A DNA stretch of 64,000 nt. Origin: Prochlorococcus sp. AG-402-M15. Lineage in GTDB: Bacteria; Cyanobacteriota; Cyanobacteriia; PCC-6307; Cyanobiaceae. Below are positions 1 through 64,000 of the stretch, one piece after another (the stretch's first letter is position 1; each line of letters begins with the position of its first letter). Below the pieces are notes generated by a model. The model was not told where the DNA came from. It was given only the letters and a program-made list of their open reading frames with translations, and ran no database searches. The position numbers and the translations under genes are program-made. Location: NCBI GenBank assembly GCA_003216615.1, contig QCIP01000008.1, positions 1 through 64,000 on the forward strand. Direction: 5' to 3'.

Positions 1-24
1 ATTATCAGAATCAGTATTTTTCAT
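1..24 (-). CDS. Start of a CDS running off the left edge, possibly ftsY
   Basis: On the minus strand an ATG at 24 opens a frame of exactly eight codons (MKNTDSDN) to the window edge. It lies 57 bases downstream of the nusB stop on the same strand. Cyanobacterial genomes often place ftsY, the SRP receptor GTPase, after nusB, and FtsY has a polar, acidic N-terminus, so ftsY is the best guess. Eight residues cannot identify a protein; the name is inference from gene order only. Confidence 0.35.
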
Positions 25-81
25 TGATATTTATGATTCGTATTGAACAAATTGAAACCACTATTTATTTATATCAAATAA

Positions 82-711
82 TCATTTCAATTTTACTGTT
101 TGTAATCTCCTTAAAACTCCATTAATAAATTTTCTTCCTTGAATATCACTATATTTATTGGCTAGATTTACTGCTTCATCGCAAGCAACAGCAACAGGAG
201 TACTCAGAAAATTAATATCAACGTAGGCTAAACGCAAGATATCTCGATCAATTCTTGGTAATCTTTTTAATCTCCAGCCATCCATTACTTGATCAATATC
301 AGAATCAATAATTGTTAGATTATCTAAAATGATACTAATCCTCTGATTAACATCCTCTCTAATATCAATTTGTCCACTAGAAACTATTAATCTTGGGAAG
401 TCTAAAGTTATTGAGAGTGTATTCATTACATTTTCAATTTTTTTTAAAGATTGTTTTAACTCTTCTCTAACATTTGAAAAAGAAGAAGCAACCCCTTCTT
501 GCAATTCACTATCTAATATTTTTTGTGATGCATTTTCTAAATCTGATTCACAATTATTCAATTCATCTCTGCAATGATTTATTAAAGAATCCAAAGCAGA
601 GTCAAAAATCTGTTCTATCTGAAATTTATTTAATTTAAAATCACCTTCATCTTTTATAAGGCCTAGAGAAATTAAAGATAATTCTCTAGAGAGGGACCTA
701 TGATTTTGCAT
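82..711 (-). CDS. nusB: Transcription antitermination factor NusB
   Basis: NusB binds boxA RNA with S10 (NusE) and supports antitermination of rRNA operons. The C-terminal 80 or so residues carry the family core: a WRLKRLPRIDRDILRLAYVD stretch, then a conserved run around PVAVACDEAVNLANKYSD and the GRKFINGVLRRL tail. At about 209 residues it is longer than E. coli NusB (139) because of an acidic helical insertion after the N-terminal RSLSRELSLISL segment, as is common in cyanobacteria. I start it at the ATG at 711; a TTG at 714 directly precedes it and would add one residue. The upstream DUF502 gene stops at 715, so the two genes are probably co-transcribed and translationally coupled. Confidence 0.9.
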   Translation of the reverse strand: MQNHRSLSRELSLISLGLIKDEGDFKLNKFQIEQIFDSALDSLINHCRDELNNCESDLENASQKILDSELQEGVASSFSNVREELKQSLKKIENVMNTLSITLDFPRLIVSSGQIDIREDVNQRISIILDNLTIIDSDIDQVMDGWRLKRLPRIDRDILRLAYVDINFLSTPVAVACDEAVNLANKYSDIQGRKFINGVLRRLQTVKLK

Positions 712-714
712 CAA

Positions 715-1449
715 TTAAGAAGAAGTATTAGTGGAAGCACGTAATTGAGAAAATAATTTTGAAAATGTCGGATTTGAATTATTATTTTTCTCATCTGGAT
801 TAACTATCCCAGCCGAAATTATTGTTCTAAAAGCATCCTCAACAGAAATATCCAAATCCTTAACAGAAGCCTCTGGAACCAAAGTATACCAACCAGTAGT
901 TGGGTTAGGTGCTGTAGGGATAAAAACACTTAGCAATTTTTCTTCCAATCCTGGCTGCAGAGAAGGACCAACATCACCAGTTACAAAGCCAATACTAAAT
1001 AGCCCCTCACGTGGATATTCAACTAAAACAACTCTTCTAAATCGATTAGATTTATTACTTAAAAAAGTTTCGAGTAATTGTTTAAGAGTTTTATAAACTG
1101 CACCAGCTACGGGAATTTTTGATAAAGTTCCTTCTCCAAATTCTAATAACCATCTTCCTACAAAATTTCTCGCCATCAAACCTATAAGCAAAATAGCTAA
1201 TAAAGGAACAGTTAAACCCAAAGTAAGATTAATCAAATCTTGTAATAAAGGATTTAAAGTAATAAAAGGATTTAATTGCTTAGGAACAGAAGTAACTAAT
1301 GTTAAAACAAATTTACTAACTAATGATGATAGCCAGATTGTTGTTGCTAGAGGTATTACAACCAACAACCCTGCTATAAGATCATTTTTTAAATCTTGTT
1401 GGAGCCTAGATCCTAGGTTCGAATTTTGATTTTGATTAGATTCAACCAA
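715..1449 (-). CDS. DUF502 family membrane protein
   Basis: Conserved cyanobacterial and plant integral membrane protein of the DUF502 family (244 residues); biochemical role unknown. Two hydrophobic segments are visible, about residues 23-50 and 68-93, followed by a soluble domain with the family features GRWLLEFGEGTLSKIPVAG, VEYPREGLFSIGFVTG and FIPTAPNPTTGW. The start is a TTG at 1449 (TTG GTT GAA); I see no in-frame ATG nearby and no strong ribosome binding site. It ends three bases ahead of the nusB ATG. The divergent spacer to queG (1450-1595) should hold promoters for both directions, but I see no convincing consensus. Confidence 0.85.
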   Translation of the reverse strand: MVESNQNQNSNLGSRLQQDLKNDLIAGLLVVIPLATTIWLSSLVSKFVLTLVTSVPKQLNPFITLNPLLQDLINLTLGLTVPLLAILLIGLMARNFVGRWLLEFGEGTLSKIPVAGAVYKTLKQLLETFLSNKSNRFRRVVLVEYPREGLFSIGFVTGDVGPSLQPGLEEKLLSVFIPTAPNPTTGWYTLVPEASVKDLDISVEDAFRTIISAGIVNPDEKNNNSNPTFSKLFSQLRASTNTSS

Positions 1450-1595
1450 AATAACGTTTCTATCTATTTTAACTTTACTAATAATTTAACTGTTTTTACT
1501 GAGTAAGGATATATTTTTTTTTAATAAATTAAAATTATTTATTAGTTTCTTCTCTAAAAATATCTTTTAGAAGAAATGCTATAAAGAGTAAAGAA

Positions 1596-2534
1596 ATGAT
1601 TATTACCATTAAAAACAAAAAAGAAATCAGTAAAAAATTAAAAGAAAGAGCAATTTTTGAAGGTTTTACAATAACGGGAATTGCTGCAATACCTGGCAGT
1701 TCGCGCATCAAACTAAGAACTAATGCATTAGAAAGATGGTTGGCAAATAAGCACCATGCTGAAATGAAATGGATGGAAGCTGATAGAAGAAAAAATATAA
1801 AATATCTTCTTGAAGATGCAAAAAGTGTTCTAAGCGTTGGATTTAATTACATTAGTTCATACAATAAAAATAACCTCTTCAAAGTAGGAAAATTTGGTCA
1901 AGGAGAAGATTATCATAAAGTGATTTACAAAAAATTAAAAAATATTGGTAAATGGATTAACCAAGAAATTCCAGATTGTAAATGGAAAATATGTGTCGAT
2001 ACCTCGCCTCTTCTCGAAAAAGCATGGGCTGAGGAATCAGGTCTTGGCTGGATCGGTAAAAATAGTAATTTAATTAACAAGAACTATGGTTCTTGGTTCA
2101 CTTTAGGTTTTATGATCCTTACAAAAGATTTAATACCTGATAAACCTCATCAACCACTTTGCGGAAAATGCGAAATATGTATTAAAAATTGTCCAACAGA
2201 AGCAATAGTAGAACCATTTGTAATACAATCAGATCTTTGCATTGCCTATCACACAATAGAAAGCAGAGAAAAAACTATTCCAAAAAAAATAGAAAAAAAT
2301 TTAAATGGATGGGTCGCAGGATGTGATATTTGTCAAGATGTATGCCCTTGGAATAAAGCTACACCGTACAACGATACTTTTGAAACTACTCCAAAAGAAT
2401 GGATCAAAAATCTTAATGTTGAATCACTAAGTTGGGATGATAAAACTTGGGAAGAAAATCTTCAAGGAACAACTTTAAAAAGAATTAAACCATGGATGTG
2501 GAGAAGAAACATAAAAGCAAATCTCGATAATTAA
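1596..2534 (+). CDS. queG: Epoxyqueuosine reductase QueG
   Basis: Catalyses the last step of tRNA queuosine synthesis, reducing epoxyqueuosine to queuosine with a cobalamin cofactor and two [4Fe-4S] clusters. Visible features are a KICVDTSPLLEKAWAEESGLG block (residues 131-151, with the conserved Asp135), first ferredoxin-type cysteines C189, C192, C195 and C199 (CGKCEICIKNCP), then C215 and C243, C246, C250 (CDICQDVCPWN). Length 312 is normal for the short form. It is followed after 7 bases by the TPR gene, probably in one transcript. queC and queE lie about 43 kb to the right, so three queuosine genes are in this window. Confidence 0.95.
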   Translation: MIITIKNKKEISKKLKERAIFEGFTITGIAAIPGSSRIKLRTNALERWLANKHHAEMKWMEADRRKNIKYLLEDAKSVLSVGFNYISSYNKNNLFKVGKFGQGEDYHKVIYKKLKNIGKWINQEIPDCKWKICVDTSPLLEKAWAEESGLGWIGKNSNLINKNYGSWFTLGFMILTKDLIPDKPHQPLCGKCEICIKNCPTEAIVEPFVIQSDLCIAYHTIESREKTIPKKIEKNLNGWVAGCDICQDVCPWNKATPYNDTFETTPKEWIKNLNVESLSWDDKTWEENLQGTTLKRIKPWMWRRNIKANLDN

Positions 2535-2541
2535 TAAATAT

Positions 2542-3405
2542 ATGAAAAAGTTTTTAAAAAAAATAATATGTGTCTTTTTAATAGGTTTTTACTTTTTTAA
2601 AGTAGAACATGTTCAATCAATAATCCCCTATTATTATTTACCCACAAAAAAAAATTTACAAAAGGACAGCTTATCCATTGGTAAAAATGCATATCAACTT
2701 TTATATTTTGGACAATATGAACAGAGCCTTAACTTAGCAAAATTAGCTGTACAAATTAATAAAACAGATCAAAAACTATGGTTAATTTTATCTGAAGCAC
2801 AAGCAGCTAACAAACTATACAAAAAAGCATTGGATTCATTAAACAGAGCTCAAAAAATCAATCCAAATATTGGTGCAATATACTTTGCTAAAAGTAATAT
2901 TTACTTTCAAATTTCACAACTACAAAATGCAAAGACTGCTTTAGAAACTGGATTAAAAATTGAACCAAATAACCATAAAGCTATTTTTCAATTAGGAAAT
3001 ATTTTATTAATGGAAAAAAATTACTCTGGAGCAATCAAATTATTTGATAAATCTGTAAAGATTAAACCTGACTTCTGGCAATCAATCAATAATCAAGGTT
3101 TAGCTTATTACGAGAAAAATAATATCAATCTATCTATAAAATTTTTTGAAAAAGCAATCTCAATTGAGAAGAACGCAGAACCCTTGCTAGGACTTGCTTC
3201 TTGTCTAAGAACAAAAAATATTAAATTAGCACTCCAACTCGCAAAAGAAGCTTTAGATAAGGATCCCAACTATGTTAACTATGATTATAGAAAAGAACAG
3301 TTGTGGGGAGAAAAATTGCAAGCTTCTACAGAAATCCTATTACAAAATGATCAGCTTCAAACAGCAGTAAAATTGGCAAAATCGAAAATAAATATATCTT
3401 CTTAA
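2542..3405 (+). CDS. TPR repeat protein, probably exported or membrane-anchored
   Basis: A 287-residue protein with a lysine-rich hydrophobic N-terminus (KKFLKKIICVFLIGFYFFKV, residues 2-21) that looks like a signal peptide or anchor. From about residue 45 to 260 it is made of degenerate 34-residue tetratricopeptide repeats: ALDSLNRAQKINPN, AKTALETGLKIEPNNHKAI, AIKLFDKSVKIKPDFWQ, SIKFFEKAISIEKN, ALQLAKEALDKDPNY. TPR arrays are protein-binding scaffolds; the partner is not evident. It begins 7 bases after queG and precedes the topoisomerase gene by 77 bases. The GGTAAA/TTTACC hairpin at 3417-3434 in that gap has no following T run. Confidence 0.8.
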   Translation: MKKFLKKIICVFLIGFYFFKVEHVQSIIPYYYLPTKKNLQKDSLSIGKNAYQLLYFGQYEQSLNLAKLAVQINKTDQKLWLILSEAQAANKLYKKALDSLNRAQKINPNIGAIYFAKSNIYFQISQLQNAKTALETGLKIEPNNHKAIFQLGNILLMEKNYSGAIKLFDKSVKIKPDFWQSINNQGLAYYEKNNINLSIKFFEKAISIEKNAEPLLGLASCLRTKNIKLALQLAKEALDKDPNYVNYDYRKEQLWGEKLQASTEILLQNDQLQTAVKLAKSKINISS

Positions 3406-3482
3406 TTTTCAATACTGGTAAATATTTTTTTACCTATTAGTCTTAATTTAATAAATCAATGCATATTTAATTTTCCGTTCTG

Positions 3483-5924
3483 ATGGATAAGAAAAAATTT
3501 ACTTCTATTTCTCTACAAGAAGAAATGCAACGTTCTTATCTGGAATATGCAATGAGTGTAATAGTTGGTCGTGCTCTCCCAGATGCAAGAGACGGCCTTA
3601 AACCTGTACAGAGAAGAATACTATTTGCAATGTACGAATTAGGTTTGACTCCAGATAGGCCATTTAGAAAATGCGCAAGAGTTGTTGGAGATGTCCTTGG
3701 AAAGTATCATCCGCATGGAGATCAAGCAGTATATGATGCGTTAGTAAGGCTAGTACAAAATTTTTCAACTAAATATCCTACTTTAGACGGCCATGGAAAT
3801 TTTGGATCAGTAGATAATGATCCACCAGCAGCAATGAGATATACCGAGACCAGATTGGCACCTATCGCTCACAAAGGATTTCTTGAAGAGATTGGATCAG
3901 AAACAGTAAATTTCTTAAATAACTTTGATGGTTCTCAAAAAGAACCAGAAGTTCTTCCAGCCCAACTTCCATTTTTATTATTGAATGGATCATCTGGAAT
4001 TGCTGTTGGAATGGCAACTAACATTCCCCCTCATAATCTAGGGGAAATAGTAGATGGTTTAATTTTTTTAGTAGAAAATAAAGATGCAACTAATAAAAAA
4101 CTTTCTAACATTATAAAAGGACCAGATTTTCCCACAGGTGGAGAATTGATTTATAGCCGAGCTATAGAAGAACTCTATGCAACGGGAAAAGGATCAATAA
4201 CAATAAGAGGAGTAATCAGAACAGAAGAACTAGATTTAGGCAAAGGTAAACACAAAAGAAATGCATTAATAATTACAGAACTTCCTTATCAAATCAGTAA
4301 AGCAGGCTGGATTGAAAAATTAGCAGACCTTGTTAATTCAAGCAAAATTAATGGAATCTCTGATATTAGGGATGAAAGCGATAGAGATGGAATGAGAATT
4401 GTAATTGAGTTAAAAAAAGATTCTAATGCCGAACTTGTAATTTCTAATTTATATAAAAAAACAACTCTCCAAACAAATTTTGGTGCCATTTTTTTAGCTT
4501 TAATTAAAGGCAAACCTGTACAACTAAATCTAAAGCAATATCTCAACTATTTTATTCAATTTAGAGAAGAAACAATTAGAAAAAGAACTAATTATTTTTT
4601 AAAAAATACTCTTGTAAAGCTTGAAACTTTAGAAGGTTTGTCTAAAGCTACAAAAGATATAAAGAAAGTTATCACAATTATTGAAAACTCGGAAAACACT
4701 ACAAAAGCCAAATCAAAATTAATTGATAATTTTTACCTAAGTGAAAAACAAGCAAATTCCGTTTTGGATATGCCACTTAAAAAATTAACAAATCTAGAAA
4801 GAAATCAAATAGAAGTTGATATAAAAAATTTAAAAGAAAGAAAAGATTATTTTCAAAATTTATTAAATGAAAGAAAATTATTACTTAAATTATTAATAGA
4901 AGAATTATTAATATTGAAGACAAAATTTAATGTCAAAAGAAAAACAAAAATACTAAAAAATATTGATCAAGACGAAGAACTTGAAATAATTAATAATCAA
5001 ATATTAGAAGACTTTATCAATAAAAAAACTAAATTATATATAGACAATAGACTATATTTAAGAAAAATGATTCTTAATATTTATAAAAAATCTTTTGAAG
5101 ATGTAAATAAAATTATAGATAATAAAAATATTCAAAAATTTATTTGTAATATCGACAAAAATTTAAAAATAATCGGGATCACATTTACTGGAAAAGTTTT
5201 TCATATTGATTGGGAGTCAAATATTAATAATGACTATAAATTAGATAATAAAATTCTTGGTAATATTGATCCAAATGAAATAATAAATTTTCATTCAGTT
5301 AAAAAAGGAATTAAAAATTATTTATGTATCTTGAATTCGGATGGAAGATTTAAAAAAGTTTTATTTGATGAGGATATGATTAAAAGTAATAGATCTTTCA
5401 CAATTACAAAACTAAAAAATAATAATCAAACAATTGATTCATTTATTTATAGTGGAGAAAAAAATTTAATATTTTTAACATCAATAGGAAGAATTTTTAA
5501 ATTTAATTTATCAAATAAAAATTTCCCCCCAACTACTAAACAATCTCAAGGATTAATGCTTACAAAAATTTTACCAACAGAAAAGATTGTATCTTGTTGT
5601 AAATATCAAAATGGAGAAAATATTTATTTAATTTCTAAACAAGGAAAAATTTTTTGTATTAATAGTAATGAAATTTATTATGCAAATGAATGCAGTTTGG
5701 GATATTTAAACGAAAGAACCCAACTTACAAACGATTACTTCTTCAAAATTTTACCAAGTAACCATTACCTTGATATTGAAACTAATAAAAATAAATCTGC
5801 TAGGTTAAACTTGGATAAATTAAATTTCAGGTCAAATAAAACAAGTTTTTTAATTGACTTTTTAAAATTAGACAAAAGCGAGCATATTGTAAATTGTTTT
5901 AGAATTGAAAACTTTCTTGACTAG
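3483..5924 (+). CDS. gyrA: DNA gyrase / topoisomerase IV subunit A
   Basis: DNA-cleaving subunit of a type IIA topoisomerase. The N-terminal winged-helix/tower core is clear: [40 protein letters not shown] and the catalytic tyrosine Tyr120 in PPAAMRYTE. After about residue 430 the sequence becomes Lys/Asn/Ile-rich and diverged. The C-terminal beta-pinwheel is recognisable only as weak repeats, and a canonical GyrA box (QRRGGKG) is absent; the nearest segment is [10 protein letters not shown]. Length 813 lies between E. coli GyrA and ParC. It may be a ParC-like paralogue rather than the main gyrase subunit, so the symbol is tentative. The TAG stop (5922-5924) overlaps the stop codon of convergent purF. 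Confidence 0.88.
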
Positions 5925-7381
5925 GATTTATATTCATTTTCAACCCAATTTAAGTACTCTTCATTTACAGTTCCTGTTACATAAGAACCAGTAAAGCAAC
6001 TCATCTCCAAATCTTCAATAGAAGAATCACTTATTATAGATTTGCGTAAATTTTCAACACTTTGATAAACGAGATTATCAATTTCAAGATGATCTGCAAT
6101 TTCACTTATTGTTCTATCGTGAGCTATTAATTCATCTCTATTAGGCATATTAATCCCATAAACATGAGGAAAACGAACAGGAGGTGCTGCTGATGTAAAA
6201 AAAACTTTATTTGCTCCTGCATCTTTAGCCATCTGAACAATTTCTTTCGAAGTAGTACCTCTTACTATCGAATCGTCAACGATTAATACATTTTTATTTT
6301 TAAACTCGGCACTCATAGCATTTAATTTTTGTCTCACAGATTCCTTGCGTTTCTGCTGACCAGGCATTATGAATGTTCTACCAACATATCTATTTTTAAA
6401 GAAACCTTCTCTATATTCTATACCTAACTGTCTTGCAACTTGCATAGCCGCAGGTCTAGATGAATCAGGAATAGGCATTACAACATCAACATCTCCAGAA
6501 TTTATTGTTTTTTTTATTGTTTCCGCCAAATAGTCTCCCATTTTTAAACGAGCTTTATAAACAGAAATTCCATTCATAATTGAATCTGGCCTGGCTAAAT
6601 AAACATATTCAAAAGCACAAGGAAATAACATTGGGTTTTCAGAACATTGCTTAGAAAAAAATTCGCCATTAAGATTTATAAAAATAGCTTCTCCAGGATC
6701 AACATCTCTTACTACTTGATAATCGTTATTCTCAAGCACTAGAGATTCACTGGCGACCATCCACTCTTCTTTTTTCGTGGTTAATGAAAGTCTTTTTCCT
6801 ATAACTAAAGGTCTGATCCCAAAAGGATCTCTAAATGCCAATAAACCATGTCCTGAAATTAATGCAATTGAAGCATATGATCCCTGAATTCTTTTATGTA
6901 AAGATTTGATAGCATTAAAAATAATATCAGGTTCTAATTCTTGATTATGAATTTGTTCTTGCAATTCTGTAGCAAATACATTTAATAACATTTCAGTATC
7001 ACTTGAAGAATTTGTATGTCGCTTATCGATATTGAATAATTGTTTTTCTAAATCTCTGGTATTTGTCAAATTGCCATTATGTATTAAAACAATTCCATAT
7101 GGAGCATTAACGTAAAAAGGTTGAGCTTCTTCTACACTTTCAGCTGATCCCTTTGTTGCATACCTAACATGACCTAAACCAGTTTTACCGATTAAATTCC
7201 TCATATCTCTCGTTCTATAAGCAGTATTAACCTGTCCTTTAGCCTTATGTATATGGAAAATAGTATTTTCCATTGTGGCTATACCCGTAGAGTCTTGACC
7301 TCTGTGCTGTAAAAGTAACAGACTATCATAAATTTGTTGATTTACATCCTCTGAAGAGACGATTCCAACTATTCCGCACAT
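5921..7381 (-). CDS. purF: Amidophosphoribosyltransferase PurF
   Basis: First committed enzyme of purine synthesis: PRPP plus glutamine gives phosphoribosylamine. The protein starts MCGIVGIV, so the glutaminase nucleophile is Cys2 after Met removal, with no propeptide. The Ntn domain continues through [10 protein letters not shown] and HNGNLTN; the PRPP-binding motif [13 protein letters not shown] is at 365-377. The expected [4Fe-4S] ligands of the Bacillus-type enzyme are largely missing: Cys255 is present (PCAFEYVY), but the FPCxYG cysteine is His406 and the CxxCFTG pair keeps only Cys462. It is the last gene of the dnaN-PRC-purL-purF run, 47 bases after purL. Confidence 0.96.
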
Positions 7382-7428
7382 AATTTAGTTTCTTAAAATT
7401 TTTAATAGTTGAAAAATGTTTTTCATAT

Positions 7429-9768
7429 TTAAAAGTGGTCTGAAATACTATTATTAAATTTTTCGGTTAATTCCTCAACCCTAATATTGCAGATATTTTT
7501 ATCTTGAATATTTATATTAAGAGTTTCATTAGATACGTGTCCTATTTTTCTTACATATACACTCGAATAAGAATTTATTTTAAATTTTTTTAAGTAATTA
7601 AGCCATTCTTTTTCTTTCATTTTATCTATTGAAAAAATAATTCTAGAACCTCCTTCTGCAAACAATAAATTATCATCCCTATTAAAAGATTTGTGTAACT
7701 CTATCTTTGCGCCCTTTGCAGACAAAATACAACACTCTGCTAAAGCTATAGCTAAGCCTCCATCACTAATATCATGAGAAGAAACTACAAAACTTTTTAA
7801 AATCGCATTTCTTAAAAAACTTTGGCAAAACTTTTCATCCGATAAATCTATTTTTGGAGGCCTACCTGTAATTTCCCCATGAAAATATTCCAAATAAGAA
7901 CTTGCTGCGATCGTTGTTTCTGATTTATGAGATCCAATTAACCATATTTGATCGTGAATATTTTTCCATTCACTACTTATAGCTTTTTCAACATTATCTA
8001 GCTTTCCAACCATCCCAATGACAGGAGTAGGATTAATAGGAGTAATTTCATCTTTTTTATTTTTTGATTCATTGTATAAGGAAACATTGCCTCCAGTAAC
8101 AGGAGTTTCTAAAGCTTTGCAGGCTTCAGAAATTCCATTGCATGAAGATGAAAGTTGCCAATATCCTATTTCAGTATCGGGGGAAGAAAAATTCAAATTG
8201 TTTGTAATTGCTACTGGTTTAGCGCCAACACAACTAACGTTTCTTGCAGATTCTGCAACTGCAGCAATAGCTCCTCTAAAAGGATCAAGAGAAACCCATC
8301 TACTATTACAGTCAACTGAAGCGGCTACGCCAGAAAATACTTTATTTTTATTTTTTTCACTTTGTTCTCTTAATCTTATTACAGCTGCATCTGATTCTCC
8401 TGGTTTAAAAACTGTATTTGCTTGAACTTGAGAGTCATATTGTTTATAAATCCATCTTTTAGAAGCAATCGAGGGATTAGAAAGAAGTTTTAAAATGATT
8501 TGTGAATAATAAAAACTCTTATTTTCCTTCAATGATAATATTTTTTGCTCATTAATTTCTGGTAGATTATTTTCTTTCCATTCCCATTTCTTTAACAAAT
8601 ACTCAGGTGGATTATTAATTACATTATGAAAATTGACAGGAGTATCATCAGACAAAGCAGAAGTAGGGATTTGAGCAACAATTTTATTTTTATGAGAAAT
8701 AATTACCTCATTCGTCTCTATTACCTCACCAATTACATTCGCATATAATCCCCATTTATTAAATTTTTCAATAAGATTATTTATTTTTTCTTCTTTAACA
8801 ACGAATAACATTCTCTCTTGCGATTCAGATAGTAAATATTGGTATGAAGACATATTATCCTCTCTTGAAGGAACCAAATCTAAATCAATAGATATTCCTA
8901 AGTTTCCATTTGCAGCCATTTCTGCACTACTGCAAGTTAAACCTGCTGCACCCATATCTTGAGCTGCAATTACATCTCCTGTCTTAAAAGCATCTAAACA
9001 AGCCTCTATAAGACTTTTCTCAATAAATGGATCACCTACTTGCACAGCAGGTCTGTCATCTAATGAAGTTGCAGTTAGTTCTGAACTTGCGAAACTAGCA
9101 CCACCAACACCATCTCTGCCAGTAGTATTTCCAACATATAATACTGGTGATCCTACATTTTTAGCTCCAGAACAAACAATTTCATTAGTCTCTAAAAGTC
9201 CTAAAGCCATTACATTAACTAGAGGATTTCCAGAATAACATTCATCGAAGTCAATTTCACCTCCAATAGTAGGAACACCTACGCAATTTCCATAATGTGC
9301 AATACCGGATACAACTCCTCGCAGCAAATCTACATTTGATGGTTTATCAAGATTTCCAAATCTCAATGAATTTAATACTGCAATTGGTCTTGCTCCCATT
9401 GTAAAAATATCTCTTAATATTCCTCCTACGCCTGTTGCCGCACCTTGAAAAGGTTCAATCGCAGATGGATGATTATGACTTTCTATTTTAAAAACAAGTT
9501 TTTGATTATTTCCAACATCAATAACCCCAGCATTTTCTCCAGGCCCAACCAAAACATTTTTTCCTTTAGTGGGAAACTTAGATAGTAAAGGTTTTGAATT
9601 TCTATAGCAACAATGTTCTGACCACATAACACCAAACATTCCTAGTTCAGTCCTATTAGGTTTTCTATTTAATCTTTTGCAAATTTCTTTGTAGTCGTCA
9701 GTTGTTAAACTTTCAGCCTTAAGTGCTTCATTAAGATCATATAGATCATTATTTACTGGATTTAACAT
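7429..9768 (-). CDS. purL: Phosphoribosylformylglycinamidine synthase subunit PurL
   Basis: ATP-dependent FGAM synthase subunit, fourth step of purine synthesis. At 779 residues it is the small PurL type, which works with separate PurS and glutaminase PurQ (not in this window). Visible family blocks are SEHCCYRNSK (50-59), ESHNHPS (96-102), the glycine-rich GATGVGGILRD-like stretch after it, DAMGAAGLTCSSAEMA, and the second-half repeats TGGNVSLYNES and SHDISDGGLAIALAE. It begins 3 bases after the PRC-barrel gene stop and is followed by purF, so dnaN, the PRC gene, purL and purF look like one transcription unit. Confidence 0.96.
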   Translation of the reverse strand: MLNPVNNDLYDLNEALKAESLTTDDYKEICKRLNRKPNRTELGMFGVMWSEHCCYRNSKPLLSKFPTKGKNVLVGPGENAGVIDVGNNQKLVFKIESHNHPSAIEPFQGAATGVGGILRDIFTMGARPIAVLNSLRFGNLDKPSNVDLLRGVVSGIAHYGNCVGVPTIGGEIDFDECYSGNPLVNVMALGLLETNEIVCSGAKNVGSPVLYVGNTTGRDGVGGASFASSELTATSLDDRPAVQVGDPFIEKSLIEACLDAFKTGDVIAAQDMGAAGLTCSSAEMAANGNLGISIDLDLVPSREDNMSSYQYLLSESQERMLFVVKEEKINNLIEKFNKWGLYANVIGEVIETNEVIISHKNKIVAQIPTSALSDDTPVNFHNVINNPPEYLLKKWEWKENNLPEINEQKILSLKENKSFYYSQIILKLLSNPSIASKRWIYKQYDSQVQANTVFKPGESDAAVIRLREQSEKNKNKVFSGVAASVDCNSRWVSLDPFRGAIAAVAESARNVSCVGAKPVAITNNLNFSSPDTEIGYWQLSSSCNGISEACKALETPVTGGNVSLYNESKNKKDEITPINPTPVIGMVGKLDNVEKAISSEWKNIHDQIWLIGSHKSETTIAASSYLEYFHGEITGRPPKIDLSDEKFCQSFLRNAILKSFVVSSHDISDGGLAIALAECCILSAKGAKIELHKSFNRDDNLLFAEGGSRIIFSIDKMKEKEWLNYLKKFKINSYSSVYVRKIGHVSNETLNINIQDKNICNIRVEELTEKFNNSISDHF

Positions 9769-9771
9769 TCT

Positions 9772-10479
9772 TTAGATCCAAGGGTCATCTTCTTTTTTAT
9801 CACTAAAAGATCTTGATTTTATATCATCATTATAAAAACTTTCTTTTTTATTATCGAAGTTTTGGTTTATATCTTCATCTTCCTCAAGCCAATTCTCTAA
9901 CCTATTGGAAGCTATATTTTTAATATCATCAAATCTATTAATAATCTTTTTTCCTTTTTGCAAAAATTCATTTTTAAGACTTGACTTTGTTAAAGATAGA
10001 TCGTCTAGAGAATTGCTTTTACAAAATACTAAGCCAGGTTGTTGATCATTAATATTTTCAATATTTAATTTCCATCTACTTGAACCTGGAATCTTAGGAT
10101 TCGATCGAGAAACTAAATAATATTTAATTTTACCCGTTTTCATTTCAAATAAAAAATCTGCAATAACTCCTATTTTTGAGCCATTTGCATTAATCAGATT
10201 AGCTTCTATTAAATTTGGAAACCTATTTAAAGTTGCCAAATCAGAAATTGCAGGATCACCTTTAACATAAATTTCATTATCTATTATTTGACTAATTTGA
10301 TTTAATCTCCAAACATTTCGTTTTAAATCAAAATTTGAGGGACGAGAATACCATCCTAAAATGCGATGAACTGGAGGATGCATCCAAACATTTTCACCAT
10401 TTCCATAATTAAGGACCATATTCCCCTTAACATTGTAGTTTAGTAATTCACTTAATAAAATTTCTTTAGGTAATTTCAA
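9772..10479 (-). CDS. PRC-barrel domain protein
   Basis: A 235-residue cyanobacterial protein with two PRC-barrel-like beta domains. One covers about residues 8-70 (LLNYNVKGNMVLNYGNGENVW), the other about 70-150 (IYVKGDPAISD, GSKIGVIADFLFEMKTGKIKYYLVSRSNP). A charged, probably disordered tail ends in KKEDDPWI. PRC-barrels occur in photosynthetic reaction-centre H subunits and in RimM; the role of this protein is not known. It sits 1 base after dnaN and 3 bases before purL, a linkage that recurs in picocyanobacteria to my knowledge. Confidence 0.8.
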   Translation of the reverse strand: MKLPKEILLSELLNYNVKGNMVLNYGNGENVWMHPPVHRILGWYSRPSNFDLKRNVWRLNQISQIIDNEIYVKGDPAISDLATLNRFPNLIEANLINANGSKIGVIADFLFEMKTGKIKYYLVSRSNPKIPGSSRWKLNIENINDQQPGLVFCKSNSLDDLSLTKSSLKNEFLQKGKKIINRFDDIKNIASNRLENWLEEDEDINQNFDNKKESFYNDDIKSRSFSDKKEDDPWI

Positions 10480-10480
10480 G

Positions 10481-11638
10481 TTAAGAACGAACCTGAACAG
10501 GCATTACTAGATAAGTAAAAGAATTTAGATTATCTTCTGGTACAAAAACAGCAGGAGTAGTTGCAAGATTACACTTTAAAAGTACATTTTCAGAAGGAAT
10601 AACTTTTAAACCTTCTAAAAGATATCTAACGTTAAAAGCAATATCAAAATTTTCTCCAGAGTAGGAGACAGGTATTGATTCATTAGCGTTTCCGATATCT
10701 TGTGCATCTGCACTTATCGAAGCTAATTCAGTATTATCCAGTTTAATCTTGACAACACTACTCTGCTGATCAGCTACAACAGCAATTCTTTCTAGTGCAT
10801 CAATTAATTTTTTAGTATTAAAATTAAAAATATTAGAAAAAGTATCAGGGATTAGTTGTGAATAGTTTGGATAAGTACCTTCAAGAGTTCTTGTTGTAAT
10901 TATTTGATTAGAGGAAATAAAAACTACCTGACCTTTATCATAAAAAAGTTTTATGGAATTTTCTGAACTTCTCAAAGATACAAGTTTTTCAATTTCTCTT
11001 AATGATCTAGTTGGAATAGTTACTGATAAATCATCTTCATTTGAAAGCAAGTTATCCTTATTTTTAATATTTTCTTCGTTACCAATTAATGCAACTGCCA
11101 ATCTGTGACCATCTGTAGAAGCAGATTCTAAATAATTTTGTTTAAAAGTAAAATTAACACCTGTAAGTAATTGCTTTGAATCATCATTACTACTTGCAAA
11201 AACAGTTGATTTTAAAGCTTTTAAAAAAGAACTAGGGTTAATATCTAAAGAAGTGCCACTTTCAACAAATGGCAGATTAGGATAATCGTCAGATGGTATA
11301 CCCTTAAGATTAAAAGAACCTCTATCACTTTTTATTAAAATATTATCTAAATTCTCATCTACTTCTAGAGAAACAGGTGTTTCATTAGGTAATTTATTTA
11401 CTATTTCAGATAAAAGTTTCGAAGGTATCGTAATTGCCCCACTATTTTTAACAGTTCCATCAAAAGAGGTTTGAATTCCTAAATTAAGATCAAATCCTGT
11501 CAAACTAATTTTATTTGTCCCTTGGTCAGCTGTTAAAAGTATATTTGCAAGAATTGGATGAGTTGGTCTTGAAGCAACTGCTTTACTAACTAGTTGAATA
11601 GCATTATTTAACTCATTTTGATTACAAATAATTTCCAT
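10481..11638 (-). CDS. dnaN: DNA polymerase III beta sliding clamp
   Basis: Ring-shaped processivity clamp of the replicase. The 385-residue protein has the three-domain DnaN layout, starting MEIICNQNELNNAIQLVSKAV and containing SRPTHPILANILL, the STDGHRLAVA motif of domain 2 and the C-terminal end TYLVMPVQVR that helps form the client-peptide pocket. It is read away from the 336-base gap identified here as oriC. No dnaA gene adjoins it, unlike the usual bacterial dnaA-dnaN pair. The next gene starts 1 base after its stop. Confidence 0.97.
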   Translation of the reverse strand: MEIICNQNELNNAIQLVSKAVASRPTHPILANILLTADQGTNKISLTGFDLNLGIQTSFDGTVKNSGAITIPSKLLSEIVNKLPNETPVSLEVDENLDNILIKSDRGSFNLKGIPSDDYPNLPFVESGTSLDINPSSFLKALKSTVFASSNDDSKQLLTGVNFTFKQNYLESASTDGHRLAVALIGNEENIKNKDNLLSNEDDLSVTIPTRSLREIEKLVSLRSSENSIKLFYDKGQVVFISSNQIITTRTLEGTYPNYSQLIPDTFSNIFNFNTKKLIDALERIAVVADQQSSVVKIKLDNTELASISADAQDIGNANESIPVSYSGENFDIAFNVRYLLEGLKVIPSENVLLKCNLATTPAVFVPEDNLNSFTYLVMPVQVRS

Positions 11639-11685
11639 CGGAATTTGGAACTTTTTACAAACACAATATACTTTTTTCGCAAATT

Positions 11686-11747
11686 AAATTCAATAAGAAT
11701 TTTAATCTTTTTTTTGTTATAAAAAATAAATAATAAATTTAAAAAAT
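11686..11747. other. AT-rich putative DNA unwinding element
   Basis: A run almost without G or C between the dnaN start and the TAG triplets, including stretches such as AAAAAATAAATAATAAATTT (11721-11740). In bacterial origins the region melted first is AT-rich and lies directly beyond the DnaA-trio array, as here. Boundaries are approximate. Confidence 0.6.
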
Positions 11748-11762
11748 TAGTAGTAGTAGTAG
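11748..11762 (+). repeat. Five tandem TAG triplets (candidate DnaA-trio array)
   Basis: TAGTAGTAGTAGTAG ends one base before the DnaA box at 11764. The B. subtilis DnaA-trio is a series of 3'-GAT-5' (5'-TAG-3') triplets on one strand between a DnaA box and the unwinding region, onto which DnaA loads as a single-strand filament. Orientation relative to the box and the AT-rich tract matches here. Confidence 0.7.
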
Positions 11763-11763
11763 T

Positions 11764-11772
11764 TGTGGAAAT
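11764..11772 (-). other. DnaA box 1
   Basis: TGTGGAAAT on the plus strand, which is ATTTCCACA on the minus strand; one mismatch from the cyanobacterial consensus TTTTCCACA. It is next to the TAG triplet array, the position from which a DnaA filament would extend leftward. Confidence 0.65.
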
Positions 11773-11825
11773 TGTTGAATTCTTAATTAAAAACCATACT
11801 TACTTAATTTATGAATTTTTTAATA

Positions 11826-11834
11826 TGTGGAAAA
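11826..11834 (-). other. DnaA box 2 (perfect cyanobacterial consensus)
   Basis: TGTGGAAAA on the plus strand is the exact complement of TTTTCCACA, the DnaA box described for cyanobacteria. It has the same orientation as box 1, 62 bases away start to start. Confidence 0.7.
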
Positions 11835-11842
11835 ACTTTTTT

Positions 11843-11895
11843 ATTTGTTGAATATTTTTTGTTTTATTAAAAAAATTTAAATTTATTCAACAAAT
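11843..11895. repeat. 11-base inverted repeat in the origin region
   Basis: ATTTGTTGAAT at 11843-11853 is the exact inverse of ATTCAACAAAT at 11885-11895, with a 31-base A/T-rich spacer. The core TTGTTGAAT also occurs as a direct copy at 11772-11780, next to DnaA box 1. Three copies of a nine-base word in about 125 bases suggest a protein-binding site rather than a terminator; the binder is unknown. Confidence 0.5.
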
Positions 11896-11945
11896 GAGAT
11901 TACTTTTTATCTATTTTTAAACAGAATAGGATTAATATTTAGTCG

Positions 11946-11954
11946 ATTTCCACA
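11946..11954 (+). other. DnaA box 3
   Basis: ATTTCCACA on the plus strand, 20 bases from the thrC stop; same one-mismatch variant as box 1 but in the opposite orientation. It marks the right side of the origin cluster. Confidence 0.6.
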
Positions 11955-11974
11955 GACACTAATTTTTTTGGATT

Positions 11975-13078
11975 TTAATATCCTAGAATTTTGGTTATAT
12001 TTTTTAACGAAGGTTCAATATTTTTCCTAAAAACAGCATCATTGTTTTTGATGGCACAATCAGGGTCTTTTAATCCATTCCCGGTAAGAACACAAACAAT
12101 AGTAGATTCTTTTTGGATTCTATTTTTATTTTTAATGAGTCCAGCAACCGATGCTGCGCTTGCAGGCTCACAAAAAACTCCTTCCTTGGCAAGAATTTTA
12201 TAAGCATTAATTATTTCTTCATCTGTAACTGACTGAAAGTCTCCTTTACTTTCCTTTTTTACTTTTTTTGCTTTTTCTCGATTAACAGGATTTCCAATTC
12301 TTATAGCTGTTGCAATTGTCTCTGGATTTTTAACTATTATATTTTGTACTAAAGGAGCAGAGCCTTCAGATTGAAAGCCCATCATAATTGGTAATTTTAA
12401 ATTTCTTTTCATTTTTGAATATTCTTTAAAACCCATCCAATAAGCAGTTATATTTCCTGCATTGCCCATTGGAATACAAAGCCAATCAGGTGCAATACCT
12501 AAATCATCAACAATTTCAAAAGCGGCTGTTTTTTGGCCTTGAATTCGATATGGATTAACTGAATTAACTAGCTCTACAGGATGTTCTGAAGATAAATCTC
12601 TTACAATTTCTAAAGCTTTATCAAAGTTTCCATCAATAGAAATTATCTCAGCTCCATACATCAAAGCTTGTGCAAGTTTTCCTTGTGCAACAAATCCTTC
12701 TGGAATTAAAACATAAGGTTTTAGTCCTCCTCTTGACGCATATGCAGCAGCAGCAGCAGAAGTATTTCCAGTACTCGCACAAATTACTGCTTCACGGCCC
12801 TCTTCTTTTGCCTTGCTAATAGCCATAGTCATTCCACGATCTTTAAAAGATCCTGTGGGATTTAGACCATCATATTTTAAAAAAACCTTTGCTCCATTAC
12901 CAATTAAATTGCTAATTGAGTCACTAAAAATTAGTGGTGTATTTCCTTCATTTAGGGAGATGATAGGAGTTTTTTTTGAAACAGGAAGATATTGTTTATA
13001 AGCTTCTATAAGACCTGGCCATTTTTTTTTGCGATAATTGATATTTAGTGTATTCTTGATTTTATTTAATAACACCAT
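11975..13078 (-). CDS. thrC: Threonine synthase
   Basis: PLP enzyme converting O-phosphohomoserine to threonine. Visible are the PLP lysine, Lys79 in [11 protein letters not shown], the phosphate-binding [19 protein letters not shown] stretch, and [11 protein letters not shown] near the C-terminus. At 367 residues it matches the short plant/Bacillus-type class without the long fungal insert. It is the last gene of a leftward group with the DUF1400 protein (6-base gap) and the aarF-like kinase, and it is read toward oriC. Confidence 0.95.
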
Positions 13079-13084
13079 AGCTGT

Positions 13085-13654
13085 TTAATTTGTTTTGATT
13101 TTTTCAAGAGGAGAATTTGTAAAAAAGTCTAATAATTCTGATATTGATTCTACTTTATTCATAACTTTGCTCAAAGCGTTCACATCTAAAATAACAGTTT
13201 TAGTTGGATAACCTTCAAAAAACTTTATTAGGTTTATTTTTCCATTTCCTATATTAATTCCTTGAATTACACTTGCTCTAAGGGCTAAAACTCCCGTTCT
13301 TGTATCATCTGCTTTAGGCGTGTGGATTATAGATGAAAGTCTGGTTAAAAAAACATTTCCTATTTCTGAGTATACTAATTTGCTCGCAACTGTAATAGGA
13401 ATCTCAAAATCTTTATTTAATACTGACCTAATTTCTTCATCAGGAGATCCAGTTGCCTTTAAAATTTTTTTTAATTGCTTTGTTGAATGACCCTCTTCAG
13501 CAAATTTTTTTAATGAATTTACTTCAATAGTTCTAGAAAATATGCCATATATAATTTTAATTTCATTAGCAGCATTAGCTTTTGAAAAATTAAAAAGAAA
13601 TTGAGAACTAATTAAAATAAAAAATGTTTTTATAAAAATTTTTTTTATTTTCAT
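13085..13654 (-). CDS. Exported DUF1400 domain protein
   Basis: A 189-residue protein with a basic-hydrophobic signal peptide (KKIFIKTFFILISSQFLFNF, then a likely AxA cleavage near residue 29). The rest matches the DUF1400 pattern of cyanobacteria: an I-Y-G-I-F-S-R-T-I-E-V beginning, a FAEEG motif, VASKLVYSEIGNVFL, GVLALRASVIQG and a closing FEGYPTKTVILDV. In larger cyanobacteria this domain usually precedes an alpha/beta-hydrolase lipase domain; here it stands alone, with no GxSxG motif. It lies 2 bases after the kinase gene and 6 before thrC, so it is probably co-transcribed. Function unknown. Confidence 0.75.
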   Translation of the reverse strand: MKIKKIFIKTFFILISSQFLFNFSKANAANEIKIIYGIFSRTIEVNSLKKFAEEGHSTKQLKKILKATGSPDEEIRSVLNKDFEIPITVASKLVYSEIGNVFLTRLSSIIHTPKADDTRTGVLALRASVIQGINIGNGKINLIKFFEGYPTKTVILDVNALSKVMNKVESISELLDFFTNSPLEKIKTN

Positions 13655-13656
13655 TT

Positions 13657-15513
13657 TTATATGTTTGCACCAGCGGCAATCTTTACAAGTCTAACTACTC
13701 CTTTCTCCGTTACTTTTTTTGCAATTTTTAAACCCATTTCTTTTGTATAAGGCTCATTTATAAATCGAGGAACTCTTTTAAGAAAAATATCAATTGAGTA
13801 GCCAGGAACTTTTTGTAGAATTTCTAAAAAATTCCTTAATGGCTCTATATACATTATAAGGTCATTTAAATTATTGGTTTCATTAGTTGTATTTAATTTA
13901 ATCGAGCTTGGAAGATAGTTATTTAAATTTTTTAATATTTTCAGACTAAATAAATCTATTTGATTTGTTAATTCCTCAATTATTTCATCTCTAAGAAATC
14001 CTCCTTTTGGTGAAAAAAGAAGGTTTATGACTTCATCTAAAAGTTTTTCCAAATCAAGATTTGTTTGTTTTGCAGCGTTAGATAGAAGATCTTCTAAGCG
14101 GTCCCATTTAAATTTTTTATTATCAAAAAGCATTTCTTTCAGGCTTTCTCTTAATTGTGGATCAGGATCTTCCATCAACCTTCTAGCAAAATATGGATAA
14201 GCTGCACCTAATATTTTGAAGCTTGGGTCTACGCTTAAAGCAATTCCTTCTAATGTAAGTAAAGATCTAATTATAAGTGCGTAGTATGGTGGTAATTTGA
14301 AAGGGAATTTATACATTACACCAGACATATCGTCTGTAACGCTTTTGAAATCCATTTTTGAAACTCCTTGTTCAACCGCGTTAATAAAAACATCTTGGAA
14401 TGCTGGAACTATGGGTTCTAGATTTACTTCTTCTGATAAAAATCCTAATTTTACAAAATCTTGAGAAAGTTTATCGAAGTTTTTATTCACTAAATGTACA
14501 ACTGCTTGTATTAAGCCAGATCTTGAGTCTCTGGAAACCTCACTCATCATTCCAAAATCTAGATAACATAATCTTCCATCTTTCAGAGCTAATAAATTTC
14601 CTGGATGCGGGTCAGCATGAAAAAAACCATGTTCTAAAAGTTGTTCTAAACTGCATTGAACTCCTATATCAATCATTTTGTCTGGGTCGATTCCTAATTT
14701 TTTTACATCTTCTAAATTGGTTAATTTTGTACCATCGATCCATTCCATAGTTAAAACTCTTCTTGAAGTTATTTCTTTATAAATTTTTGGTACAGCAATC
14801 ATTTGATTATGTTTATGCATATTTCTAAACTTTTCAGCATTTTCAGCCTCATTTAAATAATCCATCTCTTCAAAAACTCTTTTCCCTAATTCATCAATTA
14901 ATGCTACGAGGTCGCTTCTTATCAATCCAATATTGTTTTTTAGCCAATAAGCAATATTCCTCACTATGTAAAGATCTAAAGTAATTTGTTCTCTTAAACC
15001 TGGTCGTTGGACTTTAACTGCAACAACTTTTTCATTCTTTAGTCTCGCTTTGTGCACTTGTCCTAAAGAAGCTGCAGAGATTGGTTCTTTATTAATTTCT
15101 AAAAAAATTTCATCTATTTTGGATCCTAAATCTTCTTCTATTAATTCCATAGCTTTATCCCCGTCAAATCCTGGTAGTTGATCTTGTAATTCAGATAATT
15201 CTTCAAGAAGAATACCTGGAATGATATCTGGTCTTGTTGATAGAGCTTGCCCTGCCTTAACAAATGCTGGCCCAAGTTCTACTAATAAATTTGTTAATTC
15301 TTTTGCCCTAAATCTAGCTTTATCTGCATTTTTCAATCTGCCAGTTAATTTATCCCAACCAACAGATAATATATAAGCAAAAATAGGTATTAATGTTTGC
15401 CAAAGTCTTTTTAAAAGTCTTTTAGGGTTTTTTTTGTAAATTTTGGATATCGTATCAGGATCATAATTCAATAGTCCAGATACCTCGATAAAATCAGTAA
15501 AATCTTCTTTCAT
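13657..15513 (-). CDS. ABC1/AarF/UbiB-family protein kinase-like ATPase
   Basis: Atypical kinase of the UbiB/ABC1K family; plastid and cyanobacterial members are linked to prenylquinone metabolism and stress. Seen in 618 residues: the KxGQ signature KAGQ (86-89), the alanine-rich loop SAASLGQVH (146-154), the beta3 lysine Lys167 in VAVKVQRPG, HADPHPGN (299-306) and the DFG motif (319-321). The C-terminal 200 residues include helices that may associate with membrane. It is the first gene of a leftward group with the DUF1400 protein and thrC; recN starts 68 bases away divergently. The substrate cannot be told from the sequence. Confidence 0.9.
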   Translation of the reverse strand: MKEDFTDFIEVSGLLNYDPDTISKIYKKNPKRLLKRLWQTLIPIFAYILSVGWDKLTGRLKNADKARFRAKELTNLLVELGPAFVKAGQALSTRPDIIPGILLEELSELQDQLPGFDGDKAMELIEEDLGSKIDEIFLEINKEPISAASLGQVHKARLKNEKVVAVKVQRPGLREQITLDLYIVRNIAYWLKNNIGLIRSDLVALIDELGKRVFEEMDYLNEAENAEKFRNMHKHNQMIAVPKIYKEITSRRVLTMEWIDGTKLTNLEDVKKLGIDPDKMIDIGVQCSLEQLLEHGFFHADPHPGNLLALKDGRLCYLDFGMMSEVSRDSRSGLIQAVVHLVNKNFDKLSQDFVKLGFLSEEVNLEPIVPAFQDVFINAVEQGVSKMDFKSVTDDMSGVMYKFPFKLPPYYALIIRSLLTLEGIALSVDPSFKILGAAYPYFARRLMEDPDPQLRESLKEMLFDNKKFKWDRLEDLLSNAAKQTNLDLEKLLDEVINLLFSPKGGFLRDEIIEELTNQIDLFSLKILKNLNNYLPSSIKLNTTNETNNLNDLIMYIEPLRNFLEILQKVPGYSIDIFLKRVPRFINEPYTKEMGLKIAKKVTEKGVVRLVKIAAGANI

Positions 15514-15581
15514 GACTTTATATATTTAAAACCTTTATTTTTTTAAAAAAGAAGTTAATTTTTTTATATGGAAGATTTATC

Positions 15582-17261
15582 ATGCTAATACAATTAAAGA
15601 TAGAAAATATTGCCTTAATAGAAATTATAGAAATTAATTTCGAAAAAGGTTTGAACATCATTACTGGGGATTCTGGTTCAGGAAAATCATTGATTTTAGA
15701 TTCTTTAAATGTTTTATTTGGTGGAACCAATATACCTTTAAAACACTTAATACGTCCAGGAAAAGACAATTGTGCTATCGAGGCAAAATTTTCTTCTTCT
15801 TTTCAAATTAATCATTGGTTAATTAGTAATGGTCTTAAAATCAGTTCTTCAATACTAAAAATTAAAAGAATATCCTATAAAAAAAATAATAAAATCTTAT
15901 CTAAATATAGCCTTAACAATTTTTCAATTAATAAAAAATTATTAGAAGAACTAGGACGATTATTAATAGATTTTGCAGGACAATCAGATATTTTTATATT
16001 TGATTCTCAAGATAAGAGAAGATTAATTATTGATGATCTATGTTCTCAAGAATTGAGAGATACTAGTTCAAAGATTAAAAAGATATGGCGAGAAAGTCAG
16101 GTTTTAAAGGGATTAATGAATGAAAAAATAGAATCTTTAAGGAAGCAAGAAGAAAACAACTTGGTAATTAAACAAATGTTGAAAAGTTTAGAGGAAGCTA
16201 ACTTAGAATCCAGTGAAGAAATCTTAGATTTAGAGTCACTAGAAAAAAAACTTGTAAATAATCTTGAAATCAATAATTCAATTCAATCATCTTTAGGTAA
16301 CTTAAACAATTTCAATCATGATGAACCATCAGTTGCTTTTTTGATAAATCAATCAATAAAAGATCTAAACAGAACAGCACATTTTGATTTAAAAATTCAA
16401 AAGTTTAGAGAAAACTTATTTCATATCCAAACTTATGTTGAAGATTTAATTTGTGCACTTAGCTCTTATTTACAAGAAATAGATAATCATGAATCTAATC
16501 TTTCAGAAATACAAAAAAGATTATTTTTTTTAAAAAACCTGGAAAGAACTTTTTCATTGGATTTATCTCAATTAATTGAAAAGCGAGATCAATTAAGGAG
16601 ATATTTTTTTAAAAACGATCAAGATAATGAGATTTCTAATATTGAAAATCAAATAAAAAACTTACAAAGTAATTTAAATTCTTTATTTTTTACTCAATCT
16701 ACTGAAAGAAAAAAAATTGCTCATAAATTACAGGATTCAGTAATTTCTATTTTAAGAAATCTGGGATTAGAAAATGCAAATTTTTCAATTCAATTCTCCG
16801 AATGTAAACCTTCTAGCGATGGAATTGATGAAATAAATTTTTTGTTTTCGGCTAATCCTGATCAGAAGCTTGCCCCATTATCAAATATTATTTCTGGTGG
16901 CGAAATGTCAAGATTTTTATTAGCTATTAAATCTAGTATTTATAAAAAACCAAATACTTTCTTTTTAGATGAAATTGATAGCGGTTTAAGCGGTAAATCT
17001 TTATTTTCTTTAGTGGAGTTAATAAAAGAGATTTCAAAGGATCAACAGGTTTTATGCATTACTCATCAGCCTTTCTTAGCTGCTGCAGGATTAACTCATT
17101 TCAAAGTTAAAAAAAACGTAATTGATGGAATAACTTATACTTCAATATCAAAACTAAATACCAAAAAACAAAGAAAGCATGAATTAATAGAGCTTATTGG
17201 TGGAGGTTCTTGCGAAGTAAATGATTATGCTTCTAGACTTCTTGATCAATCAGCTGCATAA
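15582..17261 (+). CDS. recN: DNA repair protein RecN
   Basis: SMC-like ATPase acting in double-strand break repair. Walker A is GDSGSGKS (29-36), a long coiled-coil central region spans about residues 150-350, the ABC signature is ISGGEMSRFLLAIKS, and Walker B FFLDEIDSGLSGK lies near residue 460. Length 559 is typical. A GGAAG ribosome-binding-like sequence sits upstream of the ATG at 15582. uvrA follows in the same direction after 53 bases, with its own candidate -10 element in the gap. Confidence 0.96.
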   Translation: MLIQLKIENIALIEIIEINFEKGLNIITGDSGSGKSLILDSLNVLFGGTNIPLKHLIRPGKDNCAIEAKFSSSFQINHWLISNGLKISSSILKIKRISYKKNNKILSKYSLNNFSINKKLLEELGRLLIDFAGQSDIFIFDSQDKRRLIIDDLCSQELRDTSSKIKKIWRESQVLKGLMNEKIESLRKQEENNLVIKQMLKSLEEANLESSEEILDLESLEKKLVNNLEINNSIQSSLGNLNNFNHDEPSVAFLINQSIKDLNRTAHFDLKIQKFRENLFHIQTYVEDLICALSSYLQEIDNHESNLSEIQKRLFFLKNLERTFSLDLSQLIEKRDQLRRYFFKNDQDNEISNIENQIKNLQSNLNSLFFTQSTERKKIAHKLQDSVISILRNLGLENANFSIQFSECKPSSDGIDEINFLFSANPDQKLAPLSNIISGGEMSRFLLAIKSSIYKKPNTFFLDEIDSGLSGKSLFSLVELIKEISKDQQVLCITHQPFLAAAGLTHFKVKKNVIDGITYTSISKLNTKKQRKHELIELIGGGSCEVNDYASRLLDQSAA

Positions 17262-17278
17262 AATAGAAAAAATTCCAC

Positions 17279-17284
17279 TATAAT
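17279..17284 (+). promoter_or_regulatory. Candidate -10 element for uvrA
   Basis: A perfect TATAAT occurs 31 bases before the uvrA ATG in the recN-uvrA gap. No good -35 hexamer is visible at the usual spacing, which is common for promoters of this lineage. Transcription would start around 17291. Confidence 0.4.
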
Positions 17285-17314
17285 AGTCTTTTTAAATCAA
17301 ATCTAGATTTAAAC

Positions 17315-20218
17315 ATGATTATAAAAACTGATAATAATTTTGAAGAAGATAATTCAATTATTATTAGGGGAGCTCGTCAGCATAATTTAAAAAATATTGA
17401 CCTTTCTTTACCTAGGAATAAATTTATTGTTTTTACAGGAGTCAGTGGAAGCGGTAAAAGTTCTTTAGCCTTTGATACTATTTTTGCTGAAGGTCAAAGA
17501 AGATATGTCGAAAGTCTTTCAGCATATGCAAGGCAATTTTTAGGTCAAGTAGATAAACCAGATGTTGATAATATTGAAGGCTTATCACCTGCTATTTCAA
17601 TTGACCAAAAATCAACAAGTCATAATCCTCGTTCAACAGTTGGAACAGTAACAGAGATACAAGATTACTTAAGATTGTTGTTTGGTCGTGCTGGTGAACC
17701 GCATTGCCATCATTGTGGGATTCCAATTGCGCCACAAACAATTGATGAAATGGTTGATCAAATTCTTTTATTGCCAGAAGGAACAAGGTACCAATTGTTG
17801 GCTCCTGTAGTAAGAGGGAAGAAAGGAACTCATACAAAATTAATATCAGGACTAGCTGCTGAGGGTTTTGCTAGGGTAAGAATCAACGGCGAGGTGAGAG
17901 AACTTGCTGATAGTATTGAATTAGATAAAAATCAAATTCATAATATTGAGGTAGTAGTTGATAGATTAATTGCAAGAGAAGGTATACAAGAAAGATTAAA
18001 TGATTCTCTACAAACTTGTCTTAAAAGAGGTGATGGTTTAGCAATAGTAGAAGTTGTGCCAAAAAAAGGAGAACATTTACCTCCTAACTTAGAGAGAGAA
18101 AAACTTTACTCAGAAAATTATGCATGTCCTATACATGGTTCTATTGTTGAGGAACTTTCTCCTAGACTATTTTCCTTTAACAGTCCATATGGGGCGTGTC
18201 CAGACTGTCATGGGATTGGTTATTTAAAAAAATTTACTGCTGATAGAGTTATACCAGATCAAACATTACCTGTTTATGCTGCAATAGCGCCTTGGAGTGA
18301 AAAAGATAATACGTATTACTTTTCTTTACTTTATTCTGTAGGACAAGCTTATGGTTTTGAATTAAAAACTCCTTGGAAAGATTTAAGTGATTTGCAAAAA
18401 AAAGTTCTTCTTTTGGGATCAGATAAACCAATATTAATTCAAGCTGACAGTCGTTTTAAAATTTCTAATGGTTTTGAAAGGCCTTTTGAGGGAATTTTAC
18501 CAATATTAGAAAGGCAATTAAATGAAGCTAGTGGAGAATCTGTAAAACAAAAATTAGAAAAGTACCAAGAATTAGTTCCCTGCAAGACATGTTCTGGCAA
18601 AAGATTAAGACCTGAGGCTTTGGCAGTTAAACTTGGCCCTTATAACATTACTGACTTAACTTCTATAAGTGTTTCTGATACTTTAACTCACATAGAACGC
18701 ATCATGGGATTAGGCAAGACTAAGAAGGAAAATATATCTTTATCAGAAAAACAAAAGCAGATAGGTGAATTAGTTTTAAAAGAGATTCGTTTACGTTTGA
18801 AGTTTTTAATTAATGTTGGTTTAGATTATTTAACTTTAGATAGACCAGCCATGACTCTGTCTGGTGGAGAAGCTCAGCGAATTAGATTAGCTACGCAAAT
18901 AGGTGCAGGCCTTACTGGTGTTTTATATGTGTTAGATGAACCAAGTATTGGTTTACATCAGAGAGACAATGACAGATTATTGGAAACATTAAAAAGCTTA
19001 AGAGACCTTGGAAATACTTTAGTTGTTGTTGAACATGATGAAGACACTATGAAATCCGCAGATTATTTAGTAGATATTGGCCCAGGGGCAGGGGTTTATG
19101 GTGGTGAAATTATTGCTAAAGGATCTTATCAAGATGTATTGAAATCAGATAGGTCATTAACTGGGGCTTATCTCAGTGGTAGGAAGTCAATCCCTACTCC
19201 AAAAGAACGTAGATCATCCATTAAAAAAAGTTTAATTTTAAATAATTGTTCTAAAAATAATTTAAAGAATATATCTGTAGAATTTCCTTTAGGCAGATTA
19301 GTCTCTGTAACTGGTGTTAGCGGTAGTGGAAAAAGTACTTTGATAAACGAATTACTTCACCCTGCATTGTGTCATTCTCTAGGTTTAAAAGTTCCTTTTC
19401 CTCAAGGAGTAGAAGAGTTAAAGGGTATAAAGGCAATTGATAAAGTTATCGTTATTGATCAATCTCCAATAGGGAGGACACCAAGATCAAATCCTGCTAC
19501 TTATACTGGTGCTTTTGACCCTATAAGGCAGATATTTACTGCCACAGTGGAAGCCAAAGCAAGGGGTTATCAAGCTGGCCAGTTTAGTTTTAATGTGAAA
19601 GGAGGAAGATGTGAAGCGTGTAAAGGCCAGGGAGTGAATGTTATCGAAATGAATTTTCTACCTGATGTGTATGTTCAATGTGAAGTATGTAAAGGAGCTC
19701 GTTTTAATAGGGAAACACTTCAAGTTAAATATAAAGGTTTCAATATATCTGATGTTTTAGAGATGACTGTTGAACAAGCCGCAGAGATTTTCTCTGCTAT
19801 ACCTCAAGCTGCTGATAGATTATCTACATTGGTAGATGTCGGTTTAGGATATGTCAAATTAGGTCAACCAGCTCCTACATTATCCGGTGGAGAGGCTCAA
19901 AGAGTTAAGTTAGCTACAGAATTATCAAAAAGGGCTACTGGCAAAACTTTATATTTGATTGATGAACCAACTACAGGATTAAGTTTTTATGATGTTCACA
20001 AATTAATGGATGTGATACAACGTTTGGTAGATAAAGGTAATTCCGTAATTGTTATTGAACATAATTTAGATGTTATTAGATGTTCGGATTGGATCATCGA
20101 TTTAGGACCTGATGGAGGGGATAAAGGTGGAGAAATTATTGCAGAAGGTATTCCTGAGGATGTAGCTAAAAATCCCTCTAGTCATACAGCAAAATATCTT
20201 AAAAAGGTTCTAAAGTAA
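17315..20218 (+). CDS. uvrA: Excinuclease ABC subunit A
   Basis: Damage-recognition ATPase of nucleotide excision repair. The protein (967 residues) has two ABC modules. The first Walker A is GVSGSGKSS (42-50) and the second lies near residue 665; two signature motifs LSGGEAQR are followed by Walker B segments VLDEPSIGLHQRD and LIDEPTTGLS. Zinc-binding cysteine pairs are visible at CHHCG (about 130), CPDCHG (about 293) and CEACKGQG/CEVCKG (about 766). UvrB and UvrC are not in this window. It follows recN, making a two-gene repair group. Confidence 0.98.
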   Translation: MIIKTDNNFEEDNSIIIRGARQHNLKNIDLSLPRNKFIVFTGVSGSGKSSLAFDTIFAEGQRRYVESLSAYARQFLGQVDKPDVDNIEGLSPAISIDQKSTSHNPRSTVGTVTEIQDYLRLLFGRAGEPHCHHCGIPIAPQTIDEMVDQILLLPEGTRYQLLAPVVRGKKGTHTKLISGLAAEGFARVRINGEVRELADSIELDKNQIHNIEVVVDRLIAREGIQERLNDSLQTCLKRGDGLAIVEVVPKKGEHLPPNLEREKLYSENYACPIHGSIVEELSPRLFSFNSPYGACPDCHGIGYLKKFTADRVIPDQTLPVYAAIAPWSEKDNTYYFSLLYSVGQAYGFELKTPWKDLSDLQKKVLLLGSDKPILIQADSRFKISNGFERPFEGILPILERQLNEASGESVKQKLEKYQELVPCKTCSGKRLRPEALAVKLGPYNITDLTSISVSDTLTHIERIMGLGKTKKENISLSEKQKQIGELVLKEIRLRLKFLINVGLDYLTLDRPAMTLSGGEAQRIRLATQIGAGLTGVLYVLDEPSIGLHQRDNDRLLETLKSLRDLGNTLVVVEHDEDTMKSADYLVDIGPGAGVYGGEIIAKGSYQDVLKSDRSLTGAYLSGRKSIPTPKERRSSIKKSLILNNCSKNNLKNISVEFPLGRLVSVTGVSGSGKSTLINELLHPALCHSLGLKVPFPQGVEELKGIKAIDKVIVIDQSPIGRTPRSNPATYTGAFDPIRQIFTATVEAKARGYQAGQFSFNVKGGRCEACKGQGVNVIEMNFLPDVYVQCEVCKGARFNRETLQVKYKGFNISDVLEMTVEQAAEIFSAIPQAADRLSTLVDVGLGYVKLGQPAPTLSGGEAQRVKLATELSKRATGKTLYLIDEPTTGLSFYDVHKLMDVIQRLVDKGNSVIVIEHNLDVIRCSDWIIDLGPDGGDKGGEIIAEGIPEDVAKNPSSHTAKYLKKVLK

Positions 20219-20420
20219 GAAAATTCTTGTTGTATTTCTTTTTATTTTTAATTATCTCAGTAAAACGAAAGTCTTATTTAGAGGGGCATAAAATTAGTCT
20301 GTCACTGCTTTTTTAAAAATTTATGTTTTAAAAAATTTTAAAATCATAATGCTTTCTTAATATTTACTTAGGAAATTCAGCTTATTTGTATTAAAGGTCG
20401 TTAATCGGAGGATTTGATGA

Positions 20421-21830
20421 ATGAGGTTGAAATTTTTACATTTACATTTACATGGTCTTATACGTTCTAAAAATCTTGAATTAGGCAGGGATCCAGATAC
20501 AGGGGGACAAACACAATACGTTTTAGAGTTAGTTAAAAGTTTGGCTAACACTTCAGAAGTTGATCAAGTAGATTTAGTCACTCGTTTAATAGAAGACTCC
20601 AAAGTAGATGATGAATATTCACAAGAAGAAGAATTTGTAGAACCTGGAGTTAGAATTTTAAGATTTAAATTTGGACCTAATAAATATTTAAGAAAGGAAT
20701 TGCTTTGGCCTTATTTAGATCAATTAACTGAAAGTCTTATTTCTTATTATAAAAAAAATAAAAAGCCTAATTTTATTCATGCGCATTACGCAGATGCTGG
20801 ATATGTAGGAGTTAAACTAAGTAAATATTTAAAAGTTCCACTTATTTTTACGGGTCATTCTTTAGGAAGAGAAAAAAAGAGGAAATTGCTTGATACTGGT
20901 TTAAAAACTAATCAAATAGAAAAGCTTTATTCCATAAGTAAAAGAATTGAGGCTGAAGAAAAAGCGTTAAAGTCAGCAGATATTGTTGTTACAAGCACTA
21001 AACAAGAGTTAGTTTATCAATATTCCCAATATTCTTCTTTTTCACCTTGCAAAGCTAAAGTTATTCCTCCTGGTGTTAATTATAATAAATTTCATCATAT
21101 TCACTCCACAACTGAGACAGCCGAAATTGACAATATGATGAAACCTTTTTTAAAGGATTCTACTAAACCTCCATTATTGACTATTTCTAGAGCTGTACGA
21201 AGAAAAAATATTCCCTCTTTGATTGAGGCATATGGAAGATCTGAAAAATTAAAAAGAAAAACTAATTTGATTTTAATTTTGGGCTGTAGAGAGAGTACTT
21301 CAAAACTTGACCCTCAACAAAAAGATGTATTTCATAATATTTTTGAAGTGATTGATAAACATAATTTGTATGGAAAGGTAGCTTATCCAAAAAAGCATCT
21401 TCCAAGTCAGATACCTGCTTTATATAGGTGGGCTGCTAGCAGAGGGGGTGTATTTGTAAATCCAGCTTTAACTGAGCCTTTTGGTTTAACCCTGCTTGAA
21501 GCTTCTTCATGTGGATTGCCAATAATATCAACAAATGATGGAGGACCAAAAGAAATACACTCAAAATGTCAAAATGGACTTCTCGTAGATGTTGCTGATA
21601 TTAATGAGTTGCAAGTTACTCTTGAGAAAGGAGTTTCTAATAATAGTCAGTGGAAATTATGGAGTAGCAATGGAATTGAGGGTGTTAATAGGCACTTTAG
21701 CTGGAACACTCATGTACGCAATTATTTATCTATACTTATAGAAGAGTTTTCAAGATTTAATAGTTATTCTGCGTCTGATATTAAACAGAGTTGTTTAAAA
21801 GGGAGTTCTTCGCTTATAAAACCCCATTGA
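20421..21830 (+). CDS. sps: Sucrose-phosphate synthase (GT4 glycosyltransferase)
   Basis: Transfers glucose from a nucleotide sugar to fructose 6-phosphate to make sucrose-6-phosphate, a compatible solute precursor in marine picocyanobacteria. Hallmarks are LGRDPDTGGQTQYVLEL near the N-terminus, HAHYADAGYVG, TGHSLGREK, the SRAVRRKN sugar-nucleotide region and EPFGLTLLEASSCGLPIIST. At 469 residues it consists of the glucosyltransferase domain only; a C-terminal sucrose-phosphatase-like domain found in some relatives is absent. The start is supported by GGAGG at 20407-20411. The last 67 bases overlap a convergent small gene. The 202-base upstream gap shows no clear structure. Confidence 0.9.
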   Translation: MRLKFLHLHLHGLIRSKNLELGRDPDTGGQTQYVLELVKSLANTSEVDQVDLVTRLIEDSKVDDEYSQEEEFVEPGVRILRFKFGPNKYLRKELLWPYLDQLTESLISYYKKNKKPNFIHAHYADAGYVGVKLSKYLKVPLIFTGHSLGREKKRKLLDTGLKTNQIEKLYSISKRIEAEEKALKSADIVVTSTKQELVYQYSQYSSFSPCKAKVIPPGVNYNKFHHIHSTTETAEIDNMMKPFLKDSTKPPLLTISRAVRRKNIPSLIEAYGRSEKLKRKTNLILILGCRESTSKLDPQQKDVFHNIFEVIDKHNLYGKVAYPKKHLPSQIPALYRWAASRGGVFVNPALTEPFGLTLLEASSCGLPIISTNDGGPKEIHSKCQNGLLVDVADINELQVTLEKGVSNNSQWKLWSSNGIEGVNRHFSWNTHVRNYLSILIEEFSRFNSYSASDIKQSCLKGSSSLIKPH

Positions 21831-22009
21831 TCAAAGACTTTAGGATCAGGGTGAATAATTAGTTGATTGTTATGAGTTTTCTTTAGTTTGAAACCTTTCT
21901 TAGATAGTTTTTTCATTAATATAGCAGTCTCTTCAAATCTTGATGCCATTGCATCAAGACTTGAGCAGTCACTTGTTAATCCATTATCTTTCCATGTAAA
22001 AAAACTCAT
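21764..22009 (-). CDS. Small conserved cyanobacterial hypothetical protein
   Basis: An 81-residue soluble protein beginning MSFFTWKDNGLTSDCSSLDAM, with a helical middle (ASRFEETAILMKKLSKKGFKL) and an end containing HPDPKVFDQWGFISEE. I recognise this pattern from cyanobacterial hypothetical proteins of about 80 residues, but no function is known to me. The last 67 bases overlap the 3' end of the sucrose-phosphate synthase gene on the other strand. mraY lies 9 bases upstream on the same strand. Confidence 0.7.
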   Translation of the reverse strand: MSFFTWKDNGLTSDCSSLDAMASRFEETAILMKKLSKKGFKLKKTHNNQLIIHPDPKVFDQWGFISEELPFKQLCLISDAE

Positions 22010-22018
22010 AACAATTTT

Positions 22019-23095
22019 TTAAAGATTAATTTTTAAAACTATACCTAAAATTACAAGTAAAATGTTGATTATCCAAGAATTTTCAACTATTTTTTCTTCC
22101 TTAACTCCTTTAAGTTCAAAATGGTGGTGCAGCGGAGCCATTAAAAATATACGTTTACCTCTGTGAAATAATTTTTTTGTAATCTTAAAAAAACCTACTT
22201 GAATCATTACTGATAATGATTCAATAATAAATATTCCTGAGAAAATAGATAAGGTAAAAACGCTATTGGTTAATAACGCTATTGAACCTAGAATTGCACC
22301 AATACTTAGAGATCCTGTGTCACCCATAAATATTTTTGCAGGATAATTATTGTGTTTGAGAAATCCTAAGCATATGCCGCACATTGAATAACATAAGATA
22401 CTAAAAATAAAAAGCTCTTGCTGTTCTTTCATTAATATTTCAGTTCCTAATCCATAAAAGACAATCCCACTGCATCCAGCTGCTAATCCATCTAGTCCAT
22501 CAGTCAAATTCACTGAATTACTTATTCCAACTAGTACTAAAAAAGAAATGGGTAATATGAAAAAATTCATATCTATTCCCCAAGAGTCAGATATTGTTAT
22601 TAATGGATTTATTAAATTTTTTTCATAAGCTAACAATATAAAAATTATTGAGATGATACTTTGTAAAAAGAATTTCTCTTTTGTTTTTAATCCTGTATTT
22701 TCTTTGTTTTTAATACTTAAAAAATCATCTAAAAACCCTATAATAAAGAAACCAAAAATAGTAAATAATAAAAGAAATAATTTGATAGAACTTAAATTTA
22801 TAGTTATTATCAAAAGAAAAATTAAAAAAGGGATTATCATAAAAACCCCGCCCATTGTTGGGGTATTACTTTTTTTATAGTGATTAGCAGGACCTTCAGT
22901 TCTAATATTTTGAAGTAAATTTAATTTTCTGATTATTTCTAAACCATTCTTTGTTGTGAATAGAGAAATAAAGAAAAATAATGTATAAACTCCTATAAAA
23001 ATAAAATTATTAAAAAAAAAGGAGGTAACTATTAAAGCAAAACTATTTAATATTAATAACGATTTAAAATTAAATTTTTTAATCTTCCCAATCAT
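22019..23095 (-). CDS. mraY: Phospho-N-acetylmuramoyl-pentapeptide transferase
   Basis: Integral membrane enzyme making lipid I in peptidoglycan synthesis. In 358 residues there are about ten hydrophobic segments. The catalytic motifs are visible: the cytoplasmic aspartates in GFLDDFLS, NSVNLTDGLDGLA, FMGDTGSLSIG, and the HHHFELKG loop near the C-terminus. The DUF3134 gene overlaps its start by 17 bases, suggesting coupled translation. Other mur genes are not here, as is usual for the dispersed cyanobacterial cell-wall genes. Confidence 0.96.
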   Translation of the reverse strand: MIGKIKKFNFKSLLILNSFALIVTSFFFNNFIFIGVYTLFFFISLFTTKNGLEIIRKLNLLQNIRTEGPANHYKKSNTPTMGGVFMIIPFLIFLLIITINLSSIKLFLLLFTIFGFFIIGFLDDFLSIKNKENTGLKTKEKFFLQSIISIIFILLAYEKNLINPLITISDSWGIDMNFFILPISFLVLVGISNSVNLTDGLDGLAAGCSGIVFYGLGTEILMKEQQELFIFSILCYSMCGICLGFLKHNNYPAKIFMGDTGSLSIGAILGSIALLTNSVFTLSIFSGIFIIESLSVMIQVGFFKITKKLFHRGKRIFLMAPLHHHFELKGVKEEKIVENSWIINILLVILGIVLKINL

Positions 23096-23360
23096 CTTCT
23101 AAAGAAGGTTCTTCTTCAGTTTTATAGTCTTCTTTTTCTCCCATAAGAGCTGATAGTTCTTCTTCTTCTATTGTACTAATTTCTTGTGAATCCCCCTCGT
23201 TTTCAGCAACTAGCCTTCCTGTGGTTTCAAGCCAAGATAAAAGATCTGGTTCATCTCTTAATGGCAAAACAGGAGCTGGGTCATCTCTGTGGTAACAAGT
23301 TAAGGCAGGGTTGACTTCAGAAATATCGTCTAATCTAAGTTTTAGTTTATTTGAGTCCAT
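23079..23360 (-). CDS. DUF3134 family small acidic protein
   Basis: A 93-residue cyanobacterial protein. The family core is NPALTCYHRDDPAPVLPLRDEPDLLSWLETTGRLV (about residues 17-51, with the NPAL and PAPVLPLR blocks diagnostic); the rest is a strongly acidic tail ending EDDWED. Function unknown. It overlaps mraY by 17 bases and is therefore likely co-expressed with it. Confidence 0.8.
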   Translation of the reverse strand: MDSNKLKLRLDDISEVNPALTCYHRDDPAPVLPLRDEPDLLSWLETTGRLVAENEGDSQEISTIEEEELSALMGEKEDYKTEEEPSLEDDWED

Positions 23361-23413
23361 TAAAGGTTATGTTCTATATATAAGATAATACATAATGATG
23401 CACACGAAAAACT

Positions 23414-23608
23414 TTGTTTGATAAAGCAAATTTAAAATACTTTCTTATCTGGCTAGTTTCATTGTTGCTGTCTGGATTATTTAAACTTATTGGATACTTG
23501 AATCCTAATGTTTTAATAATTAATAACTTTCTTCTCTTGTTACTAGTTTTTGGCCCAGCTCTTTTAGTTACAATAATATTAGTTTTTAATAAGTTTTCAA
23601 ATTCTTAA
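23414..23608 (+). CDS. Small two-helix membrane protein, hypothetical
   Basis: A 64-residue frame with two hydrophobic segments (about 9-27 and 37-58) joined by a short polar loop, starting at a TTG. No ribosome binding site is obvious. The lack of charged residues in the helices and the placement in an otherwise empty gap, 36 bases before argG on the same strand, favour a real gene. I do not recognise a family and cannot give a function. Confidence 0.45.
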   Translation: MFDKANLKYFLIWLVSLLLSGLFKLIGYLNPNVLIINNFLLLLLVFGPALLVTIILVFNKFSNS

Positions 23609-23644
23609 TTACGGCAAAAATTTAAATTTATGGAGCAAACTTAG

Positions 23645-24859
23645 ATGCAGCAGGTAAAAAAAGTTGTGCTAGCGTATTCTGGCGGAGTAGATACAAGTGT
23701 TTGTATTCCATATTTAAAGAATGAATATGGAATTTCAGAAGTTGTTACTTTTGTAGCAGATCTTGGACAAGGCGAGGATTTAGAACTTATAAGGCAAAAA
23801 GCTTTAAATTCTGGCGCATCTAAATCAATTGTTGGAAATTTAGTTAATAGTTTTGTTGAGCGATACGCTTTTCCAGCCATTAGAGCAAACGCATTATATT
23901 TAGAAAAATATCCTTTATCTACCGCTCTTGCTAGGCCTTTAATTGCTGAAAATCTTGTGAATATTGCTAGAGAGATTAATGCCGATGCGGTAGCTCATGG
24001 ATGTACTGGTAAAGGGAATGATCAAGTTCGATTTGATTTGGCAATCAATGCTTTAGGCCCTGATTTGAAAATAATTACTCCCGCAAGGGAGTGGAATATG
24101 AGCAGGGAAGAGGCAATAGTATATGGAGAAAAATTTGGCATTCCTGCACCAGTATCAAAAAAATCACCATATTCGATAGACGTTAACTTACTTGGTAGGA
24201 GTATTGAAGCGGGCATATTAGAAGACCCAATGCAAGAAGCACCTGAAGATATATTTACGATGACATCATCAATTGATAATTCACCTGATTCTCCTCAAGA
24301 TATAGAAATTGTTTTTAAAAATGGGTTTCCAGTTGGAATTAATGATGAATTTTTAACTCCAGTAGAGATTATTCAAAAAGCTAATGAACTTTCAGGTGCG
24401 CATGGTTTTGGAAGAATAGATATGATTGAAGACCGAGTGGTAGGAATAAAAAGTAGAGAGATTTACGAAACACCTGGCCTGTTACTTTTAATAAAAGCTC
24501 ATAAAGAATTAGAGAGCATCACATTAAACCCAGAAGTTGTCGACTTTAAAGGAATAGTAGAAAAAAAATGGGGTCAACTAGTCTATCAAGGTTTTTGGTT
24601 TGGACCTCTTAAAGATAGTTTAGATGCTTTTATTTCGTCGACTCAAACTTCAGTTAATGGAAGAGTAAAGATCAGACTTCATAAGGGGAACGCAATAGTA
24701 ATTGGGAGAATATCGGAAAAGAACTCACTTTACAGGGAAGATTTGGCAACATATAGTAAAGACGATATTTTTAATCATTCTTTAGCAGAGGGGTTTATTT
24801 ATATGTGGGGTATGTCAAATAAAATATGGGCTGAGTTAAATTCAAAAACAAAAGATTAA
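23645..24859 (+). CDS. argG: Argininosuccinate synthase
   Basis: Joins citrulline and aspartate with ATP in arginine synthesis. The N-terminal PP-loop is [12 protein letters not shown] (residues 8-19). Other family blocks are [23 protein letters not shown] and [18 protein letters not shown]. Length 404 is standard. Its stop is 3 bases from the stop of convergent rpsF. The upstream gap contains GGAG about ten bases before the ATG. Confidence 0.97.
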
Positions 24860-24862
24860 TAT

Positions 24863-25324
24863 TTAAGATTCTGCATTTTCTTTGGTTTCAGTACCATCTA
24901 TTCCGGATTTTGAAGTATCTGTCCTTTCTACCGGTTGTTTTGCCTTAGATTCAACTTTAATTTCTGGATTTTCTTTATCATCTGCTTTAGTTGAACTCTT
25001 AGTAGAAGGTCTTGGAGTTGGCAAAGGCCCTTCTTGTTTAACGGTCATATACCTTATTACGTCTTCACTAAGTCTCATTGCTTTTTCAATTTTGAAAATA
25101 TGTTGTCCATCACCTTGATGACTTAATTGGACGTAAACACCTTCTCTATGTTTTGATATTTGATAAGCTAACCTTCTTTTACCCCTCATTTGACTATCGA
25201 GGATGGTACCGCCAAATTCTTCTAAAAGCTTATTATATTTATTAATGTGGTTAGTTACTTCATCTTCCGCAATATCGGGGCGGAGGATGTACATGGTTTC
25301 GTAATAAGTTTGTTGATCGTTCAT
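24863..25324 (-). CDS. rpsF: 30S ribosomal protein S6
   Basis: Small-subunit protein that pairs with S18. The S6 fold is covered by [18 protein letters not shown], the GKRRLAYQI block and [13 protein letters not shown]. After about residue 100 there is an extra tail of some 50 residues rich in Lys, Glu, Ser and Thr, likely disordered; typical S6 is 95-110 residues. I start at the ATG at 25324 (MNDQQTYYE), because the longer frame would use a TTG at 25336 with no ribosome binding site. The 5' region contains a 12-base palindrome at 25388-25399. Confidence 0.93.
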
Positions 25325-25387
25325 AGTTTCAGACAAGGTCTTTGGCTCATAAATTGATATGATGAGCGTCTGTTCATCTTTAACGAT

Positions 25388-25399
25388 ACATCATGATGT
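25388..25399. promoter_or_regulatory. 12-base palindrome upstream of rpsF
   Basis: ACATCATGATGT is a perfect palindrome 64-75 bases before the rpsF ATG, in the gap between rpsF and aroE. It could be an operator half-pair or part of the rpsF leader. No known binder is assigned, and a chance origin is possible. Confidence 0.3.
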
Positions 25400-25429
25400 G
25401 CAGTTCCTTGAAAATTAGCATCATTTATT

Positions 25430-26290
25430 TTAAAGATAATTTTTGAGTGCATCATTCATAATATTAAAAGGTACTTCTAAACCATTTGTCCAAAATGATA
25501 ATGATTTTAATCCCTGAGCAACAAGCATTTGCAAACCATCGATAGTCATGCATCCTTTGTTGGCGCTAAATTTCAATAGACGAGTTGGAGCAGGATTATA
25601 GATTAAATCATAAACAATTGTTTTTGAGTTAAGAGATCTCCAAAAAGACTCTCCATATGGCAATACATTCATTTCATGTTTGGCTGTTTTCATTCCTACT
25701 GGTGTTGTATTTACAACTAAATCTGCTTCTTCAATTAAATTTTGAGCTTGATTATCATTATTCAACAAACCTTGAAGTTCAATTTGATTTTTAAAATTTT
25801 TTATTAATTCATCAAGTGATGATTTGTTTCGTGATACTACGGAAATTCTGGAAAGATTTAAATCTATTAATCCTTGAATAACAGATCGTGCTGCACCACC
25901 GGAGCCAAGAACAATTGATTGTTTTTTTCTTAAGTTTAATGTTTTTAAAGGATAAATAAATCCTTCTACATCTGTATTAGTTGCGCTCCATTCTTTTTCA
26001 GAATTTAATTTTAGAGTATTAATTGCCTTCAGTTTTTTTGCAATAGGGGAAATTTCACTACAGAGGCTAAATACCTTTTCTTTATGGGGAATTGTTATGT
26101 TTAAACCTCTGCAATTAATTTTTTTCAAAGAATTTAGAACTAATTCTAGATCTTCATCTTTGCAAGGTATAGCAATATAAATTAAATCAAGGCCTAAATA
26201 TTTGAGGGCAGCATTTTGCATAATCGGTGACAAGGAATGGCTTACTGGATTCCCTATTAATGCAATAAAAGATGTCTTACTTGAAATCAT
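25430..26290 (-). CDS. aroE: Shikimate dehydrogenase
   Basis: NADPH-dependent reduction of 3-dehydroshikimate to shikimate. Seen: the substrate site NPVSHSLSPIMQNAAL at the N-terminus, NITIPHKEKV with the catalytic lysine, the GSGGAARSV nucleotide-binding loop, and the closing block GLQMLVAQG. I place the start at the ATG at 26290 (MISSKTSFIALIGNPVSHS), since the family begins just before the IGNPVSHS motif. A further 26 codons are open upstream to 26368, but they have no family similarity. It is divergent from dnaK with a 117-base spacer. Confidence 0.94.
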   Translation of the reverse strand: MISSKTSFIALIGNPVSHSLSPIMQNAALKYLGLDLIYIAIPCKDEDLELVLNSLKKINCRGLNITIPHKEKVFSLCSEISPIAKKLKAINTLKLNSEKEWSATNTDVEGFIYPLKTLNLRKKQSIVLGSGGAARSVIQGLIDLNLSRISVVSRNKSSLDELIKNFKNQIELQGLLNNDNQAQNLIEEADLVVNTTPVGMKTAKHEMNVLPYGESFWRSLNSKTIVYDLIYNPAPTRLLKFSANKGCMTIDGLQMLVAQGLKSLSFWTNGLEVPFNIMNDALKNYL

Positions 26291-26407
26291 GTTTAGATTT
26301 TTTAAGGTAAAAAATAATGATCTGTTCGGGAACCACACCCCGTCTTTAAGTAACAATAATGACCCCAATGACCGATTATGGAGAATATAAAATAAAAGAA
26401 TTTACCC

Positions 26408-28315
26408 ATGGGGAAGGTTGTAGGAATCGATTTAGGAACAACAAATAGTTGTGTCGCTGTAATGGAAGGTGGTAAACCTACTGTAATAGCAAATGCTGAG
26501 GGTTTCAGAACTACTCCATCAGTTGTTGCATATACAAAAAATCAAGATCAGCTTGTAGGACAAATTGCAAAAAGACAAGCTGTTATGAATCCTGAAAATA
26601 CTTTTTATTCTGCTAAACGATTTGTTGGTAGAAGGGTTGATGAAGTTAATGAAGAATCTAAAGAAGTTAGTTATTCTGTTGAAAAATCAGGTTCTAGTGT
26701 CAAATTAAAGTGCCCTATTTTAGATAAGCAGTTTTCTCCTGAAGAGGTAAGTTCGCAAGTTTTAAGAAAATTAGCAGATGATGCAGGTAAATATCTTGGT
26801 GAAAAAGTTACACAGGCTGTAATTACAGTTCCAGCTTATTTTAATGATTCCCAAAGACAGGCTACGAAAGATGCTGGAAAGATTGCAGGTTTAGAAGTTC
26901 TCAGAATTGTCAACGAGCCAACCGCTGCAGCCTTAGCATATGGTTTGGATAAAGAAAATGAAAAAATTCTTGTTTTTGATTTAGGGGGAGGAACTTTTGA
27001 TGTCTCAGTAATTGAAGCTGGTGATGGAGTAACTGAAGTTCTATCTACCTCTGGAGATACACATTTAGGTGGTGATGATTTTGATAGATGCATCGTAGAT
27101 CACTTAGCTAATACTTTTAAATCAAATGAGGGAATTGATCTCAGACAAGATAAGCAAGCCTTGCAAAGATTGACTGAAGCTGCAGAAAAAGCAAAAATAG
27201 AGCTCTCAAATGCTACTCAAAGTGAAATAAATCTACCTTTTATTACAGCGACGCCCGAAGGACCAAAACATTTAGATTTGAACCTTACTAGAGCAAAGTT
27301 TGAGGAATTAGCAGCTTCTTTAATTGATAGGTGTAAGACACCAGTTGAGAGAGCTATAAGTGATGCAAAAATTTCTACTAGTGAAATTGATGAAGTTGTT
27401 ATGGTGGGAGGTTCATCTAGAATTCCTGCTGTTTTAGATTTAGTAAAAAAAATAATTGGTAAAGAACCAAATCAAACTGTTAATCCTGATGAGGTAGTAG
27501 CTGTTGGAGCTGCAATTCAGGGAGGAGTTTTAGCAGGAGAAGTTAAAGATATATTGTTGCTTGACGTTACCCCACTTTCTCTAGGTGTAGAGACTTTAGG
27601 CGGAGTAATGACAAAAATGATAAATCGAAATACTACAGTACCTACGAAGAAATCTGAAACATATTCAACTGCTGTAGACGGTCAAACAAACGTTGAAATA
27701 CATGTTTTACAGGGTGAAAGAGAAATGGCTTCTGATAACAAAAGTTTAGGAACTTTTAGATTGGATGGTATACCCTCAGCACCAAGAGGTGTTCCGCAAA
27801 TTGAAGTTACATTTGATATCGATGCAAATGGTATTCTTAGTGTCACTGCTAAAGATAAAGGAAGTGGTAAAGAGCAAAGTATTTCTATTACTGGTGCTTC
27901 TACTCTATCTGATAACGAAGTAGAAAAAATGGTAAAAGATGCCGAATCAAATGCATCTGCAGATAAAGAAAAAAGAGAAAGAATTGATTTAAAAAACCAA
28001 GCTGAAACTCTTGTATATCAGACAGAAAAGCAACTTAGTGAGTTGGGGGACAAAATTGATGCTGCAGCTAAGTCTAAAGTTGAAGAAAAGAGTAATGCTT
28101 TAAAAGAGGCAACTTCAAAAGAAGATTATGAATCGATGAAAAAACTTCTTGAAGAACTTCAGCAAGAACTTTATGCAGTTGGTTCATCTGTTTATCAGCA
28201 ACCTGGCAATCAGCCTCCATCACCTGGCGCGGCGGGCGGTCCTGATCAGAGTGATTCAAACAAAAAAGGTGGAGATGATGTAATTGATGCAGACTTTACT
28301 GAAACAAAAGATTAG
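26408..28315 (+). CDS. dnaK: Chaperone DnaK (Hsp70)
   Basis: ATP-driven general chaperone. The nucleotide-binding domain opens [17 protein letters not shown] and contains [17 protein letters not shown], the [13 protein letters not shown] phosphate loop and [13 protein letters not shown]. The substrate domain follows at about residue 390 ([15 protein letters not shown]), and the tail ends [10 protein letters not shown], the usual bacterial cochaperone-recognised end. Length 635 is normal. No CIRCE inverted repeat is visible in the upstream spacer. A TATAAA at 26386-26391 could be a -10 but lies very close to the ATG. The stop overlaps that of the convergent oxidoreductase. Confidence 0.97.
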
Positions 28316-29394
28316 GAAAGGTAATTTTTAATTTCATTAGCAACCCATTTAGAACAAGCCGGAGCCAGTAAAATCCCATTTTTATAAAAACCTGTACATA
28401 TAATTAGTCCATCTTCAAGATTTTTCATTATTGGTGAAGGTTCACCATCAGGTCTTGACCTAATTCCGAACCATTTTTTAGAAATTTTCCCTTTTATCAG
28501 CCAATTTGGTTTTTTATCTAGAAAATTTGTTAGTTTTTCGAATGTATTTTCTTCTGGCTTAGTACTATATTCGTCAGTTGATCCAATAATTAGTTTATTT
28601 TTTGATTTTGTAATTATATTTTTACCATTTATATTGAATTGTTTTGGCAGCGATAATAAATCAACTTCTTCATCATTTATATTAATTTCCATAGCTTGAC
28701 CTAAAACAGGTTTTAATTTGATGTTGTGAGATAGGCTATCTATTAAATCAACCGCTTTTAGTGAATTACATAAAATAACCATGTCAGATCTGATGTTTTC
28801 ATTATTCCTTGTTTTAGAAATCCATTGATTGTTTGATTTTCTAATTTTTATTATTTCTTCTTTTAAAAAATTTACTTTTTTATGTTTTAGATATTTATCT
28901 AATGTTTTAAGTAACGACAAAGCATTTATTCTTCCATCTTTGAAGGAAATCATACCTTTTATATTTTTTGTTTGGAATGCTTTATTTATATTATTGATAA
29001 ATATTGAGTCTCTATCTAGAATTTGTAAGTTTAGATCATTATTTTCATTAATAAATTTCTCTAATTTTTTAAACTTTTCTTCATTAGTAGTTAGGTGTAT
29101 TAATGGTTTTTCGATATTTAATTTACAATTAAATTTTTGTAGGAATGTAATCCATTGTGGCCATAATTGAATGCTTTGTTTCCTGAGATCCCAGCCTCTT
29201 CCTCTTCTTTTTTGATACATATTACCCATTAGTAAGCCTAAAGCTGCATTGCTACTATTTTGGAGTTGAGTTGGATCTATTATCGTTACTTTGAAACCTA
29301 ATTCTGATAATTCTAAGGCGTTAAATTTTCCAATAATCCCTGATCCAATAATAACTATGTGTGCTTTTTGAAAATTTTCTTTTAAGCTTTTCAT
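28312..29394 (-). CDS. FAD-dependent glycine/D-amino-acid oxidase-like protein
   Basis: DAO-family flavoprotein of 360 residues. The Rossmann loop for FAD is [19 protein letters not shown] with GSGIIG at 17-22, followed by the second-strand VTIID. Towards the end, [17 protein letters not shown] and [15 protein letters not shown] match the conserved closing region of glycine oxidase/ThiO proteins. ThiO makes iminoacetate for thiazole synthesis, but no other thiamine gene adjoins it, so substrate assignment is open. It is convergent with dnaK, overlapping by 4 bases (TTAG serves both stops), and divergent from purU. Confidence 0.82.
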
Positions 29395-29442
29395 TGATAT
29401 ATTAGATATACTGGCTTATTTGATTTAATAGTTAAAGATTTT

Positions 29443-30297
29443 TTGGAACATCCTTCAATTATATTCAAAATTGTTTGTCCCGATCGTCCTGGTCTTGTAA
29501 GTTTACTTACAAGTTGGATTTCAAATTACGGCGGCAACATAAAACATTCTGATCATCATACAGATCAAGATGCGGGTTTGTTTCTTAGTCGAATTGAATG
29601 GAATAGTAAAAATGCATCTTTTAATAGAGACGAAATTTATAAAGAATTTGAAAAAATTGCAGATGAAGTAAATGGAAAATTTAAGGTAAATTATTCTGAT
29701 GAAATTCCAAATGTTGCTATTTTCGTGAGTAAACAAAATCATTGTTTGATTGATTTACTTTGGCGAGTAAGAAATGGTGAACTCAAAATGAAAGTCCCGT
29801 TAATAATTTCAAATCATTCTGATCTTGAAATTATTGCAAATGACTTTAATGCAAAATTTGTCCATATTGATACCCTTAATACTGATAAATCTATTGTTGA
29901 AGATCAATTTTTAAATTTACTAAAAGAATACGAAATTGATCTTGTTGTATTAGCTAAATATATGCAAATTTTGAGTCACTCTTTTTTAAAAAAGTTTTCT
30001 TCAATAATAAATATTCATCATTCTTTCTTACCTGCATTTAAGGGTGGGCAACCATATCATCGGGCATGGAAGAGAGGTGTTAAATTAATCGGTGCTACTG
30101 CTCACTATGTTACTGAAGATCTTGATGAAGGCCCGATAATAGAGCAATGCACAGTTAATATAAGTCATAGGGATGAAGTTGATGATTTGATTAGAAAAGG
30201 AAGAGATATTGAAAGAATAGCTTTAGCAAGAGCAGTTAGATTACATCTGAATCATCAAGTATTTGTTTATAACAGCAAAACTGCTGTTTTTGATTGA
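29443..30297 (+). CDS. purU: Formyltetrahydrofolate deformylase
   Basis: Hydrolyses 10-formyl-THF to formate and THF, balancing one-carbon pools. Two parts are visible: an N-terminal ACT-like regulatory domain (FKIVCPDRPGLVSLLTSWI) and a C-terminal formyltransferase fold with NIHHSFLPAFKGGQPYHRA (about residue 189), GATAHYVTEDLDEGPII and the DEV-D-I-GRDIE end. The start is a TTG at 29443 (TTG GAA CAT CCT), the only start that keeps the full ACT domain. A GC hairpin lies inside its last codons (30271-30291). Confidence 0.93.
   Translation: MEHPSIIFKIVCPDRPGLVSLLTSWISNYGGNIKHSDHHTDQDAGLFLSRIEWNSKNASFNRDEIYKEFEKIADEVNGKFKVNYSDEIPNVAIFVSKQNHCLIDLLWRVRNGELKMKVPLIISNHSDLEIIANDFNAKFVHIDTLNTDKSIVEDQFLNLLKEYEIDLVVLAKYMQILSHSFLKKFSSIINIHHSFLPAFKGGQPYHRAWKRGVKLIGATAHYVTEDLDEGPIIEQCTVNISHRDEVDDLIRKGRDIERIALARAVRLHLNHQVFVYNSKTAVFD
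30271..30291 (+). terminator. Hairpin with short T run inside the purU 3' end
   Basis: AACAGC (30271-30276) and GCTGTT (30283-30288) form a 6-bp stem with a 6-base loop, followed by TTT, giving a five-T run at 30287-30291. It overlaps the final codons of purU, whose stop is at 30297. The convergent ClC gene ends 10 bases further on. It may act as the purU terminator; the T run is short, so it is only moderately convincing. Confidence 0.4.
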
Positions 30298-30307
30298 AGA
30301 TAGTTTC

Positions 30308-31666
30308 TTAGTCTTCTAATTCTATTTGTATTTGTCTTTCATAAATTGATTCTTCATTAAAAGCTCTTGCTATCATGAAACTGGCAATGCAGCTGATTAA
30401 AACAGGTTTCATTATTAATAAATTTTTTGTTAAAGCAAAGGCTAAAAACATTGCAGTTATTGGTGTTCGCGAACATCCTGCTACGAAAGCTCCCATTCCC
30501 GCAAAAATGTATGTACTAGGAGCATGTCCTGTTGCAATTTCTACCCAGCTTTTCATTATTAGACCGATTGACCCTCCTAAAGTAAGCATAGGATAGAACA
30601 ATCCTCCTGGAGCTCCAGATGCTGCAGCTAAGCCTGTCGTTATAAATAATACTAAAACTACTAACAAAGCAATTCCAATACTTGTATTTTGCTCAGCTAT
30701 TATTTTTTGTAATTCATCTAAATTATGAAATGTACTGGGTAAAAAAGAATAGATACTTCCTAAAATAAGTCCACAGATACTCATTTTTAAAACAAATTTA
30801 TTTTTATACCACTTTTTCCCAATATTTTGCATTAACAAAACATATCTGCTGTACAATTCTGCAAAGATCCCGATAATTATTCCTAGTAAAACTAGGTAAA
30901 TAAAATCTATAGGTAAGAAAAAAACTGATGGGTCATATTCTTTTTGAATTAAAAATCCTAGGTTAAAATCAAAGCCTCCTGCTTTTGGATCTAAACCCAA
31001 GGCTTGAATAATATCAGCAGATGAATCTGCAATGAAAGTTGTAATTATTACTAATAGCAAAATTACTGGTCTAGCAGAGTTTAATAGTTCTTCTATTGCA
31101 TAAACAAACCCTCCTAATGGAGCGCTAAATACTGCAGCAATTCCAGCTCCACCACCTGCTGCTACTATTACTCTTCTGAAAGCTGTAGGAGCTTTGAGCC
31201 ATTTGGCCATTTGCCAAGCAACTGAACCTCCCATTTGAACAGATGGACCCTCTGGGCCTAAAGGGAATCCACTACCAATAGCGATAATTCCTGAAATGAG
31301 CTTTACTAATCCTACTTTTATATTCATTGGCACTTTTTTATGCCTTAAGAAACCCATGATTTGACTCACACCTGAACCTTTTGCTGCAGGTGCAATGTTT
31401 TTGATCAAATATCCTGCAATTGCTCCTCCTACAGCTCCAAAAATTGGTAATACTGCAATAGACGGAAATTGGTCTAAAAGTGCTAACCTCCAATTATTTA
31501 TAAAGTAGATTCCAGTTTTAAAAAATATGCTTGTTATAGAAGCTCCTAAGCCTGTTAATAAGAGCGACAATGCAACGACGAGAGATCTTTGTCTTAATAA
31601 TTTTTTGATGCTACGGGAAGAATTATTACTGGTTTTTTGAATATTTTCTTTTATAAGTTTTGGCAT
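30308..31666 (-). CDS. ClC-family chloride channel or H+/Cl- exchanger
   Basis: Integral membrane protein of 452 residues with the ClC signature set: GSGVSQ (residues 98-102 region, cf. GSGIP), GFPLGPEGPSVQMGG (133-147) with the gating glutamate Glu139, and GAPGGLFYPMLTLGG near residue 350 (cf. GxFxP). The gating glutamate is preserved, with proline in place of the more usual arginine before it. About ten or more hydrophobic segments are present. No C-terminal CBS domain. Substrate and exchanger-versus-channel nature cannot be settled here. It lies 9 bases after acnB on the same strand. Confidence 0.9.
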   Translation of the reverse strand: MPKLIKENIQKTSNNSSRSIKKLLRQRSLVVALSLLLTGLGASITSIFFKTGIYFINNWRLALLDQFPSIAVLPIFGAVGGAIAGYLIKNIAPAAKGSGVSQIMGFLRHKKVPMNIKVGLVKLISGIIAIGSGFPLGPEGPSVQMGGSVAWQMAKWLKAPTAFRRVIVAAGGGAGIAAVFSAPLGGFVYAIEELLNSARPVILLLVIITTFIADSSADIIQALGLDPKAGGFDFNLGFLIQKEYDPSVFFLPIDFIYLVLLGIIIGIFAELYSRYVLLMQNIGKKWYKNKFVLKMSICGLILGSIYSFLPSTFHNLDELQKIIAEQNTSIGIALLVVLVLFITTGLAAASGAPGGLFYPMLTLGGSIGLIMKSWVEIATGHAPSTYIFAGMGAFVAGCSRTPITAMFLAFALTKNLLIMKPVLISCIASFMIARAFNEESIYERQIQIELED

Positions 31667-31675
31667 AATCCATGA

Positions 31676-34249
31676 TCATTTTGATAAACTGAAATCGTTT
31701 ATTTCATCAAATTGAAGATAACGATAAAGTTCATCTGAATATGGATTAATTTTATTTTTAGTAATATCCTGATATTCTTCTACTTCAGGTATTTTCCCAA
31801 GAAGTGCGCAAACTGCTGCTAATTCAGCACTTCCTAAAAATACTTGTGCATTTTTCCCAAGTCTATTGTCAAAATTTCTTGTACTAGTAGAAAATACTAC
31901 AGATCCTTCATCTACTCTTGCTTGATTTCCCATACATAAAGAACAGCCTGGCAACTCTAATCTTGCACCACAATTTTCAAAAATTTTATAATAACCTTCA
32001 GCTTTTAGAGTTTCTTCATCCATTTTTGTAGGAGGACAAATCCATAATTTAGCTTTTAAATTTTGTACACCTTCAAGAACTTTCGCAGCTGCTCTGTAAT
32101 GACCAATATTTGTCATGCAAGAACCTATAAAAACTTCATCAATATTTGTATTGGCAACATCTGTGATCTCTTTTACGTTATCTGGATCGTTTGGGCAGGC
32201 AACTATAGGTTGCGTTACTTTTGCTAAATCAATTTCAATGATTTCTTTATACTTCGCGTTGGTATCTGGCTGCATTAATTCAGGTTTTTTTAACCAATTT
32301 TTCATATCATTTATTCTTCTTGAAATTGATTTTGAATCTTCATAATTGCTCTCAATCATTTTTTCTAGAAGGCAAATATTGCTTCTTAAATATTCTTGAA
32401 CAGTTTCTTGGGATAAAAGAATTGTGCTGCCAGCGCATGAGCGTTCTGCAGTAGCATCAGTTAGTTCAAAAGCTTGTTCAAGTTTTAGGTTAGGTAATCC
32501 TTCAATTTCCATAACTTTCCCATTAAAAATGTTTTTCTTATTTGCTTTCTCAACAGTTAAGAGTCCTTTTTTAATTGCGAAAAGAGGGATTGCATTAACT
32601 AAATCTCTTAATGTAATCCCAGGTAATAATTCTCCTTTGAACTTAACGAGCACAGATTCCGGCATATTTAATGGCATTGATCCTATTGCAGCGGCAAAGG
32701 CAACAATGCCCGAGCCTCCAGGGAATGAAATGCCAAGAGGAAATCTTGTATGACTATCTCCACCTGTGCCAACAGTATCAGGGAGAAGCATTCTGTTAAG
32801 CCAGCTATGAATTATGCCGTCCCCAGGTTTAAGAGCTACTCCACCTCGTTGAGATATAAAATCAGGTAATTCTTTATGGGTAACAAGATCTACTGGTTTT
32901 GGATATGCAGCTGTATGACAAAAACTTTGCATCACTAAATCTGCAGTGAATCCTAAACAAGCTAGTTCTTTTAGTTCATCTCTAGTCATTGGCCCAGTAG
33001 TATCTTGACTGCCAACGGTGGTCATAATTGGCTCACAGGTCATTCCTGGCCTAACTCCATCTAAACCGCATGCTTTGCCTACTATTTTTTGAGCTTGAGT
33101 AAAGCCGGCATTACTTTCGGTTGGATTTTGTGGTCGGATAAATATTTCACTCGGTGGATAATCTAATTTATTTCTAATTTTGTCCGTAAGAGATCTTCCA
33201 ATCATAAGATTGATTCTTCCGCCAGCTTGAATTTCATCAGTAAGAGTTGATGGACACAAGTCGAATTTGCTTATTAATTCTTCAGTATTTGAATTTTTTT
33301 CAATTTTTTTAATAATGCCTTCATAAGGACATATTTTAATAATATCTCCTGTTTTCATATGAGATACGTCAGCTTCTATAGGTAAAGCTCCTGAATCTTG
33401 TGCTGTATTAAAGAAAATAGGTGCTATTTTGCTACCAATTATTATTCCGCCTGTTTTTTTGTTTGGAACAAAAGCGATATCTTCGCCGATATGCCAAATG
33501 AGTGAATTAATAGCAGATTTTCTAGAACTCCCTGTTCCAACAACATCTCCAACATAAGCTATTGGTAGATTTTGTTTTTTTAAATTATCAAGAATCTGTA
33601 GTCCATCTGGTTTTTTAAATTCCAACATAGCCAATGCATGCATCGGAATATCAGGGCGAGTTGTTGCATGTACAGCCGGAGATAAGTCGTCTGTGTTTGT
33701 CTCCCCGTCAACTTTAAATACTAAACAAGTAATCTCTTTCTCTAGAACTTTTTTATTTTTGAACCATTCTGCATTTGCCCAACTATTTATAATCTCTTTT
33801 GCATAAATATTATTTTGAGATAATTCATAAATTTCATTAGCTGCGTCGTAAACAAGAATAATATTTTTTAAAATTTCTGCCGCTTTTTTAGCAAGTAAAC
33901 TATTTTCTCCTTTTAGTATTTCAACCAAAGAATTTACATTATATCCGCCTATCATTGTTCCTAGTATTTCAATTGCTTTTTCAGGATTAATTGATTTGCA
34001 ATATTTTTCGGAATTAACAATAGCTGTAAGCCAGCTTGCTTTTACATAAGCAGCCTCATCAACTCCTGGTGGTACTCTATTTATTAGTAAATCAAGTAAA
34101 TCAAATGACTCGTAATTAGTATCTTGTTCCAATAATTTTGTAACGCAATATGTTTGCTCAGCATTTAAAGGTAAAGGAGGTATACCTTTGGTAGCTCTTT
34201 CAGCTACGTGATCTGCATAATCTTTTAGCAATGTTTCCAAATTCTTCAT
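31676..34249 (-). CDS. acnB: Aconitate hydratase B
   Basis: Isomerises citrate to isocitrate. The order of domains is that of AcnB: an N-terminal HEAT-like helical region (about 1-160), a swivel domain with DDLSPAVHATTRPDIP and GDVVGTGSSRKSAINS, then the catalytic domains with TTVGSQDTTGPMTRDEL and GDSHTRFPLG. The [4Fe-4S] ligands are the cysteine in GSCMTNIGH (near 710) and the two in CSLCMGNQ (near 768-771). Length 857 equals the family norm. Divergent from the DAHP synthase gene across 97 bases. Confidence 0.97.
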   Translation of the reverse strand: MKNLETLLKDYADHVAERATKGIPPLPLNAEQTYCVTKLLEQDTNYESFDLLDLLINRVPPGVDEAAYVKASWLTAIVNSEKYCKSINPEKAIEILGTMIGGYNVNSLVEILKGENSLLAKKAAEILKNIILVYDAANEIYELSQNNIYAKEIINSWANAEWFKNKKVLEKEITCLVFKVDGETNTDDLSPAVHATTRPDIPMHALAMLEFKKPDGLQILDNLKKQNLPIAYVGDVVGTGSSRKSAINSLIWHIGEDIAFVPNKKTGGIIIGSKIAPIFFNTAQDSGALPIEADVSHMKTGDIIKICPYEGIIKKIEKNSNTEELISKFDLCPSTLTDEIQAGGRINLMIGRSLTDKIRNKLDYPPSEIFIRPQNPTESNAGFTQAQKIVGKACGLDGVRPGMTCEPIMTTVGSQDTTGPMTRDELKELACLGFTADLVMQSFCHTAAYPKPVDLVTHKELPDFISQRGGVALKPGDGIIHSWLNRMLLPDTVGTGGDSHTRFPLGISFPGGSGIVAFAAAIGSMPLNMPESVLVKFKGELLPGITLRDLVNAIPLFAIKKGLLTVEKANKKNIFNGKVMEIEGLPNLKLEQAFELTDATAERSCAGSTILLSQETVQEYLRSNICLLEKMIESNYEDSKSISRRINDMKNWLKKPELMQPDTNAKYKEIIEIDLAKVTQPIVACPNDPDNVKEITDVANTNIDEVFIGSCMTNIGHYRAAAKVLEGVQNLKAKLWICPPTKMDEETLKAEGYYKIFENCGARLELPGCSLCMGNQARVDEGSVVFSTSTRNFDNRLGKNAQVFLGSAELAAVCALLGKIPEVEEYQDITKNKINPYSDELYRYLQFDEINDFSLSK

Positions 34250-34346
34250 TAGTAAGGTTTAATGCCTAATCTATTGTTATTTTTAATATTGAAAAGGAGA
34301 GTATTCATAAATGCTTTTTTAAATATTCAAACTTCTTAATTAATCA

Positions 34347-35414
34347 ATGACGACATCATCAAATAATTCAGCTTTAGAAAAGACATCAGATTTACATGTT
34401 CTTGAAACACGTCCATTAATACCTCCAAGCAGATTACATAATGATATACCTTTAGACTACGCCTCCGCTAATACAGTATCTAAAACAAGAAGATCGATAC
34501 AAAATATTTTGCATCATAATGATCAGAAGCTTTTAGTCATTGTTGGTCCATGTTCAATTCATGATCTAGAGGCGGCAAAAGAATATTCAAAATATATTCA
34601 AAACTTTCGAGAAATTTATAAAGATAAATTAGAAATAATCATGAGAGTATATTTTGAGAAACCAAGAACTACTATTGGTTGGAAGGGGCTTATAAATGAT
34701 CCTCATCTAGATGATTCTTATGATATTAATACTGGTTTAAGAAGGGCAAGAAGTTTACTTTCATATCTAGCAACTCGTGGAATACCCTCTGCTACAGAAT
34801 TATTAGATCCAATTGTCCCCCAATATATTGCCGATTTGATAAGTTGGACAGCCATAGGCGCGAGGACTACTGAAAGTCAAACTCATAGGGAAATGGCATC
34901 AGGATTATCTATGCCTATCGGATTTAAAAATGGAACAGATGGTTCTTTTACTACTGCAATAAATGCAATGAAGTCAGCTTCAAAGTCTCATCATTTCTTA
35001 GGTGTAAATGCTAATGGAATGGCTTCTATTGTTAATACAACAGGAAATCCAGATGGTCATATAGTTTTAAGAGGAGGCTCAAAAGGTCCAAATTTTGAAA
35101 GTCACCATGTTCAAAGAATTTCAGATGAATTAAAGCAATGTAATCTTCCTCATAAAGTGATGGTTGATTGTAGTCACGGTAATTCCAACAAAGATTTCCG
35201 AAAACAATCTGAAGTATTAAAAAATATAGCTTTACAAATAAGTAATGGTGAAAAAAATATTTTAGGAGTTATGCTTGAAAGCCATTTGAAGGAAGGTAAT
35301 CAAAAACTTTTAAAAAAAGAGGATCTTGAGTTTGGAAGAAGCATTACAGACGCATGCATAAATATAGAAACAACAAAAGAACTGCTCGCTATTCTGTATA
35401 GTTCAGTTAATTAG
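34347..35414 (+). CDS. aroF: 3-deoxy-7-phosphoheptulonate (DAHP) synthase, class I
   Basis: First step of the shikimate pathway, joining PEP and erythrose 4-phosphate. The 355-residue sequence matches the AroF/G/H class: VIVGPCSIHD-like segment near residue 65, MRVYFEKPRTTIGWKGL, GARTTESQTHREMASGLSMP, GFKNGTDG and MVDCSHGNSNK. Which feedback amino acid applies is not readable, so the symbol is generic. The 3' end overlaps the convergent phytol-kinase-like gene by 8 bases. aroE elsewhere in the window serves the same pathway. Confidence 0.95.
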   Translation: MTTSSNNSALEKTSDLHVLETRPLIPPSRLHNDIPLDYASANTVSKTRRSIQNILHHNDQKLLVIVGPCSIHDLEAAKEYSKYIQNFREIYKDKLEIIMRVYFEKPRTTIGWKGLINDPHLDDSYDINTGLRRARSLLSYLATRGIPSATELLDPIVPQYIADLISWTAIGARTTESQTHREMASGLSMPIGFKNGTDGSFTTAINAMKSASKSHHFLGVNANGMASIVNTTGNPDGHIVLRGGSKGPNFESHHVQRISDELKQCNLPHKVMVDCSHGNSNKDFRKQSEVLKNIALQISNGEKNILGVMLESHLKEGNQKLLKKEDLEFGRSITDACINIETTKELLAILYSSVN

Positions 35415-36048
35415 CCATAAAAAAATTAAAATATAATGCTGAAGAGATTGGAACAATGAAGTTATCTATTCCTAAAATGCTAAATTGTTCAAGAACAGTA
35501 GCCAAAAAAGCTATTGCAAAATAATTTAAATTAAAACTATTTTGTTGGACTAATCCTATTGAGCAAACTACTATCAAGCTTGCTAAAAACATTGTAAAAG
35601 TACCAAATAATGATTTTTTTTGTTTAAAAATAATCCAACTCTTTGAATTAACACTTTTTCCTAATAAACCAGCTAATCCATCTCCAAATGTCATTATAAA
35701 AAATCCAGTAATTAAAGCATATGGATCTTTATCCCAGAAAAGCCAAATTAAAAAAAATAAACTTAGACAATAAAATATTGTTCCATAACTTTTTCTCTCA
35801 ACATCTTCAATTGTTGGAAATAATTTATAGCGGTAATTGACTATGACTATTAATGAAACAATTCCTGTAAAAATTAGAGCAGAATTTTGATCAATTTTTA
35901 AGAATTGCGCAATTGGTATTAAAGGTCCTATTCCAATATGGATTATTTTTCTGACAATTTCTCTGCCATCTTCATTAATTTTTTTAAAAATTATAGATAT
36001 TAAAAAAATTGAAAATAAATATAATAAAATTATCCCAAATTTTATCAA
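35407..36048 (-). CDS. Phytol/dolichol kinase-like CTP-transferase family membrane protein
   Basis: A 213-residue polytopic protein with about seven hydrophobic segments. The family signature is RKIIHIGIG (about 34-42), then TFGDGLAGLLGK and the KSLFGTFTMFLASL block, as in CTP-dependent phytol kinases (VTE5 type, Synechocystis Slr1652) and CDP-diglyceride-type enzymes. In phototrophs these recycle phytol from chlorophyll for tocopherol and lipid synthesis; that role here is inferred by family. It starts 5 bases after the sigma-factor stop on the same strand. Confidence 0.8.
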   Translation of the reverse strand: MIKFGIILLYLFSIFLISIIFKKINEDGREIVRKIIHIGIGPLIPIAQFLKIDQNSALIFTGIVSLIVIVNYRYKLFPTIEDVERKSYGTIFYCLSLFFLIWLFWDKDPYALITGFFIMTFGDGLAGLLGKSVNSKSWIIFKQKKSLFGTFTMFLASLIVVCSIGLVQQNSFNLNYFAIAFLATVLEQFSILGIDNFIVPISSALYFNFFMAN

Positions 36049-36053
36049 TTTGA

Positions 36054-37316
36054 TTAAGCTGCTTTTTGATGAGTTGTCATTACTCTAAGTTTTAATATCG
36101 CTTTAGCTTCTAGTTGCCTTACTCTTTCACGTGAAACATTAATTTGTCTTCCTATTTCTGCGAGTGTTAAAGGTTCTGCACCATCTAGGCCAAATCTTAG
36201 TTTCATGATTTTTTGTTCTCTTTCATTTAACTGTGAAAGCCAAGTACCTAAATGTTCTTTTTGAATCGTTCTATCCATGCCCTCCATAGGCTCTTCAAAG
36301 TTTGGGTCAGGTATAAGTTCCCCAAGAGTGCTGCGATCTTCTTCTCCTCTTGCATGGGCATCTAGAGAGGCGCAAGGTGCACTTTGAGAAATTAAATCTT
36401 CTAAATCTTTTTGATCTATCCCCATTTCTGTTGCCATTTCTAATCTAGTAGGTTGTCTACCAAACTTGTGTGACAAATCTCTAGAGATTCTTCTCATTTT
36501 AGATAACTTTTCACTTATGTGAATAGGCAAACGGATTGTTCTTGCACTATTATCAATAGCCCTAGTCATACCTTGTCTAATCCACCAGTAAGCATAAGTT
36601 GAAAATTTATATCCCATAGCAGGATCAAATTTATCTACGGCTCTCTCTAGGCCAATAGCTCCTTCCTGAACAAGGTCTAACAACTCCAAACCTTGATTTT
36701 GATATTTTTTTGCAACTGATACAACAAGTCTAAGATTAGCCGCCATCATTCTTTCTCTTGCTTTTAAACATCTTTTTAGTTGTCTTCGTTCATCAAACAT
36801 TTTGTATGCTTTGAAATAAGTATCAACGTAAGAAACAAGTCTTTTAAAGCTAATTTTAGATTGAATATCAATTTTACTGAATTCTTCATTACCAGAATAA
36901 ATACTAGACTCTAGATCAGCTTTGAACGATTCCGGATTTATTCCATTTTTTATATCATCATCACTAATTTTATTTGCGATTTTTTTTGGTTTTTTTTCTT
37001 TAAAATTAAAATCGCTTTTAAGAGCTAATGCTTCAGAAATCTCACTATTTTCAGATACTGATTTAAGTAAAGTTTTCAAAGTACGAACTTCTTTGGCTAA
37101 TAAGATTTCCTCTGCTGGCGTCAGAAGAGTAACTCTGCCAATACTACTTAAGTAATATCCAATAGAATCTGAAGCGAGTCTTCCAGATTTTTTTTGGTTT
37201 GGTTTTGAATTTAGACTAGATTTTGTTTTGCGAGACTTACCCGCAGTGTTTGGTAATCTTGGCCCATCAAAATTATTTTCTGAAGAGCTCTTTGTAGATT
37301 CCAGAGGGATCCCCAT
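36054..37316 (-). CDS. Group 2 RNA polymerase sigma-70 factor
   Basis: Cyanobacterial primary-like, non-essential type sigma factor (RpoD family), about 420 residues. Region 1.2 is DSIGYYLSSIGRVTLLTPAEEI. Region 2 includes ARERMMAANLRLVVSVAKKY, LVQEGAIGLERAVDKFDP and the -10-binding FSTYAYWWIRQGMTRAI. Region 4 has the helix-turn-helix TLAEIGRQINVSRERVRQLE. The N-terminal 50 residues are basic and variable, and there is no long region 1.1. A strong AGGAGG lies 8 bases before the ATG at 37316; a GTG at 37319 directly precedes it but is too close to that site. Which sigma subgroup it is cannot be settled by eye. Confidence 0.92.
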   Translation of the reverse strand: MGIPLESTKSSSENNFDGPRLPNTAGKSRKTKSSLNSKPNQKKSGRLASDSIGYYLSSIGRVTLLTPAEEILLAKEVRTLKTLLKSVSENSEISEALALKSDFNFKEKKPKKIANKISDDDIKNGINPESFKADLESSIYSGNEEFSKIDIQSKISFKRLVSYVDTYFKAYKMFDERRQLKRCLKARERMMAANLRLVVSVAKKYQNQGLELLDLVQEGAIGLERAVDKFDPAMGYKFSTYAYWWIRQGMTRAIDNSARTIRLPIHISEKLSKMRRISRDLSHKFGRQPTRLEMATEMGIDQKDLEDLISQSAPCASLDAHARGEEDRSTLGELIPDPNFEEPMEGMDRTIQKEHLGTWLSQLNEREQKIMKLRFGLDGAEPLTLAEIGRQINVSRERVRQLEAKAILKLRVMTTHQKAA

Positions 37317-37521
37317 CACCCTGGCCTCCTAAATAGTTGATTTTTTAAAAAGCTAGCACTGAAATCGAAATAAAAACTACTTTTACGTTGAAACTTAAAA
37401 GAAAAATTTTTTTTTCAAATCCTAATTTCTTGAGATCTATTGATATAAAAGGCTTTTGAAAAAATAAATAAAATTTTAAAATTTTCAGTAATTTTATTAA
37501 ATGTTATAAAAATCAATATTT

Positions 37522-39600
37522 TTATTTTTCTATGAGGTCAATTTGTGAACGATTATCCGCAGAATCTAATCCATATTTTGCGTAAGACCCATCCTCTTGC
37601 ATTATCCAGGAAAAGTAATCATCTTGAATGTATGTTTGAAGTAGTGCGTATAGTTGAGATTTTAATTCACAATCCTCTATAGGAGTAATAGCCTCTATCC
37701 GCCGATCAAGGTTTCTTCTCATCCAATCTGCACTTCCAATAAATACTTCATGATCATCATCATTACAAAACCAAAAAATTCTCGAATGTTCAAGAAAATG
37801 TCCAATAATGCTTATTACTTTAATATTTTCACTTAAATTTTTTCTTTGTGGATATAAGCAACAAATACCTCTTACGATGAGACTTATTTTTACTCCTGCG
37901 TCAGAAGCTAAATAAAGAAGTTTGATTATTTCTGGGTCTACTAGAGAATTCATTTTTGCTATTATTGCAGCTTTTTTTCCTTCTTCCGCGTTTTTAATTT
38001 CTCTCTTTAGTAAAATTATAAATTTCTCTCTCATTGATGTGGGAGAAACTAATAATTTTTGATAACGTTTTTGTTTAGAAAAACCTGATAAGTAATTAAA
38101 TAGCTCAAGTAAATCTGAAGCAATATCAGGATCTGTTGAAAGTAATCCTAAATCTGTATAGAACTTTGAAGTATTAGAGTTATAGTTGCCTGTTCCAATA
38201 TGGAAATAATTTCTTAATCTTCCTTTTTCTTTTCGAACTATTAAAGCTATTTTTGTATGTGTTTTAAATCCTATGATTCCATATACAACATGAATTCCAG
38301 CTTGTTCAAGTTGTTTTGCCCATTGAATATTATTATCTTCATCAAATCTTGCTTTTAGTTCAACAAGAGTCATTACTTCTTTCCCATTTTCTGCAGCTCT
38401 CATTAAAGCCGTAATAATAGGCGAATCCTTTGAAACTCGATATAAAGTTATTTTTATAGCCATCACAAGTGGATCATCAGCGGCTCTGTTTATAAATTCT
38501 TCAACTGAAGTTTTAAATAAGTCGTATGGATGATGAAGCAGAATATTTTTTTTCCTAAGTATCTTGAAAATACAATTGAAGTTTTTGTTTGAAGGTGAAT
38601 CTAAAATTTTTAATTGCGGGTGTGTTTTCCCAATTAGCAGATTTTCTTTTAAATCATCTCTATTAATCTTTGTAAGCTGATTTAAATCGTCAAGGCCTAA
38701 TAAGCTTTTGCAAAAGTATATATATTCTTCTTGTATCGAGATACTTTCAATGAGTAATTTCAGGATGTTTTTAGGTATATCTGATTCAACTTCTAATCTA
38801 ACTACGTCTCCACCTAATCTTCTCTTCTGCAAACTTTGTTCAACTGCTATAAGAAGATCATCAGCTTCAAGTTCTTTTAATTCTAAATCCGCATCTCTTG
38901 TTACTCTAAAAAAAGAGTAATTTATACATTCCATTCCGTTAAATAAAGCATTTATATTATTACCGATTAAATCTTCAACACATATGAAGAAGTGAGAATT
39001 TTTATCATCACTTGCAATAATTTCATTAGGAATTTGTATAAATCGATTTATATTTTTTGTTGGTATTTTTATTCTTACAAATTGGTTTTTAGAATCATCC
39101 TCATCTTTGATTAAAGCTGCTAAGTTAAGACTTAAATTACTTATAAATGGAAATGGATGTGCTGGATCAACAACTAATGGAGTTAGCAAAGGAAATATAG
39201 ATGAAGTAAAAAAGTTGTTACACCAATTTTTTTGATTTTGATTTAGATCCTTATATTTTGTTAAATGAATACCTTCTCTTTTTAGTTCATTATTTAATTC
39301 ATTATTTACATAGTTTTCTTGGAGACTAGTTAAATTTTTTACTTCTCTGTTGATTTTTTCTAATTGTTCTTTAGGGGTAAGTCCATCAATACTTTTTTTG
39401 GTGATTCCTGCTTCAACTTGAGCTTTTAAGGAAGCAACTCTTACCATAAAAAATTCATCAAGATTATTGCTAAAAATTGAGCTAAATTTCACTTTATCTA
39501 GGATTTTGTACTCTTTTTCCATACCAGTTAAGAGTACTCTTTTATTGAATTCAATCCAACTTAATTCTCTGTTAATAAAAATATCAGCCTGTTTTTTCAT
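37522..39600 (-). CDS. ppk: Polyphosphate kinase 1
   Basis: Makes polyphosphate from ATP, a phosphorus store. The 692-residue protein starts with the N-domain FINRELSWIEFNKRVL and contains the DEDNNIQWAKQLEQAG segment, then the autophosphorylated histidine in FHIGTGNYNSNTSK (about residue 466) and EVFIGSADWMRRNLDRRIE (about 622). Its ATG overlaps the MFS gene stop by one base (TAATG), so the two are translationally coupled. The 202-base gap to the sigma-factor start is AT-rich with no clear hairpin. Confidence 0.96.
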   Translation of the reverse strand: MKKQADIFINRELSWIEFNKRVLLTGMEKEYKILDKVKFSSIFSNNLDEFFMVRVASLKAQVEAGITKKSIDGLTPKEQLEKINREVKNLTSLQENYVNNELNNELKREGIHLTKYKDLNQNQKNWCNNFFTSSIFPLLTPLVVDPAHPFPFISNLSLNLAALIKDEDDSKNQFVRIKIPTKNINRFIQIPNEIIASDDKNSHFFICVEDLIGNNINALFNGMECINYSFFRVTRDADLELKELEADDLLIAVEQSLQKRRLGGDVVRLEVESDIPKNILKLLIESISIQEEYIYFCKSLLGLDDLNQLTKINRDDLKENLLIGKTHPQLKILDSPSNKNFNCIFKILRKKNILLHHPYDLFKTSVEEFINRAADDPLVMAIKITLYRVSKDSPIITALMRAAENGKEVMTLVELKARFDEDNNIQWAKQLEQAGIHVVYGIIGFKTHTKIALIVRKEKGRLRNYFHIGTGNYNSNTSKFYTDLGLLSTDPDIASDLLELFNYLSGFSKQKRYQKLLVSPTSMREKFIILLKREIKNAEEGKKAAIIAKMNSLVDPEIIKLLYLASDAGVKISLIVRGICCLYPQRKNLSENIKVISIIGHFLEHSRIFWFCNDDDHEVFIGSADWMRRNLDRRIEAITPIEDCELKSQLYALLQTYIQDDYFSWIMQEDGSYAKYGLDSADNRSQIDLIEK

Positions 39601-40883
39601 TAAAGTAATTTTGATTTTTGATCATAAATAGAATTATTATTTTTCCCCTCTGAAATAAGGTATATCATGAAAATCAAGATAATGGAACCTGCAATAAAAG
39701 GTGATTTAGGACCAAAGCTATCATAAACTCTTCCTGCCATTGCTATTCCTAAAACTCCCCCAAGACTCTGAAGACCCTGCAGGTTACTTAGAATTGATCC
39801 TTGTTTATCATCGTCTAATTTTTTTGATATTAGTGCTCTTAAGGTAGGCGTAATTAAACCTGCCCCAACTGCCAAAAATGAAACAGCTGAATAAATATTT
39901 ATTGTCGCATTTTCTCTTGGAGCAGTTATTAAAAGCGAACATGCTAAAAGAATGAAACCTGATCCTATAAGTGTTAATCTCATTTCACCGAATTGTTTTA
40001 CTAGTGGCCCAATAAGTCCTCCTTGAACAATAATTGCAATAATGCCTACTAATACAAGAGTTCCGCTTGATGCTTTGGTTGTCCAGCCTAAAGATTCTTG
40101 AAGAAAAAATATTAGGATATTTGTCAATCCAGTAAAAGCAATAAAATAAATGAAAAATGCTAATGATAATTTTCTAATCTTTTCTTCTTTAAATACCGTA
40201 AATAGTTGATTTAAGGGGTTTTTAAGCATCGTTTTTAATTTATTTGAGGCCCTCTTAGGTTTTGTTTCTGGTAGATAAAAGAATACTAATAAAAAGTTTA
40301 TTATTGGAATAATTGAAGCTATTAAAACTGGAATTTCAAAATTATTGTTTGTATTTTTTGCAAAAATTACAACGAAAATATTTCCTAAGAAAAAACTTAA
40401 ACCAAAAGCTACACCAATAAGTCCAAATGTTTTTGCCCTTTTTTCAGGGCTTGAAATATCTGCAAGAATTGTTGTTGCAGTAGCTGCAGTTCCCCCACTT
40501 AGGCCGTCAATTAGTCTCGCTAAGAATAATAAAAATAACGGGATAGAGGCTATTGAATTTGTCCAATCAAAAAGCACAGTAAACGATAATATTGATATTC
40601 CTATGATTGAGCCAGAAATACAAAAAAGAGTAACAGGTCTTCTTCCGTATCTATCACTCATAAGTCCTATAAAAGGAGAAGCTGTAAATTGAGCTAATTG
40701 GTAAGTACATGATAATAATCCATATGTACTAGCTTTAGAATCAAAAAACAAAACAAAGGAGGGTAAAATGGGTAATAGAATACTTTCACTTAATCGATCA
40801 TTTAGAAGAGTGATAAAAGCACTAAGGAGAGTAAATTTTTTGTTTGATTTCAATAAACTTTTTTTCACAATATTTACCTTCAT
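39600..40883 (-). CDS. Major facilitator superfamily transporter
   Basis: A 427-residue, about 12-helix transporter. The MFS loop 2-3 motif appears as GLMSDRYGRRPVTLFC. Overall it resembles the TetA/DHA1 drug:H+ antiporter group, but the substrate is unknown. It is the first gene of a two-gene unit with ppk, overlapping it by one base. It starts 30 bases from the divergent cobA. Confidence 0.85.
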   Translation of the reverse strand: MKVNIVKKSLLKSNKKFTLLSAFITLLNDRLSESILLPILPSFVLFFDSKASTYGLLSCTYQLAQFTASPFIGLMSDRYGRRPVTLFCISGSIIGISILSFTVLFDWTNSIASIPLFLLFLARLIDGLSGGTAATATTILADISSPEKRAKTFGLIGVAFGLSFFLGNIFVVIFAKNTNNNFEIPVLIASIIPIINFLLVFFYLPETKPKRASNKLKTMLKNPLNQLFTVFKEEKIRKLSLAFFIYFIAFTGLTNILIFFLQESLGWTTKASSGTLVLVGIIAIIVQGGLIGPLVKQFGEMRLTLIGSGFILLACSLLITAPRENATINIYSAVSFLAVGAGLITPTLRALISKKLDDDKQGSILSNLQGLQSLGGVLGIAMAGRVYDSFGPKSPFIAGSIILIFMIYLISEGKNNNSIYDQKSKLL

Positions 40884-40913
40884 TCCAGTTAACTTCTACT
40901 ACCATACTTGTTA

Positions 40914-41729
40914 ATGGAGATTAATGTGCCCGGGATTGTTTATTTAGTTGGAGCAGGTCCTGGTGACCCTGAGCTTTTAACTCTTAAAGCTTTGCGTTTA
41001 ATAAGAAATTGTGATGCTTTGGTTCATGATGCTTTAATCCCAGATGAAATAATAAAAGAAACAAGAAAAAATACAGAAATTTTTCATGTCGGTAAAAGAG
41101 CTGGGAAGTGTTCTGTACCTCAGCTTGAGACTAATGATCTTATTTTGAAATTGGCAAAAGAAGGCAAAAATGTTGTAAGGCTTAAAGGGGGAGATCCGTT
41201 TGTTTTTTCTAGGGGTGGTGAAGAAGTATCTTTTTTAGAAAAAAATGGAGTTTCAGTTGAAATAGTACCTGGTATTACTTCTGGTATAGCTGCACCTACA
41301 TATTTTGGTATTCCCCTAACTCACAGAGATGCTGCAAGTTCTGTTACTTTCGTCACTGGGCATGAACAAGTTGATAAGGAAAAAAAGAGGGTTAATTGGA
41401 GAGATTTAGCAAAATCTTCAGATAGCTTAGTAATTTTTATGGGCATCAAAAATATTGAATTTATTGTGGATGAATTAATTTTGGGTGGTTTAAGTAAGAA
41501 TACTAAATGTGCTGTAATTCAAGAGGCTACTTTGAAAAACCAAAAATGTTTTATAGAGAAATTAGAGCGTCTTGCTTATAAGATTAAATCTAAAAATTTT
41601 TTATCTCCTTCAATCATTATAATTGGAAAAATTGTTGAATTTAAGGTTGATAACAATATAACTAAATTATCTGATGTCTATTTATCTGATATTAATAAAG
41701 TTCAATTATATAATAAATCCCAAAAATAA
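40914..41729 (+). CDS. cobA: Uroporphyrinogen-III C-methyltransferase
   Basis: SAM-dependent double methylation of uroporphyrinogen III to precorrin-2, the branch to siroheme and cobalamin. Motifs are YLVGAGPGDPELLTLKALR at the N-terminus, LKGGDPFVFSRGGEE and PGITSGIAAPTYFGIPLTHRD. About 270 residues, a single SUMT domain without the CysG dehydrogenase/ferrochelatase part. The start is uncertain: the ATG at 40914 has no ribosome binding site, while a GTG at 40926 is preceded by GGAGA six bases away and may be the true start. The 3' end overlaps convergent pabC by 28 bases. Confidence 0.94.
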   Translation: MEINVPGIVYLVGAGPGDPELLTLKALRLIRNCDALVHDALIPDEIIKETRKNTEIFHVGKRAGKCSVPQLETNDLILKLAKEGKNVVRLKGGDPFVFSRGGEEVSFLEKNGVSVEIVPGITSGIAAPTYFGIPLTHRDAASSVTFVTGHEQVDKEKKRVNWRDLAKSSDSLVIFMGIKNIEFIVDELILGGLSKNTKCAVIQEATLKNQKCFIEKLERLAYKIKSKNFLSPSIIIIGKIVEFKVDNNITKLSDVYLSDINKVQLYNKSQK

Positions 41730-42529
41730 ATTGGATCGAATTTAGTTCCAAACTTTAAATCATTAACCTGACTAATTTGTTTACAAGATAAGCTATTAAT
41801 CGCAACTATTGTGTCATCAACTTGAAATTCTGGAAAAATTAATTCTTCTTTTACAATTTTCAATTTCAAAGCTTTAGCTACCATAATTCCCTCTAGGCAG
41901 CCGCTCTCTTTTCTAGGTGTTATCCATTGATTATTTCTTTTAATTAGGAGATTAAATGTGCTTCCACAACTAAGTTCACCAGATGTATTCAACAGAATGG
42001 AATCATCAAATAATTTTTCATTAGCCTCTTGCAATACTTGTATTGCTTGATTATATGAAAAGGTCTTGCATTTGCTTATAAGACTGTATTCATTTCTTTT
42101 TTCTGTTTGACTAATAAAAACGCTAATGGGTGAAAAATTAGGTTTTATTCTGTAGAACTCAAGCCATAAATTATCTAAACTGTTTGTCTCAAAAGTGCTT
42201 TTAATTGTTAGTGTTCGACCTTTATTAGTTCCTCGACTATAGTTTATTCTTACTGAAGCAAATTGATCATTCTTAAGAGATAACTTTTTAATTCCATCAT
42301 TAATAAGTTGTCTTAAAGTTAATTTATTTATTTTTAGATTAATATTTAAAATCTTGCTACTTTTTTCTAATCTTTTCAGATGTTCATCAAAAAGAATAGG
42401 TTTGTTTTCTTTTATCAAAATGGTTTCAAATATACCATCAGCAAATTTTAATCCTCTATTATTAGCAGCAATAAATATTCTATCAATATCCAACCATTGA
42501 TCCTTGTGCCAGCCTAATGTTTCAATCAT
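41702..42529 (-). CDS. pabC: Class IV aminotransferase, probable 4-amino-4-deoxychorismate lyase
   Basis: PLP fold type IV protein of 275 residues. Seen: GLKFADGIFETILIKENKPILFDEHLKRL, SVRINYSRG, the SKCKTFSYNQA region that supplies the PLP lysine, and the FDDSILLNTSGELSCGSTFNLL block. D-amino-acid and branched-chain transaminases share this fold. The 4-base overlap with pabB (ATGA) strongly favours ADC lyase, which releases p-aminobenzoate for folate. It overlaps cobA by 28 bases at the 3' ends. Confidence 0.85.
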   Translation of the reverse strand: MIETLGWHKDQWLDIDRIFIAANNRGLKFADGIFETILIKENKPILFDEHLKRLEKSSKILNINLKINKLTLRQLINDGIKKLSLKNDQFASVRINYSRGTNKGRTLTIKSTFETNSLDNLWLEFYRIKPNFSPISVFISQTEKRNEYSLISKCKTFSYNQAIQVLQEANEKLFDDSILLNTSGELSCGSTFNLLIKRNNQWITPRKESGCLEGIMVAKALKLKIVKEELIFPEFQVDDTIVAINSLSCKQISQVNDLKFGTKFDPIYFWDLLYN

Positions 42530-43842
42530 TTTAGTGAATCAATTAACGGTAAAAGTTTCCACTTTAGTTCATCAGTTTCCTCTTCAGGGTTTGAGTCAAT
42601 AACTATTCCGCAACCAGCATATATATTGATTTTTTTGTCTTTAATTAAAAATGATCTTATTAGTATATTGCTGTCAAACTCTCCATTCCAGTCAAGCTTC
42701 AAAAATGAGCCACAGTATGGTCCGCGTTCACATTCTTCTAATTCAAAAAGTCTCTGGCATGATCTTAATTTAGGTGCTCCAGTTACAGAGCCCCCAGGCC
42801 AACAAGCTTTTAGTAAATCAATCCAGTTTTTCCCTTTTTTTAATTTTCCTCTGATTACTGAAGTTAGATGATGAACTTTTAAGAAACTTTCAAGTTTTAA
42901 TATTTCTGGCACCATAATACTTCCTGTTTCGCAAACTTTACTTAAATCATTTCTTATTAGGTCAACAATCATAATATTTTCGGCTCTATCTTTTTCGTTC
43001 GTTATTAAATCGATCGCATTAAGTGCGTCTTGATTTAAATCTTTATCTCTAGCTCTAGTTCCTTTGATAGGTCTTGATTCTACAAAATTTTTATTATCTA
43101 TTTTTATAAATCTTTCTGGCGAGGTAGATAATACAGCCTCTTTATAATTATCATTATTTATTATTATTCCTCCAAAGGGAGCTCTTAATTTGCTTCTTAT
43201 TTTTAGATATATATCTAGAGGACTATAGTTTTTGGAAGATTCAATTTCGCATTTAGTTGTTAGGTTTGCTTGAAATATATCCCCTAGGGAAATTAATTTT
43301 TTCAATTTTAAAATATTTTTCTGAAATTTTTCAGCCATTTTGTCCAAATTTATTTTTGAAAAATCAAAATTCAAATTTGTTTTAATAATATTTTCTTCTT
43401 CAATATTTTTTATATTGTTGATTATGTTTTTATAATTCATCAGTTCAGATGAGTTTGTGCCTTCGATAATTATTTCTTTTTTTATTAGATTACATTTAAT
43501 GATTGGATCATATGATGCAATCCATAAAGTTGCCATATTAGATTTTCTCCATGGGTTTTTTGGTTCTATGTAAACTCCAGCTTCATAACTTAACCATCCG
43601 ATCCAAAATCCTTTTTCAATATTTTTTAAATTGTTAAATGGATTATTAGTTTTGTCTAAGTTATTGATATCTCTTGATTGGATTATTTTTTTAGGTTTAA
43701 TTCCTATTATTGACCATTCCCCATTTTCTTTGCCATCACTGTCTAGCCAAGCTAATCCTTTATCTCCGAATTTTTTTGTTAGATCATGCGTAATCAGTGC
43801 TGGATCTATCCATTTTTCTAGAATTATTTTTTTTATTTTCAT
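42526..43842 (-). CDS. pabB: Aminodeoxychorismate synthase component I
   Basis: Chorismate-binding enzyme of the TrpE/PabB family, 438 residues. Conserved blocks are FQANLTTKCEIES, ESRPIKGTRARD, ENIMIVDLIRNDLSKVCETGS, WPGGSVTGAPKLRSCQ and YCGSFLKLDWNGEFD near the end. The PIKGTR motif and the overlap with pabC favour p-aminobenzoate over anthranilate synthesis. It overlaps queC and pabC by 4 bases each, so queC-pabB-pabC are translationally coupled. Both folate and queuosine derive from GTP and share upstream chemistry. Confidence 0.92.
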   Translation of the reverse strand: MKIKKIILEKWIDPALITHDLTKKFGDKGLAWLDSDGKENGEWSIIGIKPKKIIQSRDINNLDKTNNPFNNLKNIEKGFWIGWLSYEAGVYIEPKNPWRKSNMATLWIASYDPIIKCNLIKKEIIIEGTNSSELMNYKNIINNIKNIEEENIIKTNLNFDFSKINLDKMAEKFQKNILKLKKLISLGDIFQANLTTKCEIESSKNYSPLDIYLKIRSKLRAPFGGIIINNDNYKEAVLSTSPERFIKIDNKNFVESRPIKGTRARDKDLNQDALNAIDLITNEKDRAENIMIVDLIRNDLSKVCETGSIMVPEILKLESFLKVHHLTSVIRGKLKKGKNWIDLLKACWPGGSVTGAPKLRSCQRLFELEECERGPYCGSFLKLDWNGEFDSNILIRSFLIKDKKINIYAGCGIVIDSNPEEETDELKWKLLPLIDSLK

Positions 43843-44513
43843 TTTTTATTTTTGTTATTAAGCCATTTTTCATAAGCAGCATTTCTAATTCTGCAGCTAT
43901 CACACTTACCGCATGGTTTTGAATTACCCGAATAACAACTCCATGTTTTATCTAAAGGGACATGATTAGCAAAAGCTAATTTAATAATTTCCTCTTTATT
44001 TAAATCTAAGAGTGGCGTCCAAAGTTTTATTGGATTATTTTCTCTTCCTCTTTTATTGGCTAAATCTGCTAATTCTTGAAATTTTTTAATGTAGTCAGGT
44101 CTGCAATCTGGATAACCAGAATAATCTAGTGCATTAACTCCTAATCCTATAAAATCAGCATCTATTGCTTCGGCATAACTTAGTGCAACGGAAATAAATA
44201 TAGTATTTCTCCCAGGAACATAAGTATTAGGAATTTTATTAGTTTGTACTCCTTCTTTCGGAATATTTTTTTGAGTATCAGTTAATGACGAGCCTCCCCA
44301 TAATGATAAGTCAAGCTTAATGATTTTAAATTCTTCGATATCAAAGTGTTTTGCAATTATTGATGCAGAATTTAATTCTTTTTTATGACGTTGACCGTAG
44401 TCAAATGAAAGGCCAAAAATTTTAGCTTCGGATTTTTTTGCGATACCAGTAACTGTAGAAGAATCTAAACCTCCAGATAATAAAACTACTATCGATTTAT
44501 TTTTAAGAGTCAT
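43839..44513 (-). CDS. queC: 7-cyano-7-deazaguanine synthase QueC
   Basis: ATP-dependent conversion of CDG to preQ0 in queuosine synthesis. The PP-loop is VVLLSGGLDSSTVTGIA near the N-terminus; YVPGRNTIF and GVNALDYSGYPDCRP follow. The C-terminal zinc site is CYSGNSKPCGKCDSCRIR. At 224 residues it is full length. It starts 6 bases after queE and overlaps pabB by 4, in a likely pyrG-queE-queC-pabB-pabC run. Confidence 0.97.
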   Translation of the reverse strand: MTLKNKSIVVLLSGGLDSSTVTGIAKKSEAKIFGLSFDYGQRHKKELNSASIIAKHFDIEEFKIIKLDLSLWGGSSLTDTQKNIPKEGVQTNKIPNTYVPGRNTIFISVALSYAEAIDADFIGLGVNALDYSGYPDCRPDYIKKFQELADLANKRGRENNPIKLWTPLLDLNKEEIIKLAFANHVPLDKTWSCYSGNSKPCGKCDSCRIRNAAYEKWLNNKNKK

Positions 44514-44519
44514 ATGATT

Positions 44520-45197
44520 TCAATTAATTTTTAAGTATTTGTGAGTTTGAAGGCTCAATTTCCAATCTGGATTATTTTTTACGAAATCAATAGCAAGAGA
44601 AAAACCATTCGCATTGTTCCATGCTGGCTGTAAATAAAAAATTTTATCTTCTTTTTTTAAGCCATCTTCGCTTTTAGAGAGTTGATATTGTTTTAAAGTT
44701 TCTTTTTTTATTTGAATAGCAAATTCAATATCTTCTATTTCATTTATGATTATTTTGATTTCATTACAGTTTTTTAAAAAATAATTTTTTGGAGGTGAGT
44801 GTCTTTTAGGAGATAAAGTAATCCAGTCATAGTTTCCTGATATCGAATTAACTCCACTTGTCTCAATATGAATCTTCATTGGCTTTTGTCCTTCTCCCAT
44901 CGTCATTCTTTTTATGGCTTTGCAAAAATTATCCAAGTTATGTTGTAAAGGTTCTCCACCTGTAATAACGCAAAAAGATGCTCCTTTTTCTCTGGCAATT
45001 TTTATGCGATCTATTATTTTTTCAATTGATATAGAAGGGTGTTTTTTCTCGTCCCATGAATTCTTGGTATCGCACCAAGAACATCCAACTTTACATCCCG
45101 CTAATCTTACAAAAAAAGCACTTTTTCCAGCGTGATAACCTTCACCTTGTAATGAATGAAATTGTTCGACTAAGGGTAAAAAATTTGTCATTTTCAT
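44520..45197 (-). CDS. queE: 7-carboxy-7-deazaguanine synthase QueE
   Basis: Radical SAM enzyme forming CDG from carboxy-tetrahydropterin. The cluster motif is CKVGCSWCDTKNSWD, a standard CX3CX2C, followed by ITGGEPLQHNL for SAM and HIETSGVNSI. Length 225. It lies 18 bases after pyrG and 6 before queC. QueD is not in the window. Confidence 0.94.
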   Translation of the reverse strand: MKMTNFLPLVEQFHSLQGEGYHAGKSAFFVRLAGCKVGCSWCDTKNSWDEKKHPSISIEKIIDRIKIAREKGASFCVITGGEPLQHNLDNFCKAIKRMTMGEGQKPMKIHIETSGVNSISGNYDWITLSPKRHSPPKNYFLKNCNEIKIIINEIEDIEFAIQIKKETLKQYQLSKSEDGLKKEDKIFYLQPAWNNANGFSLAIDFVKNNPDWKLSLQTHKYLKIN

Positions 45198-45215
45198 TCA
45201 AAAAAATAAAGAATA

Positions 45216-46826
45216 TTAATTTGATTGAGTTAACTTATCTTGAGAGGCTTTTATTAAACCTTTAAATAAAGGATGAGGTTTGCCAGGTCTTGATAAAAAC
45301 TCAGGATGATATTGACATGCTAAGAAGTAAGGATGATTTTCTAACTCAATTAACTCAACTAATCTGCCATCTGGTGATGTACCACTAATTTTGTATCCAG
45401 AATCTAAAAAACTTTGTTTGTAGTAATTATTAAATTCGTATCTATGTCGATGTCTCTCATAAATAACATCCTCATTATATAAGTTTTTTCCAGTTGTATT
45501 TTTTGTCAATCTACATGGATACACTCCAAGTCTCATTGTCCCACCTAAATCAACTACATCTTCCTGTTCTGGTAATAAATGTATCACTGGATTGGGCGTG
45601 TTTGGGTCTAGTTCTGAACTAGATGCATCTGGAAGATTAGCTACATTCCTGGCCCATTCTATAACTGCACATTGCATACCAAGGCATAAACCTAAAAAGG
45701 GAATTTGATTTTCTCTTGCGAATTTTATAGCCGAAATTTTTCCATTGACTCCTCTATTGCCAAATCCCCCGGGTACCACAATTGCATCAACTTGATTTAA
45801 GTAAGTTTCTGCTGAATTTTTTTCTATCATTTCAGCACTTACCCAATGTAAATCTAATAAAGCCTTTTGTTCAATGCATGCATGTCTTAAAGCTTCAACA
45901 ACGGATAAATATGCATCTCCAAGTTCAATGTATTTACCTACTAAAGCAACTTTGATTGGAGCTCCAGGATTTCTTAGGTTGTGTATAAGTTGCTCCCAAT
46001 TTTTCAAATCACATTTTTTATCTTCAAGGTCTAAATACTTCAGAGTTTCTTTGCATAAACCTTCTTTTTTTAAAGAAAGAGGTACAGAATAAATACTGTC
46101 TGCGTCTAAAGCTTCAATTACAGAGTTGATACTGACACCACAAAAACCACTCAGCTTCTTTTTAAGAGCTTCATTGATAGATTTATCACTGCGGCATACA
46201 AGTAAATCTGGCTGAATTCCAATTGATCTTAATTCTTTCACTGAATGTTGTGTTGGCTTAGTTTTTATTTCGCCAGAGGTTTTGATGAAAGGAAGTAATG
46301 TTACGTGTATGTATGCAACATCGTTTCTATTGACATCATTTTTGAATTCTCTTATTGCCTCTAAAAAAGGTAGAGATTCAATATCACCAACTGTTCCACC
46401 AATTTCAGTAATTATAATGTCTGCATTACTGTTGGCGGCTACTCTATGAATTCTTTCTCTTATTTCTCCCGTTATGTGAGGTATTACTTGCACAGTTCCA
46501 CCGTGATAACTTCCTCTTCTTTCTTTATTGATAACTGCTTGATAGATAGATCCCGTAGTCACACTATTTAACCTAGTCATTGCAGTATCAGTAAATCTTT
46601 CATAGTGACCTAAATCTAGATCGGTTTCAGCCCCATCTTCGGTTACAAATACTTCTCCATGTTGGAAAGGGCTCATTGTTCCTGGATCAACATTTAGATA
46701 TGGATCTAGTTTTAATATTGAAACACTATATCCTCTAGACTTTAATAATCTTCCTAAGCTTGCAGCGACAATTCCTTTACCAATGCTAGAAACTACTCCT
46801 CCGGTGACAAATACAAATTTTGACAT
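45216..46826 (-). CDS. pyrG: CTP synthase
   Basis: Aminates UTP to CTP with glutamine. The synthetase domain begins [23 protein letters not shown] and has [28 protein letters not shown]. The glutaminase domain has PGGFGNRG, the nucleophile loop [14 protein letters not shown] and ACQYHPEF. Length 536 is normal. An AAGGAGG lies 24 bases upstream of the ATG, too far to serve it directly. It probably heads or belongs to the queE-queC-pabB-pabC run. Confidence 0.97.
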
Positions 46827-46901
46827 TAAATATTTTTAATTAAGCACAGCCTCCTTATATTTTATTTAAACAAAAAACTTTTAGAACATCCATATATATT
46901 C

Positions 46902-48698
46902 TTATTCATCAATTGTTATTTCAATATCTAATTCTTTTAATTGTGATTCAGAGACATTTGAAGGTGCATTTGTGAGAAGACATTTTGCTTGTTGATTTTT
47001 TGGAAAAGCAATTGTTTCTCTGATTGAATCTGCACCAATGATCAGCATGGTAATACGATCCAATCCAAACGCTATTCCACCATGAGGAGGAGCACCCATT
47101 TCTAAGGCTTCTATTAAAAATCCAAATTTTTCATCAATCTCTTTATCAGTAAGTCCTACCGTTTTCAGAACCTCTCTTTGTAAGTTTGCTTCATGAATAC
47201 GTAAAGAGCCACCTCCTAACTCCAATCCATTGAGAACTAAGTCATAAGCATTTGCTGTAGAGCTCTCAATTTCTTTTTTCAAGTTTTCAGAATCTTTAGA
47301 TTTTATATTTTTTGGAGAACAAAAAGGATGATGTAAAGCTTCATATCTATTTTCATCTTCATTTCTCTCAAACATCGGGAAGTCAGTTACCCATAAGAAA
47401 TTCCATTTACTTTTATCAATAAGATTTAAGTCTTTTGCGATATATTGTCTAATCCTATCTAATGACTGATTGACAATTTGTTTATCTCCAGCTCCTAAGA
47501 GGATTAAGTCTCCATCTTTTGCTTCTGTGATTTTTAAAATATCAGCTATATGCTCTTCACTTAAATTATTTTTAATTGCCCCAATAGTCTCAAGCTCATC
47601 TCCTTTGACCCTTATAAAGGCCAAACCACCAGCTCCTGCATCTTGAGCTACTTGGAAGATGTCACCTCCTGGTTTAATTCTTACGTTGCTAATACTTGAA
47701 TTGCCTCCTTTGACTGTTATGGATTTTATATAACCTCCAGAATTAATTACCTTGGTGAAAATATTAAATCCAATATCACCTAATACTCCTCCTAAATCTT
47801 TTAATAACATTTGATATCTAGTATCTGGTCTATCAGTCCCGTAATTATCCATTGCTGCCTGCCATGTCATTCTTGGAAAAGCATTATTAAAATTAATATT
47901 TAACACTTCTTTCCATATTTTTTTTATGAGACTTTCATTAAAAGAAATTATTTCTTCTTCACTAATAAAGCTCATCTCAATATCTAATTGAGTAAACTCT
48001 GGCTGTCTATCTGCCCTTAAGTCTTCATCACGGAAACATTTTGCGATTTGATAATACTTATCTAAGCCCCCAACCATTAAAAGTTGTTTAAATAGTTGTG
48101 GGGATTGAGGTAAAGCAAAAAATTCTCCATTTGAAAGACGTGCAGGAACAAGAAAATCGCGAGCGCCTTCAGGAGTTGACTTTGTAAGTAATGGGGTCTC
48201 TACTTCTGTAAATCCAAAATTATCAAGAAATTCTCTAGCAACTTTAATAATCTTATGTCTTGTTTTTAAATTTTCTAGTAATTTTCCCCTTCTTAAATCA
48301 AGGTATCTATATTTTAATCTGAGTTCCTCTTTCGTATTTTCATAATCATGAATAGACACTGGAAAAGGTAAGTTGTTTTTAATTTGGTTGAGAATTTGCA
48401 AATCTTTAACCTTAAGCTCTAACTCTCCAGTACTTAAATTTCTATTTATGGAATCTTTGGGCCTTTCATTAATAATTCCGCTAACCATTATTACTGTTTC
48501 ATTTTTTAGAGTTTCTGCCTGTTTAAATAGATCTGCACCATCATCGGGGTTAATTGTTATTTGTAGGAATCCACTATGGTCTCTTAAATCAATAAAAATT
48601 ACACCACCATGATCTCTTCTTCTATCTACCCATCCGCATAAATTAACTAATTTACCAATATCTGTATTATTGAGTTCTTTGCAAATTTTGTTTCTCAT
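46902..48698 (-). CDS. aspS: Aspartyl-tRNA synthetase
   Basis: Class II synthetase of 598 residues, bacterial type. An OB-fold anticodon domain ([22 protein letters not shown]) leads into motif 2, which spans [18 protein letters not shown]. The bacterial GAD insertion follows, around residues 290-420. Motif 3 is [12 protein letters not shown] near the C-terminus. Whether it also charges tRNA-Asn is not readable. It lies between gcvT (55-base gap) and pyrG (75-base gap), all leftward. Confidence 0.97.
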
Positions 48699-48753
48699 CT
48701 AAGTATGATTTATTTATCAATAACTTATAATAATTCTTTAAGGGTAAATTTAG

Positions 48754-49866
48754 TTAATAATTTTTTTTATAAAACGCTCTTTTTGTTATTACCCCTTTGA
48801 ATTTTTTGCCTCTTATTAATATTTGAACTTCATTATTTATTAAGGCATGCGAAGTATTGATGTATGCAAACGCTATAGCTTGTTGTTTAGTTGGAGACCA
48901 ACTGCCGCTTGTGATAGTACCAATATTTTCTTCACCTTTAAGAACTGCGCAACCTTTTCTTCCTATTGCTTTTCCTTCTATAGAGAGACCAACTAACTTT
49001 TTTTGAATACCTAATCTTGACTGCTCTTCAAGAAATCTTCTTCCAAAGAATTCGTGATTATTTTCTAGATGTACTAGCCAGCCTAACCCTGCTTCATATG
49101 GAGAAGTTTCTTCATTTATGTCTTGACCATAAAGATGCATGCCTGCTTCAAGTCTAAGAGTATCTCTAGCTCCTAAACCACAAGGTGCAACATTTTTGGA
49201 AATTGAGAAATCCCATAAATTAATTGCTGCTTTTTTAGATAAAAGTATTTCTAGACCTTTTTCCCCCGTATAGCCTGTCTTTGAAAAGAAAATTTTTTCT
49301 TTAGGCGAAATATGTTCAAAAATTTTATATTCGCATCCAAAGTTAGGGATATGTGAGATCGAAGATTCAATCCATTCTTCAAATAAATCGAATGAGTTTT
49401 TTCCCTGTAGTGCTAAAAGTACTTTGTCTTTTTTAAAGTTTGTAATCGAAATTTCAGACATATTTAAATTATTTTTTATCCACTGAAAATCTTCTTCATA
49501 TCTACTTGCATTAACTATTAACAATAATTCTGATATATCATTTTCTTGTATACCAAGTTCATAAATTATTAAGTCATCTATTATTCCTCCTTTTTCATTG
49601 AGCATTACTGTATAAAGCCCCTGACCTTCAGAAAAGGAGTATAAATTAGTAGGAAAAAGTTTTTGAATATAATCCTTTGGATTGATTCCCTTGATAGAAA
49701 TTACACCCATATGAGAAATATCAAATAATCCTGCTGAAGATCTAACTGATTCATGCTCTTTAATTAATCCTGAAAATGATATGGGCATTTCCCAACCTGC
49801 AAAATCCACTAATTTTGCATTGGATTCAACATATTTTGAATAAAGAGGACTTTTTAGCAAATCCAT
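48754..49866 (-). CDS. gcvT: Glycine cleavage system T protein (aminomethyltransferase)
   Basis: Transfers the methylene group from the H-protein lipoyl arm to THF in glycine breakdown, important for photorespiratory glycine. Features are [15 protein letters not shown] near residue 20, [44 protein letters not shown] and [10 protein letters not shown]. Length 370 is typical. gcvP and gcvH are not in this window. The gene stands 50 bases after speB, leftward. Confidence 0.95.
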
Positions 49867-49916
49867 GAAATATTTAGTTTGTATTTAGTATTTTTACACT
49901 GTAGTTTAGAAATTTT

Positions 49917-50798
49917 TTATTGCATATTTTCTAATGACAAAATTAAGCTTCTAAGTACTTTGGCTGCAACTATGCTACTTACTCCGCTTTTATCAATTTC
50001 TGGAGATAATTCCACAATATCTGAAGCCACAATTCTAAGGTCTTTTAAAGTTTTCAGTATTTCTTCAAAATCATTCCAAAAAAATCCTCCCGGTTCTGGA
50101 GTGCCCGTCCCTGCTAATAAACTGGGATCAAACCAATCTAAGTCTATTGTTAAATAGATTGGAGACTTAGCGTATGGTAGAAGAGCTTGTTTTAAATCAT
50201 GTGCATTTCCGCCTGGACAAAAGTTAACTAATTGGTTGTTGTTATGCATAATTTCAAATTCTTCCTTAGTTCCACTTCTAATTCCTACTTGCAAAATTTT
50301 CTTTTCAGGTAGCACTTCTAAACATCTTTTCATAATACAAGCATGACTATGTTCATTTCCTATATATGATTCTCTTAAATCTGCATGAGCATCTAGTTGA
50401 ACCAATATCAAATCTGGATATTTTTTTACTAATGCTTCAATAGCACCTCTTGTAATAGAGTGTTCGCCTCCAAGCATAATAGGACTAAGGCGTTTACTAA
50501 TTAAATAATTTGTTGCTGATTTAACCGATTCAATAACGGACTTTGAGTCCTTTTTATCAATTAGTATTGATCCAAAATCAACATACATAATATCCTCTAA
50601 GTCTTTTTTTATTTTTGGACAATATGTTTCTAAGCAAGAACTAACTTGTCTTATTGCTTCTGGACCAAATCTTGCTCCTGGTTTAAACGAACATGTCCCG
50701 TCATAATTAACTCCAAATATACCAATTGAGCAATTCTCAGGACTTCTTTTTGCTCCCATATAAATTGCATTTTCGTTATCAAATAAATTTTTTATCAT
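49917..50798 (-). CDS. speB: Ureohydrolase, probable agmatinase SpeB
   Basis: Dinuclear-metal hydrolase of the arginase/agmatinase superfamily, 293 residues. Metal ligands are visible in LGGEHSITRG, VQLDAHADLRE and LTIDLDWFDPSLLAGTGTPEPGG. Agmatinase would give putrescine, the substrate of the adjacent spermidine synthase (1-base gap), which supports the name. Cyanobacterial relatives in this superfamily include nickel-dependent guanidine hydrolases, so the substrate should be treated as inferred. Confidence 0.87.
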   Translation of the reverse strand: MIKNLFDNENAIYMGAKRSPENCSIGIFGVNYDGTCSFKPGARFGPEAIRQVSSCLETYCPKIKKDLEDIMYVDFGSILIDKKDSKSVIESVKSATNYLISKRLSPIMLGGEHSITRGAIEALVKKYPDLILVQLDAHADLRESYIGNEHSHACIMKRCLEVLPEKKILQVGIRSGTKEEFEIMHNNNQLVNFCPGGNAHDLKQALLPYAKSPIYLTIDLDWFDPSLLAGTGTPEPGGFFWNDFEEILKTLKDLRIVASDIVELSPEIDKSGVSSIVAAKVLRSLILSLENMQ

Positions 50799-50799
50799 T

Positions 50800-51651
50800 C
50801 TATGAATTGAGTTCTTTTACAATTTTATTTGGCATCATTTTTAATGCTGCATTTTGAAAATTTAAATTCCAAATTTCACATCCTTTTTCTATTTTTACGA
50901 CTTCATAATAATTTTGCTTTGATAAATTTAGATCTTCTGAAGAAGCAAATGTCCAACTCCAAATCCCGCTTGGATATATAGGCACAAAGGAATACATAGT
51001 TTCAGAAACTTTAAATATATTTTTTAGGGTTTTCAAAATATTTATGTGAATATTTTTGAAGGATTCAGGAGATTCGCTTTGCGTTGCTAATATCCCCTTT
51101 GGTGTAAGTATTCTTTTACATTCTTTATAAAAAGAATCTGAAAATAATAAATTTGAAAATTCTGAGGGATCTGAACAATCTATAAATATAACGTCGTAAA
51201 AATTATCTCTTGTTTTTTTTACCCATTTAACACCATTATCAACATGTATTTCTAATCTTTTGTCATTCCATGCTTCGCCGCCAATTTCTTTTAGAAATTT
51301 TTTAGATATTTTGATTACCTCCTCATCAATTTCTACCAGATCAATTTTTGATATTTGAGAATATTTAACGCATTCTCTTACAGTACCACCGTCACCACCG
51401 CCAATAATTAGTACATTAGATTTTTCGTCAATCCTACTTAATGCAGGATGCACAAGACACTCATGATAATATTTCTCGTCTTTTAATGATGTCATCCAGC
51501 AACCATCTAACATTAAAGCTTTACCATAATATTCATTTTTAATAACAATAATTTCTTGATATTTTGAGGTTTTTTTAATTAGAATTTTCCCATTTAGGCC
51601 GAATCTTGAGCCTTTATGATATTCATCTATCCATGTTGTAATATTTGTCAT
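50800..51651 (-). CDS. speE: Spermidine synthase
   Basis: Aminopropyltransferase making spermidine from putrescine and decarboxylated SAM. Motifs: YQEIIVIKNEYYGKALMLDG, VLIIGGGDGGTVRECVKY for the nucleotide site, VEIDEEVI and FIDCSDPSEFSNLLFS with the catalytic aspartate, ATQSESP. Length 283. It overlaps mazG by 4 bases (ATGA) and precedes speB by 1 base. Confidence 0.95.
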   Translation of the reverse strand: MTNITTWIDEYHKGSRFGLNGKILIKKTSKYQEIIVIKNEYYGKALMLDGCWMTSLKDEKYYHECLVHPALSRIDEKSNVLIIGGGDGGTVRECVKYSQISKIDLVEIDEEVIKISKKFLKEIGGEAWNDKRLEIHVDNGVKWVKKTRDNFYDVIFIDCSDPSEFSNLLFSDSFYKECKRILTPKGILATQSESPESFKNIHINILKTLKNIFKVSETMYSFVPIYPSGIWSWTFASSEDLNLSKQNYYEVVKIEKGCEIWNLNFQNAALKMMPNKIVKELNS

Positions 51652-52502
51652 TTGCTTTTAGAAATTTTTCCCGCCAGTTTTTGTTTGGCTATTTGCCAAA
51701 GCCGTTGAAAGTCTTTAGGAGTTTGTTTTTTAATATTATCTCCTGCATGCTCTTCGACGATTGAAAATCTGTCTAAAAATTTTATATTAGTTTTTTGAAG
51801 AGCTGATTCAGGATTGATCTTTAAAAAGTTTGAGAGATTAAGAAGGGTAAAGTAAATATCCCCAAATTCATTTTTTATCTCTGAATCATTTTTACTGGTA
51901 ATTGCTTCCTTTAATTCATTAATCTCTTCTTCTAACTTTTTAAAAATCTCATCAGTACTTTCCCACTTGAAACCATGTTTTTTAACAACATTTGTGATTT
52001 TATCTGTTCCAACCGTTGGCGGTAAATTTTTAATTTTTAAATTTAAATTTCTACTAATTGAAGATTTCATATGATGTGCTTCTTTTTCTAAATTTTTTAT
52101 ATTTACCCAAATCTGTTGTGATTTTTTTAATGATACTTTTTCTTTTTTGTTAAAAATATATGGATGTCTATTAATAATTTTCTTATTTAGATTTTTTATA
52201 ACATCATTTAGTGCAAATTCTTTTTCTTCGTAACCGATTTCAGCATGAAGCATTACTTGTAATAAAAGATCTCCTAACTCCTCACATATGTTATCTGCAT
52301 TTTTTGCATATATCGCATCTATAAATTCATTACTTTCTTCATACAAAAATGGAATCAACGATACATGAGACTGTATTTTCTGCCATGGGCAGCCCCAAGT
52401 TTTATCTTTTAATGCTTTGATATTAGATATTAAGATTTTAAAACTATTTATAGTCTCTAAATCGGAATTGTTTTCCAATTTATATCTATTGTTTGAGGAC
52501 AT
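51648..52502 (-). CDS. mazG: Nucleoside triphosphate pyrophosphohydrolase MazG
   Basis: House-cleaning NTP pyrophosphatase. Two MazG domains are visible in 284 residues: one with CPWQKIQSHVSLIPFLYEES, then EELGDLLLQVMLHAEIG, and a second with EEEINELKEAITS and EFGDIYFTLLNLSNFL; the ExxE and ExxD metal motifs are kept in both. It is the first of the leftward mazG-speE-speB group. Its start lies about 100 bases from the tRNA-Val gene on the other strand. Confidence 0.93.
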   Translation of the reverse strand: MSSNNRYKLENNSDLETINSFKILISNIKALKDKTWGCPWQKIQSHVSLIPFLYEESNEFIDAIYAKNADNICEELGDLLLQVMLHAEIGYEEKEFALNDVIKNLNKKIINRHPYIFNKKEKVSLKKSQQIWVNIKNLEKEAHHMKSSISRNLNLKIKNLPPTVGTDKITNVVKKHGFKWESTDEIFKKLEEEINELKEAITSKNDSEIKNEFGDIYFTLLNLSNFLKINPESALQKTNIKFLDRFSIVEEHAGDNIKKQTPKDFQRLWQIAKQKLAGKISKSK

Positions 52503-52582
52503 AGGATATATTTTATTAATTAAATTTTGCCTTAATCATGAAATATTTAAATACTTAGTATAAATTTTTAAACTTCATCTAT

Positions 52583-52588
52583 TAGAAT
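52583..52588 (+). promoter_or_regulatory. Candidate -10 element for tRNA-Val
   Basis: TAGAAT, one mismatch from TATAAT, ends 12 bases before the tRNA 5' end; TATTAT at 52593-52598 is an alternative but too close. No clear -35 is visible. Confidence 0.35.
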
Positions 52589-52600
52589 GATCTATTATAA

Positions 52601-52672
<72 letters not shown>

Positions 52673-52687
52673 TTTATTATTTTTCTA

Positions 52688-53029
52688 ATGACTGAGATCG
52701 TCAATCTTTCAATCAGTCAAAGTGCTGCTTCAGAACTATCTAGGCAATCTTCTTTTGGAGGTTCTCCAGGAGAAATGTCAATTGATTTGGTAGAGGATAA
52801 AAATTGTTCCGAAGGATGGATGCATATTAAATTAAGGCCAGGTACATGTAATGGATCCCCTATTTCAAGAACTGAAGGAGTAACTTTATACGCGGATGTA
52901 AAAAAGTTTAATTTACTGAAAGATTTAAAATTAGATTATTACGGTGATTTGAGCGGTGGTGGATTTCTTATTTCAACACCAAAAAATGCAAAACGTTGTT
53001 CCTGTGGTTCTGGTTTCAAACTTTTGTAG
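52688..53029 (+). CDS. A-type iron-sulfur carrier (HesB/IscA/SufA family)
   Basis: A 113-residue Fe-S assembly protein. It has an N-terminal SISQSAASELSRQ helix, the first cysteine in LRPGTCNG (Cys54), then YYGDLSGGGFLISTP and the C-terminal pair CSCGSGF (Cys104, Cys106). Usual members end CGCG-SF; here the middle Gly of CGC is Ser. I start at ATG 52688, because a longer frame to 52643 would run into the tRNA. It is probably transcribed with tRNA-Val, 16 bases upstream. Confidence 0.85.
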   Translation: MTEIVNLSISQSAASELSRQSSFGGSPGEMSIDLVEDKNCSEGWMHIKLRPGTCNGSPISRTEGVTLYADVKKFNLLKDLKLDYYGDLSGGGFLISTPKNAKRCSCGSGFKLL

Positions 53030-53126
53030 AATAGATGTTTCTTTTTTTGCAAACTAATATTATTTTCATTAATTGGCTGCTCTCAAGATAAAATAAACAA
53101 AAAGTTTATTGAAATAAAATTTGCAC

Positions 53127-55889
53127 ATGACAGAGATGAATGATCAATTATCTTTAGAGAATTATTCACCTTTTGAAGTAGAGAAAAAGTGGCAAGAAAA
53201 ATGGGAAAGTCTAAAGGCGTTTAGTCCTAACCCTGAGGATGATGGGGAGCCTTTTTGTGTTGTTATTCCGCCACCAAATGTAACTGGATCTTTGCATATG
53301 GGGCATGCATTTAATACGGCTTTGATAGATGTTGTAGTACGTTTTCAAAGACTTTTAGGTAAGAATGTTTTGTGTTTACCGGGAACTGATCATGCTTCAA
53401 TAGCTGTTCAAACTATTCTCGAAAAACAATTAAAAAGTGAAGGCAAAACAAGCGAGGATATTGGAAGAGATGAATTTCTTAAAAGAGCATGGAACTGGAA
53501 AGAACAAAGTGGTGGAAGAATAGTTTCTCAATTAAAAAGGATAGGATATTCAGTTGACTGGACTAGAGAAAGATTTACTCTTGATCAAAAATTAAATGAA
53601 GCAGTTATTGAGGCTTTTAATATTCTCTATAAAAAGAATTTAATTTATAGAGGCGAATATTTGGTTAATTGGTGCCCTGAATCTCAATCTGCCGTAAGTG
53701 ATCTTGAAGTTGAAATGCAAGAAGTTAATGGTCATTTATGGCATTTTAAATACCCTTTAATTTCTGAAAGTGGTGAACAGTTAGATAAGTACTTAGAAGT
53801 TGCAACAACAAGACCAGAAACTCTTTTGGGTGATACTGCTGTGGCAGTTAATCCTGATGATGATAGATATAAAGAATTTATTGGTGTCAAAGTAAAAGTT
53901 CCTTTCGTTGATAGAGAAATACCTATTATCGCTGATTCACATGTTGATAAAGATTTTGGTACGGGTTGTGTGAAGGTTACTCCAGCCCATGATCCAAATG
54001 ATTTTGCAATAGGAAAAAGGCATAATTTAAAACAGATTAATGTAATGAACAAAGATGGAACTTTAAATATTAATGCAGGTATTTTTCAAAATTTAGATAG
54101 ATATGAGGCTAGAAAGAAAATTATCAAAGAATTGGATAAATTAGGCCTTTTGACAAAGATAGAGGATTATAAACATACTGTTCCTTTTTCTGATAGAGGT
54201 AAGGTGCCAATTGAACCTTTATTGTCAACACAATGGTTTTTGAAAATGGATGATATATCACAAGGATGTCTTAATGCAATTGATTCTAAAAAACCATCGT
54301 TTATTCCTCCACGCTGGGAGAAAGTTTATAAGGATTGGTTAGAGAATATTAATGATTGGTGTATTAGTAGGCAATTATGGTGGGGGCACCAAATACCAGC
54401 CTGGTATGTTTTAGATGAATCTCAAGACTCAATAGAACAAAATACTCCATATATCGTTGCAAGAAATGAAGAGGATGCTTTATTCGAAGCTAATAAAAAA
54501 TTTGGATTAAATATTAAATTGGTTCGTGATAAAGATGTTCTGGATACATGGTTTTCAAGTGGTTTATGGCCTTTCTCAACCCTTGGTTGGCCAAATACAA
54601 ATGATCCGGATTTTAAAAAATGGTATCCAAATAGTGTTCTTGTTACTGGTTTCGATATTATTTTCTTCTGGGTGGCGAGAATGACAATGATGGGGAATAC
54701 TTTTACAAATAATATTCCTTTTAAGGATGTTTATATTCATGGTCTAGTTCGAGATGAAAATAATAAAAAAATGAGTAAAAGTTCAGGTAATGGTATTGAT
54801 CCAATACTATTAATTGATAAATATGGTTCTGATGCTCTACGATTTGCTTTAATTCGAGAAGTTGCAGGCGCTGGACAAGATATCCGGCTTGATTTTGATA
54901 GGAAAAAAGATACATCTTCAACTGTTGAAGCTTCAAGAAATTTTGCGAATAAATTATGGAATGCAACTAAATTTGTGTTAATTAATAAAACTTCTAATAA
55001 TAATTATTCGCTTAATGAGAGTGATGAAACTTCTTTAGAGTTATGTGATAAGTGGATTTTATCGAAATTGAATCAGGTAAATATAAAAGTCGCTGCTTTG
55101 TTGAAAGAATATAAATTGGGAGAATCTGCGAAACTTCTATATGAATTTACGTGGAATGATTTTTGTGACTGGTATGTAGAATTTGCTAAACAAAGGTTTA
55201 ATAATAAAGAGACTAAAAATAGACAAATATCTGAAAAAGTTTTAATAAAAGTGCTCAATGATATTTTGGTAATGATTCATCCTTTTATGCCGCACATTAC
55301 TGAGGAACTTTGGCATGTGCTGCAACTAAAACCAGATAATGCATTATTATCTCTTCAAAAATGGCCAATTCACGAAAATAAATTTGTTGATAATAAGCTT
55401 GATAATTCCTTTCATCAACTCTTTGAAATTATTAGGCTGATTAGAAATTTGAGAGCTGAATTAGGTCTTAAGCCATCAGAAAAAGGTCCTGTATATTTAA
55501 TTTCAGACAATGATGAATTGATTGATTTTTTAAAAACTTTAGTTGATGATATTCAAACCTTAACTAAATCTTCTGAAGTATTTATTTTTAAAACTAATGC
55601 TGTTGATAAAAAAGAGTTTGCTAAATCTTTTTCCGGGATAATTAGTGATTTAGAGGTTTACTTACCTTTTCAGGATTTTGTAAATATAGATGCATTAAAG
55701 GAAAGGTTAACCAAGGATTTAAAAAAGGTGACTATTGAATTAGAAAATTTAAATAAGAGATTATCTAATAAAAATTTCGTTGATAAGGCTCCAAAAGATA
55801 TTGTTGATGAATGCAGATTTAAATTAAATGAGGGTTCGGTACAAAAGGAAAGAATTACTAAAAAACTCGAACTTTTGAATTTAGAATGA
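53127..55889 (+). CDS. valS: Valyl-tRNA synthetase
   Basis: Class I synthetase of about 920 residues. The HIGH motif is PPPNVTGSLHMGHAFN (HMGH at 57-60) and KMSKS appears as NNKKMSKSSGNGIDP (about 548). The editing domain contains EVATTRPETLLGDTAVAVNP. WCISRQLWWGHQIPAWY and DVLDTWFSSGLWPF follow, and a C-terminal coiled coil is present (about 850-920). I choose the ATG at 53127; a TTG at 53121 and an ATG at 53136 are alternatives. It overlaps the DedA-family gene by 4 bases. The cognate tRNA-Val lies 455 bases upstream. Confidence 0.97.
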   Translation: MTEMNDQLSLENYSPFEVEKKWQEKWESLKAFSPNPEDDGEPFCVVIPPPNVTGSLHMGHAFNTALIDVVVRFQRLLGKNVLCLPGTDHASIAVQTILEKQLKSEGKTSEDIGRDEFLKRAWNWKEQSGGRIVSQLKRIGYSVDWTRERFTLDQKLNEAVIEAFNILYKKNLIYRGEYLVNWCPESQSAVSDLEVEMQEVNGHLWHFKYPLISESGEQLDKYLEVATTRPETLLGDTAVAVNPDDDRYKEFIGVKVKVPFVDREIPIIADSHVDKDFGTGCVKVTPAHDPNDFAIGKRHNLKQINVMNKDGTLNINAGIFQNLDRYEARKKIIKELDKLGLLTKIEDYKHTVPFSDRGKVPIEPLLSTQWFLKMDDISQGCLNAIDSKKPSFIPPRWEKVYKDWLENINDWCISRQLWWGHQIPAWYVLDESQDSIEQNTPYIVARNEEDALFEANKKFGLNIKLVRDKDVLDTWFSSGLWPFSTLGWPNTNDPDFKKWYPNSVLVTGFDIIFFWVARMTMMGNTFTNNIPFKDVYIHGLVRDENNKKMSKSSGNGIDPILLIDKYGSDALRFALIREVAGAGQDIRLDFDRKKDTSSTVEASRNFANKLWNATKFVLINKTSNNNYSLNESDETSLELCDKWILSKLNQVNIKVAALLKEYKLGESAKLLYEFTWNDFCDWYVEFAKQRFNNKETKNRQISEKVLIKVLNDILVMIHPFMPHITEELWHVLQLKPDNALLSLQKWPIHENKFVDNKLDNSFHQLFEIIRLIRNLRAELGLKPSEKGPVYLISDNDELIDFLKTLVDDIQTLTKSSEVFIFKTNAVDKKEFAKSFSGIISDLEVYLPFQDFVNIDALKERLTKDLKKVTIELENLNKRLSNKNFVDKAPKDIVDECRFKLNEGSVQKERITKKLELLNLE

Positions 55890-56482
55890 ATATATTTCTT
55901 GAAAATATTTATAATTTGTCTTTTTTTTTTAATACCGGTTTTGGGATCTTTTCGTTTGTTTGTATTTATATTTTAATTGTTTTATTAATACTTCCAGCCT
56001 CTTGGTTATCTTTATTATCAGGTTTTTTATATGGCTCATATTTAGGATCAATTATCGTTTTCATTTCCGCTTCCATAGGAGCATCAGTTGCTTTTTTTGT
56101 ATCAAAAAGTTTTTTTGCAAAAAAGCTAAAAAATCTTTTTAGCCGTTATCCAAAATTAAGTGTCATGGAAAAAGTAGTAGAAAAAGGCGGACTTAAATTA
56201 ATTTTTTTAGCGAGATTATCGCCGATATTGCCCTTCAGTATTCTTAATTATTTTTATGGTTTGAATAATGTTAAATTTAGAGATTTCGCTCTTGGTCTTC
56301 TTGGAATAATTCCAGGAACTTTTCTTTATTGCTCAATAGGTAGTTTGGCAAAAAGTATTCAGGAGTTAAAAAATGTGCAATCACCAAATAATTTATATAT
56401 TACTAGCATTGGAATTATTTCAACTTTTTTAGTTGTATATTTCTCAGCTAAATACTCCAGAGAATATTTTGAAAAATCTTAA
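55886..56482 (+). CDS. DedA/TVP38 (SNARE-associated) family membrane protein
   Basis: A 198-residue membrane protein with four to five hydrophobic segments. The family block is ILPASWLSLLSGFLYGSYLGSI, GASVAFFVSK, then KLIFLARLSPILPFSILNYFYGL and the FLYCSIG end of the VTT domain. Members are implicated in lipid scrambling and membrane homeostasis; specific role unknown. It overlaps valS by 4 bases (ATGA) and so is probably co-translated. Confidence 0.85.
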   Translation: MNIFLENIYNLSFFFNTGFGIFSFVCIYILIVLLILPASWLSLLSGFLYGSYLGSIIVFISASIGASVAFFVSKSFFAKKLKNLFSRYPKLSVMEKVVEKGGLKLIFLARLSPILPFSILNYFYGLNNVKFRDFALGLLGIIPGTFLYCSIGSLAKSIQELKNVQSPNNLYITSIGIISTFLVVYFSAKYSREYFEKS

Positions 56483-56486
56483 GAAT

Positions 56487-56639
56487 TTACTCTTTAATAT
56501 TCCAATCTCTAATTGCTGCAATTAAGATAAACCACAAAAGCCTTAATTTACCTAGTAAAGTTTTGTTGGCTTCTAATTCGATATATTTTGCCTGTCCACA
56601 AGGTGTTTTTATGAAGTTGAAAACTGTTTTCTTAGTCAT
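56487..56639 (-). CDS. Small hypothetical protein, 50 residues
   Basis: A short frame in the gap after the DedA gene on the opposite strand. Its translation starts MTKKTVFNFIKTPCGQAKYI and continues through ELEANKTLLGKLRLLWFILI to AAIRDWNIKE. GAGAG stands 4 bases before the ATG, a good ribosome binding site, and TATAAAAT-like sequence lies further upstream. It has a basic N-terminus, one amphipathic or hydrophobic segment (LRLLWFILIAAI) and codon use like its neighbours. I do not recognise a family. It is real enough to annotate, but unproven. Confidence 0.5.
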   Translation of the reverse strand: MTKKTVFNFIKTPCGQAKYIELEANKTLLGKLRLLWFILIAAIRDWNIKE

Positions 56640-56757
56640 AATTCTCTCAAAAAGTCCTGATAATTATTCTTATATTTTATAGCCAAGATTTTTATTTTTT
56701 TTTATTTAAAAACCACATTTTTCTTTGACTACTTTGTTGAATATTATTTTTGAAAAT

Positions 56758-58086
56758 TTAAACTTTTTCTCCAACTTTAAATCCTCTAAAGCATTTGAAT
56801 CTAGGAAATCTAAGACTAAAAGCTACCGCATCCTTGGATTTCGTTTTAGCATCACCTCTGATTTCTACAAGTTGACCTATGAGTTGACTCCGTTTTGACC
56901 AATATTCTTGACGTTGGATATCACTAAATCCGCTTCCACAACTAAGACTGTATTCATGCCCATCATCTTCACCTTCAACTAGGACAGCTCCTAGTCTACC
57001 TTTATTGCGACCTGTGCCTTCCTCAACTGATACAACCTTTAAAGTGACTTCAATGAAAGGTTTTGCTTTTAACCAACTGTGTGTTCTTTTACATTCATAC
57101 ATAGCATCAGGATCTTTAATCATTACTCCTTCATATCCACCTTCCACGGCAGATTTATTCAGCTCTACAAATCTTTTCTGTCCCTCAATGGTGTCGAGAT
57201 CTACATTTTCCCATTCAAGTGTTTTTATATGTCTTAGAAGCATAGAATGTTTTGCTACCCATTCTTTTACTAATAAACTTCTTGCTGTTTGACTAGTGTT
57301 CCATCTCCCTTTTTGGAAGTTTTCGAGGGGACATAAGTCAAATAGGTGGAGAACTGCGTCTTTTGTTTGTTTGCCATCTTTTCTATGAACCTGTTTCATT
57401 AAATCCTGAAAGTTAGCACTCATTACTTCACCATCTAGGACTAAGTCATGGGGTGCAGGATCTTTTTTTAAGACGTTTTCTATTTCTGAGATAATATGAC
57501 CAAAATTATGGAATTGTTTTCCATTACGAGAAAACATTTCTACTTTATTTTGTCTAATTATTGTTAAGACGCGCACACCATCTAATTTGATTTCAATTTG
57601 CTTTTTTCCTATCATTTTTTTTTCATGATTTGCACTGTCATGAGCTAAAGGACAAGAAAAAATAGGAATCGCATATTTGGGAAATTTCTTGGCTATCTTG
57701 TTGATTGTTTTTTCAGATACACCACATCTAAGATCTTTAATTAAAACTCGTCTATAAAATCCATTCCACTCTTCTTTTGTGGCAGATTCCATAGCCGTAA
57801 TAATTGCATCGCGAGCAGCGTGACCAGTAAGTTCTCTTTGAATAAGCTTGTTTGCTAATTCCCTAAAATCTTTCCATAAAAAATTTTGACTTTTTTCATT
57901 CTCCTTTTCAGGAACAATTTTTACACCAAAAGTTACCAATGGATCAAGTGCCATACGGATACCTTCAAAAAAATCATCTAGACCTTGTTCCATTGCTTCT
58001 GAGATGATTTTTTCTTTATCTAATCTACTTGGGTGTAATTCTAATTGATGTATTATCTCTTCTTTAAACAATTCTTTTTGCCTCAC
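56758..58086 (-). CDS. ATP-dependent DNA ligase, T4 gp30-like
   Basis: Nucleotidyltransferase joining DNA nicks with ATP. Motif I is EIKLDGVR with the adenylated Lys167 (KLDG 167-170). Motif III is MFSRNGK (184-190), then LVLDGEVM with Glu220. Motif IV is YEGVMIKDP (318-326) and motif V is WLKAKP (338-343); an OB-like domain follows. The N-terminal ELTGHAARDAI and LIKDLRCGVSEKTINKIAK segments match the layout of T4 phage ligase (KLTGNAA, MRDLECGAS). Length 442. Two 60-base lines (57001 and 57121) contain 24 G+C each, richer than neighbours. The main NAD-dependent LigA is expected elsewhere. A phage or plasmid origin is likely but inferred. Confidence 0.85.
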   Translation of the reverse strand: MRQKELFKEEIIHQLELHPSRLDKEKIISEAMEQGLDDFFEGIRMALDPLVTFGVKIVPEKENEKSQNFLWKDFRELANKLIQRELTGHAARDAIITAMESATKEEWNGFYRRVLIKDLRCGVSEKTINKIAKKFPKYAIPIFSCPLAHDSANHEKKMIGKKQIEIKLDGVRVLTIIRQNKVEMFSRNGKQFHNFGHIISEIENVLKKDPAPHDLVLDGEVMSANFQDLMKQVHRKDGKQTKDAVLHLFDLCPLENFQKGRWNTSQTARSLLVKEWVAKHSMLLRHIKTLEWENVDLDTIEGQKRFVELNKSAVEGGYEGVMIKDPDAMYECKRTHSWLKAKPFIEVTLKVVSVEEGTGRNKGRLGAVLVEGEDDGHEYSLSCGSGFSDIQRQEYWSKRSQLIGQLVEIRGDAKTKSKDAVAFSLRFPRFKCFRGFKVGEKV

Positions 58087-58095
58087 AAGAAATTA

Positions 58096-58515
58096 TTAAT
58101 TCACTTTTGCTATTCTGTCTATTTTCCAATCATTGTCAGTTTTTGCGAATGTGAAATCTAATGGGAGCTCATCTTGTTTATCTTCTGATTTTAAATTCAA
58201 AGTTATTATGATTTGATCTTCTTGGACTCTAGGTCTTCCTGATTTTAAATTTCTGTATTTATTGAGGTTTAAACTAGCTAAAAATTTAAGAAAGTCTTGG
58301 CGTTTCACATGAGTTTTATAAGTTTTTGTAGTCAAACCATACGCTGCATCAATTCTGCCAGCAGCTATTTGATCAAAAAACTTTCTTACTAATGGATTAA
58401 TTCCTCTGGCGCTTATAACTAATTTGACTGCATTAAAAGTCCAAAAAGAAACTAGTACAGCTCCGCCAACTAATAATGCTTTAATTCCGATATCTTTAAC
58501 TAGTGTTGCATCCAT
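58096..58515 (-). CDS. Membrane-anchored hypothetical protein with NTF2/DUF4864-like domain
   Basis: A 139-residue protein with one N-terminal transmembrane helix (about 10-33) and a soluble domain. The domain begins VRKFFDQIAAGRIDAAYGLTTKTYK and ends in antiparallel strands with LDFTFAKTDNDWKIDRIAKV. That arrangement of helix, YGLTT motif, then strands closing on a Trp-Lys-Ile segment resembles the NTF2-like/DUF4864 fold found in cyanobacterial hypothetical proteins. Function unknown. It starts 85 bases from the divergent SprT-like gene and ends 9 bases before the ligase. Confidence 0.7.
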   Translation of the reverse strand: MDATLVKDIGIKALLVGGAVLVSFWTFNAVKLVISARGINPLVRKFFDQIAAGRIDAAYGLTTKTYKTHVKRQDFLKFLASLNLNKYRNLKSGRPRVQEDQIIITLNLKSEDKQDELPLDFTFAKTDNDWKIDRIAKVN

Positions 58516-58600
58516 GTTGATTTGAGTTTTTTATTACTTTAAGAAAAGAAATCGTTTTTGATGGCTTTTTTTGTCAAAATAATACTAATTTTAATCCATA

Positions 58601-59128
58601 ATGCCTGTAATTCCTCTTTTACCTTTATTTCATAAATTTAATAGCCAATATTTTGAAAATTCTCTAGCGGTTAATAATCAACCTTTAGTAAAGGTTAGAT
58701 GGAGTGATAATAGATTAAAAACTACTGCTGGTTTTTATAAAAGAAAACGAATTAATGGTTTTGTCGATTCTGAAATTATCTTATCGAAACCTATTTTGAG
58801 TAAATTATCTACTATTGAAATAAACAGTACTTTATGTCATGAAATGATTCACGCATGGGTAGATAGGATATTAAAAAAAAATGAGATACATGGTCCAAAT
58901 TTCTTAGAAAAGATGAATGAAATTAATGAGAAAGAGAAGAATTTTCAGATTTCCGTGAGGCACTCATTTCCTATTGAAAGGAGAGAATTAAAATATATAG
59001 GAACTTGCCAAAATTGTGGTGAGAAATTTTTCTACAGGAAAAGGATAAGGAATATTGCCTGTAAAAAATGTTGTGTAAATTTCTTTAATGGATCATGGAA
59101 TAAAAAGTGTTTAATTTTGTTTGATTAA
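58601..59128 (+). CDS. SprT-like zinc metallopeptidase family protein
   Basis: A 175-residue protein of the SprT/Spartan-like family. The zinc motif is HEMIH (His80, Glu81, His84) in STLCHEMIHAWVD, with a third ligand candidate His98 in HGPNF. A C-terminal zinc ribbon has pairs Cys136/Cys139 and Cys154/Cys157. Eukaryotic Spartan digests DNA-protein crosslinks; bacterial substrates are not established. It sits among small lineage-specific genes. Confidence 0.85.
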   Translation: MPVIPLLPLFHKFNSQYFENSLAVNNQPLVKVRWSDNRLKTTAGFYKRKRINGFVDSEIILSKPILSKLSTIEINSTLCHEMIHAWVDRILKKNEIHGPNFLEKMNEINEKEKNFQISVRHSFPIERRELKYIGTCQNCGEKFFYRKRIRNIACKKCCVNFFNGSWNKKCLILFD

Positions 59129-59211
59129 AAATATAAGATGTGTTTTTGTTTCTATATTTGGAATTATTTATTTTTTTAATGTAATTTATATTTAAAAAAG
59201 CATAATAATTT

Positions 59212-59775
59212 ATGGATTCAAGGAGAATTAGAAATCTTAGAAATAGTTTTGATAAAAATATTGTTGATAAACAGGTTGATAAAATTTTCGAAACTGGAAG
59301 ACAATTTGTTGATGGAGTATCTGGTGCTAGGCCAGGAAAAAGAAGGAATTCAGATTTTCAAGGAATAACAAGTAAGAGTGTTAAAAAAGTAGGAAGATGG
59401 GTATCTGAAAAAGTGGATTTATTTTTTGATGATGATAATGATGATTGGTATGATGATAATTTTTACGATGATAATAGCGATATTAAGACATTTACTCGAG
59501 AATCAAATTCTTATGAATCTGCGAAACCGCACTCAAAAAGACCTTTAGAAGCAATATCTTTAAGGCAACCAAAAAATTTACAGACAACTGAGCAAAAAAA
59601 ATTACCTTATGTGAAAGAGAGTAATGATGAAGATTGGCCAGATGAAATGGATTTCAAAGTTGAAAGATGGCAAAGAGCTTCAGAAAAAGAGAATAATACA
59701 TCAAGAGATCAATCAAACCAACAAGGTCAATCAAAATCTAGAAATATTCCCAGATCAAGAAGAAGAAGGGTATAG
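59212..59775 (+). CDS. Cyanobacterial hypothetical protein with Asp-rich segment
   Basis: A 187-residue soluble, low-complexity protein. The N-terminal 75 residues are basic and probably folded (SRRIRNLRNSF, then KVGRWVSEKVDLFF). A strongly acidic stretch follows at 76-93 (DDDNDDWYDDNFYDDNSD). The rest is polar and disordered, ending SRNIPRSRRRRV. I do not recognise a function. The 3' end overlaps the chorismate lyase gene by 21 bases on the other strand. Confidence 0.7.
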   Translation: MDSRRIRNLRNSFDKNIVDKQVDKIFETGRQFVDGVSGARPGKRRNSDFQGITSKSVKKVGRWVSEKVDLFFDDDNDDWYDDNFYDDNSDIKTFTRESNSYESAKPHSKRPLEAISLRQPKNLQTTEQKKLPYVKESNDEDWPDEMDFKVERWQRASEKENNTSRDQSNQQGQSKSRNIPRSRRRRV

Positions 59776-60297
59776 TTTTGTAAATTCTTTAATTCCTGAA
59801 TAACCTAACAAACTTTCTAAATGTGGATTAAAGACTTCTCTAATGATAGTTAGGGGCTTTTTGTCTCGAAAAAATCTATAATTTCTTGACCAGAATGGAC
59901 CTTTAAAACAAAATTGATCTTCTAGCCAATTTGAATTAACAAGTGATATTCGGTCAACTTCTCTAAATAATTCTGATCTGTCTTGTGTCAAATTCTTCCA
60001 AATTGGTTCTTCTTTGGCTTTTAAATTTTCATTCACTTGTTCTGAATTCCACCAACTTTCAGCCCATGCTAGGTTTTTATTATTGTTTTTAATCCATACT
60101 TGTCTTCTAATTAAGGGGCCATTTAACTGATTTAATTCTTTAGGACCTTCTTGAATGAATAGAGGATCTAATTGCATTGAAATTAATCTAATTGTGGTCT
60201 CTTGATTAGTTAAAAGCTGTAGATGTCTAGTCGGACTTCCATCCCCAAGCAGCATTAATTTCCATGGACCAGATATTTTTGGCAATGAATTTTTCAC
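59755..60297 (-). CDS. Ycf21-type chorismate lyase
   Basis: A 180-residue protein of the DUF98/Ycf21 family. The family opens PWKLMLLGDGSPTRHLQLLT, continues with LIRRQVWIK and AWAESWWNSE, and has a LFREVDRISLVNS segment. The Synechocystis member converts chorismate to 4-hydroxybenzoate, the ring precursor of plastoquinone; that function is inferred here by family. It is shorter than E. coli UbiC-independent alternatives and shows no signal peptide. Convergent 21-base overlap with the preceding gene. Confidence 0.82.
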   Translation of the reverse strand: MKNSLPKISGPWKLMLLGDGSPTRHLQLLTNQETTIRLISMQLDPLFIQEGPKELNQLNGPLIRRQVWIKNNNKNLAWAESWWNSEQVNENLKAKEEPIWKNLTQDRSELFREVDRISLVNSNWLEDQFCFKGPFWSRNYRFFRDKKPLTIIREVFNPHLESLLGYSGIKEFTKLYPSSS

Positions 60298-60390
60298 TAA
60301 AAAAGTAGAGGCTTTTTCTTCCCATAAAATTTTTGGTGAGTTGAAAAGTTTATTATTCAGTGCTCTGAAGTATTGCTTTTAAGATGATAA

Positions 60391-62346
60391 CTATTTTTCG
60401 ATAAAAATATTTGTCTTTTCTTTCTTTATTTCTCTTATTTTGAGCCAAACAAGTAATGCAGTTAAATCAGCTTTACTTACTCCGGGAATTTTTGAAGCAT
60501 CACCAAAATTTTTTGGCTTTATCTTATTCAAATTTTCTCTTGCTTCTAAAGATAATGTATCTATCTTTTCATAATTTATTTCTTGGGGCAAAGATTTAGA
60601 GCTTTGACGATTTATTTGTTCAATATTGTTTTTTTGTCTTCTAAGATATCCTTCGTATTTAATATCTATTTCAACACCTTCTTTTATTGGCAAAGCCAGA
60701 TCTTGTTTAGTCAAATCATATTTAGTTAGATCTGAATAATGAAAATTTGGCCTTTTTAAGAGTTCTTTCAAAGTTGTTGAGCCTTTGATTTTTGATCCCG
60801 TGTCTAACTCTATTTTTTTCGCTATTTCATCGGTATTTTTTAAACGGGTTTTTTTTAATCTTAATTTCTCGTTTTCAAGTAATTTAATCTTTTCTTGATA
60901 GGCCGACCATCTTTTCTGATCAATTAGCCCTATTTGATAACCTAATGGGGTTAATCTTCTATCAGCATTATCTCCTCTTAGGGTTAACCTATATTCACTT
61001 CTACTAGTAAGAACTCTATATGGCTCTTTCAGATCTTTAGTAATTAAATCATTAATCATTGTTCCTATATAGCTGCTTTCCCTAGTAAAGATTATTGGAT
61101 CTTTTTGTTTTAGTTTTCTTGTTGCATTGATCCCTGCAACTAATCCTTGCGCAGCAGCTTCTTCATAACCAGTAGTTCCGTTAATTTGTCCGGCGCTAAA
61201 TAAATATTCAATTTCTTTCGTTTCTAGTGATGTTTGGAGCTGTGTTGCAGGTATATATTCATACTCCACAGCATATGCTGGCCGCAACATTTTACATTTA
61301 CTTAATCCAGGTAAGGTTCTTAAAAGTTCTAATTGAATATTTTCGGGTAAACCTGTAGAAAATCCTTGAACATATATTTCAGGGGTATTAATTCCTTCTG
61401 GTTCTAAGAAAATTTGATGAGATTCTTTATCAGCAAATTTAACGATTTTATCTTCAATAGATGGACAATATCTTGGTCCTTTACTATCAATAAACCCACC
61501 ATAAATGGGTGTTAAATGTAAATTATCGCGTATTAGTTGGTGTGTTTTAGAAGTTGTTCTTGTTATGTGACAACTTACTTGAGGCATATTATTTTTGATT
61601 TCTGGGTCAAACGAAAAATATTTATCAGCTGCTGTACTAGGTTGAATATCTAATTCATCAAAAATGATACTTTTTTTATCAACTCTTGCTGGAGTACCTG
61701 TTTTTAAACGTTCTGTTTTTATACCAATTTCGTGCAAGTTTTGAGTTAGACCTTGTGCTGCTTGTTCACCAGATCTGCCAGCTGACATTGATTTATTACC
61801 TATCCATATTCTTCCTTCTAAAAATGTACCAGCAGTGATGATAACTGATCTTGCTGAATAATAACTACCAAAGAAAGTTCTTACACCTTTTATTCGTTTT
61901 TTTATATTTTTTTTGGAGTTCAATCCAATTTCTTCAGTTTTTGCAATATCGAGTTCAGTAATCATTGCTTCTTTTAAAGATAAATTATCTGTATTTTGTA
62001 GTATTTCGATCATCTTTTTTGAGTATTCTCTTTTATCTGTTTGAGCTCTTAATGCCCATACAGCTGGCCCTCTACTTGCATTTAATATTCTTTTCTGTAT
62101 TGCTGTTTCATCAGCTAATTTTCCAATAATTCCTCCTAATGCATCAACTTCATGCACCAACTGACTTTTTGCTGGCCCGCCAACTGCAGGGTTACAAGGT
62201 TGCCAGGCAATTCTATCTAAATTGATTGTGAATAATGCTGTAGAAAATCCTAATTTTGCACTGGTTATAGCTGCTTCACATCCTGCATGTCCTCCTCCAA
62301 TGACTATGATGTCAAAAGATTCATTTTTTGATTGATGATCTTGCAT
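60391..62346 (-). CDS. mnmG: tRNA uridine-5-carboxymethylaminomethyl synthesis enzyme MnmG
   Basis: FAD protein that with MnmE modifies wobble U34. The FAD loop is [13 protein letters not shown] (residues 14-26). [22 protein letters not shown] is diagnostic, with [11 protein letters not shown] and [17 protein letters not shown] further on, and the C-terminal helical domain follows, with [10 protein letters not shown] before it. Length 651. It is read leftward 14 bases after dnaB, so it may be co-transcribed with it. Confidence 0.97.
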
Positions 62347-62360
62347 TAGTTAGGAGCGAT

Positions 62361-63743
62361 TTAATTAGCTAAATTCCTAAATCTCGTATATTGAGGTTCA
62401 AATAATAATTTAACAGTATTTGTAGGACCATTTCTATTTTTAGTGATAATAATTTCTGTTATCCCTTTATCTTCAGTTTCTGGATTATAGTATTCATCTC
62501 TATAAATCATACAAACTAAGTCAGCATCTTGTTCTATTGAACCTGACTCTCTAAGGTCGCTTAGTAGAGGACGTTTATTTGTTCTTGATTCAACGCCTCT
62601 ACTTAATTGAGATAATGCTATTACTGGCACATTTAGTTCTCTTGCCATACTTTTAAGGCCTCTTGTTATACGTGAAAGTTCTTGTACCCTATTATCAGGA
62701 GTAGTTCCTTCCATTAATTGTAAGTAATCAATTATTACAAGGCCTAGTTTTTTCTTTTTTTCAGCCATTAATCTTCTACAGAGTGCTCTCATTTCAAGAA
62801 CACTTAAATTAGGTTTATCGTCAATGTATATAGGCATCTGACTTAAAGTATCGATCCCTTCTCCAAGTGCTGGCCATTGCTCGGGGCTAAGACTACCTCG
62901 TTTGAGCCTGCCTCCCTCTATTCCAACTTCTAAAGATAATAATCTATAAGTGAGTTGCTCTTTACTCATTTCAAGGCTAAATAAACAAACAGGTAAATCT
63001 TGCGAATGAGCAACATTTCTCGCCATATTTAAAACTATTGAAGTTTTCCCCATAGATGGTCTTCCGGCAACTATTATTAAATCACTTCTCTGTAATCCCT
63101 GCGTTAAGGCATCAAAATCATAGAAGAGAGTTTTTACTCCAACTTCTTCTTTCCCAAGCGATCTGGCTTCAATTTCATTAAATGTGGTAGTCAGAATTTC
63201 TGCTGCTGGTGTAAGACCTTTTGCGGGCTTTTCTTGACTAATATCAAAAATCTTTTGCTCTGCTTTATCAAGTACTTCATTTGTCTCTTGCGTGTTATCA
63301 AAACCTAGTTGAATCACTTCACTTCCTGAACGTATTAATTGTCTTCTAATAAATTTATCTGTTATTAATTGAGCTACTTGTTCTATAGACGCTGTAGAGG
63401 ATACATTTTCCACTAGATCTACTAATTTATTGTTACCTCCAATTTTTTCTAGTGATTTATTATCTGCTAACCATGCACTCATTGATGTCAAATCAGTTGG
63501 TTTCCCTTGGGTATGCAACATTAATGCTGTTCTATAAATTTCTTGATGTGCATTTATATAAAAAGATTCAGGTTTAATTAAGTCTGCAATTCTGCCAATC
63601 GCATCTGGATCAAGGAGTATGCCACCGAGAACTGCCTCCTCTGCTTGAATGTTTTGAGGAGGGACTAATCCAGCATTTTCGCTGATAAAATCTTTTTTAA
63701 AGTTTTTATTTTGCCCATTATTTGGAAAAGGTACTGAAACCAT
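62361..63743 (-). CDS. dnaB: Replicative DNA helicase DnaB
   Basis: Hexameric helicase loaded at the origin. The N-terminal domain begins after PPQNIQAEEAVLGGILLDPDAIG. The RecA-like motor has Walker A VAGRPSMGKTS (about residue 230), Walker B LVIIDYLQLM and the ALSQLSRGVESRTNKRPLLSDLRESG block. Length 460; no intein, which some cyanobacteria have in this gene. It follows rplI on the same strand (58-base gap) and precedes mnmG. rplI-dnaB linkage is common in bacteria. Confidence 0.97.
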   Translation of the reverse strand: MVSVPFPNNGQNKNFKKDFISENAGLVPPQNIQAEEAVLGGILLDPDAIGRIADLIKPESFYINAHQEIYRTALMLHTQGKPTDLTSMSAWLADNKSLEKIGGNNKLVDLVENVSSTASIEQVAQLITDKFIRRQLIRSGSEVIQLGFDNTQETNEVLDKAEQKIFDISQEKPAKGLTPAAEILTTTFNEIEARSLGKEEVGVKTLFYDFDALTQGLQRSDLIIVAGRPSMGKTSIVLNMARNVAHSQDLPVCLFSLEMSKEQLTYRLLSLEVGIEGGRLKRGSLSPEQWPALGEGIDTLSQMPIYIDDKPNLSVLEMRALCRRLMAEKKKKLGLVIIDYLQLMEGTTPDNRVQELSRITRGLKSMARELNVPVIALSQLSRGVESRTNKRPLLSDLRESGSIEQDADLVCMIYRDEYYNPETEDKGITEIIITKNRNGPTNTVKLLFEPQYTRFRNLAN

Positions 63744-63801
63744 ATCTTTAATTGCTTAGATATATACTCTGGCTACTTTTCAAAATAATGCAACAAATTG
63801 A

Positions 63802-64000
63802 TTAACTTGTTACTTCAATATTTACTTCTGCATTTACTTCTTGATGTAATTTGATTTTTGCAGTAAAGGAACCTAAATTATGAATATCAGGAACTGTGAT
63901 GTTTCTTCTATCAATTTCTTTTTTGGTTGCTGCTTCTATTGCTTCCGCAACATCTCCATTGGTCACTGTTCCAAAAAGCACACCATCTTCTCCAACCTGT
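63802..64000 (-). CDS. rplI: 50S ribosomal protein L9, C-terminal part, cut by window edge
   Basis: The minus strand reads into the window at 64000 with a frame ending at the TAA at 63802-63804. It covers [20 protein letters not shown] and then the C-terminal domain of L9, including KEIDRRNI and [16 protein letters not shown], closing VNIEVTS. About 65 codons are inside the window; the N-terminal domain lies beyond the right edge. It precedes dnaB on the same strand. Confidence 0.93.

Follow-up and report, generated by a model that had tools for sequence, protein, structure and literature searches.

The opening of origins by DnaA has been worked out mostly in Bacillus subtilis. The search rule published for the basal unwinding system (BUS) asks for at least three in-phase triplets with a middle A and the consensus 3'-GAT-5' (DnaA-trios), and allows up to four mismatches in a tandem second DnaA box, which is the commonest BUS arrangement (57%) (PMC8287927). 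In the B. subtilis structure, the first pocket is formed by DnaA bound to two boxes, and additional protomers continue from there across the trios; the distal box #6 is the most critical BUS element and box #7 is not essential (PMC10721633). Residues N187, I190, I193, R202 and E228 contact or flank the trio bases, and R264 is the arginine finger (PMC10721633, PMC8287927). DnaA of S. elongatus unwinds its cognate BUS in vitro in a box- and trio-dependent manner (PMC8287927). Cyanobacterial oriCs are usually adjacent to dnaN and contain TTTTCCACA boxes (PMC6323995, PMC4674748; DoriC), and the origins of Prochlorococcus are flanked by the genes of polymerase III beta and threonine synthase (PMC2836286). 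Our search of the literature on the DnaA-trio and on cyanobacterial and Prochlorococcus origins found no BUS experiment in Prochlorococcus, and this genus may already be included in the species tables of PMC8287927. Both the BUS as a kind of element and a cyanobacterial BUS acting in vitro are known, and the element described here adds a case.

The window, i.e., the whole stretch of 64,000 nucleotides of Prochlorococcus sp. AG-402-M15 DNA that was analysed, contains an element (Table 1) which we predict, with a probability of about 87% as judged from sequence comparisons, to be the BUS of the chromosome origin. The original prediction described five TAG triplets and a DnaA box behind an A/T tract, and these features proved exact on re-reading: TAG x5 occupies positions 11748-11762 and is followed by a single T and by TGTGGAAAT at 11764-11772. 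Its interpretation as a BUS, in terms of order, polarity and location at oriC, is backed by conservation, by the sequence of DnaA and by the literature, but the picture of a clean five-unit array abutting one box is not. This element is most likely the place where the chromosome starts to open for copying.

Table 1. Features of the putative origin and its flanks, in window coordinates.
Feature	Position	Strand	Basis
Putative oriC, dnaN-thrC intergenic gap	11639..11974	none	336 bp, 18% GC; ORFs, Pfam; flank genes as named in PMC2836286
dnaN	10481-11638	-	ORF list and Pfam
PALP-family (PLP-dependent) enzyme, consistent with threonine synthase	11975-13078	-	ORF list and Pfam
A/T tract beside the trios, towards dnaN; predicted site of unwinding	11686..11747	none	93.5% A/T; stability ranking
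Four conserved DnaA-trios, 5'-TAG-3' x4	11748..11759	+	Genus gap comparison
4-nt spacer, TAGT in the window, source of the fifth TAG	11760..11763	+	Genus gap comparison
Trio-proximal DnaA box ATTTCCACA, box #7-like	11764..11772	-	1 mismatch to TTTTCCACA; 4 nt from trio 4
Distal DnaA box position, abutting the proximal one, box #6-like, AATTCAACA	11773..11781	-	3 mismatches to TTTTCCACA; TGTGGAATT in 71/106 genus gaps
DnaA box TTTTCCACA, exact cyanobacterial consensus	11826..11834	-	Starts 53 nt from the start of the distal box
Left arm of 12-bp inverted repeat with DnaA-box-like TGTTGAATA	11843..11854	-	
Right arm of this repeat, TATTCAACAAAT, separated from the left arm by a 29-nt loop	11884..11895	+	
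thrC-side DnaA box ATTTCCACA, opposite orientation	11946..11954	+	TTTCCACAGACACT in 76/106 genus gaps; 8/106 too short to reach

The gap resembles the cyanobacterial oriCs of DoriC in its gene context, with dnaN adjoining it, and in its exact consensus box, and differs from them in that several of its box-like sites are TTCAACA variants. Its location at the origin is indicated by the clustering of boxes, by the dnaN flank and by a skew switch at dnaN in a complete relative. As the genome under study consists of 26 contigs, skew was sampled as 20 segments of 20 kb in this relative (G041). The keto excess was positive in all ten samples of the first half of the G041 chromosome and negative in nine of ten in the second half; GC skew was positive in 8/10 and at or below zero in 6/10, respectively, and where the contig ends meet, beside dnaN, it switched from -0.042 to +0.124. 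A skew minimum far from the gap had been named in advance as an argument against the BUS interpretation; this was examined in the complete relative only, where the sign changes at dnaN. Within the 64-kb window, the cumulative skew reaches lower values at about 16 kb and 52 kb than at the gap, which we count against the BUS reading; taken by itself, the skew of the window was uninformative.

In the stability ranking, 60-nt stretches less stable than the one at 11692-11751 make up only 0.02% of the 64 kb, and the weakest place of the window (35974) lies outside the gap. While a dinucleotide model gives an expectation of 0.0008 TAG x5 arrays per 1.6 Mb, one was found in this genome, the two other TAG x4 sites of which are both inside ORFs. 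The sequence TTTCCACA occurs three times in the window against 3.31 expected, i.e., without excess, and one-mismatch TTWTNCACA sites number 200 against 239 expected. All three copies of TTTCCACA fall within 191 bases of the 336-bp gap; the unusual point about the boxes is their clustering in the gap, as their number is not in excess.

The window element shares with the B. subtilis BUS the order and polarity of its parts, the 3'-GAT-5' triplets, the trio-reading residues of DnaA, two co-oriented boxes beside the trios and a further box on phased spacing (PMC6669920, PMC8287927, PMC10721633). The proximal box has the B. subtilis orientation and lies well inside the 16 bp that the search rule allows between box and trios. 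The element differs in its AT-rich spacer reading TAG, in its TTTTCCACA consensus, in its weak box at the #6 position and in the location of the dnaA gene on another contig; while the B. subtilis structure engages six trios, four are conserved here, a fifth TAG lying in the spacer. The BUS of S. elongatus belongs to a member of the same phylum. A comparable module of a genome of the class (L154) reads CAG-TAG-TAA-TAG, with the spacer GGGC and two abutting TGTGGAAAA boxes; in contrast to the window, its spacer is GC-rich, both its boxes are perfect and more boxes are found upstream. The genome under study contains one match to the DnaA C-terminal domain, and the solved structure that this DnaA matches best (E 7e-123) is 8btg, an entry with seven DnaA chains that we take to be the B. 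subtilis BUS complex. The protein keeps equivalents of N187, I190, I193, R202 and E228 as well as the arginine finger R264.

In the mechanism that we propose, DnaA would bind to the two abutting boxes at 11764-11781, and its AAA+ domains would assemble leftwards on the plus strand, capturing the TAG triplets from 11759 to 11748. The plus strand would be stretched in this way, the A/T tract 11686-11747 would open on the dnaN side, and the helicase would be loaded there. The box at 11826, about five helical turns off, could supply DnaA, perhaps via a small loop.

The genus comparison was based on 151 Prochlorococcus genomes searched, of which 119 gave a DnaN match; of the 110 upstream gaps that were read, 107 had sufficient length (nine gaps remained unread, five with dnaN 160 bases or less from the contig start and four with partial dnaN, and three of the 110 were too short). 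A module of four triplets, a 4-nt spacer and two abutting 9-mer boxes is present in 106 of the 107 gaps, L110 being the single one in which it was not found. The scan presupposed the 4-nt spacer and the abutting boxes, so the constancy means that this single register fits. Counted from the box outwards, TAG occupies the positions of trio 4, 3, 2 and 1 in 106, 104, 97 and 96 of the 106 gaps. The first-position 9-mer is TGTGGGAAC in 34 and TGTGGAAAC in 29 of them, and a single form prevails at the second position (Table 1). As the distance from the module to the dnaN start takes 16 values across the genus gaps, the constant inner spacing does not merely reflect a lack of time. A leader block between the module and dnaN is conserved as well, and so, strongly, is the TTTCCACAGACACT block beside thrC (11946-11967), which is longer than a DnaA box. 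Conservation of the triplets in close relatives, which had been proposed as a test of the BUS interpretation, was thus found; the expectation of a clean five-unit array abutting a single box did not hold, given the composition of the genus module. The box noticed at first is the proximal, #7-like one, and the distal box abutting it had been overlooked, as had the fact that the fifth TAG, although present, occupies the conserved 4-nt spacer.

The commonest spacers of the 106 genus gaps are TTCT (30) and TTTT (20), and TAGT is found in the window genome only. On the evidence of these gaps, the conserved array is best described as one of four triplets, with the fifth TAG as a lineage-specific spacer change that the BUS model would not need; this repeat looks private to the lineage. 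The unchanged total length is as expected from spacer substitutions, although a 3-base gain paired with a loss would look identical. Anywhere in the genome, TAG x5 occurs in five of 266 genus genomes, the window genome included. One of these (G407) has it at the origin, where the spacer is still 4 nt long and the additional triplet lies on the far side; for three of the five, no dnaN was found beside the array. Near-identical flanks surround the TAG x6 and x5 arrays of L341/L343 (G143) and L338 (G401), respectively, loci of two genus genomes without a dnaN or dnaA match.

A GC-rich spacer of about 4 bp is a usual trait of the BUS, although the published search rule does not require it. In the genus, its length is retained and its GC content (0.19) is close to the background (0.17), while the values are 0.73 in 31 family loci and 0.88 in 16 class loci with a module score of 20 or more. 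We count the missing GC-rich spacer against the BUS reading. Certain family members (e.g., L129, L135 and L118) combine locally AT-rich DNA with GC-rich spacers, so the loss in the genus cannot be put down to base composition alone. A further, rather unlikely scenario is that the genus dropped a GC-rich clamp, that the spacer freed in this lineage became a working fifth trio and that the proximal box took over the anchoring from the distal one, the BUS being re-registered towards its own box without a clamp. In a Symbiobacteriaceae MAG (L209:1939-1966), a TAG array is likewise followed by a TAGT spacer and then by two abutting TGTGGAAAA boxes. Its dnaN match is on the box side, 1.8 kb away, and because of this placement the locus is weak support for this scenario.

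The alternatives to an intact BUS were weighed against the same data. Possibly, the gap is oriC but its BUS has partly decayed through the weakening of the distal box and the overwriting of the spacer, and opening proceeds mainly via the proximal and upstream boxes. The distal box is TGTTGAATT in the window genome only among the 106 genus gaps, and TGTTGATAA in one other; it qualifies as a tandem second box by the lenient rule only, and its weakness at the position of B. subtilis box #6 is counted against the BUS reading. The private TAGT spacer also fits decay. We nevertheless consider this improbable: the four trios are all intact, as is the 4-nt register, the proximal box is nearer to the consensus than the commonest genus form GTTCCCACA (one vs. 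two mismatches), and motifs of the TGTTGAA type, in which genus origins are enriched, may still be bound by DnaA. TTCAACA/TGTTGAA occurs 193 times in 98 genus gaps against about six expected from mononucleotide shuffles only; the sites of the window (11773, 11846 and 11886) have homologous sites in relatives, and the motifs may represent a second class of DnaA box. For the BUS reading, either TGTTGAATT may still bind DnaA or the anchoring may have shifted to the proximal box.

The element might also be a DnaA-controlled regulatory element of the dnaN promoter instead of an unwinding site, as the trios face dnaN almost invariably in the pattern loci described below and a conserved leader block separates the module from dnaN. 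This is very unlikely and largely rejected, as G283 and G369 have the module near dnaA, at a distance of hundreds of kilobases or more from dnaN, and G328, a member of the same family as G369, has it about 250 kb from each of dnaA and dnaN. We know of no role of in-phase triplets in promoter control. That the array is a functionless trinucleotide microsatellite, to which the purity of the TAG repeats and the three of 266 genus genomes with TAG x5 or x6 without a dnaN match beside it would lend themselves, has a negligible probability; this reading is rejected by the constant four-triplet length and register in 106/107 genus gaps, and comparable modules occur across the class.

Outside the genus, the comparison covered 37 genera of the family (38 loci) and 22 families of the class, each of the latter represented by one locus. 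In 37/38 family loci and in 16 of the 22 other class families, the best module upstream of dnaN outscored every one of 30 shuffles of the same locus. Six class families have no module near dnaN; in two of them (those of G283 and G369), a perfect one is present elsewhere. In the remaining four (G351, G313, G325 and G299), no module was found by the scan or by the pattern with one mismatch or less, though DnaA is present; G299 combines three TAG with a 5-nt spacer and a box-to-box distance of 8 nt, with the 13-nt distance to the distal box kept. A set of 26 genomes chosen partly for lacking a module near dnaN gave pattern matches with one mismatch or less in 15, with two mismatches only in four and none in seven. 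The two-mismatch matches (G389, G351, G297 and G332) were not counted as modules because a reversed control also gave four in 26. No module was found by the pattern in G319, G307, G282 and G323 of this set, though DnaA is present; G389, which alone among the 26 gave no match to the DnaA C-terminal domain, shows no more than a chance-level, two-mismatch match.

A scan of the genome contig collection for the pattern TAGTAGTAG-N4-TGTGGRAAN-TGTGGA returned at least 117 stretches, divided by their record titles into 47 of Prochlorococcus type, 36 of other cyanobacteria and 34 others. The latter, at least 34 in number, come from Clostridia and other Bacillota, Actinobacteria, Chloroflexi and Thermotogae. 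Among the matches listed, dnaN or dnaA was found in 112 of the 117 stretches, and dnaN was on the trio side and reading away in 107/108, with L209 as the sole exception among at least 108 pattern loci with dnaN; the GC content of the non-cyanobacterial spacers, again among the matches listed, is 0.74. One locus of the non-cyanobacterial set, titled Tatlockia (L229), may belong to a misbinned cyanobacterium, its DnaA match (E 1e-158) being as strong as cyanobacterial ones. The pattern was also seen on five contigs of a viral collection (L313-L317), four of which have three or more DnaA boxes within 500 bases and the fifth none. The examined stretches of these contigs gave no match to either dnaA or dnaN, and an ORF of L313 resembles an endolysin. 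Some phages may recruit host DnaA via a BUS-like module.

The next box upstream fits a phased spacing that recurs in other phyla. The best TGTGGAA-like site starts 53-54 nt past the distal box in 92/98 genus gaps, mostly with one mismatch (exact in 7 of the 92); the same distance holds for 15 of the 16 class loci, 14 with exact TGTGGAAAA. The family is looser, with the next box at 52-55 nt in 24 of 31 loci, several with two to four mismatches. In the non-cyanobacterial loci (at least 34), the first box is found at 43-45 (14 loci), 53-55 (8), 63-66 (3), 12 (3), 75 (1) and 94 nt (1), and four have none. A box between 13 and 42 nt was seen in one of at least 115 pattern loci long enough to score. 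The Rayleigh value for 18 distinct label-distance pairs is 0.83, and none of 20,000 uniform 40-80 sets was as high; this statistic takes no account of ancestry and serves as a description. For a distal box to work in B. subtilis, it has to be at least 44 bp away, with one-helix-face phasing for three turns (PMC6669920). Phased distances of 43-45, 53-56 and 63-67 nt to the next box may be a general rule of bacterial origins; we found no comparative study of box phasing in the literature, as judged by titles and the beginnings of abstracts.

Between the exact upstream box and thrC, the window contains a 12-bp inverted repeat, ATTTGTTGAATA / TATTCAACAAAT, at 11843-11895. A clear inverted repeat is present in 49 of 99 genus gaps, with a loop of 29 nt in 47 and of 28 nt in two. 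Compared with one loop and its reverse complement, the loop is forward in 36 of the 49, inverted in ten and ambiguous in three; the inverted form is exact in L014, near-exact in L020 and weak in some, and looks like a small inversion inside oriC.

The variation within the genus supplies natural mutants of the element, in which the triplets, the register and the box spacing are fixed while the composition of the spacer drifts to the background; single genus genomes alter the distal box or add a triplet. The natural box distances of 43, 54 and 65 nt fit the helical phasing known from B. subtilis mutagenesis. It seems that the element needs its spacing and the triplets nearest to the box, and that it can lose the GC-rich spacer.
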